46,839 bases of DNA from Acidobacteriota bacterium (GTDB taxonomy: Bacteria; Acidobacteriota; Vicinamibacteria; Vicinamibacterales; UBA2999), in assembly GCA_016789705.1 (NCBI GenBank), contig JAEUQR010000199.1, positions 1 to 46,839 on the forward strand. Direction: 5' to 3'. The translations under genes and the position numbers were made by a program. This document shows positions 1 to 46,839 of the stretch, piece by piece (within the stretch, counting starts at the first letter, position 1; each line of letters starts with the position of its first letter). A model generated the notes under the pieces. That model was not told the DNA's origin. It did no database searches and saw only the letters and a list, made by a program, of their open reading frames with translations.

Positions 1-1235
1 TGGTGCGCCTGCCAGTAGCGCCGCGCCGCCTCGCCGATCTCCTGGCGCGTCAGCGCACTCCGCCCCAGTACGTCCAGCGTCTCGACGAGCGTGCGGTGCT
101 CATCGAGGATCGGAATCGCCACCGCCACCGGCGCCGCGCCGGCCGGCCCGAGCGTGCGCCAGCCGCGCGGATCCACCACCGGGATCTCCGGCTGGTGGAC
201 GAGGTCGGTCACGATCGTGGCGCGGCCCGCCGCCATCGCCCGCCACCACGACGCCGACGTCTCGCCGTTCGACGGCCAGCGCATGCAGGCGCAGATGTCG
301 ATCGCGGCGAGATACGCGCCGAGCTCGGCGTCGTCCACGAATCCGGTGACGTGCAGGCGGCCGGCGAGCCCGCGCGCCGCAGCGTCCGCCACGATGTCGT
401 AATGCGCCGCCGTGGCCCCGACGACGAGCAGGTGGAGGTCCGGCCGTCGATCGCCGAGGGCGGCCATCGCCGCGAGCAGTTCCGGCAGGCGCTTCTCCGG
501 GGTGACGCCGCCCACGGCCCCCACCACGACGGCGTCCTGCGGAACGCCGTGCCGGGTGCGGATGGCGGCGGCCGAGGCAGCTGGCGGCGGCTCGAGTGGA
601 TCGGGCACCCCCATCGGCAGCGCGGCGACGTCGACGCCCCACGTGTCCCGCAGGCGGCGTGCAAGGGCCGGGCTGTGCACGGCGGCCAGGCGCGCGCCGC
701 GCAGCACGAGCCGCACGAGCGGCCAGTGGCCGTAGAGCGAACCGCCAAGCCCCGCCTCGAACAGCAGCCCGAGATCGGCGGGCGCGTCGGGATGGTTGGC
801 GCGGAACTCCGCCAGGTAGTCGTCGCGCCGCGGCATCCAGCGCTGGAGCAGCGACTGCGCCCGTGCCTGGTGGATCTGCGCATCGTGCAGCACGACCAGC
901 CCCGGGTAGCGAAACAGGTAGCCCCACATGTAGTCGTGGCACCGCGCGTTCCCGAGCTGGTAGACGGTGAGGTCGTACGGACGGCGTCGCTGCATCCAGA
1001 CGAAGTCGCGGGCGGCGAAGAGAGTGCCGGCCCCGGCGACCGGCCGTTCCGTGAAGACGTCGATGGCGAGACCGCGCGCGCGGAGCAGCGGCAGGACCTC
1101 CGCCGAATAGGCGGCGATCCCCGACGGCGAGGGGGGCATCGGGCTGAACCAGGCCACCCGCAGCGCACCCGCCGTGACGGGTGCCGGCAAATCGTGTGCA
1201 GCGCTGGTCGCGGCACCGAGGGGTGGGAGGGTCAT
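1..1235 (-). CDS. GT-B (family 4-like) glycosyltransferase, 3' end beyond window
   Basis: Reading the minus strand from the ATG at 1235 gives 411 codons with no stop, so the gene runs off the left edge. The N-terminal half has a GT-B acceptor domain with the loop PMPPSPSGIAAYS near residues 33-45. The C-terminal half has the donor-side motif GGVTPEKRLPELLAAM around residues 240-255 and NGETSASWWRAMAAGR further on, which resembles the conserved Glu-containing nucleotide-sugar loop of GT4 enzymes. I infer transfer of a sugar from an activated donor, probably in envelope polysaccharide or glycolipid synthesis; the substrate cannot be read. It is transcribed divergently from the nuo operon. The long open frame on the opposite strand here is only its GC-rich shadow. 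Confidence 0.8.
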   Translation of the reverse strand, partial: MTLPPLGAATSAAHDLPAPVTAGALRVAWFSPMPPSPSGIAAYSAEVLPLLRARGLAIDVFTERPVAGAGTLFAARDFVWMQRRRPYDLTVYQLGNARCHDYMWGYLFRYPGLVVLHDAQIHQARAQSLLQRWMPRRDDYLAEFRANHPDAPADLGLLFEAGLGGSLYGHWPLVRLVLRGARLAAVHSPALARRLRDTWGVDVAALPMGVPDPLEPPPAASAAAIRTRHGVPQDAVVVGAVGGVTPEKRLPELLAAMAALGDRRPDLHLLVVGATAAHYDIVADAAARGLAGRLHVTGFVDDAELGAYLAAIDICACMRWPSNGETSASWWRAMAAGRATIVTDLVHQPEIPVVDPRGWRTLGPAGAAPVAVAIPILDEHRTLVETLDVLGRSALTRQEIGEAARRYWQAH

Positions 1236-1270
1236 GACGGCAGGAACACCAGTAATCGTGGGTAGGGCGT

Positions 1271-1300
1271 TTGACTGTGCCCAGTGTGGTTGACTACCAT
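1271..1300 (+). promoter_or_regulatory. Probable sigma-70-type promoter of the nuo operon
   Basis: TTGACT at 1271-1276 and TACCAT at 1295-1300 are separated by 18 bp. It lies 70 bp upstream of the nuoA start in the divergent spacer. The same spacing and a similar -10 recur at other genes in this window. Confidence 0.55.
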
Positions 1301-1370
1301 CTACGCGACTCTTGCGAAATCCTTCACAAGCGGCGCACCGGCGCGCCTGCGTCTAACGAACGAGAGAACT

Positions 1371-1805
1371 ATGGAAGGCTGGGGCGGTGTCGCACTCATG
1401 GTGGCGCTCGGGGTCGGCTTCGGAGCCGTCAACGTGGTGCTGTCCTACTTTGCGGGCCCGCGGCATCCTACACCCGAAAAAGAAGCGGCGTACGAATGCG
1501 GCATGCCGCCGGTCGGGGATGCGCGGGAGCGTCAGTCGGTCAAGTTCTACCTGATCGCGATGATCTTCCTGCTGTTCGATATCGAAGTGGCGTTCCTCGG
1601 TCCCTGGGCCATGGCGCTGCGCGATCTCGGCTGGCCCGGCTTCATTCAGATCGCCCTCTTCTTCGCCATTCTCGCGGTGGCCTTCATCTACGTGTGGCGC
1701 AAGGGCGTCCTCGACTGGGGTCCCGAAACCGACCCCGACTACGTGCGTCCGCCCAAGCCGGGTCCGGCCGTGGTCAAGAGATACAACTATGGGACTGGAA
1801 ACTGA
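1371..1805 (+). CDS. nuoA: NADH-quinone oxidoreductase subunit A
   Basis: A 144-residue small membrane subunit of complex I with three hydrophobic segments. The family's conserved loop is present: [13 protein letters not shown] followed by [19 protein letters not shown], including the loop Cys that reports the active/deactive state in related enzymes. I chose the ATG at 1371, preceded by GAGAG; an upstream extension to 1284 would add residues not typical of the family. Its 3' end overlaps nuoB by 17 bp. It sits at the membrane-arm/peripheral-arm junction near the quinone site. Confidence 0.93.
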
Positions 1806-2268
1806 TCTCCCCGAGATTCCGGTACTCACGACCACGCTCGAGAAGGTCGTGACCTGGAGCCGGCGTTCGGCCATCTGGCCGGTGACGTTCGGCCTGGCGT
1901 GCTGCGCGATCGAGATGATGGCGATGGCCTCGAGCCGCTACGACATCTCGCGTTTCGGCGCCGAGGTGTTCCGCGGTTCGCCGCGGCAATCGGACCTGAT
2001 GATCATCGCCGGCCGCCTGTCGCGCAAGATGGCGCCGGCGCTGCGCCGCATCTACGACCAGATGCCCGAGCCCAAGTGGGTGATCTCGATGGGCGCCTGC
2101 GCGTCGTGCGGCGGCGTGTTCGACAACTACTCCATCGTGCAGGGCTCCGATCAGGTGGTGCCGGTCGACGTCTTCATTCCGGGATGCCCGCCGCGGCCGG
2201 AGTCGGTCCTCTACGGCATCGTGCAGCTGCAGAAGAAGATCGACGCCACGAAGCTGAGGGCGTCGTAG
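1789..2268 (+). CDS. nuoB: NADH-quinone oxidoreductase subunit B (N2 cluster)
   Basis: A 159-residue peripheral-arm subunit that carries the terminal [4Fe-4S] cluster N2 donating to quinone. The ligand pattern is complete: adjacent Cys38-Cys39 in [11 protein letters not shown], Cys104 in GACASCGG and Cys133 in PGCPPRPE. The start overlaps the end of nuoA, indicating translational coupling. N2 normally receives electrons from NuoI, which is not encoded in this operon. Confidence 0.95.
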
Positions 2269-2272
2269 GGTC

Positions 2273-2836
2273 ATGATGGACGTCCAGCCCCTCATCGACC
2301 AGCTCTCGGCGCTCGTGCCGGGGGTACAGCTCTCGCCCTGTCCGTCGGCGGATACCGACGTCACGCCGGCGCTCTGGGTGTCGGCCGCGCACATCGTGCC
2401 GGTGTGTCTGGCACTCCGCGACACGCCGGGCCTCGAGTTCGTGGCCTTCTCGAACGTCACCGCCGTCGACTACCACCCGAAGCGCGCGCCGCGGTTCGAC
2501 GTCGTCTACCACATCGTCTCGCCCCACCGCCGCACGCGCCTGCGTCTCAAGGTGCAGCTCGGCCTCGACGAGCCGATCGCCTCGGTCACGTCCGTGTGGG
2601 CGGGCGCCGGCTGGTGCGAACGCGAAGTCTACGACCTGTTCGGTATCGTCTTCGAAGGCCACGCGGATCTTCGCCGCCTGATGATGACGGAAGACTGGGT
2701 CGGACACCCGCTCCGGAAGGACTATCCGGTGCAGGTGCGGAAGGACGCCCAGACCTACATGCCTCTGCAGATCACCGCCGAGGAATTCCGGGCGAACATG
2801 GAACGCGATCGCTACTCGCGGACGCGCCCGAAGTAA
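2273..2836 (+). CDS. nuoC: NADH-quinone oxidoreductase subunit C (30 kDa)
   Basis: A 187-residue subunit of the hydrophilic arm, separate from NuoD (the two are fused in E. coli). The signature EREVYDLFGIVFEGHADLRR is present near residues 117-137, followed by GHPLRKDYP. Two in-frame ATG codons, 2273 and 2276, are both possible starts. The next gene, a sugar-phosphate isomerase, begins only 3 bp after the stop. Confidence 0.92.
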   Translation: MMDVQPLIDQLSALVPGVQLSPCPSADTDVTPALWVSAAHIVPVCLALRDTPGLEFVAFSNVTAVDYHPKRAPRFDVVYHIVSPHRRTRLRLKVQLGLDEPIASVTSVWAGAGWCEREVYDLFGIVFEGHADLRRLMMTEDWVGHPLRKDYPVQVRKDAQTYMPLQITAEEFRANMERDRYSRTRPK

Positions 2837-2839
2837 CGG

Positions 2840-3433
2840 ATGACCGCAGGCGACACGGCGCGGCGTGCGCTCGTCATCGAGACGCTCGCGACCACCGCGC
2901 GGCTGCATGCGGCACTCGCTGACGGTCCGGCGGTCGAGGCGATCGCGCGGGCTGGCGAGACCCTCGTACGGGTGCTCGCGGCGGGAGGACAGGTGCTGGC
3001 GTTCGGCAACGGCGGCAGTGCCGCCGATGCCCAGCACTTCGTGGCGGAGCTGGTGGGGCGGTTCGAGCGTGCGCGGCGGGGCTTTCCGGCCGTGGCGCTC
3101 ACGACCGACCCGAGTATCGTGACGGCCGCAGCGAACGATTTCGGGTTCGAGGCGGTCTTCGCCCGGCAGGTCGAGGCGCTCGGGCGCGCCGGCGACCTGG
3201 CGGTGGGGATCACGACGAGCGGCAACTCGCCGAACGTCGTGCGCGGGCTCGAAGCGGCGAAGGCCCGGGGGCTGCGGACGATCGCGCTCACGGGAAACGA
3301 TGGCGGCGCGGCAGGCCGGCTTGCCGAGGTGCACGTGAACGTTCCGGCGGCGGTGACGGCGCGGGTGCAGGAAGCGCACATGACGGTGCTGCACCTGCTC
3401 TGTGCCTTCGTCGACCGGGAAGTGGAAGGCTGA
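2840..3433 (+). CDS. gmhA: Phosphoheptose isomerase (SIS domain)
   Basis: A 197-residue single SIS-domain protein matching the GmhA family, which converts sedoheptulose 7-phosphate to D-glycero-D-manno-heptose 7-phosphate, the first step of ADP-heptose synthesis for LPS. Visible motifs are FGNGGSAADAQHFVAELVGR (residues about 55-74), the second sugar-phosphate loop GITTSGNSPNV, and a C-terminal VQEAHMTVLHLLC helix with the family's conserved His/Glu. It is wedged between nuoC (3 bp gap) and nuoD (2 bp gap), so it must be co-transcribed with complex I. The kinase for the next step is encoded at 18479-19480. A related SIS enzyme such as DiaA is the alternative, but the gmhA-type residues favour the isomerase. 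Confidence 0.85.
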   Translation: MTAGDTARRALVIETLATTARLHAALADGPAVEAIARAGETLVRVLAAGGQVLAFGNGGSAADAQHFVAELVGRFERARRGFPAVALTTDPSIVTAAANDFGFEAVFARQVEALGRAGDLAVGITTSGNSPNVVRGLEAAKARGLRTIALTGNDGGAAGRLAEVHVNVPAAVTARVQEAHMTVLHLLCAFVDREVEG

Positions 3434-3435
3434 GG

Positions 3436-4617
3436 ATGGCTGAAGTACGCACCGAAACGATGACCGTCAACATGGGGCCTCAGCACCCCAGCACGCACGG
3501 CGTGCTGCGGCTCGTGCTCGAGCTCGACGGCGAGACGGTCGTCTCCGTATCTCCCACCATCGGCTTCCTGCACACCGGCATCGAGAAGACCGCCGAGCAG
3601 AAGAAGTGGCAGCAGGTCATCCCGCTCGTCGAGCGCATGGACTACCTGGGGGCCCAGTCGAACAGCCTCGCCTACTGCCTGTCGGTGGAGAAACTGCTCG
3701 GCATGGAGGTGCCGCAGCGCGTCAAGGACATCCGCGTGCTCATCGCGGAGCTGCAGCGCATCAGCAGCCACCTCGTGTGGTTCGGCACGCACGGCATGGA
3801 AATCGGCGCCATCACGGTGATGCTCTACGCATTCCGCGAGCGCGAGATCCTGATGAATCTGAACGAGATGATGGCCGGGTTCCGTTTCTTCCCGAGCTAC
3901 ATCCGCGTCGGCGGCCTGCGCGACGACCTGCCGCGCGGCTTCAAGGAAGCCGTCACCGCCTTCATCGATCGGCTGCCGGGCAAGCTCGACGAATACGAGA
4001 CGATGCTCACGAAGAACCCGATCTGGCTGGACCGCACGCGCGGCGTCGGCACGATCACGCTGGCCGACTGCTACCAGTACGGGCTCTTCGGGCCGATCGC
4101 CCGCGCCGCCGGCGGCGACTACGACGTGCGCCGCGCCTTTCCGTACTCGGGCTACGAGACCTACAAGTTCGACGTCATCGGCGCCAGCAACGGCGACGTC
4201 TACGACCGCTACATCACGCGCGTCGCCGAGATGCGCGAAAGCGTCAAGATCGTCCGCCAGGCGCTCGATCGCATCGAGCCGGTGGGTGAGTGGCAGGTGG
4301 CCGACCGCAAGGTGGCGCCGCCGCCGAAGGACGAGGTCTACACCGAGATGGAAGCGCTGATTCAGCACTTCCTCATCTACTCGCAGGGATTCAACGTGCC
4401 GGCCGGCGAGGCCTACGTGCCGGTCGAGGGGCCGCGCGGCGAGCACGGCTGCTACGTGGTCTCCGACGGCACCAACCGTCCGTGGCGCGTGCACATGCGG
4501 TCGCCCGGTCTCATGGCCAGTCAGGCGCTGCACAAATTCATCGTGGGCGGCATGATCGCGGACGTCGTCGCGGTCATCGGCTCGCTCGACGTGGTCATGG
4601 GAGACGTGGATCGATGA
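3436..4617 (+). CDS. nuoD: NADH-quinone oxidoreductase subunit D (49 kDa)
   Basis: A 393-residue subunit forming the quinone cavity together with NuoB and NuoH; evolutionarily it is the hydrogenase large subunit without its metal site. It opens with MGPQHPSTHGVLRL, the quinone-binding loop containing the conserved His, has TGIEKTAEQKKW and ends with VMGDVDR as usual. The stop TGA overlaps the following ATG (ATGA at 4614-4617). Confidence 0.95.
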   Translation: MAEVRTETMTVNMGPQHPSTHGVLRLVLELDGETVVSVSPTIGFLHTGIEKTAEQKKWQQVIPLVERMDYLGAQSNSLAYCLSVEKLLGMEVPQRVKDIRVLIAELQRISSHLVWFGTHGMEIGAITVMLYAFREREILMNLNEMMAGFRFFPSYIRVGGLRDDLPRGFKEAVTAFIDRLPGKLDEYETMLTKNPIWLDRTRGVGTITLADCYQYGLFGPIARAAGGDYDVRRAFPYSGYETYKFDVIGASNGDVYDRYITRVAEMRESVKIVRQALDRIEPVGEWQVADRKVAPPPKDEVYTEMEALIQHFLIYSQGFNVPAGEAYVPVEGPRGEHGCYVVSDGTNRPWRVHMRSPGLMASQALHKFIVGGMIADVVAVIGSLDVVMGDVDR

Positions 4618-6572
4618 GTTTCCATCCCGCGATGCCCTACGGCACCGAGCGCTGGCATCGCTCGGAGCGCCAGACGCTGCCGGAAGGGCCCGAGTTCTCC
4701 TTCACGCCGGAACGGCGTGCCGAGTTCGAGCGCCTGGCGGCGCAGTATCCCCCCGAACACCGCCGCTCCTCGGTGCTCTACGCGCTCTACCTCGCGCAGG
4801 ATCAGCAGGGCTACATCAGCGCCAACGCGGCGCGTCACGTCGCGGAAGTCGTGGGTATCACGACTGCCGACGTCGAGGACGTGGTCAGCTACTACGTGAT
4901 GTTCCACCGCACGCCGGTGGGGAAGTACGTGCTGCAGGTCTGCACCACGCTCTCGTGCGCCCTGGCCGGCGCCGAGCGTGTCGTCGAGCGGATGGAACAG
5001 GTGCTCGGCGTGAAGCAGGGTGAGACCGACCCGTCGGGCCTCTTCACCATCCAGCAGATGGAATGCCTGGGCGCCTGTGACAAGGCGCCCGTGGTCATGG
5101 TGAACAACGTGCACTGGCACGAGTGCCTGTCGCCCGACGACGTGCCCGCTTTCATCGACGGCATGCGCAAGGACGGCCTGAAGGCGCTGTCGGGCTGCCA
5201 CCTCGACGTCGAATCGCGCACCGACGCAGCGGGCAAGACCACGACGCCGTCGCGCCCGGCGGCGTCGACCGAATACGAGCCGGTGCTCACGAAGTACGCC
5301 TACACGCCCGGCGGCAACACCCTCGAGCACTACGTGCAGCACCAGCAGGGCTACGAGGGCCTGAAGAAGGCGCTGGCGATGACGCCCGATCAGGTCATCG
5401 AAGTCGTGAAGGCCTCCGGCCTGCGCGGCCGTGGCGGCGCCGGCTTCCCGACCGGTCTCAAGTGGCAGTTCGTCGACAAGAAGTCGCCGAAACCGAAGTA
5501 CATCGTCTGCAACGCCGACGAGAGCGAGCCGGGCACCTTCAAGGACCACCTGCTGATGGAGCGCAACCCCCATCTGCTCGTGGAAGGCTGCCTCATCGGC
5601 TGCCACGCCATCGGCTCTCACGCCGCCTACATCTACATCCGCGGCGAGTTCTATCACCTGTTCCCGGCGCTGCAGAAGGCGATCGACGACGCCCGGGCCG
5701 CCGGCTACGTCGGCAAGAACATCCTCGGCAGCGGCTGGGACTGCGAGGTCTACCTGCACCGCGGCGCCGGCGCGTATGAAGCCGGCGAAGAAACGGCGCT
5801 CCTCGATTCGCTCGAAGGGCGGCGCGCGCAGCCGCGCTTCAAGCCGCCGTTCCCCGCCGTGGCGGGGTTGTGGGGCTGCCCGACCGCGGTCAACAACGTC
5901 GAGACGCTGTGCAACGCGCCGCTCATCCTGACGCGCGGCGCCGAGTGGTTCTCGGCCCTCGGGCCGGAGAAGAACGGCGGGCCGAAGCTGTTCTGCATCA
6001 GCGGCCAGGTGAAGCGGCCCGGCGTGTACGAAGCGCCGATGAAGGTGTCGCTCAAGGAACTCATCAACGACTACGCCGGCGGCATGCGCGACGGCCACAC
6101 GATGAAGGCCGTGATTCCCGGCGGCTCGTCGGTGCCGATTCTGCTGCCCGATCAGATCGACATCCCGGCCAGCTTCGACGACGTGCAGAAGGCCGGGTCG
6201 CTGCTCGGCTCGGCAGCCATCATGGTGCTCGACGACACCGTGGACATGGTGTGGCTGGCCGAGAACCTGCTGCACTTCTACCGCCACGAGTCGTGCGGCA
6301 AGTGCACGCCATGCCGCGAGGGCACCGACTGGCTCTATCGCCTGCTGCACCGCATGCTGCACGGCGAGGGCTCGCCCAAGGACATCACGCTGCTGCAGAG
6401 CGTCGCCAGCCAGATCAACGGCAAGACCCTGTGCGCGTTCGGTGATGCGGCGGCCACGCCCGTGCTGACCACGCTCAAGCTCTTCAAGAACGAGTACGAG
6501 GTCTACGCGCGCGGGGAAAAGCCCGCGTCGGCCGACTACCGCGCCAGCCAGCCGGCCGGCGCGCATCACTAG
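4614..6572 (+). CDS. nuoEF: Fused NADH-quinone oxidoreductase subunits E and F
   Basis: One uninterrupted 652-residue frame joins the 24 kDa and 51 kDa subunits. Residues about 35-185 are NuoE, with the [2Fe-2S] ligands Cys110-x4-Cys115 (CTTLSC) and Cys151-x3-Cys155 (CLGAC). A hydrophilic Thr/Ser/Ala linker follows (about 195-215). Residues about 220-640 are NuoF, with the FMN/NADH segment GLRGRGGAGFPTGLKW near 270-285 and the N3 [4Fe-4S] ligands Cys561, Cys564, Cys567 (SCGKCTPC) plus Cys607. The ATG at 4614 overlaps the nuoD stop. An upstream open extension inside nuoD is a shadow. Fusions of this type are known in HoxF-like hydrogenase subunits, but here the neighbours are all complex I genes. 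The product should accept hydride from NADH, yet the usual next carrier, NuoG, is not encoded here. Confidence 0.93.
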   Translation: MSFHPAMPYGTERWHRSERQTLPEGPEFSFTPERRAEFERLAAQYPPEHRRSSVLYALYLAQDQQGYISANAARHVAEVVGITTADVEDVVSYYVMFHRTPVGKYVLQVCTTLSCALAGAERVVERMEQVLGVKQGETDPSGLFTIQQMECLGACDKAPVVMVNNVHWHECLSPDDVPAFIDGMRKDGLKALSGCHLDVESRTDAAGKTTTPSRPAASTEYEPVLTKYAYTPGGNTLEHYVQHQQGYEGLKKALAMTPDQVIEVVKASGLRGRGGAGFPTGLKWQFVDKKSPKPKYIVCNADESEPGTFKDHLLMERNPHLLVEGCLIGCHAIGSHAAYIYIRGEFYHLFPALQKAIDDARAAGYVGKNILGSGWDCEVYLHRGAGAYEAGEETALLDSLEGRRAQPRFKPPFPAVAGLWGCPTAVNNVETLCNAPLILTRGAEWFSALGPEKNGGPKLFCISGQVKRPGVYEAPMKVSLKELINDYAGGMRDGHTMKAVIPGGSSVPILLPDQIDIPASFDDVQKAGSLLGSAAIMVLDDTVDMVWLAENLLHFYRHESCGKCTPCREGTDWLYRLLHRMLHGEGSPKDITLLQSVASQINGKTLCAFGDAAATPVLTTLKLFKNEYEVYARGEKPASADYRASQPAGAHH

Positions 6573-6600
6573 CGCGCTGGAGCCGAGGCACCGAACCGTC

Positions 6601-7701
6601 ATGCTCGACTTCGTCTTCTCCCTGTTCCGACCGCCCTACAACTGGTGGGTCGCCTACGCGGCGATCGTCGGCGTCATCTTCATGGCGCTGCAGATCAGCG
6701 CCGCCGTGATGGTCTACTTCGAGCGCAAGGTCTCGGCGTGGATGCAGCAGCGCTATGGCCCGACGCTCGTCGGCCCGAGCGGCACGCTGCAGCCGATTGC
6801 CGACGTCGTGAAGCTCATATTCAAGGAAGAGCTGCGGCCGAAGGCTGCCGACTCGCTGCTCTTCACGCTGGCGCCCGTCATCTCGGTGGCCACCTGCCTC
6901 ATCGCGTTCGCGCCCGTGCCCTTCGGCGGCTCGACCACGTTCTTTGGCTGGCTCGAGGAGCCGGTGGCGCTCCAGATCGCCGACCTCGACGTCGGCGTGC
7001 TCGTGGTGTTCGCCGTGGCCTCGGTGGGCGTCTACGGCATCGTGCTCGCCGGCTGGGCCAGCAACTCGAAATACGCGCTCCTCGGTGGCCTTCGCAGCTC
7101 GGCGCAGATGATCAGCTACGAACTCGCCTACGGCATGGCCCTCGCCACCGTGGTGCTGCTGGCCGGCTCGATGTCGTTCCGCGAAATCGTGGACGCCCAG
7201 GCCGGCTACTTCGGCTACCTGGTGCTGCCGTCGATCAACATCCCTGACGTGATTCCGCGCTGGAACGTGTTCGCGATGTTCCCGTTCGGGTTCATCGCGT
7301 TCCTGCTCTTCTTCACGGCGGGCGTGGCGGAAACCAACCGCGCGCCGTTCGACTTCCCGGAAGCGGAACAGGAACTCGTGGCCGGCTACCACACGGAATA
7401 CAGCTCGATGCGCTTTGCCATGTTCTTCATGGCCGAGTACATCAACATGGTCACTGTCTCGGCGGTGGCGGTGAACCTCTTCCTTGGCGGCTGGCACTTC
7501 CCGCTGGTGCCCGAGGGCTACGGCTGGATCATGTTCCTCGTGAAGCTGGCCGCGTTGCTCTTCTTCTACCTGTGGCTGCGCTGGACGCTGCCGCGCGTGC
7601 GCTACGACCAGCTCATGACACTCGGCTGGAAGATTCTGCTGCCGGTCGCCACGCTCAATCTGCTGGCTGTCGCGGCGGGGGTGATCGCCTTTGGCCTTTG
7701 A
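6601..7701 (+). CDS. nuoH: NADH-quinone oxidoreductase subunit H
   Basis: A 366-residue polytopic membrane subunit with about eight or nine hydrophobic segments, which anchors the peripheral arm and forms the quinone entry channel. Characteristic motifs are YFERKVSAWMQQRYGP, GWASNSKYALLGGLRSSAQM and AETNRAPFDFPEAEQELVAGYHTEYS. It begins 28 bp after nuoEF, where nuoG would normally stand. Its 3' end overlaps nuoJ by 11 bp, leaving no room for nuoI. Confidence 0.95.
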   Translation: MLDFVFSLFRPPYNWWVAYAAIVGVIFMALQISAAVMVYFERKVSAWMQQRYGPTLVGPSGTLQPIADVVKLIFKEELRPKAADSLLFTLAPVISVATCLIAFAPVPFGGSTTFFGWLEEPVALQIADLDVGVLVVFAVASVGVYGIVLAGWASNSKYALLGGLRSSAQMISYELAYGMALATVVLLAGSMSFREIVDAQAGYFGYLVLPSINIPDVIPRWNVFAMFPFGFIAFLLFFTAGVAETNRAPFDFPEAEQELVAGYHTEYSSMRFAMFFMAEYINMVTVSAVAVNLFLGGWHFPLVPEGYGWIMFLVKLAALLFFYLWLRWTLPRVRYDQLMTLGWKILLPVATLNLLAVAAGVIAFGL

Positions 7702-8215
7702 TCTCATCGCCTTCTACGTCTTTGCCGCCATCACGGTGCTCGGCGCGCTGGCCGTCGTCGGGCAGCGCAACCCCGTCTACAGCGTGGTGGCCATCGTGGG
7801 CTCGTTCTGCGGGCTCTCGGGGCTCTACGTGCTGCTCGACGCGCCGTTCGTGGCGGTCGTGCAGATCATCATCTACGCCGGCGCCATCCTCGTGCTCTTC
7901 CTCTTCACGGTGATGCTGCTCAACGCCAGCCGCGAGGACGGCGCCGAGTGGGATCGCTCGCATCCCTACTACCGTCCCGGTCCGACCCGCCTCGGCGGCG
8001 TGCTGGCGGTGGTGCTGCTTGGACAGCTCCTGTGGGCGATGTCGCGCATCGCCGACACCGGCGGCATCGGCGAGCAGCAGCCGGCGGCATCGAGCGTGCG
8101 GCTGCTCGGCCGCGTGCTCTTCACCGACTACATGTTCGCCTTCGAAGTGACGTCCATCCTCATCATCGCGGCGATGGTCGGCGCGGTCGTGCTGGCCGGC
8201 AGAAAGGGGAACTGA
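7691..8215 (+). CDS. nuoJ: NADH-quinone oxidoreductase subunit J
   Basis: A 174-residue membrane subunit with five hydrophobic segments. The family signature FVAVVQIIIYAGAILVLFLFTVMLL contains the Tyr/Gly pi-bulge helix that links the quinone site to the proton channels. The start is TTG at 7691: an in-frame stop lies just upstream at 7682-7684, and the next start codon would delete the first helix. It overlaps the end of nuoH. Confidence 0.9.
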   Translation: MAFDLIAFYVFAAITVLGALAVVGQRNPVYSVVAIVGSFCGLSGLYVLLDAPFVAVVQIIIYAGAILVLFLFTVMLLNASREDGAEWDRSHPYYRPGPTRLGGVLAVVLLGQLLWAMSRIADTGGIGEQQPAASSVRLLGRVLFTDYMFAFEVTSILIIAAMVGAVVLAGRKGN

Positions 8216-8218
8216 GCC

Positions 8219-8521
8219 ATGGTTCCCATCACGCATTACCTCATTCTCTCGGGCATCCTCTTCGCCATCGGCACCGCGGGCGTGTTCCTGCGGCGCAACG
8301 TCATCACGCTGCTGCTCTCGGTCGAAGTGATGCTGAATGCCGTGAACCTCTCGTTCGTGGCCTTCGGCCGCCAGTTCGGCACGGTGGACGGGCAGATCAT
8401 CACCTTCTTCGTCATGACGGTGGCTGCCGCCGAGGCTGCCGTCGGCCTGGCGATCGTCATCGCACTCTTCCGCCATCGGGAATCGCTCAGCCCCGAGGCG
8501 TTCACGAACCTCAAGTGGTGA
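8219..8521 (+). CDS. nuoK: NADH-quinone oxidoreductase subunit K
   Basis: A 100-residue, three-helix subunit of the proton channel chain. Conserved glutamates are visible in [13 protein letters not shown] and [17 protein letters not shown], the pair typical of NuoK. It starts at the ATG 3 bp after nuoJ and ends 4 bp before nuoL. Confidence 0.94.
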
Positions 8522-8525
8522 CGCC

Positions 8526-10711
<2,186 letters not shown>

Positions 10712-10715
<4 letters not shown>

Positions 10716-12307
10716 TGGTGACTGGTGTGCCGATCCTGACGCTGCTCATCGCGCTGCCGATCGTGGGTTCGCTGGCGTTGCTGGCGCTGCCCAACCGAGA
10801 CGGCTCCAAGGACCAGACGATGCGTCTGGGCGCGCTGGCGATCTCGCTCGTGACGCTCGTGGCGTCGCTCTTCCTCTGGGCCGCGTTCGACCAGTCGGCC
10901 GGCGCCCCGGCCTTCCAGTTCGTCGAACGCCACGGCTGGATCCCGACCTTCGGCATCGAGTACTCGCTCGGCCTCGACGGCATCAGCCTGATGCTCGTCG
11001 TGCTGACCACGTTCCTCACGCCGATTGCGCTGCTCTCGTCGTGGGAAGGCATCCACGAACGCGTGAAGGAGTTCTCGATCTTCATGCTGCTCCTCGAAGC
11101 GGCGATGATCGGCGTGTTCGTCTCGATGGACCTGTTCCTCTTCTACGTGTTCTGGGACGTCGTCCTCATCCCGATGTACTTCCTCATCGGCATCTGGGGC
11201 TACGACCAGCGGCTCTACGCCTCGATCAAGTTCCTGCTCTACACGATGGCCGGCAGCGTCCTGATGCTCATCGCCATCATCGGCACCGCCTGGCTGCACC
11301 AGCAGGCGACCGGGCAGTACTCGTTCGACCTGCTGAAGCTCTACGAACTGCGCGTCCCCGACCACCTGCAGTACTGGTTCTTCCTGGCCTTCGCGCTGGC
11401 CTTCGCCATCAAGGTGCCGCTCTTCCCGTTCCATACGTGGCTGCCCGATGCCCACGTGCAGGCGCCGACACCCGGCTCGGTCATCCTGGCCGGCGTGATG
11501 CTGAAGATGGGCGCCTACGGCCTGCTGCGCTTCGCCTTCCCGATGTTCCCGGAAGCGGCGCTGGCCTTCGCGCCGATGCTCGCGACCCTCTCGGTCATCG
11601 CCATCGTCTACGGCGCGCTCGTGGCGATGGTGCAGCCCGACATGAAGAAGCTGGTCGCCTACTCGTCGGTCAGCCACATGGGCTTCGTCGTCCTCGGCAT
11701 CGCGGCGATGAACGTGCAGGGCGTGCAGGGCGCGTCCTACCAGATGCTGGCGCACGGCATCAGCACGGGCGGGCTTTTCGCGGTGGTCGGCATGCTGTCA
11801 GACCGCCGGCACACGCGCCTCATCAGCGAGTTCGGCGGCCTGAAGGCCGTGATGCCGCGGCTCACCGCCGCCTTCCTCATCGTCACGCTGGCCTCGGTCG
11901 GCCTGCCCGGCATGAACGGTTTCATCGGCGAGTTCCTGATCCTGCTCGGCGCCTTCCGCTGGGAACCGAAGTTCGTGGTGGTGGCCGGCCTCGGCGTCAT
12001 TCTCTCGGCGGTCTACATGCTGTGGATGTTCCAGCGCGTCTACTACGGCGCGGTCACGAGCGAAGAGAACCGGCACCTGCCGGATCTGAGCGTGCGCGAG
12101 TGGGCCGTCATCGGCCCGCTCTGCGCGATGTCGATTCTGATGGGCGTTGCGCCCAACCTGTTCCTGGCGCCGATGGAGCCGGCCGTCACGCGCATCGTCC
12201 AGCGGATGGAAGCGCGCGAGCCGATGCGGGTCGACGCGGGATGGCGTTCCTGGTTCACCGGCCCCGCAGCGCCGGTCACGGCGCGTCGCGCCGGCGAGGG
12301 GCAGTAG
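10712..12307 (+). CDS. nuoM: NADH-quinone oxidoreductase subunit M
   Basis: An antiporter-like proton-pumping subunit of 531 residues. Motifs include FYVFWDVVLIPMYFLIGIWG with the key Glu/Asp region, FHTWLPDAHVQAPTPGSVILAGVMLKMG and AYSSVSHMGFVVLG. Two tandem ATGs (10712 and 10715) are possible starts; the second has a better spaced GGAG. The start overlaps the nuoL stop. The soluble C-terminal tail is rich in Arg and Ala. Confidence 0.95.
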
Positions 12308-12308
12308 G

Positions 12309-13748
12309 ATGAGCACCAGCGCTTTTGACGCCGTCGTTCCGGTGGTGTGCGTGGCGCTCGCCGGCCTCTTCGCGATGCTGGCCGAGGCGTTCCGCGGCAA
12401 GACGGAGAAGATGCCGATTGGCGGCCTCGCCATCATCGGCCTGCTCGGGTCCGGCTTTGCCTCGATCCTGCTGTGGGACCGCAACGCGTCGAGCTTCGGC
12501 GTGGTCACGGCCGACAACTTCGCGCTCTTCGTCAACCTCATCCTGGTCGTCGTCGGCGTGCTGACGGTGCTCTTCTCGTCCGAGACCATCGAACGCGACG
12601 GCATTCCGGCGGGTGAGTACTACGCGCTCGTCCTCTTCGCCATCGTCGGCATGATGCTGATGGCGCAGTCGAGCGACCTGCTGCTCATGTTCCTGGCGCT
12701 CGAGACCATGTCGATTGCGGTCTACGTGCTCACCGGGCTGCGCCGCGACCAGGCCAACGCGACCGAAGCGGCCTTCAAGTACTTCCTGCTCGGCGCTTTC
12801 GCCAGTTCGTTCTTCCTCTACGGCATCGCCTTCATCTACGGCGTGACCGGCACGACGCACCTCGAGCGCGCCGGCGCGGCGATTGCGGCCCAGTCGATGG
12901 CCGACAGCCCCATGCTGCTCATCGCGGTGGGCCTGCTCATCGTGGGCTTCGCGTTCAAGGTGGCCGCGGTGCCGTTCCACATGTGGTCGCCGGATGCCTA
13001 CGAAGGCGCGCCGACCGTCGTGACCGGCTTCATGTCCACGGGCGTGAAGGCGGCGGCGGTGGCGGCCTTCGCGCGTGTGTTCCTGTCGGCCCTCGGCCCG
13101 CTCGTGGACGACTGGACGCCGGTGCTCTGGGTGATTGCCGTGCTGACGATGGTGGTGGGCACGGTGGTGGGCGTGTCGCAGACCAGCATCAAGCGCATGC
13201 TGGCCTACTCGAGCATCGCGCACGCCGGCTACCTGCTGGTCGCCATCATCGCGGCGAATGACGTGGGGAAGGCCTCGCTGCTGTTCTACCTGGCCTCCTA
13301 CGCCGTGACCAACGTGGCCGCCTTCGGCATCATCGCGATGCTCGGCTCGAAGGACAGCGCCAACGACGAACTGCGCGACTACGCCGGTCTCGCGCACTCC
13401 CATCCGGCACTGGCGGCGCTGCTCACCGTCTTCCTGCTCTCGCTCGGCGGGTTCCCGCCCACCGCGGGCTTCATCGCCAAGTGGTACACGTTCAGTGCGG
13501 CGGTGACCGAGGGCTACTACGGCCTGGCCATCATCGGCATGCTGTCGAGCGTCGTCTCGGTCTACTTCTACCTGCGCATCGTGGTGATGATGTACATGAC
13601 CGAACGCGACGCGCGTCCGGTGCCGCCGCCGGTGCCCGGCATCGCGATGGCCGGTCTGGTCGTGTCGATGATCGCGGTGCTCTACCTCGGCGTGCTCCCC
13701 GCGCAGGTCATCGCGTGGGCAGAGCAGTCGATCGCGACAATCTTCTAG
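12309..13748 (+). CDS. nuoN: NADH-quinone oxidoreductase subunit N
   Basis: The 479-residue third antiporter-like subunit and last gene of the operon. It shows LLMFLALETMSIAVYVLTGL, KVAAVPFHMWSPDAYEGAPTVVTGFMSTGVK and AYSSIAHAGYLLV. It starts 1 bp after the nuoM stop. It converges on selA across a 58 bp spacer that holds a heptamer repeat and no T-rich terminator. Confidence 0.95.
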   Translation: MSTSAFDAVVPVVCVALAGLFAMLAEAFRGKTEKMPIGGLAIIGLLGSGFASILLWDRNASSFGVVTADNFALFVNLILVVVGVLTVLFSSETIERDGIPAGEYYALVLFAIVGMMLMAQSSDLLLMFLALETMSIAVYVLTGLRRDQANATEAAFKYFLLGAFASSFFLYGIAFIYGVTGTTHLERAGAAIAAQSMADSPMLLIAVGLLIVGFAFKVAAVPFHMWSPDAYEGAPTVVTGFMSTGVKAAAVAAFARVFLSALGPLVDDWTPVLWVIAVLTMVVGTVVGVSQTSIKRMLAYSSIAHAGYLLVAIIAANDVGKASLLFYLASYAVTNVAAFGIIAMLGSKDSANDELRDYAGLAHSHPALAALLTVFLLSLGGFPPTAGFIAKWYTFSAAVTEGYYGLAIIGMLSSVVSVYFYLRIVVMMYMTERDARPVPPPVPGIAMAGLVVSMIAVLYLGVLPAQVIAWAEQSIATIF

Positions 13749-13773
13749 GCCTTCGACGGGCTCAGGCCGCAGC

Positions 13774-13797
13774 GGGACCCGGGGCTCGGGTCTCGGG
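13774..13797 (+). repeat. 7-bp-period tandem repeat, nuoN/selA spacer
   Basis: Three full units, GGGACCC, GGGGCTC and GGGTCTC, plus a final GGG in exact 7-bp register. It belongs to the dispersed family also seen at 26865, 29510, 36913, 41352, 41436, 42650 and 45115. Confidence 0.75.
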
Positions 13798-13806
13798 AGG
13801 TGCTGC

Positions 13807-15165
13807 TCAGCGCGGTGCGTTCAGCGCCGCGAGAGAGGCATCGTCTGACGGATCGACGGTGCGCAGGTCCAGCACGACGCTGCCGTCCTGAATGCGGGCG
13901 ATGACCGGCGTCGGACGGGCCCGCAGCCACGCCTCCAGCCGATCCGCGCTCCAGCCCGGGCAGGCGAGTTGCACGAGCGACGTGGGGACGGTGACGCCCG
14001 GCGCGCTGCCGCCGCCAATCGCCGACTCGCCGTCGATGACGGTGGCCTGCCAGCCGCCGGCCCGCAGCGCCAGGGCCAGCGCGCCGGCTCGCGCGGTCAC
14101 GGCCGCCTTCGGCGTGTGCAGCATGCGCAGCACCGGCACCGTGTCGTGGGCGCGGCCGGCGCGGTGTTCGAGCAGCGTGCCCTCGAGGGCCGCGTAGGTC
14201 AGCTTGTCCACCCGCAAGGCCCGCATCAGGGGATGCGCGCGCAGACGCTCCACGAGGGCCTTCCTGCCCAGAACGATGCCGGCCTGCGGTCCGCCGAGCA
14301 TCTTGTCGCCGCTCACGGCGACCAGGTCCACGCCGGCGCCAATCGAGGCCTGCACGGTGGGCTCCCACGGCGATCCGGCATCGACGTTCCCCGACCCGAG
14401 ATCCTCGACCACGGCCACGCCGGCCGCATGCGCGGCGTCGACGACGGCGGCGAGCGGCGGCTGCTCGGTGAAGCCCTCGATGCGGAAGTTCGACGGATGC
14501 ACGCGCAGCACGAGCGCCGTGGAGGGCCCGATGGCCGCCGTGAAGTCCGAAAGGCGCGTTCGATTGGTCGTGCCGACCTCCCGCAGGCTGGCGCCGGATT
14601 GGGTCATCACGTCCGGCACCCGGAAGCCGCCGCCGATCTCGACCAGTTCGCCGCGCGAGATGAGCACCTCGCGGCCGCGCGCGAGCGCGCCCAGCACGAG
14701 CAGCATCGCCGCGGCGTTGTTGTTCACGACCACCGCCGCCTCGGCGCCGGTCAGGGCGCAGAGCAGCCCCTCGGCGTGTACCGCGCGCGAGCCGCGGGCG
14801 CCGCGTGCCAGGTCGTACTCGAGCGTGGCGTAGCCGCGGGCCACCTCGCCGATGCGCTCGACGGCGCGGGCGGACAGCGGCGCCCGGCCGAGGTTCGTGT
14901 GGATGACGACGCCGGTGGCATTCACGACCGGCACGAGCGAGCCGCGGTCGGCGGCCGCGAGCGTGGCGGCGGCCCGGGCCAGCAGCGTGTCGGGGACGGC
15001 GACGAGGCTGGCGTCGTCACCCCGGACGATGGCGTCGCGGGCACTGCCCACCGCGGCGCGCAGGGCGGCGGTGGTGGCTGCGGCGCCGAAGCGCGTCACC
15101 AGGTCCCGGGCGGCGGGACGCTGCAGAAGCTGGTCGATCGAGGGAAGTGCGCGGAAGTCGCCCAA
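13807..15165 (-). CDS. selA: L-seryl-tRNA(Sec) selenium transferase
   Basis: A 452-residue PLP enzyme that converts Ser-tRNA(Sec) to Sec-tRNA(Sec) using selenophosphate. The N-terminal helical domain (LPSIDQLLQRPAARDLVTRF) and the catalytic domain are both present. VNATGVVIHTNLGRAPLS and the PLP lysine, about Lys288 in SGDKMLGGPQAG, are clear. The start appears to be TTG at 15165; no in-frame ATG lies upstream before a stop. No selB, selD or tRNA-Sec is in the window, so the rest of the selenocysteine machinery must be elsewhere. Confidence 0.93.
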   Translation of the reverse strand: MGDFRALPSIDQLLQRPAARDLVTRFGAAATTAALRAAVGSARDAIVRGDDASLVAVPDTLLARAAATLAAADRGSLVPVVNATGVVIHTNLGRAPLSARAVERIGEVARGYATLEYDLARGARGSRAVHAEGLLCALTGAEAAVVVNNNAAAMLLVLGALARGREVLISRGELVEIGGGFRVPDVMTQSGASLREVGTTNRTRLSDFTAAIGPSTALVLRVHPSNFRIEGFTEQPPLAAVVDAAHAAGVAVVEDLGSGNVDAGSPWEPTVQASIGAGVDLVAVSGDKMLGGPQAGIVLGRKALVERLRAHPLMRALRVDKLTYAALEGTLLEHRAGRAHDTVPVLRMLHTPKAAVTARAGALALALRAGGWQATVIDGESAIGGGSAPGVTVPTSLVQLACPGWSADRLEAWLRARPTPVIARIQDGSVVLDLRTVDPSDDASLAALNAPR

Positions 15166-15176
15166 GGTGCGCCGTC

Positions 15177-15205
15177 TTGCGAGGGGTGGCGGATCAGGAT
15201 ACCAT
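15177..15205 (+). promoter_or_regulatory. Probable promoter for the 15244-16314 gene pair
   Basis: TTGCGA at 15177-15182 and TACCAT at 15200-15205 with a 17 bp spacer, 39 bp upstream of the ATG at 15244. Confidence 0.5.
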
Positions 15206-15243
15206 CACAAACTCACGCGTTCGCGCTGCGCCCGCGCCCCGCA

Positions 15244-15681
15244 ATGCCCGAGCCACCCTCTGCCACGCCTGTCCTGCCGGCCCCGACGCGCCGGCCGCTC
15301 GAGCGCTTCTGGCCCTACGTCGAATTGACGGAGGAGCCGACGCCCGAGGAACTCGCCGCGCTCGATCCCGACCTGCACGCCGCGCTCTTCGGTCCGCGTG
15401 ACCTGCCGTTTTCGTTCACGCTGGTGTTCCCCGATTTCAGCGGCGACCTGTTCGCCGAGGCGCTGGCCCGGGCGCAAGCCGCGCCCGAGTACCGGGTCGT
15501 GGGCACCGGCGCCGCGCGCCGGCACCGCGCCCGGTTCTTCAGCGCCGACGTCGCCGCCCTGCGCGACCTCTACGCGCTCATCGGCCACCTGCCGGAGTCG
15601 GAAGTGCTCATCGACGACCGTCCCGTGCCGTTCGCGCGGGAGCTCTGGCTGCCGCTCCTCTGGTTCCAGCTTCTCAGGTAA
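15244..15681 (+). CDS. Hypothetical protein, 145 residues
   Basis: I do not recognise this family. The protein has a Pro-rich start, then an acidic stretch (ELTEEPTPEELAALDPDLHA) and a compact alpha/beta-looking remainder ending in LWLPLLWFQLLR. There is no signal peptide, cysteine cluster or membrane span. It begins at the ATG at 15244, just downstream of a good promoter, and the next gene starts 3 bp after its stop, so the two are probably co-expressed. Codon use matches the neighbours, so I believe it is a real gene. Confidence 0.7.
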   Translation: MPEPPSATPVLPAPTRRPLERFWPYVELTEEPTPEELAALDPDLHAALFGPRDLPFSFTLVFPDFSGDLFAEALARAQAAPEYRVVGTGAARRHRARFFSADVAALRDLYALIGHLPESEVLIDDRPVPFARELWLPLLWFQLLR

Positions 15682-15684
15682 GCC

Positions 15685-16314
15685 GTGGCCCCACCTGTTT
15701 CAGAGTTCGAGCGCCGGCTGCAGGAGCTGGACGGCGAGATCAAGCGGCTCGAGCTCGAGTACATGCAGTTCCAGACAGGCCGGCTGGCGAAGCTGCCGTG
15801 GGAGTCACGCAAGCGTGTTGAGGCGCTCGTCAAGCAGTACGACCGGATGCACATCCAGAACACCGCGGAGCGCTTCCGGTTCGAGGGCCTCCAGTCACGC
15901 TTCTCGGCGTTCTGCGAGCGGTGGGAGCGCGACCTGAAGATGCGCGAACTCGGGCGGCCGGCGCTGCGCGGGCGCGTCGGCACCGCGCCGTCGTCGGCGA
16001 CGCCGGCCGCGCCGGTGATGCCGCGGGAGCGCGTCGCGGCGGCCGACACGGGCGGCCCGGCCCGTCCGGACGTGGTGGCGCTGCGCGATCCGGAGGCCGA
16101 GCCCGAGAAGCTGCACGCGCTCTACGAGAAGCTGAGCGAGGCCCGCCGCCAGACGGGAGATGCCGACGTGCCGTTCGAGCGCTTCCGCGAAGTCGTGCGG
16201 GCGCAGGTGTCGAAGCACTCGAAAGAGGGCGTCGAGGTGTCGTTCCGCGTCGGGGTGCAGGATGGCCGGGTGGTCTTCACGGCGAAGCCGAAGACCGGCA
16301 CGAACGACGAATGA
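15685..16314 (+). CDS. Hypothetical protein with MXAN_5187-like C-terminal region
   Basis: A 209-residue protein starting at GTG 15685. Residues about 5-55 are heptad-like and predicted coiled coil (FERRLQELDGEIKRLELEYM). A Pro/Ala-rich linker at about 95-130 follows. The C-terminal 75 residues (LHALYEKLSEARRQTGDADV, then FRVGVQDGRVVFTAKP) resemble the small domain at the C-terminus of Myxococcus MXAN_5187-type proteins; this is from memory of the pattern and not a search. The function is unknown. Confidence 0.65.
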   Translation: MAPPVSEFERRLQELDGEIKRLELEYMQFQTGRLAKLPWESRKRVEALVKQYDRMHIQNTAERFRFEGLQSRFSAFCERWERDLKMRELGRPALRGRVGTAPSSATPAAPVMPRERVAAADTGGPARPDVVALRDPEAEPEKLHALYEKLSEARRQTGDADVPFERFREVVRAQVSKHSKEGVEVSFRVGVQDGRVVFTAKPKTGTNDE

Positions 16315-16400
16315 CGACGGATGGGGGAGGGCGAACGGGCGGGACGAACCTGGCAGAAGCGGCGCCGACCACGAGGCCGGCGCCGGATGACATCAGTGGC

Positions 16401-16604
16401 TCAGACGAGCTGGACGTTGCCCGCCTGCGGACCCTTGGGCCCGTCGACGATTTCGAACTCGACGCCCTGACCCTCTTCGAGGGAGCGGAAGCCCGAGCCC
16501 TGGATCGCCGAGTAGTGGACGAACACGTCGCTGCCGCCCTCGCGCTCGATGAAGCCGTAGCCCTTGGCGTTGTTGAACCACTTGACCTTGCCTGTGATAC
16601 GCAT
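16401..16604 (-). CDS. Cold-shock domain protein (CspA family)
   Basis: A 67-residue single cold-shock domain that binds single-stranded RNA or DNA as a chaperone. Both RNP motifs are present: RNP1 in KGYGFIER and RNP2 in DVFVHYSAI. The ATG at 16604 is preceded by AGGAAG. It has a roughly 130-nt leader from a near-consensus promoter, with an intrinsic terminator inside that leader. Whether it responds to cold cannot be read from the protein. Confidence 0.93.
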
Positions 16605-16680
16605 CGTTCTTCTTCCTAGCTTGCTGTGGCTCGCGCCACCTTACATCCGACCCCAGACCCCCGGGCGGGCGCCAGAGCCA

Positions 16681-16708
16681 CGAAAAAAGGCCGCGCGATC
16701 GCGGCCTT
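16681..16708 (-). terminator. Intrinsic terminator inside the cspA leader
   Basis: On the minus strand, AAGGCCGCG, loop ATCG and CGCGGCCTT form a 9 bp stem that runs straight into a T-rich tract. It lies between the promoter at 16740-16769 and the coding start at 16604, so it can only act on cspA leader RNA or on antisense RNA from purH. Confidence 0.65.
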
Positions 16709-16739
16709 CCGCGTCCCCACGGGGGGAACCGCAACATGG

Positions 16740-16769
16740 ATGATACCGACCGGTGTCTCCAAGTGTCAA
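16740..16769 (-). promoter_or_regulatory. Near-consensus promoter of cspA leader
   Basis: On the minus strand TTGACA (16769-16764) is followed after 18 bp by TATCAT (16745-16740). This is the best sigma-70-like match in the window. Transcription would start near 16733. Confidence 0.65.
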
Positions 16770-16846
16770 TGCCTGTCTCGCGGTGCGGCTGCGGACGGTT
16801 TCACGCTTTCGCCAGTGATCTTCTTCCAGGACCAGGTTAACCGACC

Positions 16847-18451
16847 ATGCGACGTGCGCTCCTCAGTGTGTCTGACAAGTCCGGCCTTCTCGACTTCGCC
16901 CGCGGCCTCACGACCCGCGGCTTCGAGCTCGTCTCGACAGGAGGCACGGCCGCGGCGCTGACCGCGGCCGGCCTGCCGGTGACCAATGTGTCCGACGTGA
17001 CCGGCTTTCCCGAGATGATGGACGGGCGCGTCAAGACGCTGCATCCGCTCATCCACGGCGGGATCCTGGCGCGCCGGCACGAGCCGCACGACCTGGAATC
17101 GGCGCGCGCCAACGGCATCGGCCTCATCGACCTCGTGGCCGTGAACCTCTACCCGTTCGCGAGGACCGCCGCCAATCCGGCGGCCACCTTCGATGAGCTC
17201 ATCGAGAACATCGACATCGGCGGCCCGAGCATGGTGCGGGCCGCGGCGAAGAACTTCCGCGACGTCGTCGTGGTGGTCGACCCGGCCGACTACGGTGCCG
17301 TGCTGGCGTCACTCGACGGCGACGGGCCGTCGCCGGCCATGCGGTTCGACCTGGCGCGCCGGGCGCTCACCCACACGGCCGCCTACGACACGACCATTGC
17401 CGAGGTGCTCGACAGCGTCCGCTACGACGACGGCGGCACCCCGGTCCGTGAGCCCGCGGCGCTGGCGCCGGCCCGGCTGGTGGTGACCGCCACCAAGGTG
17501 CGCGACCTGCGCTACGGCGAGAATCCGCACCAGCCGGCGAGCTGGTACGCGATTGGCGGCGGCGACGGGCTGGGACGTCCGGCCATCGTCCAGGGGAAGG
17601 AGCTCTCGTACACCAACCTGCTGGATCTCGACGCCGCCGCGCGCATCGCCCTCGAGTTCGATGAGCCGGCGGCGGTGGTCATCAAGCACACGAACCCCTG
17701 CGGCGTGGCGATCGGCACGTCGGCGACAGACGCCTTCGAGCGTGCCCGCGAGGCGGATGCGCTCTCGGCGTTCGGCGGCATCGTCGGACTGAATCGTGCG
17801 CTCGACGCCGCCACGGCCAGGGCGCTCACCTCGACCTTCATCGAGGCCGTCGTCGCCCCGTCGGTGGACGAGGAGGCCAGGCCGATCCTCGCGGCGAAGC
17901 CGAACATGCGCGTCGTGGCCGCTGACACGTCGGCCTTTCAGGCGCCGGCCACGGCGGCGGCCTCGCGCGAGATCCGCTCGGTGCTCGGCGGCCTGCTCGT
18001 GCAGGCACGGGACATTGTCGCGGAAGCGCGTCTGGCCTGGCCGTGCGAGGGGGTGAAGGTCGTGACGAAGCGGGTGCCGACGGCGGAGGAATGGCGGGCT
18101 CTGCGGTTTGCGTGGCGCGTCTGCGCCCACGTCAAGTCGAACACGGTGCTGTTCGCCGATGCCGGACGCACGCGCGCCATCGGCGCCGGGCAGATGAGCC
18201 GCGTGGATGCCGTGCAGGTGGCCACGATGAAGGCGTCGGCCTGGCAGGCCGTGGAGCGTCCGCTCGCCGGCACGGTCGCCGCGTCCGACGCGTTCTTCCC
18301 GTTCCGCGACGGCCTCGACGCGGTGGCCCGCGCCGGGGCGACCGCGGTCGTCCATCCCGGCGGGTCGGTGCGCGACGCCGAAGTGATCGCGGCCGCCGAT
18401 GAACACGGCCTGGCGATGGTGCTGACCGGCCGCCGCCACTTCCGCCACTAG
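16847..18451 (+). CDS. purH: Bifunctional AICAR transformylase / IMP cyclohydrolase
   Basis: A 534-residue enzyme for the last two steps of purine synthesis. The N-terminal MGS-like cyclohydrolase domain shows SVSDKSGLLDFARGL, STGGTAAAL and GRVKTLHPLIHGG. The C-terminal transformylase domain shows LRYGENPHQPA and the catalytic KHTNPCG with Lys280 and His281. It starts at the ATG at 16847 and appears monocistronic, converging on hldA across 27 bp. Confidence 0.96.
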   Translation: MRRALLSVSDKSGLLDFARGLTTRGFELVSTGGTAAALTAAGLPVTNVSDVTGFPEMMDGRVKTLHPLIHGGILARRHEPHDLESARANGIGLIDLVAVNLYPFARTAANPAATFDELIENIDIGGPSMVRAAAKNFRDVVVVVDPADYGAVLASLDGDGPSPAMRFDLARRALTHTAAYDTTIAEVLDSVRYDDGGTPVREPAALAPARLVVTATKVRDLRYGENPHQPASWYAIGGGDGLGRPAIVQGKELSYTNLLDLDAAARIALEFDEPAAVVIKHTNPCGVAIGTSATDAFERAREADALSAFGGIVGLNRALDAATARALTSTFIEAVVAPSVDEEARPILAAKPNMRVVAADTSAFQAPATAAASREIRSVLGGLLVQARDIVAEARLAWPCEGVKVVTKRVPTAEEWRALRFAWRVCAHVKSNTVLFADAGRTRAIGAGQMSRVDAVQVATMKASAWQAVERPLAGTVAASDAFFPFRDGLDAVARAGATAVVHPGGSVRDAEVIAAADEHGLAMVLTGRRHFRH

Positions 18452-18465
18452 GCGGCGAGCGCGAC

Positions 18466-18497
18466 GCGCGCCCGGGTCCTAACCGACGCGGGCGCGC
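18466..18497. terminator. Possible stem-loop between purH and hldA
   Basis: GCGCGCCCG and CGGGCGCGC form a 9 bp inverted repeat with a 14-nt loop, overlapping the end of hldA. There is no T-rich tract, so a bidirectional terminator role is only a guess. Confidence 0.3.
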
Positions 18498-19480
18498 AGT
18501 TCGTCGAGCGTCGCGACCGCGGTGCCGAACCTCGTCACGACGATGCCGGCCGCCTCGTTCGCGATCCGCGCGCCTTCAGCGGACGTCGCCCCGGCGGCCA
18601 TCGCCGCGGCGAGCGTCGCGACCACCGTGTCGCCGGCGCCGGTGACGTCCGAGACCTCGTGGGCGAGCGCCGGCAGATGGCCGTCATTCGCCTCGTGCGC
18701 CAGCCACATGCCCTGTTCCCCCAGGGTAACGAGCACGCCATCGACGCGCAGCGTCTCGCGAAGCGCGCGCGAGGCGCGGCGGGCGTCGTCGGCGGTCCGG
18801 ATGCGGACGTGACTCGCGCTCTCGGCCTCGTGATGGTTGGGCGTGAGCAGCGTGGCGCCGGCGTAGAGCGGCAGGTGCGGCACCTTCGGATCGACGAGCA
18901 CGGGAATGCCGCGGGCGCGGGCCACGGCGACGACGTGCCGCATGACGCGTTCGGTCACGACCCCCTTCAGGTAGTCCGAGACGACGACGGCGCCGGCCGT
19001 GGCGGCCGCGCCGTCGATCACACCGACGATGGCCGCTTCGACATCGGCGGCGAGGTCGTCGCTCTTCTCGACATCGATGCGCGCGACCTGCTGGTTGCGG
19101 GTGGTGGCGATGCGTGTCTTGCGCGTCGTGGGCCGCGCGCCGTCGGTCACGAGGCCGCTGACGCCGACGCCGCGCGCCTCGAGCAGGCCGCGCATCTCTG
19201 CCGCCTGCGGGTCGTCGCCCGTCACCGCCACGAGCGTTACCCGTGCGCCGAGTGCCCGCACGTTGCAGGCGACGTTGGCGGCGCCACCCGGCAGGCTGAA
19301 TTCGCGCAGGAACTCCACGACCGGCACCGGCGCTTCGGGCGAGATCCGCGAGACCCTGCCGATCATGAAGTGGTCGAGCATCGCATCGCCGACGACCACG
19401 ACGTGCGTCGCCGGGATGCCGTCGAGGATGGCGCGGGCGCGTTCGGGCGCGAGCGGCGGCAGTTCGGGGGCGTCGATCAC
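18479..19480 (-). CDS. hldA: D-glycero-beta-D-manno-heptose-7-phosphate kinase
   Basis: A 333-residue PfkB-type kinase matching the N-terminal (RfaE1) half of E. coli HldE, which makes heptose 1,7-bisphosphate. Features are VVVVGDAMLDHFMIGRVSRI, SPEAPVPVVEF, the PGGAANVACNVRALGA nucleotide-sugar loop and the anion hole/catalytic DVTGAGDTVVATLAAAMAAG. There is no C-terminal adenylyltransferase domain, so a separate HldC must exist elsewhere. Its GTG start overlaps the stop of the ligase-like gene (GTGA), making it the last gene of a coupled envelope operon. Confidence 0.9.
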   Translation of the reverse strand: MIDAPELPPLAPERARAILDGIPATHVVVVGDAMLDHFMIGRVSRISPEAPVPVVEFLREFSLPGGAANVACNVRALGARVTLVAVTGDDPQAAEMRGLLEARGVGVSGLVTDGARPTTRKTRIATTRNQQVARIDVEKSDDLAADVEAAIVGVIDGAAATAGAVVVSDYLKGVVTERVMRHVVAVARARGIPVLVDPKVPHLPLYAGATLLTPNHHEAESASHVRIRTADDARRASRALRETLRVDGVLVTLGEQGMWLAHEANDGHLPALAHEVSDVTGAGDTVVATLAAAMAAGATSAEGARIANEAAGIVVTRFGTAVATLDELRARVG

Positions 19481-20652
19481 GGCAGGCCTCCGTCTCGGTC
19501 AGCCGCGAAAGGGGCGGTGATCATCACGAGGAACAGCATCAGGAACTCGGAATCGCCGAAGTTGTACTCGAAGAGGCCGGCCGCGAGCATGGCGGCCATC
19601 GCCGCCAGTCCGCCGGCGGCGAGCGCGGGCGTCCGCGAACGCCGCAGCCGCGGCCACAGGCCGTACGCCGCCGCGGCGATGAACCACACCCAGGCGGCGA
19701 GCGCCGGCAGGCCGCGTTCGGCCGCAATCTGCATCGGCACGTTGTGGAGGTGGGGGTTCGACGGCTGCACCGCCCACGGCACGCGGTAGCGCGGGTAGAC
19801 GTGCTGCACCATGTCGGGCCCCACACCCGTCAGCGGGTGGTCGCGCACCATCGCCCGCCCCGATTCGAGCATCGCCATGCGGTCGCGGCTGGTTGGATCG
19901 TTCCGGTCGAACATCGAGTAGACGCGGTCGGTCACCGAGGCCGGGGCCACGCCGACGACGATGGCGACGGCGATCGGCAGCAGGCCGATGAGCCGCCGAT
20001 CCTTCAGCAGGAACAGGGTGCCGACGCCGGCGAACACCCCCACCCAGGCGCTGCGGGTGAGCGTCAGCGCGAGACTCGTCACGAGGGCGGGCATCGCCAC
20101 GGCCGCCCAGGCGCGGTCACGCGTGTCGAAGAGCAGACGCGATACGCCGGCGCAGATGACGAGCATCAGCGTGCCGGAGTAGGTCATCCAGTGGGAGAGT
20201 GTTCCCTGCGGACGGCGGCCGAGGCCCCCGTAGTTCAGCACGCCGTACTGGACGATCCCGACGAGCGCGCTCGCCGCGCCGACCGTGAGCGCAATCGAGA
20301 TGAGCGTGCGGGCGCGGGCGCCGCGCGCGAAGTCGAAGACCAGCGGCACGAGCAGGAAGAGCACGAGCTGCTTCGTGTCTGGCACGCTCACCGCGGGGTC
20401 GCGCGATACGCCGGCCGAGAGCAGGGTCCAGGCGATGTAGACCCCGAGCGGCACGGCGAAGCGGGGCAGGGGCGGCACGCCGGCGATCGCGGCGCGCATC
20501 ACCCACGTCAGACCGGCGACGGTGACGGCAATCTGCGCCGCGGCGATCGAGACCTGGAGCGAGGCGACGGCGGCCATCACCGACCACCAGCCCACGCGGT
20601 CGAGCCGTTCGAGGGTGGCGCGCGCGGTGGCGTCGGCGGCGAGCGTGGTCAT
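19477..20652 (-). CDS. O-antigen ligase / Wzy-type polymerase family membrane protein
   Basis: A 391-residue polytopic protein with about ten or more hydrophobic helices. The large loop motif HLHNVPMQIAAERGLPALAAW near residues 308-328 is the Wzy_C/WaaL signature. Such proteins join or polymerise O-antigen on the periplasmic face. The ATG at 20652 overlaps the stop of the heptosyltransferase (ATGA), which supports this start over the longer upstream frame. Ligase and polymerase cannot be told apart by sequence alone; lying between heptose genes favours ligase. Confidence 0.82.
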   Translation of the reverse strand: MTTLAADATARATLERLDRVGWWSVMAAVASLQVSIAAAQIAVTVAGLTWVMRAAIAGVPPLPRFAVPLGVYIAWTLLSAGVSRDPAVSVPDTKQLVLFLLVPLVFDFARGARARTLISIALTVGAASALVGIVQYGVLNYGGLGRRPQGTLSHWMTYSGTLMLVICAGVSRLLFDTRDRAWAAVAMPALVTSLALTLTRSAWVGVFAGVGTLFLLKDRRLIGLLPIAVAIVVGVAPASVTDRVYSMFDRNDPTSRDRMAMLESGRAMVRDHPLTGVGPDMVQHVYPRYRVPWAVQPSNPHLHNVPMQIAAERGLPALAAWVWFIAAAAYGLWPRLRRSRTPALAAGGLAAMAAMLAAGLFEYNFGDSEFLMLFLVMITAPFAADRDGGLP

Positions 20653-21716
20653 GCGCCGGCTCCCAGCAGGCGGTGCGCCGCGGCAACGACCTGCGCCGGC
20701 GTGGTGGCGGTCAGGCAGCGGAAGTCGCCGTGCACGCAGACCCGCTGATGACATGGCCGGCAGGCGAGCGGGCCGGGCTCGAGCGCGTCGGCGGGCGCCG
20801 CCGGATCGCGCCACGGCATCGACCGCGCCGGCAGGGTCGGCCCGAAGAGCGCCAGGATGGGCACGCCGGTCGTCGCGGCCACGTGGAGCGGGCCGGAGTC
20901 GCCTCCGATGAAGAGTGTCGCGCGCGACATGATGACCTGGAGCTCGTCGAGTGGCGGGTCGCCGCAGCGGACGATGGCGCCCGCGGCCGTCCCGGCCGCG
21001 CCCGCGGCACCGGCAGCGATCGCATCGGCGGCGTCCGTTTCCGAAGGGCCCGCCGTGATCATAATGCGGCGCCGCGGATTGGCGAGCGCCAGGGCGCCGG
21101 CCACCTGCGCAAACGATTCACGTGGCCAGCGCCGGAAGGGGTTGCTGGCGCTCACGTGCAGGACGACGAGCGGCGCATCCGCCGCGACGCCGGCGCCCGC
21201 CAGACGGGCCGCAGCCGCGCGCTCCGCCTCGGCCCCCGGAGTCATCCGCACGGGGTCGCCTGACGGCGTCGGCGCCGCCAGGCCGAGCGGCGTCAGCAGA
21301 TCCCACTGGTTCAGCACGGAATGGCGCGGCGGGACGAGGTCCGGATGCCACGGCACATGGTCCGTGTAGGCGAAGCGGCGGCCGGGAATGTCGTAGCCGA
21401 TCCGGCGCGGCGCGCCGCTCGCGCGCACGAGCCATGCCGATCGCGGGCCGCCGTGGAAGTCGAGCGCGAGATCGTATCCGGTGCGCCGGAGGCGGCGTGC
21501 GAGACCGATGTCGTAGGCGAGCCGGGCAAGACCGCGCGGGCGCGCCACTTCGATCACCGCGTCGAGATCGGGAGAATGGCGGACGACGGCCGCTGCGGCG
21601 GGTTCGACCAGGTAGTCGAGCCGCGCGGCGGGGAAGTGGCGCCGCAGGGCGTGGATGGCCGGCGTCGTGAACACCACATCGCCGACCAGGCGCAGGCGCA
21701 CCAGCAGGATCTTCAG
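20649..21716 (-). CDS. ADP-heptose:LPS heptosyltransferase (GT9 family)
   Basis: A GT9 enzyme of about 355 residues that adds heptose to the LPS inner core. The N-terminal LKILLVRLRLVGDVVFTTPA matches the family start exactly if the first codon is CTG at 21716. The C-terminal half has the donor motif FIGGDSGPLHVAATTGVP and ALFGPT. No ATG, GTG or TTG fits the family N-terminus; GTG at 21701 would lose the first five residues, and ATG at 21848 would add 44 residues encoded over the Trm112-like gene. With CTG the stop of the upstream gene overlaps as CTGA, matching the ATGA and GTGA junctions further down this operon. Confidence 0.88.
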   Translation of the reverse strand: MKILLVRLRLVGDVVFTTPAIHALRRHFPAARLDYLVEPAAAAVVRHSPDLDAVIEVARPRGLARLAYDIGLARRLRRTGYDLALDFHGGPRSAWLVRASGAPRRIGYDIPGRRFAYTDHVPWHPDLVPPRHSVLNQWDLLTPLGLAAPTPSGDPVRMTPGAEAERAAAARLAGAGVAADAPLVVLHVSASNPFRRWPRESFAQVAGALALANPRRRIMITAGPSETDAADAIAAGAAGAAGTAAGAIVRCGDPPLDELQVIMSRATLFIGGDSGPLHVAATTGVPILALFGPTLPARSMPWRDPAAPADALEPGPLACRPCHQRVCVHGDFRCLTATTPAQVVAAAHRLLGAGA

Positions 21717-21883
21717 GGTTCGACCGTGGCTTCGTCGAGCAGCATCACCGGGATGTCGTCCTTGATCGGATACACGCGCCGGCAGCGCTCGCATTTCAGG
21801 GCGGCGCCGTCCTTTACGAGCACGACCGGGGTCTTGCAGGCCGGGCACGCCAGGATCTCGAGCAGCTCCGCATCAATAGGCAT
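21713..21883 (-). CDS. Trm112-like zinc-ribbon protein
   Basis: A 56-residue protein with two CxxC pairs (CPAC near residues 13-16 and CERC near 31-34) and the family tail RVYPIKDDIPVMLLDEA. Bacterial members of this family are small metal-binding proteins often found beside LPS and lipid A genes, with no settled function; the eukaryotic relative activates methyltransferases. It is the first gene of the envelope operon and overlaps the heptosyltransferase start. Confidence 0.88.
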   Translation of the reverse strand: MPIDAELLEILACPACKTPVVLVKDGAALKCERCRRVYPIKDDIPVMLLDEATVEP

Positions 21884-21952
21884 CGGGGACTCCGCAGAGG
21901 AGTATAACGCGCAGGCACGGCGCCCGCCCCGCGGTCCCGGAAATGTGAAAAG

Positions 21953-23941
21953 ATGCAGCCCATGACGCTCGGTCGCGCTGCTCTTGCTCTGACGCTGGTG
22001 GTGGCCGGCCGGCCGGTCGCGGCTCAGCCCGCGCCCGCCGCCCCGCCGGCGGTCGCGGCGCGTCCGGCGAATGCCGCGGCGATGTTCGAGTTCCTGCTGG
22101 CACGCCGCGCCGAGGCGGCCGACGACGCGAAGGCGGCGGAAGCGGCGTTCCAGCGGGCACTCGCGCTCGACCCCGGTGCCGCGGAACTTCACGCCGAACT
22201 CGCTGGCTTCTATGCCCGGCAGAACCGGGCGAGTGACGCCGTGGCCGCGGCCGAAAAGGCGCTCGCCCTCGATGCGTCGTCGGAGGAAGGGCACCGCATC
22301 CTCGGACTGGTGAATGCGGCCTGGGCCGACGGCGTCGTCGATGGCCCGGCCGGCGGCAGTGAAGAGGTCTGGCGCACGGCGGCGATTACCCATCTGCAGA
22401 AGGTGCAGAACTCGCCGGCGATGGCGACCGACCTCGGACTGCAGCTCACCCTCGCGCGACAGCTCCTCGGCGCCGAACGCGCGGCCGATGCCGTGCCGAT
22501 CCTCGAACGCATCGTGTCGCAGACCGGGCCGTCCGGTGAGCCGGTGTCGATGCTGGCCGAGGCGCTGCGCACACTCGGGCAACTCGAACGCGCCACCACG
22601 GTGCTCGAACAGGCCGCCGCGGCCAACCCGCGCTACTACATGGCCCTTGGCGACATCTACGAGCGCCAGTCGAAGTTCGAAGAGGCGGCCGAGGCGTTCG
22701 ATCGCGGTGCCAAGGCGCTCAGGACGCCGGGCCGAGAACTGCGGCTGCGGCGCATGAACGCGCTGCTCGGCATTCCGGACGGCAAGGGCGCGGCACGCGC
22801 CGTGACCGCGCTCACCGAGTACCTCGCGGCCAACCCGAAGGATGCCGCCGCGCAGTATCTGCTGGCGCGCGCGCATCTGCTCGGCGGCGACGCCGCCGCG
22901 GCGGTGAAGGCCGGACAGCAGGCGCTCGCCCTCGAACCGCGGCACATGCCGACGCTCTCCCTGCTGGCCGAACACTACCGCGAGCGCTACGACTATGCCG
23001 CCGTTGCCGCCCTGCTCGCGCCGATCGAGAAGACCGAGGGCGCGCGCAACGAATCGCCGGGCGATGTCGTGCGGCTTCTCGCCGAGCTCGGCGGCGCGCG
23101 CCAGCAACTCGGGGATGCGGCCGGGGCCGCGGTCGCCTTCGAGAAGGCGCGCACGCTGCTGCCGGAGTCCGCGCCGCTCGCCACCGCCCTTGCCCAGGCG
23201 TACCTCCAGGCAGGCCGCGCCGATGATGCGGTGAAGGTGGCGCGCGAGGCGCGTGCCGCGGCAGCGGGCGATCTCGGACTCATCCGCGTGGAGGCACTCG
23301 CCGGCATTCGCGCCGGCCGCGCCAGCGAAGCGGTGAGCACCGCCGAAACCGCCGTGGGCGGACGCCGCACGCAGGTGTCGGGCGCGTTCGTGCTCGCCGA
23401 CGTCTATCAGGAGGCGAAGCGTCACGCCGACGCGATCGGCGTGCTCGCGCCACTCTCATCCGCGCGCCCCGACGATGACGCGGTGGCCTTCCGCCTGGGC
23501 GCCGCCTACGAGACCGCCGGCCGGGTGTCCGATGCGGAGAAGTCGTTCCGCGCCATCATCGCCCGCGACCCCCTGAACGCCGCCGCGCTCAACTACCTGG
23601 GCTACATGCTGGCCAGCCGCGGGATGAAGGTGCCCGAGGCACTGGCGCTGGTCGATCGCGCGCTCGTCGTGGAGCCGGGGAACCCGGCGTATCTCGACAG
23701 CCGCGGGTGGGCGCTCTTCAAGATGGGCCGTGCCGCCGATGCCGAAGCGCCGTTGCGCCAGGCGGCGACCGCCCTCGGCGGCAGCTCGGTCATCCAGTTC
23801 CACTTCGCCGAAGTGCTGGCCGCCCTCGGGAAGCGCGACGAGGCGGCCTCACGGCTCGAACAGGCCCTCAAAGGTGACGGCGTGGACATCGATCGGGCGG
23901 TCATCGAGCGCCGGCTCGGCCAGGTCCGGCGCGGCCGATGA
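21953..23941 (+). CDS. Secreted tetratricopeptide-repeat protein
   Basis: A 662-residue protein with a signal-like N-terminus (LALTLVVAGRPVAAQ) followed by many TPR units over residues about 40-640. The C-terminal repeats LNYLGYMLASRGMKVPEALA and NPAYLDSRGWALFKMGRAAD are typical of the large TPR proteins found upstream of lolB and ispE in many Gram-negatives. ATG 21953 and ATG 21962 are both possible. The stop overlaps the next start (ATGA). I infer an envelope scaffold; a specific partner cannot be named. Confidence 0.85.
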   Translation: MQPMTLGRAALALTLVVAGRPVAAQPAPAAPPAVAARPANAAAMFEFLLARRAEAADDAKAAEAAFQRALALDPGAAELHAELAGFYARQNRASDAVAAAEKALALDASSEEGHRILGLVNAAWADGVVDGPAGGSEEVWRTAAITHLQKVQNSPAMATDLGLQLTLARQLLGAERAADAVPILERIVSQTGPSGEPVSMLAEALRTLGQLERATTVLEQAAAANPRYYMALGDIYERQSKFEEAAEAFDRGAKALRTPGRELRLRRMNALLGIPDGKGAARAVTALTEYLAANPKDAAAQYLLARAHLLGGDAAAAVKAGQQALALEPRHMPTLSLLAEHYRERYDYAAVAALLAPIEKTEGARNESPGDVVRLLAELGGARQQLGDAAGAAVAFEKARTLLPESAPLATALAQAYLQAGRADDAVKVAREARAAAAGDLGLIRVEALAGIRAGRASEAVSTAETAVGGRRTQVSGAFVLADVYQEAKRHADAIGVLAPLSSARPDDDAVAFRLGAAYETAGRVSDAEKSFRAIIARDPLNAAALNYLGYMLASRGMKVPEALALVDRALVVEPGNPAYLDSRGWALFKMGRAADAEAPLRQAATALGGSSVIQFHFAEVLAALGKRDEAASRLEQALKGDGVDIDRAVIERRLGQVRRGR

Positions 23942-24705
23942 TCGCGCTCCGCGCCACCGCGTGTGGCCTCGTGCTTCTCGCCGCCGGTTGCGCGGCCCGC
24001 GGTCCCGCCCGTCCGGGTGGCGCCGCGACCGATGATCCGGCCGCCCTCACGGCGCTCGCCGCCGCGACCGTCCACTGTTCGCCGCTCCGCACCGCCACGA
24101 CCGAAATTCGGCTGGCCGGGCGCGCCGGCTCGCAGCGCATCCGCGCGCGTTTGCTTGCCGGCTTCGCGGAGCCGGCCTCGGTGCGTCTCGAGGCGCTCGC
24201 GCCCTTCGGCGCGCCGGCGCTCGTGCTCGCCTCCGACGGCACGGCGACGACGTTGTTCTTTCCGCGCGAGCGCCAAGTGCTGCGTGAGGCGCCGGTGGCC
24301 TCGGTGCTCGAAGCGCTGACGGGTCTCGCGCTCGATGCCGCGGAACTGCGGCGCATCGTCTTCGGCTGCCTGGCGCCTGCCGGCGGGCACGGCGAGCGAT
24401 ATGGCGCCGCCTGGCAGGCCGTGGCGGACGCCGACACCCGCGTCTATCTGCGCGACGGCGTGCCGGTGGCGGCCGAATACCGCGGCTGGCAGATCGACTA
24501 CGCCGGCCCTGTCTCGGGCGTGGCCCGTCAGGTGCGCGTGCGTCGCACGGTCGCCGCCGGGCCGATCGATCTCACCGCCACGCTTGGCGAGGTCGAGATG
24601 AACGTCGACCTCGATCCGCGCGCCTTCGTCGTCGACGTCCCGGCCGGCGCCGCCGCCATCTCGCTCGAGGAATTGCGCCAGTCGAGCCCGCTCACTGCCC
24701 GCTGA
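23938..24705 (+). CDS. LolB-like outer-membrane lipoprotein
   Basis: A 255-residue lipoprotein with a lipobox LAAGC and acylated Cys18. The remainder reads as the beta-rich LolA/LolB or DUF4292-type fold (RARLLAGFAEPASVRLEALA; NVDLDPRAFVVDVP). LolB inserts lipoproteins into the outer membrane. The position between the TPR gene and ispE is the usual place of lolB, which supports the call, but sequence similarity alone would be weak. Confidence 0.7.
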   Translation: MIALRATACGLVLLAAGCAARGPARPGGAATDDPAALTALAAATVHCSPLRTATTEIRLAGRAGSQRIRARLLAGFAEPASVRLEALAPFGAPALVLASDGTATTLFFPRERQVLREAPVASVLEALTGLALDAAELRRIVFGCLAPAGGHGERYGAAWQAVADADTRVYLRDGVPVAAEYRGWQIDYAGPVSGVARQVRVRRTVAAGPIDLTATLGEVEMNVDLDPRAFVVDVPAGAAAISLEELRQSSPLTAR

Positions 24706-24720
24706 TCCCGTCGTCCGCCC

Positions 24721-25629
24721 ATGCCGCGCTCCGCTCCCGTCACCGTTCGCGCGTTCGCGAAGATCAACCTCGACCTGCGCATCCTCGGCCTGATGCCGGA
24801 CGGTTATCACGACGTCCGTACCGTGCTGCAGTCCGTCCGCCTCCACGACACGCTCACCTTCACCCCCACACGCGGTGCGTTCGTCATCGACTGTGACGTG
24901 CCGGGCGTGCCGCTCGACGCGCGGAACCTCGTGTGGAAGGCGGCCGCGCTGCTCGACCATGTCGTGCGCCGGCGCGACGGCGGACCCGCCGGCGTTCGCG
25001 TGACGCTGACGAAGCGGATTCCCGCCGAAGCCGGGCTCGGGGGCGGCAGCAGTGACGCCGCGGCCACACTGCTCGCGCTCTCGCGGCTCTGGCGCCTCGA
25101 TCTCGACCTGCCGAGCCTGCTGCGCCTGGGCGCGCGCCTCGGCGCCGACGTCCCGTTTTTCCTGGCTGGTGGCACGGTGCTCGGCACGGGGCGTGGGGAC
25201 GAGATCTCCCCGCTGGCCGAGCCACCCCGCGTTTCCATGGTGATCGTGAAGCCGCCGTTCGGCGTGTCGACGCCGGATGCCTACCGCTGGTTCGATGAGG
25301 ATGGACCGCCTCGGCCCGGCCGGACCAGACGGCGTCTCCCGCCGAGCTGGCCGGCCTGGGCGGCTGACGTCCGCAATGACCTCGAGGCGCCCGTCGCCCG
25401 CCGCCACCCGCCCATACGGCGCATCGTCCGGTCTCTCGATGCCCTCGGGGCCGACTACGCCGCCATGTCGGGCAGCGGCTCGGCCGTCTTCGGCCTCTTC
25501 GAGGCCCGCGAGGCGGCGCTGGCGGCCCAGGCGGCGCTCACCCGACGGGGGTGGCAGGCCTGGGCCACCGAAACCGTCTCCCGGGCCACGGTCGTGCGGG
25601 AACGCCAGCGGGTGCTTGCCCGCGGCTGA
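24721..25629 (+). CDS. ispE: 4-diphosphocytidyl-2-C-methyl-D-erythritol kinase
   Basis: A 302-residue GHMP kinase of the MEP isoprenoid pathway. AFAKINLDLRILGLMPDGYH at the N-terminus and the ATP loop PAEAGLGGGSSDAAATL (about residues 101-117) are diagnostic, and the C-terminal MSGSGSAVFGLF loop is present. Together with ispDF at 35716 it supplies three consecutive MEP steps in this window. It begins 15 bp after the lipoprotein gene. Confidence 0.95.
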   Translation: MPRSAPVTVRAFAKINLDLRILGLMPDGYHDVRTVLQSVRLHDTLTFTPTRGAFVIDCDVPGVPLDARNLVWKAAALLDHVVRRRDGGPAGVRVTLTKRIPAEAGLGGGSSDAAATLLALSRLWRLDLDLPSLLRLGARLGADVPFFLAGGTVLGTGRGDEISPLAEPPRVSMVIVKPPFGVSTPDAYRWFDEDGPPRPGRTRRRLPPSWPAWAADVRNDLEAPVARRHPPIRRIVRSLDALGADYAAMSGSGSAVFGLFEAREAALAAQAALTRRGWQAWATETVSRATVVRERQRVLARG

Positions 25630-25645
25630 ACCGGTCGTATACACT
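25616..25645 (+). promoter_or_regulatory. Possible promoter for tRNA-Gln/prs
   Basis: TTGCCC at 25616-25621 and TACACT at 25640-25645, 18 bp apart, overlapping the end of ispE. It would give a leader of about 100 nt before the tRNA. Confidence 0.4.
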
Positions 25646-25750
25646 TGGGGTTTCGGCCGCTCGGCAAGGGCGTGCCATGCAGGGCGGCTCCGGCCGTCCA
25701 GCGTGGCGGGTTCTGGCCGGCGGGGGCGTGGCGAAGGCGGCCACGGGTGC

Positions 25751-25825
25751 TGGGGCGTGGCCAAGCGGTAAGGCGCGGGCCTTTGGAGCCCGTATTCGAA
25801 GGTTCGAATCCTTCCGCCCCAACCA
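25751..25825 (+). tRNA. tRNA-Gln (anticodon TTG)
   Basis: A full cloverleaf. The acceptor TGGGGCG pairs with CGCCCCA, the anticodon loop is CTTTGGA with TTG, and the T loop is TTCGAAT. The 3' CCA is encoded. It lies between ispE and prs, as in many Proteobacteria. Confidence 0.95.
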
Positions 25826-25884
25826 AACTTACTCACTACTTGTCGTCCGTCTTCCCCGGGGAGGCGGGCCGTTGACGACGGTTC

Positions 25885-26850
25885 ATGCCACAGGCGATGC
25901 CACAAACGGGATTCGGGGATCTGAAAGTGTTCGCCGGCAGCGCGCATCCGCGCCTGGCCCGTGAGATCGCCCAGTTCCTGGGAGTGCCGCTCGGGCAGGC
26001 CCGCCTGCGGCGCTTCCCCGACACGGAAGTCTCGTTCCAGATCGACGAGAACATCCGCGGCACCGACATCTTCCTCGTGCAGCCCACCTGCGCGCCGGTC
26101 GATGAACATCTCGTCGAGATGCTCATCATGATCGACGCCTTCCGGCGCTCGTCGGCGGCGCGCATCACGGCGGTGATTCCGTACTACGGTTACGCCCGGC
26201 AGGACCGCAAGGACAAGCCGCGCGTGCCGATCTCGGCCAAGCTCGTGGCCAATGTCATCGCCGCCGCCGGCGCCCACCGCGTGCTCACGATGGACCTGCA
26301 CAAGGCGCAGATCCAGGCGTTCTTCGACATCCCGGTGGATCACCTGTTCGCCGCGCCGGTCATCATCGACCACCTGTCGCGGCAGGACCTGAAGAACCTC
26401 TCGATCGTCGCGCCAGACGCCGGCGGCGCCGAACGTGCCCGCGCCTACGCCAAGCGCCTCGGCGCCGAACTGGCCGTGATCGACAAACGGCGCAGCGAAG
26501 ACGGCACGGCCGAGGTGATGAACGTCATCGGTGACATCCGCGGCCGCACCTGCGTGATTGCCGACGACATCATCGACACGGCGGGCACCATCCAGAAGGC
26601 GGCCCAGGCGCTCAAGGACTCGGGCGCCGAACGGGTGCTGGCGTGCGCGGTGCACGGGGTACTCTCGGGCCCCGCCATCGATCGCATCGAGAAGTCGCCG
26701 CTCGACAAGCTCATCGTGACCAACACGATTCCGCTCGAAGAGAAGCGCGCCCGCTGCGAGAAGATCGTCGAGTTGTCGGTGGCACGCCTGCTCGGGCAGG
26801 CCATCCGCAGCATTCACGAAGAGACATCGGTGTCGTCGCTGTTCGTCTGA
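25885..26850 (+). CDS. prs: Ribose-phosphate pyrophosphokinase
   Basis: A 321-residue PRPP synthetase making the activated ribose for nucleotides, His and Trp. Landmarks are KVFAGSAHPRLAREIAQFLG, YGYARQDRKDKPR, the flexible loop following VLTMDLHKAQIQAFF, and the PRPP site DDIIDTAGTI. ATG 25885 and ATG 25897 are both possible; the second gives a more usual N-terminus. Confidence 0.95.
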   Translation: MPQAMPQTGFGDLKVFAGSAHPRLAREIAQFLGVPLGQARLRRFPDTEVSFQIDENIRGTDIFLVQPTCAPVDEHLVEMLIMIDAFRRSSAARITAVIPYYGYARQDRKDKPRVPISAKLVANVIAAAGAHRVLTMDLHKAQIQAFFDIPVDHLFAAPVIIDHLSRQDLKNLSIVAPDAGGAERARAYAKRLGAELAVIDKRRSEDGTAEVMNVIGDIRGRTCVIADDIIDTAGTIQKAAQALKDSGAERVLACAVHGVLSGPAIDRIEKSPLDKLIVTNTIPLEEKRARCEKIVELSVARLLGQAIRSIHEETSVSSLFV

Positions 26851-26864
26851 CGGACAGGGGCGAC

Positions 26865-26888
26865 GGGGCTAGGGGCTCGGGGCTAGGG
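26865..26888 (+). repeat. 7-bp-period tandem repeat, prs/rplY spacer
   Basis: GGGGCTA, GGGGCTC and GGGGCTA in perfect 7-bp register with a trailing GGG. It ends two bases before the AAGGAAAAAGG ribosome-binding region of rplY. Confidence 0.8.
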
Positions 26889-26902
26889 CAAGGAAAAAGG
26901 TC

Positions 26903-27592
26903 ATGGAAGCGACACTCGCGGCAGTGAATCGGACGGGGAAGGGCAAGAACGAGGCGCGGCGCCTGCGCGCGTCGGGCCAGGTGCCTGCGGTGGTCTACGG
27001 CGCCCAGAAGGCCGGCGACGCGATCGCGCCGGTGCAGATCGCCGTCAGCCCGAAGGAGATGATGCGCATCCTCCACTCGGCGTCGGGGGTGAACACGCTC
27101 ATCACCCTGAACGGACCCGGCGACAGCACCCAGAAGGTGCTCGTCCGCGAGTTCCAGCTCGACCCGGTCACCCAGGCGCTGCTGCACGCCGACTTCTACC
27201 GCGTCAACCTCGAGAAGAAGATCGCGGTGAAGGTGCCCGTCGTGCTGCACGGCGAGCCGAAGGGCGTGAAGAACCAGGGCGGCATCCTCGAGTTCCTGCA
27301 CAAGGAAGTCGAAGTCGAGTGCCTCCCGACCGCCATTCCCGAACACATCGACGTGGAGGTGGCCGAACTCGAACTGGGCCAGGCCATCTACGTGCGCGAC
27401 CTCGCGGCCAATGCCTCGTGGTCGCCGCTGAGCGACCACGACCTGATGCTGGTGCACATCGTCAACCTGAAGGCGTCGGCGGAACCGGCGGCGGAAGGTG
27501 CGGCCACGCCGGCGGCCGCGGCCGAGCCCGAAGTGATGAAGAAGGGCAAGACCGACAAGGAAAGCGACGACAAGGACAAGCCGAAGAAGTGA
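26903..27592 (+). CDS. rplY: 50S ribosomal protein L25, Ctc form
   Basis: A 229-residue long-form L25 that binds 5S rRNA. The N-terminal L25 domain (GKNEARRLRASGQVPAVVYG) is followed by the TL5/Ctc C-terminal domain (residues about 95-190), then a low-complexity Ala/Glu and Lys/Asp tail. A strong AGGAAAAAGG lies upstream. The stop overlaps the GTG of pth. Confidence 0.93.
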   Translation: MEATLAAVNRTGKGKNEARRLRASGQVPAVVYGAQKAGDAIAPVQIAVSPKEMMRILHSASGVNTLITLNGPGDSTQKVLVREFQLDPVTQALLHADFYRVNLEKKIAVKVPVVLHGEPKGVKNQGGILEFLHKEVEVECLPTAIPEHIDVEVAELELGQAIYVRDLAANASWSPLSDHDLMLVHIVNLKASAEPAAEGAATPAAAAEPEVMKKGKTDKESDDKDKPKK

Positions 27593-28182
27593 AGCTCCTC
27601 GTCGGACTCGGAAATCCCGGCGCGAAGTACCACGGCACGCGCCACAACATCGGATTCCGGGTAATCGACGCGCTCGCGCGACGGTGGTCGGTGGACCAGT
27701 GGCGCGAACAGCACCAGGCCCTCGTGGCGAAGGTGCGGGCGGGCGACGAGGCGGTGCTCGTCGCCAAGCCCATGACGTTCATGAACCTCAGCGGCGAGGC
27801 CGTTGCCGGGCTCGCGGGGTTCTACAAGGTGGCCGTGCCCGACGTGCTCGTGGTGCTCGACGAAGTGGCGCTGCCACTCGGACGGCTCCGGGCAGGGCGG
27901 GGCGGCAGCCACGGCGGGCACAACGGCCTGAAGTCGGTCATTGCCCGCCTCGGCACGTCCGACGTGCCGCGCCTGCGCATCGGCGTGGGCCGGGGCGACG
28001 GACGCAGGGAACTCGCGGACCATGTCCTCGGCGTGTTCGCCGCGGAGGAACGCGATCAGGTGGAGGCGGCCGTGCTGCGGGCCGCCGAGGCCTCGGTGAT
28101 GTTCGTCACCGACGGCATCGAACGCGTGATGAACGTGTTCAACGCAGCCAACGACAAGCAGGACCCCAGCCCCGTCGCGTGA
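27589..28182 (+). CDS. pth: Peptidyl-tRNA hydrolase
   Basis: A 197-residue enzyme that recycles tRNA from dropped-off peptidyl-tRNA. KLLVGLGNPGAKYHGTRHNI carries the catalytic His in TRHN. KPMTFMNLSGEAV and GGSHGGHNGLKSV are the other two active-site motifs. The GTG start at 27589 overlaps the rplY stop (GTGA). Confidence 0.95.
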   Translation: MKLLVGLGNPGAKYHGTRHNIGFRVIDALARRWSVDQWREQHQALVAKVRAGDEAVLVAKPMTFMNLSGEAVAGLAGFYKVAVPDVLVVLDEVALPLGRLRAGRGGSHGGHNGLKSVIARLGTSDVPRLRIGVGRGDGRRELADHVLGVFAAEERDQVEAAVLRAAEASVMFVTDGIERVMNVFNAANDKQDPSPVA

Positions 28183-28231
28183 CGGGGCGGCAGGTCTCCT
28201 TGCCACTACGGTGGCCAAGCCGACGCGCGGC

Positions 28232-28262
28232 GGGCGAGCGAAGCGATGCTTCGCCGACGCCC
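28232..28262 (+). promoter_or_regulatory. Possible S6:S18-binding leader hairpin upstream of rpsF
   Basis: GGGCG/CGCCC and GCGAAGC/GCTTCGC form two helices separated by an asymmetric internal loop that presents CCG on the 3' side. That layout resembles the S6:S18 autoregulatory leader known from other bacteria. It lies 32 bp before the rpsF start; this is a fold made by eye. Confidence 0.4.
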
Positions 28263-28294
28263 GAAGGGCGAGGGCGAGTCCACAAGGAGAACGG

Positions 28295-28747
28295 ATGAAC
28301 GACCGCAAGTACGAACTCGTCTACGTCATGAAACCCGAGGCCACCGAGGCCGAGGTCGCCGAAATGCAGGCGCAGGTCGAGGCCATCATCGCCCGTCTGG
28401 GCGGCGCCCTCGAGAAGACCGATGTGTGGGGCCGCCGCAAGCTGGCCTACGACATCGGCAACCACAAGGAAGGCTTCTACGTCCTCCACGTCATCGCCGG
28501 CAGCGGCGAGCTGATGAAGGAGATCGACCGCCGGCTGCGCAACACCGAAGGGCTGTTGCGCCACCTGGTCGTGCGCATCGACGAGAGCGATCGCAAGGCC
28601 GAGCGCTCGAAGACCATTCGCGTGGAAGACTCGCGCCGCCGCCGCGTCGCCCGCGGACTGCCGCCCGACCGTCAGCCGGGTGAAGGCCCGCAGCAGGCGG
28701 ATGGCGACGACGACGATCGCGACGGCTACGAGTCTCCGGAGGCATAG
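28295..28747 (+). CDS. rpsF: 30S ribosomal protein S6
   Basis: A 150-residue protein. The RRM-like S6 core occupies residues 1-95 (YELVYVMKPEATEAEVAEM; DVWGRRKLAYDIGNHKEGFY), followed by a charged Arg then Asp-rich tail. S6 pairs with S18 on the small subunit platform. The ATG at 28295 has AAGGAGA at good spacing. Confidence 0.96.
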   Translation: MNDRKYELVYVMKPEATEAEVAEMQAQVEAIIARLGGALEKTDVWGRRKLAYDIGNHKEGFYVLHVIAGSGELMKEIDRRLRNTEGLLRHLVVRIDESDRKAERSKTIRVEDSRRRRVARGLPPDRQPGEGPQQADGDDDDRDGYESPEA

Positions 28748-28750
28748 AAC

Positions 28751-29056
28751 ATGGCATTTGCGAAGAAGACAGGACCTGGCGGCAAGGGCCGCGGGCGGGG
28801 CGCCAAGGCCGCCGGCGACAAGAAGGACGGTCAGCGCCGCGGGATGTTCCGCCGCCGCAAGGTGTGCAAGTTCTGCGCGGAGCGGATCGACGACATCAAC
28901 TACAAGGACATGCGGATGCTGTCGGGCTTCGTGCCAGAGCGTGGCAAGGTGCTGCCGCGCCGCATCTCCGGCACCTGCGCGCTGCACCAGCGCAAGCTCC
29001 GCACGGCCATCATGCGGGCGCGCCAGATTGCGCTCCTGCCCTACGTGACCGACTAG
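28751..29056 (+). CDS. rpsR: 30S ribosomal protein S18
   Basis: A 101-residue protein with a Gly/Lys/Arg-rich extension of about 30 residues before the usual core. The core reads [20 protein letters not shown] then [11 protein letters not shown], including cysteines of a zinc-type S18. It begins 3 bp after rpsF. Confidence 0.96.
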
Positions 29057-29066
29057 GAGGACGACC

Positions 29067-29510
29067 ATGGAAATCATCCTCCGCGACCACGTGGAACACC
29101 TCGGCGTGCGCGGCCAGATCGTCAAGGTCGCCGACGGCTACGCCCGCAACTACCTCCTGCCCCGGAAGCTGGCCCTGCTGGCGACCGAAGGCAACAAGAA
29201 GCGCGTCGAGCGCGAGCGCAGGATCGCCGAAGCGCGCGAAGCGGAAGAACGCGAGGCGTCGCAGGCCATCGCCACGCGTCTCAGCGCGCTCGAGCTTGCC
29301 TTCACCCGCAAGGTCGGCGATACCGAACAGCTCTACGGCTCGGTGACGAACCAGGACCTGGCGGATGCGCTCAAGGCGAAGGGCTTCGACGTCGACCGTC
29401 GCAAGATCCTGCTGCCGGATGCCATCAAGGCGCTCGGCGAGTTCACGGTGCCGGTCAAGCTGCACCGCGACGTGACCGCGCAGCTCAAGGTCACGGTCTC
29501 CAAGGAATAG
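29067..29510 (+). CDS. rplI: 50S ribosomal protein L9
   Basis: A 147-residue protein with the canonical N-domain (MEIILRDHVEHLGVRGQIVK; GYARNYLLPRKLA), a long connecting helix and the C-domain. It has a GAGGA ribosome-binding site. Its TAG stop runs directly into a heptamer repeat. Confidence 0.96.
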   Translation: MEIILRDHVEHLGVRGQIVKVADGYARNYLLPRKLALLATEGNKKRVERERRIAEAREAEEREASQAIATRLSALELAFTRKVGDTEQLYGSVTNQDLADALKAKGFDVDRRKILLPDAIKALGEFTVPVKLHRDVTAQLKVTVSKE

Positions 29511-29550
29511 GGGCTGGGGACTCGGGGCTGGGGGCTGGGGGCTGGGGCTC
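29510..29550 (+). repeat. 7-bp-period tandem repeat, rplI/dnaB spacer
   Basis: GGGGCTG, GGGACTC and then three GGGGCTG units, plus a partial GGGCTC. The first G belongs to the rplI stop codon TAG. This is the longest array in the window. Confidence 0.85.
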
Positions 29551-29575
29551 CCGCCGGTCTCTCGCTGCCATCTCG

Positions 29576-29611
29576 CGGCCGGGTGCGTGCGCACCCGGCC
29601 GTTTTCTTTTT
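29576..29611 (+). terminator. Strong intrinsic terminator after rpsF-rpsR-rplI
   Basis: CGGCCGGGTG and CACCCGGCCG form a 10 bp stem with a 6-nt loop, followed by TTTTCTTTTT. It is the clearest terminator in the window. Confidence 0.9.
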
Positions 29612-29639
29612 GCAGGTCTCACCCGGCCGGACGTAAAGT
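29610..29639 (+). promoter_or_regulatory. Probable promoter of dnaB
   Basis: TTGCAG (29610-29615) and TAAAGT (29634-29639) with 18 bp between them, directly after the terminator and 25 bp before the dnaB ATG. Confidence 0.55.
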
Positions 29640-29663
29640 TCTCTTCTCGCCGCCGTCACGCCC

Positions 29664-31043
29664 ATGGCCGAATCCACTGCTGTCGCCCCGCACGAGCGGT
29701 CCCTGCCGCACAACCTCGACGCCGAACGCTCCGTGCTCGGCGCCGTGCTGCTCGACAACGAGGCGTTCAACACCGCCATCGCCATCATCACGCCGGAGGC
29801 GTTCTTCCGCGACGCGCATCGGCGCATCTTCGAGCGCATGGTGCAGCTCACCGAGCGGCGGAGCGCCATCGACTTCGTGACCCTGCGCGAGGAACTGTCG
29901 AAATCCGGCGAGATCGAAGAAGTCGGCGGCGCCGCGTATCTCGCCTCGCTCGTCGACGGCGTGCCGCGGGCCACCAACGTCGAGTACTACGCGCGCATCG
30001 TCAAGGAAAAGGCGACGCTGCGCAGCCTCATCTACGCGGCCAACAAGATCGTCACCAACGCCTACGAGGCGGATCAGGACGCCGATCTCATCCTCGACGA
30101 CGCCGAAGGCGCCATCTTCGCGGTGGCCGAGGATCGCGTGAAGGCCGGCTTCGTGCCGATGCGTCAGCTGGTGCAGGAGAGCTTCCCGAAGATCGAGAAG
30201 CTGTTCGAGCACCAGTCCTACGTCACCGGCGTGGGCTGCCACCTGCCCGATCTCGACAAGATGACGCGCGGCTTCCAGCCCGGCGACCTGGTCATCGTCG
30301 CGGCCCGCCCGTCGATGGGCAAGACCAGTCTCGTGCTGAACATCTGCCAGCACGTGGCCACCCACGCGGCGCCCTACGGGCTGCCGCGCCAGGGCGTGGC
30401 CGGTGTCTTCAGCCTTGAAATGTCGAAGGAGCAGTTGTTCATGCGTATGCTGGCGTCGGAGGCGAAGATCGACAGCTTCCGGCTGCTGAGCGGGCAGATC
30501 GGCCAGCGCGAATACGGCCAGATCACGCACGCGATGGAGACGCTCGCCGAGGCGCAGCTCTTCGTGGACGACTCGGCCGGCATCGGCGTGCTCGAGATGC
30601 GCGCCAAGGCGCGCCGCCTGCAGGCCGAACATGGCCTCGACATCCTCGCCATCGACTACGTGCAGCTCATGACCGGCCGCGGCAAGTCGGAGAACCGCAC
30701 GCTCGAACTGGCGGCGATCTCGCGTTCGCTCAAGGGCCTGGCCAAGGAGCTGAACGTGCCGATCATGGTGCTCTCGCAGCTGTCGCGCGCGCCGGAAGCG
30801 CGGTCGGACAAGCGGCCGATGCTGTCGGACCTGCGTGAGTCGGGCGCCCTCGAGCAGGACGCGGACGTCGTCATCATGATCTACCGCGACGAGATGTACA
30901 AGGTCGACCGCTCGATCCCGGCGGAGACCGACGGCATCGCCGAGCTCATCATCTCCAAACAACGTAACGGTCCGACCGGCACGGTGAAGACCGCATTCCT
31001 CGCGGGGCAGACCAAGTTCATGCCCCTCGCGCCGGGCGAGTGA
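29664..31043 (+). CDS. dnaB: Replicative DNA helicase
   Basis: A 459-residue hexameric helicase that unwinds DNA ahead of the replication fork. The N-terminal primase-binding domain (LPHNLDAERSVLGAVLL) occupies residues 10-130. The RecA-like motor has Walker A ARPSMGKTS, Walker B ILAIDYVQLM and the KQRNGPTGTV arginine-finger region. There is no intein. It begins the dnaB-alr-radA-plsC cluster; its stop overlaps alr. Confidence 0.97.
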   Translation: MAESTAVAPHERSLPHNLDAERSVLGAVLLDNEAFNTAIAIITPEAFFRDAHRRIFERMVQLTERRSAIDFVTLREELSKSGEIEEVGGAAYLASLVDGVPRATNVEYYARIVKEKATLRSLIYAANKIVTNAYEADQDADLILDDAEGAIFAVAEDRVKAGFVPMRQLVQESFPKIEKLFEHQSYVTGVGCHLPDLDKMTRGFQPGDLVIVAARPSMGKTSLVLNICQHVATHAAPYGLPRQGVAGVFSLEMSKEQLFMRMLASEAKIDSFRLLSGQIGQREYGQITHAMETLAEAQLFVDDSAGIGVLEMRAKARRLQAEHGLDILAIDYVQLMTGRGKSENRTLELAAISRSLKGLAKELNVPIMVLSQLSRAPEARSDKRPMLSDLRESGALEQDADVVIMIYRDEMYKVDRSIPAETDGIAELIISKQRNGPTGTVKTAFLAGQTKFMPLAPGE

Positions 31044-32200
31044 CCCGCTGCACGTCGGCCCGGGTCGATCTCGACGCCGTCCGGCGCAACTTCCGCGCGC
31101 TCACCGCGTTCCTCGCCGGCGAAGCGGCACGGAATCGCGACGCCGGGGCCGGCGCGGCCACGCCGCCGGCCATCATCGGCGTGGTCAAGGCGAACGCCTA
31201 CGGGCACGGCGCGGTGCCGGTGGCGCGGGCGCTCGTCGAGGCCGGGGCGTCGTGGCTCGCGGTCGCTGACATCGAGGAGGGGATCGAACTGCGCGAGGCC
31301 GGCATTCCCGGCCGCATCCTGGTCTTCGGCGCGCTCAGTGTCAGCGACGTCGCCGGCGTCTTCACGCATGCCCTCACGCCCACCATCTCGAGTCCGGCGG
31401 CGGCGCGGGCGCTCGGGACGGCGGCGCGTGCTCGCGGCGTGCGGCTCACCTGTCATCTCAAGATCGACACCGGGCTGAACCGCCTCGGGTTCCGGTTCGA
31501 CAACCTGACGCGCTCGTTGCCCGAGGTGCTGGCCGACCCCGCGCTCGAGATCGAGGCGCTCTCGACGCACTTCGCGACGGCCGATGATGCCGAAGATCCG
31601 ATGTTCGAGACCCAGCGGACACGGTTCGAGGCGGCGCGCGAGACCGTGCGGGCGCTCGGCGGCACCGTGCGGCTGGCGCACGCGGCCAACAGCGCCGCCA
31701 GCCTGCGCGATTCGCGCACCTGGGCCGACTGGATCCGCCCGGGCCTGCTGCTCTACGGGCTGGTGCCGGCGCCGATGGCGACCACCGTGGCGCTCGCGCC
31801 GGCCATGACGCTCACGAGCCGCGTCGTCGCCGTGAAGGGCGTCCGCACCGGGGAACGCATCGGCTATGGCGGACGCCACGAGGCGGCCGTTCCGATGACC
31901 CTTGCCGTCGTGCCGGCTGGTTACGCCGATGGACTCGACCGCCGCCTCGAGGGACGCGGCGCGGCACTCGTGCGCGGACGTCGCGCGCCGATCGTGGGCT
32001 CGGTCAGCATGGACACGCTCACCGTAGATGTCACCGGCATCGAGGGTGTGTCGACGGGCGATGAGGTGGTGTTCCTCGGCTCGCAGGGTGGCGAGTCGTG
32101 GCAGACGATCGACGCCCGCGAGATGGCGGCGTGGATCGGTACGATTCCCTACGAAGTGTTGTGCCGGCTCGGCGCGCGCGTCGAGCGCCGCTACCGGTGA
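31040..32200 (+). CDS. alr: Alanine racemase
   Basis: A 386-residue PLP enzyme making D-alanine for peptidoglycan. The PLP lysine is in VVKANAYGHG and the second catalytic base Tyr is in RIGYGGRHEA. GYADGLDRRL and the C-terminal SMDTLTVDVT fit the family. The GTG start overlaps the dnaB stop (GTGA). Adjacent dnaB and alr genes are common in bacteria. Confidence 0.95.
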   Translation: MTRCTSARVDLDAVRRNFRALTAFLAGEAARNRDAGAGAATPPAIIGVVKANAYGHGAVPVARALVEAGASWLAVADIEEGIELREAGIPGRILVFGALSVSDVAGVFTHALTPTISSPAAARALGTAARARGVRLTCHLKIDTGLNRLGFRFDNLTRSLPEVLADPALEIEALSTHFATADDAEDPMFETQRTRFEAARETVRALGGTVRLAHAANSAASLRDSRTWADWIRPGLLLYGLVPAPMATTVALAPAMTLTSRVVAVKGVRTGERIGYGGRHEAAVPMTLAVVPAGYADGLDRRLEGRGAALVRGRRAPIVGSVSMDTLTVDVTGIEGVSTGDEVVFLGSQGGESWQTIDAREMAAWIGTIPYEVLCRLGARVERRYR

Positions 32201-32240
32201 GCGGCGGCCGCGCCGGTCATCCGCGATAGGATCGACGCTG

Positions 32241-33644
32241 ATGAGCAAGGCTCCCAAGCCCGTGTTCGTGTGCCAGGAGTGCGGCAGCCAGTCGGCGAAG
32301 TGGCTCGGGCGCTGCCCCGACTGCGATGCCTGGAACTCCTTCGTCGAGGAACGGGCTGTGGAGCCGGCGGCTGCTGGCGGCGGTCTGGCCGCGGGTGGTC
32401 ATCGTTACTCGATGCCGGGCGGCACCGCGGGCGCCAGGAAGTACGCCGACATCGAGAACAGCGACACGGCGCGCCTGACGACGGGCATCGACGAATTCGA
32501 CCGGGTGCTCGGCGGCGGTATCGTGCCGGGGTCGCTCGTGCTGCTCGGCGGCGAGCCGGGCATCGGCAAATCCACGCTGCTGCTGCAGGCGGCGGCGAAT
32601 TTCGCGCGCGTCCACGGCCCCGTGCTCTATGCCTCGGGCGAAGAATCCGAACATCAGGTGAAGTCGCGCGGCGAACGCCTCGGCGTCGGCGACGCGCCGC
32701 TCTTCCTGCTGGCCGAAACGTGCGTCGAGCGCATCCTCGAAGAGATCGGCCGCGTGCGGCCGCGGCTGCTCGTCGTGGACTCGATCCAGACGGTGTTCTC
32801 GCTCAAGTTCCAGTCGGCGCCCGGCAGCATCGGCCAGGTGCGCGAGGCGGCGACCCAGTTTCTTTTCACGGCGAAGGGGCACGACCTGCCCACCTTTCTC
32901 GTCGGCCACGTCACGAAGGACGGCGCCCTGGCGGGGCCGAAAGTGCTCGAACACGTCGTCGATACGGTGCTCTACTTCGAAGGGGAGCGGCACCACTCGC
33001 ACCGCGTCGTGCGGGCGATCAAGAACCGCTTTGGCGCCATCAGCGAGCTCGGCGTCTTCGAAATGACCGGCGGCGGGCTGCGGCCGGTGCCGAACCCGTC
33101 CCAGATGTTCCTGGCCGAGCGGCCCACCGCCACGCCGGGCTCGGCCGTGCTCTGCTGCGTGGAAGGGTCGCGCCCGCTGCTCGTCGAGGTGCAGGCGCTC
33201 GTGAGCACCGCCACGTACGGCACGGCGCGCCGCATGGCCGTCGGCATCGATTCGGGCCGCGTGTCGCTGCTGCTCGCGGTGCTCGAGAAGCGCGCCGGCC
33301 TCGTGCTCGTGGGCGAAGACGTCTACGTGAACATCGCCGGCGGCATGAGCCTCGACGAGCCGGCGGCCGACCTGGCGGTCATCGCGGCGCTCGCCTCGAG
33401 CGTGCGCAACCGGCCAATCGTGCAGGGCACGGCCGTCTTCGGCGAAGTCGGCCTCGGCGGGGAAGTGCGCGGCGTGCCGCAGGCGCCGCTGCGGCTGCGG
33501 GAGGCCCGCCAGCTCGGTTTCACGCGCGTCGTGCTGCCGGCGTCCAATCTCGACGACGAGAGCCGTCAGCAGGCCGACGAGGCCGGCACGGCGCTCGTCG
33601 GCGTCCGCCACGTCGGCGAAGCGCTCGACGTGCTGCTTGGGTGA
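32241..33644 (+). CDS. radA: DNA repair protein RadA
   Basis: A 467-residue RecA-like branch-migration helicase. The N-terminal C4 zinc finger (VCQECGSQSAKWLGRCPDC) is followed by Walker A GEPGIGKST, the RadA-specific KNRFG motif and a C-terminal Lon-like domain. It starts at ATG 32241, 40 bp after alr. Confidence 0.96.
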   Translation: MSKAPKPVFVCQECGSQSAKWLGRCPDCDAWNSFVEERAVEPAAAGGGLAAGGHRYSMPGGTAGARKYADIENSDTARLTTGIDEFDRVLGGGIVPGSLVLLGGEPGIGKSTLLLQAAANFARVHGPVLYASGEESEHQVKSRGERLGVGDAPLFLLAETCVERILEEIGRVRPRLLVVDSIQTVFSLKFQSAPGSIGQVREAATQFLFTAKGHDLPTFLVGHVTKDGALAGPKVLEHVVDTVLYFEGERHHSHRVVRAIKNRFGAISELGVFEMTGGGLRPVPNPSQMFLAERPTATPGSAVLCCVEGSRPLLVEVQALVSTATYGTARRMAVGIDSGRVSLLLAVLEKRAGLVLVGEDVYVNIAGGMSLDEPAADLAVIAALASSVRNRPIVQGTAVFGEVGLGGEVRGVPQAPLRLREARQLGFTRVVLPASNLDDESRQQADEAGTALVGVRHVGEALDVLLG

Positions 33645-34387
33645 CCCTGGTGTCGTTCCACCTGTTTCGCACCGTCTTCTGGCTGATTCCGGCCATCACG
33701 GTCTATACGATCGTGCTCGGCACGATGTCGCTCGGCTCGACCGTGCTCGGCGGGCACGGCCACTTCGCGCACAAGTGCGCGCAGTGGTGGTCGTGGCTCA
33801 TCCTCGCGACGACGGGTGTGCGCGTGCGCGTCGAGGGCCTCGAGCACCTGACGCCGGGCGCCACCTATGTGTTCGTGGCGAACCACCAGAGCATCTACGA
33901 CATCCCCGTGCTCTTCGGCTCGCTGCCCTTCCAGCTCCGGATCATCGCCAAAGAGTCACTCGGGCGCTTCCCGTTCCTCGGCTGGCATCTGAGCCGCACG
34001 GGGCACATGCTCGTGGACCGCAGGCGGCCGGATCGCGCCGGCATCTTCGCCTGGGCGACGTCGCTGCCGAGCCGCGGCCTGTCGCTCATCGTGTTCCCCG
34101 AGGGCACGCGGAGCCGCGACGGGCATGTCGCCACGTTCAAGGGCGGCAGCTTCGTGCCGGCCGTGCAGACGGGCATTCCAATCGTGCCGCTGTCGGTCAT
34201 CGGCAGCCGCCACGTCATGACGAAGGGCGAACTGACGACGCGGCCGGGTGATGTACGGCTCATCGTGCACCCGCCCATCGTGACGGCTGCTGTCCTCGAG
34301 CCGACGCCCGACGATCTGCGGGCGCTGGCGGCGCGCGTGCGCGAGATCGTGCGCGTCGAGGTGGATGCGGAGGCCGACGCCGGCTAG
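33641..34387 (+). CDS. plsC: 1-acyl-sn-glycerol-3-phosphate acyltransferase
   Basis: A 248-residue membrane acyltransferase making phosphatidic acid. The HX4D motif is NHQSIYD, and [10 protein letters not shown] forms the second block. An N-terminal hydrophobic segment anchors it. GTG 33641 overlaps the radA stop (GTGA); GTG 33650 is an alternative. The last 4 bp overlap the converging DedA gene. Confidence 0.9.
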
Positions 34388-35028
34388 GCGCGCGCCCGGC
34401 GCATCTTCACGAACTCGAACACGATCGGCAGCACCGACACGCCGACGATGCCGAGCACCACCAGCTCGAAGTTCTCCTTCACGACCGGAATGTTGCCGAA
34501 GAGGTACCCGGCGCCCACGCAGATGCCGACCCAGGCAATCGCCCCGGTGATGTTGTAGAAGGCGAAGGTGCGGTAGGGCATGTCGGCGCCGCCGGCCACG
34601 AACGGCAGGAACGTGCGCACGATCGGCACGAAGCGCGCGAGCACCACCGCCTTGCCCCCGTGCTTCACGAAGAACTCGTGGGCCTGCGCCACGTGTTCCC
34701 GCTTCACCAGGCGGCCGAGCGGGCCGGCCACCCGTTCACCCTCGGGGGCAAGGAACGTGTGGGCCAGCCGCGCGCCCACCGAATAGTTCACGGCGTCACC
34801 GAGCACGGCCGCGACGAGCAGGACCGGGGTCAGGATGCGCAGGTCGAAGAGGCCGGTGGCGCCGAGCGCGCCGGCAGCGAAGAGCAGGGAGTCGCCCGGG
34901 AGGAACGGCGTCACCACGAGCCCGGTCTCGGCGAAGATGATGACGAAGAGCACGGCGTAGGCCCACGGACCGGCGGCGTTCGCGATGGCGACGAGCCGCT
35001 CGTCGACGTGCAGCAGGAAATCGAGCAT
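34384..35028 (-). CDS. DedA-family (VTT domain) membrane protein
   Basis: A 214-residue protein with about five hydrophobic segments. Family motifs are [19 protein letters not shown] and the [20 protein letters not shown] block with the conserved Arg residues. DedA proteins are linked to undecaprenyl-phosphate or phospholipid translocation and membrane homeostasis; which lipid this one handles is not evident. It converges on plsC. Confidence 0.9.
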
Positions 35029-35086
35029 CGTCCTAGTGTACAGGCACCGAACGACCGTGCCGTGACGGACAGGGTAGAATTCCGGT

Positions 35087-35728
35087 GTGCCGATGCCGTT
35101 CTCCGTGGATCCGACGCTGGCCGGCATCGCGCGTCCCGCCGCGCTGTGGTGGACGGGCGCTGCCGTGACGGACCGGCCGGCGGGACTCGACGAGGTCATC
35201 ACCGCCGTCTCGGCCGCGGTGGTGGCCGCGCCGCCCGTCGACGTGCAGACGGTGCGCGAGATGTACCGCCGTATCGGCCTCGATCCCACGAAGACCAGGC
35301 CGTCGAACGAAGCGCTGCTGCGCCGCGTGCGCCGCGGCGATCCGTTTCCCCGCGTCAATGCGCTCGTCGACGCCGTCAACGTCTGCTCGCTCGAGTGCCA
35401 GTTGCCCTACGGTGTCTACGACCGCGTGGCCATCGAGGGCCCGATCACGCTGCGTCTCGGCCACGACGGCGAGGCCTACGACGGCATCCGCAAGGACACG
35501 GTGCACGTGGCCGGCCGTGTCACCGTCGCCGATGCGCGCGGCCCGTTCGGCAATCCGACGTCGGATTCCGCGCGCGCCATGGTCACCGCCGCCACGCGCG
35601 AGGCGCTCGTGGTCGTGTACGCGCCGGCCGCCACACCGGTGGCGACCCTGACGCGCGTGCTGGATCTCACGGCCGGGCGCATTGCCGCGGCCGTGGGCGG
35701 GCAGGAGGAGGCGCGGTGGACGGCATGA
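35087..35728 (+). CDS. Free-standing B3/B4 (PheT-like) domain protein
   Basis: A 213-residue protein consisting of the B3/B4 domain that edits mischarged tRNA in the phenylalanyl-tRNA synthetase beta chain, here without the synthetase. Typical segments are [40 protein letters not shown] and [14 protein letters not shown]. Stand-alone members are widespread with an unproven role, possibly trans-editing. GTG 35087 and ATG 35093 are both possible starts. The stop falls within the first codons of ispDF. Confidence 0.82.
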
Positions 35729-36951
35729 GGGCCAGCGGCGTCAGCGCGATTCTCGCCGCCGGCGGTATCGGCGCCCGGCTCGGAGCGGGGCAGCCGAAGC
35801 AGTTCCTCGAACTCGACGGCCGCTCCATGCTCGAACTGAGCCTGGCCGTGCTGGCGACACACCCTGACGTGGACGAAGTCGTCGTGGCGCTGCCGGCTGC
35901 GCATCTCGACCCGCTGCCGGCATGCCTCACACGCGGCTGGCCCCGTCCGGTACGGGTGGTGGCGGGCGGCGCGCGCCGGCAGGATTCCGTGGCGCAGGCG
36001 TTTGCCGCGGTCGCGCTGACGAGCGAGGTCGTGCTGGTGCACGATGCCGCCCGGCCGTTCGCCAGTGCCGGCCTCGTGCGCCGGATGATCGCGGCCGCCA
36101 GGGCCAGCGGCGCCGCGATCCCGGCCGTGGCGGCCACCGACACCGTGAAACTGGGCCGCGCCGCCGACGGCGGCATCGTCGTCGCGGCGACGGTGCCGCG
36201 ACAGGACGTCTACCTGGCGCAGACGCCGCAGGCCTTCACGCGCGACGTGCTCGCCGCGGCGCTGGCCGAGGGGGCGCGCGCGGACGTCGCGACCGACGAG
36301 GCGGGCCTCGTCGAACGCCTGGGGGGACAGGTGGCGATTGTTGACGGTGAACCGGCGAACGTGAAGATCACGACCCCCGAGGATCTGGCGGCCGCCCGGG
36401 CCCGCGCGACGCGCGCTCCGGCGCCGGCCGCGGTCCGGGTCGGCACTGGCTACGACCTCCATCGCCTCGTGGCGGGACGTCCGCTCATCCTCGGCGGCGT
36501 CACGATTCCGTTCGACACCGGCCTCGAGGGACACTCCGATGCCGACATCATCTGCCACGCGGTGACCGACGCCGTGCTCGGGGCCGCCGCGCTGGGCGAT
36601 ATCGGCCGGTTGTTTCCCGACACCGACGCCGCGTGGAAGGGCGCCGACAGCGTGGTGCTGCTGCGCCAGGCGATGACGCACGTGCAGGCTGCCGGCTATC
36701 TCGTTGGCAACGTGGATGTGACGGTCATCGCGCAGCGGCCGAAGCTGCTGCCGTATCTCGCCGCCATCCGCGCCAATCTCGCCGCTGCCCTCGGCGTGAC
36801 CGAGGGCGCCGTCAGCGTGAAGGGCAAGACCAACGAGCACGTCGACAGCATGGGCCGTGGCGAGTCGATGGCCTGCCATGCCGTGGCCCTGCTGCTGCGG
36901 ACCGCCGCGTCGCCCGAGCCCCGAGTCCCGAGCCCCGAGCCCCGCCCATGA
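35716..36951 (+). CDS. ispDF: Bifunctional IspD-IspF (MEP cytidylyltransferase / MEcPP synthase)
   Basis: A 411-residue fusion. Residues about 8-225 are IspD, with [20 protein letters not shown] and [10 protein letters not shown]. Residues about 240-395 are IspF, with [20 protein letters not shown] and [20 protein letters not shown] plus [12 protein letters not shown]. The GTG at 35716 sits 6 bp after AGGAGG; ATG 35725, overlapping the upstream stop, is the alternative. IspE acts between the two activities and is encoded at 24721. The last residues, [13 protein letters not shown], are the translation of a heptamer repeat and not part of either domain. Confidence 0.94.
36913..36944 (+). repeat. 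7-bp-period tandem repeat, translated at the end of ispDF
   Basis: CCCGAGC, CCCGAGT, CCCGAGC and CCCGAGC in register, the reverse complement of the GGGRCTC form. It is in frame and encodes the last residues of IspDF, ending 3 bp before the gltX start. Confidence 0.85.
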
Positions 36952-38450
36952 GAGTCCGCTTCGCTCCCAGTCCCACCGGCCACCTGCATGTCGGCAACGC
37001 GCGCACCGCGCTCTTCAACTGGCTGCTGGCGCGCCATGCAGGCGGCACCTACATCCTGCGTGTCGAAGACACCGATCGCGAACGCTCGACGGCGGCCTCC
37101 GAAGCGGCCATCAAGGACGACCTGCGCTGGCTCGGGCTGACGTGGGACGAAGGCATCGATGCGGGCGGCGACGTCGGTCCGTACCGGCAGACCGAGCGGC
37201 TCGAGCTCTACGCGCGGCACACGCAGCAGCTGCTCGAGACCGGCCACGCCTACCACTGCTTCTGCACCCCGGAGCAACTCGAGGCCGAGCGCCAGGCGGC
37301 GCTCGCGGCCGGAGCGCCGCCGAAATACGCGGGGACCTGTCGTGCGCTCGATCGCGCCGACGTGGCGCGACGGATCGCGGCCGGGGCGCGTCCGGCCGTG
37401 CGTCTGCGCGTGCCCTCCGATCGCACGGTGGCGTTCGACGATCTGGTGCGCGGCACCGTGTCGTTCCATACCGACGTCATCGGCGATCCGGTCATCGTTC
37501 GCGGCGACGGCATTCCCGCCTACAACTACGCGGTGGTCATCGATGATGCCCTGATGCACATCACGCACGTCGTGCGTGGTGAGGACCACATTTCGAACAC
37601 GCCGCGGCAGATCCTCGTCTACGAGGCCTTCGGATGGACGCCGCCGGCCTTCGCGCACCTTTCACTCGTGCTTGGCCCCGACCACGCACCCTTGTCGAAG
37701 CGGCACGGCGCGACGTCGGTCGCGGAGTTCCGCGCCAAGGGCTACCTGCCGGAAGCCCTCGCCAACTACCTCGCGCTCATCGGCTGGTCACCGGGAGACG
37801 GGCAGGAGCTGCTGCCGCTGCCGGAACTTGCGGCGCGATTCGACCTGAGCGCCGTGGGACACAGCGCCGGCGTGTTCGACGAGGCGAAGCTCGCCTGGGC
37901 CAACCGGCACTATCTGAAGCTGGCACCGCCCGAGCGTCTCGTCGCGTTGTCCCTGCCGTATCTCAAGACCGCGGGGTTCGTGCGTGCCACGCCGTCCGCG
38001 GCACTCTCCGCGTGGCTGACGCTGGTCGTGCCGCCGCTTGCGACCTCGATCGACAAGCTGAGCGACCTGCCCGAGCGGATGCGGCTGCTCTTCGCGTTCG
38101 ATGCCGCCGCCGCGCTCGCGCGCCCCGACGTGCACGCGGAGGCGCACGAGCCACTTGCGCTGTCGGTGGCACGCGCCTTCGCCGAGGCCGTGTCGGGCGC
38201 GCCGCCCCTGACGACCAAAGAGGCGTTCCGCGCGCTCGCAAAACAGGTGGGCGCTGCGACGGGCGCGAAGGGCAAGGCGCTCTTCCACACCATCCGCCTC
38301 GTCTGCACCGGCGAACCCGATGGCCCCGAACTCGATCTGCTCGTGCCGGCCATCGAACAGGCGGCGGCGTTTGCGCCCGCCGACGGCCTGGCGCCCGTCA
38401 TGAGCTGCCGCGATCGCGCCGCTGCATTCGTCGATGCGCTGTCGGCCTGA
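36948..38450 (+). CDS. gltX: Glutamyl-tRNA synthetase
   Basis: A 500-residue class I synthetase. The HIGH-type motif is [18 protein letters not shown]; the KMSKS-type motif appears as [10 protein letters not shown]. The EDTDRERST segment and the [11 protein letters not shown] block identify a GluRS. The ATG overlaps the ispDF stop (ATGA). Discrimination between Glu- and Gln-tRNA charging cannot be judged from sequence. Confidence 0.95.
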
Positions 38451-38452
38451 CC

Positions 38453-39181
38453 ATGATCATCTACGGCATCAACCCGGTTCTCGAGGCCGTGCGCACGGGG
38501 CGCGCCACCGAAGTGGTGGTGCAGGACACGCGCGGCGACCGCGTGCGCGAAATCGTCTCGGCCGCCCGCGCGGCCGGCGTGCCGGTGCGCGTCACCCACG
38601 CCGACGGCCTCCGGCGGCTCGTGCCGACGGGCGTGCATCAGGGCGTGGTGGCGCGTATGCGTCCTGCGCCGACGGCGACGCTCGAGGAACTGGCCTCCGC
38701 CGAGCACGGGCCACCACTCATCGTCGTGCTCGACGGCGTCGAAGACCCGAACAACGTTGGCGCCATCCTGCGCTCGGTGCATGCGGCCGGCGCCACCGGT
38801 ATCGTGCGGCAGACCCGGCGGGCCGCGCCGCTCGACGGCGGGGCCGCCAAGGCCTCAGCCGGTGCGGTGCACCACGTGCCGGTGGCCGACGTCGTGAACA
38901 TCGCGCGAGCGCTTGAGGACCTGAAGGCCCTGAATGTCTGGACCGTGGGACTCGACGCCGATGCCGATCTGCATTACGATGATGTGGACCTCACGCTTCC
39001 CACCGCGCTCGTCGTCGGGGCCGAGGGTTCCGGGCTGCGACGCCTGGTGAGGGAGCGGTGCGACCGGCTGACCTCGATTCCCATGCGAGGCCAACTGGGC
39101 AGTTTGAACGTTTCGGTGGCCGCCGCGATCCTCTTGTTCGAGGCGGTCCGCCAGCGCTACCGGGGGAGGCCCCGCGTCTGA
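38453..39181 (+). CDS. rlmB: 23S rRNA 2'-O-methyltransferase, RlmB/TrmH family
   Basis: A 242-residue SPOUT methyltransferase. An N-terminal L30e-like substrate-binding domain (YGINPVLEAVRTGRATEVVV) precedes the SPOUT motifs LDGVEDPNNVGAILRS, VVGAEGSGLRRLV and SLNVSVAAAILLFE. RlmB methylates G2251 in E. coli; other TrmH-family targets remain possible. It begins 2 bp after gltX. Confidence 0.88.
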   Translation: MIIYGINPVLEAVRTGRATEVVVQDTRGDRVREIVSAARAAGVPVRVTHADGLRRLVPTGVHQGVVARMRPAPTATLEELASAEHGPPLIVVLDGVEDPNNVGAILRSVHAAGATGIVRQTRRAAPLDGGAAKASAGAVHHVPVADVVNIARALEDLKALNVWTVGLDADADLHYDDVDLTLPTALVVGAEGSGLRRLVRERCDRLTSIPMRGQLGSLNVSVAAAILLFEAVRQRYRGRPRV

Positions 39182-39278
39182 CCGGCAACGGTTGGTCGCT
39201 TGGGGGCCGTCTGGACTCCGGAGGAGGAAGACAGGCCCGTCGAGTGATACCCCGCGTACGCGTGTGGCAGATCCTGTG

Positions 39279-39308
39279 TTGCACTTCTGGCACAGGACGT
39301 GCTACCAT
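39279..39308 (+). promoter_or_regulatory. Probable promoter of the tRNA-tuf operon
   Basis: TTGCAC at 39279-39284 and TACCAT at 39303-39308, 18 bp apart and 14 bp before the first tRNA, as expected for a stable-RNA promoter. Confidence 0.6.
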
Positions 39309-39322
39309 CCCTGATTCGTCTG

Positions 39323-39399
39323 GCTGGCGTAGCTCAGCCCGGTAGAGCGGCTGATTTGTAATCAGCGGGTCGTGGGTTCAAATCCCTCCGCCAGCTCCA
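39323..39399 (+). tRNA. tRNA-Thr (anticodon TGT)
   Basis: The acceptor GCTGGCG pairs with CGCCAGC, the anticodon arm CTGAT-TTGTAAT-CAG presents TGT, and TTCAAAT is in the T loop. The 3' CCA is encoded. It is the first of four tRNAs ahead of tuf, the thrU-tyrU-glyT-thrT order of E. coli. Confidence 0.95.
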
Positions 39400-39517
39400 C
39401 CGGCTGCAACGCCGGCTCGAACCAGGAACGCGAAGCAGCCCGGGGGAAATCCAGGACAGACATTTCAAGCGTGCGATGGCAAACGGCCACGAGTGCCGTC
39501 GCGCGGACGACGAGATT

Positions 39518-39604
39518 GGGTAGGTGGCGGAGCGGTCAATCGCAGCAGACTGTAAATCTGCCGGCCTTGTGCCTACGGAGGTTCGAATCCTCCCCTGCCC
39601 ACCA
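39518..39604 (+). tRNA. tRNA-Tyr (anticodon GTA)
   Basis: An 87-nt class II tRNA with a long variable arm. The acceptor GGGTAGG pairs with CCTGCCC, including a T-G wobble. The loop CTGTAAA gives GTA. The 3' CCA is encoded. Confidence 0.95.
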
Positions 39605-39678
39605 GCCTTCGCTTCGCATCGCGGAGCTTCGGCCAGGCAGCCACGACGGGGCCTGGTGAGGGCTGGGTACGACAGAAC

Positions 39679-39708
39679 GATGAGGTCCGGCCGCGGCCGG
39701 ACCTCATC
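39679..39708. repeat. 30-bp perfect palindrome between tRNA-Tyr and tRNA-Gly
   Basis: GATGAGGTCCGGCCG is followed directly by its exact reverse complement. In RNA it would be a very stable hairpin. No T tract follows, so a processing site is as likely as termination. Confidence 0.75.
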
Positions 39709-39771
39709 GCGGCAAGACAAGCGGATACGGGGTGTAGGCGGGCCTGCCTCGCCGATGCCCCGGGGGCGTAG

Positions 39772-39846
39772 GCGGGAGTAACTCAGTGGTAGAGTCACAG
39801 CCTTCCAAGCTGTTGGTCGCGGGTTCGATCCCCGTCTCCCGCTCCA
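39772..39846 (+). tRNA. tRNA-Gly (anticodon TCC)
   Basis: The acceptor GCGGGAG pairs with CTCCCGC, the anticodon loop contains TTCCA with TCC, and the T loop is TTCGATC. The 3' CCA is encoded. Confidence 0.95.
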
Positions 39847-39994
39847 GTCGTCAGGCAAGACCGGCCGCCGTGCCAGAGACGGTAGCCGGATAGGGAAGTC
39901 GGGGCAGGCGTCGGAGCCCCGGACCGGGACGAAGGCGGCACGCTGCCGGCGTCTCGAAGGGCAGGCCGACGCGTTGGCCTCAGCAGAGATGTAG

Positions 39995-40070
39995 GCCGAT
40001 GTAGCTCAGTTGGCAGAGCACGTCATTGGTAATGACGAGGTCACCGGTTCGATCCCGGTCATCGGCTCCA
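39995..40070 (+). tRNA. tRNA-Thr (anticodon GGT)
   Basis: The acceptor GCCGATG pairs with CATCGGC, the anticodon loop TTGGTAA gives GGT, and the 3' CCA is encoded. It is the last tRNA before tuf, 79 bp upstream of its start. Confidence 0.95.
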
Positions 40071-40149
40071 GAAGTCAGTTGGTTCGGAAGCTCGACGCCG
40101 GCACGGGGCCGGGTCGTCAGTCCGCAAACGAAGCGAGCGTAGACGAGTC

Positions 40150-41349
<1,200 letters not shown>

Positions 41350-41351
41350 GC

Positions 41352-41381
41352 GGGGCTCGGGACCCGGGTCTCGGGTCTCGG
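41352..41381 (+). repeat. 7-bp-period tandem repeat after tuf
   Basis: GGGGCTC, GGGACCC, GGGTCTC and GGGTCTC in 7-bp register plus GG. It is the left member of an inverted pair around the hairpin at 41406-41432. Confidence 0.8.
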
Positions 41382-41405
41382 AAATGCCAGGCCACTGATT
41401 GCTGA

Positions 41406-41432
41406 GCCCGAAGCGGTGTCCCCGCTTCGGGC
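41406..41432 (+). terminator. Stem-loop after tuf, terminator-like
   Basis: GCCCGAAGCG and CGCTTCGGGC form a 10 bp stem with a 7-nt loop. Only CTTAG follows, so termination would be weak or Rho-aided. Confidence 0.5.
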
Positions 41433-41435
41433 CTT

Positions 41436-41463
41436 AGTCCCGAGCCCCGGGTCCCGGGACCCG
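41436..41463 (-). repeat. 7-bp-period tandem repeat before rpmG, inverted
   Basis: AGTCCCG, AGCCCCG, GGTCCCG and GGACCCG in register; the opposite orientation to the array at 41352. Confidence 0.75.
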
Positions 41464-41482
41464 GTCAGCGAGCGAAGCGAGT

Positions 41483-41632
41483 ATGAGAGACATCATCCAG
41501 ATGGCGTGCGGCGACTGCAAGCGTCGCAACTACAGCACGACGAAGAACAAGAAGAAGACGACGGAGCGGCTCGAGATGAGCAAGTACTGCCGCTTCTGCC
41601 GCAAGCACACGGCTCACAAAGAGCAGAAGTAG
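41483..41632 (+). CDS. rpmG: 50S ribosomal protein L33
   Basis: A 49-residue zinc-type L33. [20 protein letters not shown] supplies the first CxxC and [14 protein letters not shown] the second. Its place between tuf and tRNA-Trp/secE is the usual one. Confidence 0.93.
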
Positions 41633-41671
41633 AACGGGTCCCGGGCGCTCATGTCCGGGTTCCGGCTTTGA

Positions 41672-41747
41672 AGGCCAATAGCTCAATTGGCAGAGCACCG
41701 GTCTCCAAAACCGGGGGTTGGGGGTTCGATTCCCTCTTGGCCTGCCA
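41672..41747 (+). tRNA. tRNA-Trp (anticodon CCA)
   Basis: The acceptor AGGCCAA pairs with TTGGCCT, the anticodon loop CTCCAAA gives CCA, and the T loop is TTCGATT. The 3' CCA is encoded after discriminator G. It lies between rpmG and secE as in many bacteria. Confidence 0.95.
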
Positions 41748-41825
41748 CTGCAAGACCCGGCCGCGCGCGTCGCGTACTGAGCTGACGCCGCCGCGGTACG
41801 GGGCGAGAAGAGAATCGAGATATTC

Positions 41826-42110
41826 GTGGCAACCGAAACGCTCGACAACGTAGGAACACGGGCCGCCGGCGACGGCGCGCCGGAAGGCGGCGCGGTCTCG
41901 ACTGCGCGGGGCCCCGGCAGGCTCGTCGAGTTCATCGGCGAGGTGCGGGCCGAGCTGAAGCGCGTGACGTGGCCGTCGCAGGCCGAGGTCTACGCCACGA
42001 CGGTCGTGGTCATCCTGACGTCGCTCGTCTTCGGCCTCTATCTCTTCGGCATCGACCTGCTGCTGAACACGGCCGTCCAGCGGCTCTTCCAGCGGTTCGG
42101 TGGAGCATGA
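41826..42110 (+). CDS. secE: Protein translocase subunit SecE
   Basis: A 94-residue protein of the single-span SecE type. A hydrophilic N-terminus is followed by the amphipathic [20 protein letters not shown] and one membrane helix (residues about 58-80). GTG 41826 is the start. The stop overlaps nusG (ATGA). Confidence 0.93.
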
Positions 42111-42649
42111 CGGACGTCGCCGCGAAGCACTGGTACATCGTCCACACCTACTCGGGTTTCGAGAAGAAGGTGGCCGAGTCGCTCCAGCAGCGTGTGCAGG
42201 CCTACGGCCTGCAGGACGAAATCGGCGAAGTGCTGATTCCCACCGAAGACGTGGTGGAGATGCGCGCCGGGAAGAAGGTGGTGTCCTCGAAGCGGTTCTT
42301 CCCGGGCTACCTGCTTGTCGAGATGCACATGTCCGACAACGCGTGGCACTGCGTGAAGAACACGCCCAAGGTCACCGGCTTCGTCGGCGCGGGCTCGAAG
42401 CCCACGCCGCTCAGCAAGGAAGAAGTCGATCAGATCCTGGTGCAGGTCAAGACCGCCCACGAAAAGCCGAAGCCGAAGTATTCCTTCGAGCGCGGCGATC
42501 AGGTGCGCATCAACGAAGGCCCGTTCACGAGCTTCAACGGCATCGTCGACGACGTGAACATGGACAAGAACACCCTGAAGGTGATGGTCACGATCTTCGG
42601 CAGGGCGACGCCTGTCGAGCTCGATTTCCTTCAGGTGGAGAAGCTCTAG
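42107..42649 (+). CDS. nusG: Transcription termination/antitermination factor NusG
   Basis: A 180-residue protein with the NGN domain ([34 protein letters not shown]) and a C-terminal KOW domain ([19 protein letters not shown]). It couples RNA polymerase to Rho or the ribosome. Its TAG stop runs straight into a heptamer repeat. Confidence 0.96.
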
Positions 42650-42677
42650 CGGCTAGCGGCTAGGGACTAGCAGCTAG
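42650..42677 (+). repeat. 7-bp-period tandem repeat, nusG/rplK spacer
   Basis: CGGCTAG twice, then GGACTAG and CAGCTAG, all in register and directly following the nusG stop CTCTAG. It ends in GAG just before the rplK ribosome-binding region. Confidence 0.8.
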
Positions 42678-42690
42678 GAGAACTGCAGCG

Positions 42691-43116
42691 ATGGCGAAAA
42701 AAGTACAAGCGATGGTGAAGCTCCAGATCCCGGCGGGGAAGGCCACTCCGGCTCCTCCCGTGGGCACGGCGCTCGGTCCGCACGGCGTCAACATCATGGA
42801 CTTCGTCAAGGCGTTCAACGCCCGCACGGCGAAGGACGAGGGCCTCATCATCCCGGCCGTCGTCACGATCTATTCCGACCGGTCCTACACCTTCATCACC
42901 AAGACGCCGCCGGCGCCGGTGCTGCTGAAGAAAGCCGCCAACGTCGCCAAGGGCTCGGCCGAGCCCAACAAGGCGAAGGTCGGCACCGTCACGATGAAGC
43001 AGGTCGAGGACATCGCGAAGCAGAAGCTTCCCGACCTCAACACCGAGTCGCTGGCCGCCGCCATCAAGTCCGTGGCCGGCACCGCCCGCTCGATGGGCAT
43101 CGACGTCATCAAGTAG
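42691..43116 (+). CDS. rplK: 50S ribosomal protein L11
   Basis: A 141-residue protein of the GTPase-associated stalk base. [20 protein letters not shown] and the C-terminal [10 protein letters not shown] are canonical. A 161 bp spacer separates it from rplA, longer than usual. Confidence 0.97.
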
Positions 43117-43235
43117 GTGACGGGGCCCGGCCCCACTGCGGGGACCGGGTGAAAGCCGCAGGCGCGCGTCGCGCCGGCGGTCTGGTTGAGCGGTGCGCCG
43201 GGCCTGGAGTCGGGCGCCGGCATCGCCCAGGGTAA

Positions 43236-43267
43236 CGTGGGAGGGTGAATCACCCGATCGAACCACG
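43236..43267 (+). promoter_or_regulatory. Hairpin just upstream of rplA, possible L1 site
   Basis: CGTGG/CCACG encloses a second stem GGGTG/CACCC with loop AAT. The two are separated by an asymmetric internal loop (GA opposite GATCGAA), recalling the two-helix L1 binding site. It lies 10 bp before the ATG and overlaps the approach to the GGAGGAG site. Confidence 0.3.
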
Positions 43268-43277
43268 GAGGAGGCAC

Positions 43278-43982
43278 ATGAGAAAACGCGGGAAGAAGTA
43301 CCTCGCGGCGCGCCAGCAGGTCGAAGAGCGCGCCTACGGGCTCGAGGAAGCGCTGCCGCTTCTCCAGAAGCTCAAGTTCGCCAAATTCGACGAGACGGTG
43401 GCGCTGTCGATCCGCCTGGGTGTGGATCCGAAGCACGCCGACCAGATGGTGCGCGGCACCGTCGTGCTGCCGCACGGGCTGGGCAAGACGAAGAATGTCC
43501 TCGTCATCGCCGGACCCGAAAAGCAGAAGGAAGCGACGGAAGCCGGCGCCGATGTCGTGGGCGGCGAGGACCTGGTCGAAAAGATCCAGGCGGGGTGGAC
43601 GGATTTTGATGCCGTCGTCGCCACGCCCGACATGATGCGCGTCGTCGGCAAGCTCGGCAAGGTGCTCGGCCCCCGGGGCCTGATGCCGAACCCGAAGACC
43701 GGCACCGTCACCGTGGACATCGCCAGGGCGGTCAAGGAAATCAAGGCCGGCAAGGTGGAGTTCCGCGTCGACAAGACGGGCATCGTGCATGCGCCAGTGG
43801 GGAAGGTCTCCTTCCCGGCGCAGAACCTCATCGACAACGCCTCCACGCTGCTCGAGAGCATCGTGAAGGCGAAGCCGTCTGCGGCCAAGGGCAAGTACCT
43901 CCGCAGCATCACCATCTCGTCCACCATGGGCCCCGGCATCCGCATCGATGAGCTGCGGATCGAGTCGGCGGCGAAACAGTAG
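43278..43982 (+). CDS. rplA: 50S ribosomal protein L1
   Basis: A 234-residue two-domain L1. [20 protein letters not shown] and [16 protein letters not shown] are diagnostic. The ATG at 43278 follows GGAGGAG. Only 14 bp separate it from rplJ. Confidence 0.97.
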
Positions 43983-43996
43983 GAGGCGCTCCAACC

Positions 43997-44518
43997 ATGG
44001 CAGTGACGAGAGCCGACAAGGACGCCGAGCTCCAGACCCTGACGACGATGTTCCAGGGCGCGGACGCGGCCATTCTGATCGACTACAAGGGCATCAACGT
44101 TCCCCAGGTCACCGAGCTGCGGCGCGAGCTGCGCAAGGCGAGCTCGAGCTACCGCGTCGTCAAGAACACGCTGGCGAAACGCGCGCTGAAGGGCACCGCG
44201 TTCGAGTCCCTGACGGCACACTTCGAAGGCTCGACGGCGATCGCCTACACGGAGACCGACCCGGTCGCCCTGGCGAAGACGCTGACGACGTTCATGAAGA
44301 CCGCGCCCTCGCTGCAGATCAAGGCGGCGGTGGTGCAGGGCCAGGCCATCAAGGCTGCCGAGGTCACCGACCTCGCGAACATGCCGGGCAAGCCGGAGCT
44401 GTACGCCAAGCTCCTCTTCCTGCTGAATGCGCCCGCCACCAACCTGGTGCGCGTGCTGAGCGCCGTGCCGCGCGATTTCATGAACGTGCTCGCGGCATCG
44501 GAAAAGAAGCGGGCGTAA
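43997..44518 (+). CDS. rplJ: 50S ribosomal protein L10
   Basis: A 173-residue stalk anchor with [16 protein letters not shown] and the C-terminal helix ([20 protein letters not shown]) that holds L7/L12 dimers. AGGAGGCGCT lies upstream. The spacer is too short for a classical L10 leader. Confidence 0.96.
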
Positions 44519-44562
44519 TCGCCCATTTACCCTTTCGTTTCACATAGACGGAGACAAGAGCA

Positions 44563-44952
44563 ATGGCCGACGTGACGCAGCAGCAGGTGGTGGACTACAT
44601 CAAGAACATCAGCGTGATGGAGCTCTCGCAGCTCGTGAAGACGCTGGAAGCCGAGCTCGGTGTGTCGGCTGCGGCCGCCATGCCGATGATGGCGATGCCG
44701 ATGGGCGGCGGCGGCGCGGCCGCGGCGGCGGTCGAAGAGCAGACCGAGTTCACCGCGATGCTGACGGATGTGGGCGGCAACAAGATCAACGTGATCAAGG
44801 TGGTCCGCGAAGTCACCAGCCTCGGGCTGAAGGAAGCCAAGGACCTCGTCGAGAGCGCGCCCAAGCCGATCAAGGAAGGCGTGACCAAGGAAGAGGCCGA
44901 GGCCATCAAGAAGAAGTTCGAAGAAGCGGGCGCCAAGGTCGAGATCAAGTAA
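44563..44952 (+). CDS. rplL: 50S ribosomal protein L7/L12
   Basis: A 129-residue protein with an N-terminal dimerisation domain, a Met/Gly/Ala hinge at about residues 36-58 ([19 protein letters not shown]) and a C-terminal factor-binding domain ([20 protein letters not shown]). Confidence 0.97.
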
Positions 44953-44953
44953 G

Positions 44954-44972
44954 GACGGCGCTCCGCGCCGTC
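44954..44972 (+). terminator. Hairpin 1 between rplL and rpoB
   Basis: GACGGCGC, loop TCC and GCGCCGTC form an 8 bp stem immediately after the rplL stop. A weak TCTC follows; attenuation or RNase processing between the ribosomal and polymerase genes is possible. Confidence 0.45.
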
Positions 44973-44993
44973 TCTCGCCGGAGACCGGGGAAC

Positions 44994-45025
44994 GAGGCCC
45001 GGGGTCGCAGAGACCCCGAGGCCTC
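44994..45025 (+). promoter_or_regulatory. Hairpin 2 between rplL and rpoB
   Basis: GAGGCC-CGGGGTC pairs with GACCCCG-A-GGCCTC, giving 13 bp with one bulged A and a 5-nt loop. There is no T tract. It may be an RNase III-type processing stem. Confidence 0.45.
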
Positions 45026-45114
45026 GCCCGTGCTCCGGCTGTTCCTGTCCGATTCGAGATTTCGAGCCCCGTCGTTCGCTGCCTCTCAGGACGTCCTGAG
45101 CCCGGCCGCATGGC

Positions 45115-45135
45115 GAGCCCCGAGCGCCGAGACCC
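45115..45135 (-). repeat. 7-bp-period tandem repeat before rpoB
   Basis: GAGCCCC, GAGCGCC and GAGACCC in register, 21 bp upstream of the rpoB start. It is the most degenerate member of the family. Confidence 0.55.
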
Positions 45136-45156
45136 GTTTCAAAGGGTTTTCACAGC

Positions 45157-46839
45157 ATGTACAGCCTTCCCAAGAACGTCTACCGCGAGCGCAAGGAATT
45201 CTCGAAGATCCGGACGACCGTCCCGATCCCCAACCTCATCGAGATCCAGCGGCGCTCGTACGAGCGCTTCCTGCAGATGAATCGGATGCCCTCGGAACGC
45301 GAGGACCAGGGTCTGCAGTCGGTGTTCAAGTCGGTGTTTCCGATCAGCGACTTCCGCGAGAACTCGTCGCTCGAGTTCATCGAGTATTCGATCGGGAACT
45401 GGGAGTGCAAGTGCGGCAAGCTGGCCGGCCTGCACCACCTGCGGAAGCCCTGCAAGGCCTGCGGCTTCACGCTGGTGGCCGACCCCTACGGCGAGAAGGA
45501 CGTCATCTGCGGCAAGTGCGGCACCGCCAATCACGCGCGTGGCGATGTCTGTGACATCTGCGGCCACACGGTCCAGCTGAAGCTCAAGTACGACGTCGAC
45601 GAGTGCCAGGAGCGCGGCATGACCTACGCCGTGCCGCTGAAAGTGACCATCCGGCTCGTGGTCTGGAACAAGGACCCGGAGACCGGCGTCAAGACCATCC
45701 GCGATATCAAGGAGCAGGAGGTCTACTTCGGCGATATCCCGCTGATGACGGACAACGGCACCTTCATCATCAACGGCACCGAGCGCGTCATCGTCAGCCA
45801 GCTGCACCGCTCGCCGGGCGCGTTCTTCCACTCGGAAGACAAGACGCTCTACGTCGCGCAGATCATCCCCTACCGCGGCTCGTGGGTGGAGTTCGAGTAC
45901 GACGCCAAGAACCTGCTCTACGTCCGCATCGATCGCAAGCGGAAGTTCCTTGCCACGGTGTTCCTGCGCGCCCTCGGGCTGCGCGGCGCCGACGAGATCA
46001 TCCGCGCCTTCTACGGGGTGGATCGTCTGCACCTGGCCGATAACGGCATCCGCTGGGCGGTCAACGACACCATCGTCGGCCTGCGCGCGAAGAAGGGCGT
46101 GAAGATCCCCGGTGCCGATGTTTCGGTCGCCGAGGGCAAGAAGATCAGCAAGGCGCACGTCGATGCCATGCGCAAGGCCGGCATCGACACCATCGAGATC
46201 ACCGACGAGGCGCTCGAAGGGGCGTTTGCGGCCGGCGACGTCGTCGACCCGGGCACCGGCGAAGTGCTGCTCGAAGCGAACGAGGAACTGACGGCGCGCA
46301 TCATCTCGATGGCGCACGAGAAGGGCGTCGACACCGTCGAGATCTTCTTCCCCGAGCGCGACGAAATCGGCACCATCCTGTCGCAGACGCTGCGCAAGGA
46401 TCCGATCCGCACGCACGAAGAGGCGCTCATCGAGATCTACCGCCGTCTCCGTCCGGGCGACCCGCCGACGCTCGACAGCTCGCGCACGCTCTTCGAAAAC
46501 ATGTTCTTCAACCCGCAGAAGTACGACTTCTCGCGGGTCGGCCGCCTCAAGCTCAACACGAAACTCGGCCTGAACACGCCGCTCGACGAGAAGATCCTGC
46601 ACCCGCAGGACTTCTACGAGGTCATCAAGTACCAGCTCAAGCTGAAGAAGAACCCGGCGAACGTCGACGATATCGATCACCTCGGCAACCGGCGCGTCCG
46701 CTCGGTCGGCGAGCTGCTCGAGAACCAGTTCCGCATCGGCCTCGTCCGCATGGAGCGGGCGATCAAGGAAAAGATGTCGGTCTACCAGGAAATGGCCACG
46801 GCCATGCCTCACGACCTCATCAACGCCAAGCCGGTGATG
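45157..46839 (+). CDS. rpoB: RNA polymerase beta subunit, 3' end beyond window, with zinc-knuckle insert
   Basis: The first 561 residues of the beta chain, open at the right edge. The N-terminal protrusion and beta lobe are recognisable: [59 protein letters not shown]. Between residues about 83 and 142, where typical RpoB passes directly from its LGEP-like strand to [10 protein letters not shown], there is an insertion of about 60 residues. It carries eight cysteines (84, 86, 99, 102, 118, 121, 132, 135) arranged as CxC, CxxC, CxxC and CxxC, fitting two zinc sites. The rest is canonical. The rifampicin region lies at or beyond the edge. Confidence 0.96.

Follow-up and report, generated by a model that had tools for sequence, protein, structure and literature searches.

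A structured 5’ leader thought to control the level of the encoded cold-shock protein (Csp) is known from cspA of Escherichia coli, Agrobacterium and Listeria, where this leader or thermosensor (RF01766) acts on translation. Premature transcription termination in the 5’ UTR or ORF has been reported for E. coli cspB and cspG, where it is Rho-dependent (PMC7815308), and autoregulatory remodelling of E. coli csp 5’ UTRs is mentioned in a review (PMC8155936). Csps have also been reported to change read-through at intrinsic terminators of other genes. In E. coli, CspD is reported to attenuate termination at SgrS and to bind both the terminated and the read-through RNA, while CspA, CspC and CspE, as cited in the same study, decrease termination at metY-rpsO (PMC9765468). 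Work on Bacillus subtilis lacking CspB and CspD reported read-through to be increased at the man and lia terminators and decreased at that of pyr, with its authors concluding that these two proteins favour termination, a possible contribution coming from higher upstream expression; the same study reported expression to rise about twofold when the cspC 5’ UTR carried point mutations at or close to its cold-shock boxes (PMC8307031). Protein-autoregulated attenuators of the rplJL type in B. subtilis carry a promoter-proximal leader terminator before the gene of an RNA-binding protein (PMC4538822).

The csp leader described here, from an Acidobacteriota bacterium of the order Vicinamibacterales, shares features with each of these systems. 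Like the cspA thermosensor it is a structured csp leader with a likely role in setting Csp level, but its layout is that of a terminator. Like E. coli cspB and cspG it would involve premature termination, with an intrinsic hairpin and U tract in place of Rho. The position of its terminator is that of the rplJL-type attenuators, whereas no conserved antiterminator was found and autogenous control is only a candidate here. The proposed change of read-through by a Csp is of the kind reported, with differing sign, for E. coli and B. subtilis, with the difference that the terminator precedes csp itself. A full-text literature search, with most subscription journals outside its coverage, found no description of an intrinsic-terminator attenuator before csp, and the nearest published case is the Rho-dependent termination at E. 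coli cspB and cspG.

The window, meaning the whole stretch of 46,839 nucleotides that was analysed, contains the following features at the csp locus.

16740 to 16769, minus strand: promoter TTGACA-18-TATCAT, 11 of 12 consensus positions
16769-16764, minus strand: -35 element TTGACA, read directly
16745-16740, minus strand: -10 element TATCAT, after an 18-nt spacer from the -35
about 16732-16711, minus strand: hairpin P1, GCGGTTCCCCCCGTGGGGACGC, at the predicted 5’ end of the RNA, from folding and covariation in relatives
16683 to 16708, minus strand: predicted intrinsic terminator with a 9-bp stem, ATCG loop and T tract, from sequence and kept in relatives
16708-16700, minus strand: terminator 5’ arm, AAGGCCGCG
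16695-16687, minus strand: terminator 3’ arm, CGCGGCCTT, with the loop ATCG between the arms
16686-16683, minus strand: terminator tail TTTT
16605 to 16682, minus strand: read-through part of the leader, 78 nt, ending with the purine-rich AGGAAGAAGAACG before the ATG
16401 to 16604, minus strand: csp gene, cold-shock domain protein of 67 aa (Pfam CSD, E 1e-30)
16847 to 18451, plus strand: purH, divergent neighbour outside the element (TIGR00355, 607 bits)

The observation made in an earlier note on this DNA was confirmed. The promoter directed towards csp was the sole promoter-like site found between 16200 and 17400 (50 dinucleotide shuffles: mean 0.0, sd 0.2). Transcription probably starts about 7 nt past the -10, near 16733, which places the 9-bp terminator about 25 nt into the RNA as had been described; the smaller stem GUUCCC/GGGGAC noted ahead of it lies inside P1, and the coding start, which had been put about 80 nt beyond the terminator, is the ATG at 16604, 78 nt past the T tract. 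The form of an intrinsic terminator is present, a G+C-rich stem being directly followed by six T, two of which pair with A while four remain as the tail. With our own scoring, two strong terminator-like sites were identified across both strands of the window, this one and another at 29575-29602 (plus strand), compared with zero in five mononucleotide-shuffled windows; a simple scanner with stricter tail rules did not report the csp-leader terminator. The PDB chains nearest to the encoded Csp are those of Bacillus CspB. The window also carries six tRNAs, five of them within 2.4 kb at 39323-41744 (plus strand) and one at 25751-25822.

Comparison with relatives in the order was made using 56 csp leaders, after removal of near-identical loci (L004, L034-L037, L039, L041) and of two other csp genes of the same genome (L002, L003). 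A recognisable terminator was identified in 50 of these, and all 50 were found to have a near-consensus promoter with 17-18 nt spacing upstream of it, taken as the best-scoring site upstream of each terminator (the shuffle control covered the window only). The distance from the -10 to the terminator 3’ arm was 38-57 nt, or 96-101 nt in three leaders with an insert. In the six others the tract was lost (L018, L020, L038) or the terminator otherwise lost or degraded (L014, L132, L134), and these lie outside a larger set of 105 leaders, from which three identical leaders (L179, L201, L220) and L231 were also omitted. Within the larger set, two promoters scored lower (L206, L232), a run of at least six T was present in 103 leaders, and the distance from U tract to ATG was 22-122 nt, being at most 45 nt in 18 leaders and at most 24 nt in six. 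Two leaders titled Acidimicrobiia (L035, L039) are identical to leaders of the window’s own family (L031, L015), and their titles look wrong. A second csp type in relatives (L137-L142) stands behind another kind of leader, in which GTAGTCGG and GACTCCGA or GCTCCGA recur; pairing between these elements is conceivable and would possibly make this another structured csp leader.

A covariance model of promoter, P1 and terminator (R1) was built from 47 sequences, leaders with long inserts (L026, L118, L120) being omitted from its training alignment A2. In the 5.03-Mb genome of the window R1 gave a single match with E below 1, that at csp (E 2.4e-10), the next (E 1.8) being the same hairpin on the opposite strand. 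Across the order it matched 110 of 162 genomes in 69 of 86 genera, with no match in the remaining 52 genomes. A further 60 matches were fetched, of which two (L179, L220) were identical to training loci (L033, L040), leaving 58, with L194 and L201 among them identical to each other over 110 nt. Of these 58 matches absent from the training set, 57 directly precede csp, the stem lying 27-113 nt from the start codon; the exception was L233 (E 0.007). Among the 59 genomes of relatives sampled for csp, 51 were also matched by R1; in five of the other eight (G006, G034, G042, G048, G053) no csp exceeded 70% identity, and in three (G014, G037, G049) the terminator before csp is degraded or missing. 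R1 still matches the genomes of L018 and L020, if weakly. Together with L038, L014, L132 (G049) and L134 (G037), the L018 and L020 loci keep csp and a promoter-like TTGACA with the terminator lost or degraded, and offer natural comparisons from which the role of the terminator could be read. Comparison across the order shows promoter, P1 and predicted terminator to be conserved together and tied to csp.

Of 110 available leaders (50 + 60), 100 were aligned to the model for structure statistics. In this alignment, which is fitted to the structure and consists of related leaders whose counts are not independent, 82.4% of cells were paired compared with 71.5% in shuffles, and cells changed on both sides numbered 244, against 113 in shuffles and no more than 121 in slid controls. 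All eight P1 pairs showed changes on both sides; P1 was 69.5% paired and the terminator helix 94.5%, and the check for co-varying stem pairs proposed in the earlier note was in this way borne out for P1. Two of the five measures showed no excess, namely the number of pairs with changes on both sides (10 versus 9.2 in shuffles) and that of further pair types (40 versus 38.0). An alignment not fitted to the structure gave the same direction more weakly, with covariation of 0.219 compared with 0.171 in shuffles and at most 0.147 in slid controls and with P1 57.5% paired; here too, pairs changed on both sides (7 versus 7.9) and further pair types (26 versus 28.3) showed no excess over shuffles. 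RNAalifold on a MAFFT alignment returned five terminator pairs only. Independently of any alignment, segments upstream of the terminator fold better than their own shuffles (mean z -1.64, 103 leaders; L005 and L206 were dropped from the folding and antiterminator tests as a stem mismatch defeated the arm finder). The window’s own P1 segment is unremarkable by itself (z -0.7), and its 146-nt leader shows no excess fold stability over shuffles (z -0.44). Despite variable stems, many P1 loops in relatives are GGGCGGGCC (17 or more) or GGGCGTTCCC (10), and a shared GCG-type loop may be something recognised by a factor.

A conserved antiterminator pairing was sought in the leaders and was not found, either between upstream sequence and the 5’ arm (z 0.01), downstream sequence and the 3’ arm (0.10) or downstream sequence and the 5’ arm (-0.35). 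A GCGGUU/GGCCGC pairing was rejected for this role, as it occurs in the window’s clade and is not general. The lack of a conserved pairing that excludes the terminator speaks against a classical two-state RNA attenuator or riboswitch, and in favour of either a factor acting in trans or a constant leak. No conserved single-stranded landing site for Csp was seen upstream of the terminator in the compared leaders. A leader peptide in the ATG frame at 16737-16393 was likewise rejected, because the corresponding position of L007, a leader from the same genus, lacks this frame. Rfam 15 at gathering thresholds gave no family in the leader, nor in 14 loci including the window’s own; weak matches to suhB (E 0.73) and Leu_leader (E 1.4) were taken as chance, and RF01766 reached 26.4 bits against a gathering threshold of 78, in the coding part.

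The layout of a csp attenuator is present by sequence, with the predicted terminator between promoter and start codon and retained with csp. A conserved promoter-proximal terminator belonging to csp is considered real, its most likely role being that of an attenuator. The interpretation of the earlier note was partly supported, the attenuator layout that it proposed finding strong support in comparison, with matches outside the training set adjoining csp, P1 covarying and the terminator retained. Since the promoter has been retained along with the terminator, production of csp mRNA should depend on read-through. We infer that the hairpin terminates transcription with an efficiency that is regulated, and we give a probability of roughly 0.6 to the reading in which the leader attenuates csp transcription close to the promoter and is tuned in trans, with Csp as the leading candidate for the factor. 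RNA polymerase would start at the TTGACA promoter, P1 would form at the 5’ end of the RNA, and the polymerase would then meet the terminator about 45-60 nt into the RNA, where most transcripts should stop. Since no RNA-encoded antiterminator pairing is conserved, modulation most likely comes from a protein or from the state of polymerase and RNA (e.g. through temperature). Csp itself is suggested as the leading candidate because Csps have been reported to change read-through at intrinsic terminators.

The best-surviving alternative, which we nevertheless regard as improbable, is that the terminator lowers csp output from a strong promoter by a constant factor and that read-through is unregulated. 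The lack of a conserved antiterminator, and of a conserved binding site seen upstream, would agree with such a fixed leak. However, a weaker promoter would achieve the same, and the keeping of a near-consensus promoter together with a strong terminator across the order appears to fit conditional read-through better.

It is rather less likely that the 45-60-nt RNA of P1 and terminator is the main product, with read-through into csp secondary. A promoter, a short structured RNA and a terminator are the form of a small-RNA gene, and a tiny stand-alone RNA had been offered in the earlier note. This suggestion was weakened by comparison, as the predicted short RNA differs among relatives in its unpaired parts, the recurring P1 loops excepted. 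Almost all matches outside the training set (57 of 58) lie directly before csp, and in six of the 105 leaders csp would be left without a possible promoter after the terminator.

Slightly less probable again is a structured mRNA leader in which hairpins and U tract act post-transcriptionally, on translation, stability or Csp binding, in the manner of the cspA thermosensor. Known csp leaders are reported to act so (PMC8079631, PMC3738593), and GUCUUU, which resembles the heptamer d(GTCTTTG/C) reported for CspB (PMC7825780), was found at the 3’ arm and U tract in 53 of the 105 leaders. The minimum-energy fold of the window’s 146-nt leader moreover lacks the terminator hairpin and pairs its arms elsewhere. 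Against this, a GC-rich stem followed immediately by 6-9 T in 103 of the 105 leaders is the form of an intrinsic terminator, and the stretch past the U tract varies in length from 22 to 122 nt. Little weight was given to GUCUUU, because the window itself has GCCUUU and because the U tract sits inside the polymerase at the moment of the termination decision.

The weakest alternative, raised in the earlier note itself, is that the hairpin only guards against RNA from the purH side, with the csp promoter further down; terminators between genes are common, but purH points away, a near-consensus promoter stands just upstream in all 50 terminator-bearing leaders, and a second promoter is neither predicted after the hairpin in the window nor given room in six leaders, so that this reading is very improbable. 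Since at most 24 nt in those six leaders fits little beyond a ribosome-binding site, a csp promoter downstream of the hairpin is hardly possible. Because purH is divergent, no upstream gene reads into the leader, and a terminator of an upstream operon was rejected. In 26 of 33 loci, the divergent strand upstream shows a purH-like N-terminus. Automated orientation of neighbours gave 28 of 33 loci as divergent and five as the same; four of the latter (L004, L006, L007, L011) are read as spurious frames antisense to purH, and L018 as having a different neighbour.

Outside the order, R1 hit 12 genomes (E 7e-5 to 0.009), and in no case did the sequence retrieved around the match contain csp. These matches (L251, L252, L254-L263) consist of a promoter, hairpin and T tract away from csp, and are perhaps small-RNA genes. 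Among 53 csp loci of other Acidobacteriota, chosen by similarity to one Terriglobia Csp or from csp relatives and scored at csp loci alone, a strong hairpin with a T tract was found in 13, with sequences unrelated to R1. In nine of the 53, a TTGAC promoter (9 or 10 of 12) was present with its -10 ending 56-86 nt before the hairpin end, making a csp attenuator layout in these bacteria a lead from sequence; L292 was added by eye. Hairpins of a similar kind were also seen ahead of csp in L042, L045 and L048 (Methylomirabilota) and in L087 (Gemmatimonadetes). The Bacillus csp leader L064 has a long hairpin about 75-125 nt before csp, with a T tract inside the stem followed by the outer arm.

If the leader is an attenuator tuned in trans, the direction of a Csp effect would have to be considered. 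Antitermination, which the earlier note had assumed, is the E. coli sign, whereas favouring of termination is what the B. subtilis study concludes for CspB and CspD (PMC8307031). The Csp encoded here is CspB-like, and the sign could thus go either way; by analogy with B. subtilis CspB and CspD we lean slightly towards negative feedback, in which Csp would favour termination, over antitermination of the E. coli type. A dedicated autogenous attenuator, through which Csp would set its own level by termination in its own leader, kept across Vicinamibacterales and with unrelated stems elsewhere in Acidobacteriota, is put forward tentatively, as a possibility with the odds against it. The same layout with unrelated stems in other Acidobacteriota suggests that such control may have arisen more than once. 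The csp leader is a conserved RNA element without an Rfam 15 match at gathering thresholds, and a terminator before csp itself would be a simple natural template on which the contradiction between E. coli and B. subtilis over the sign of Csp action could be tested. The attenuator, if true, would place control of csp at transcription termination in a large and little-studied bacterial group, the conserved stop signal suggesting itself as the point at which the supply of the RNA-binding protein is determined.
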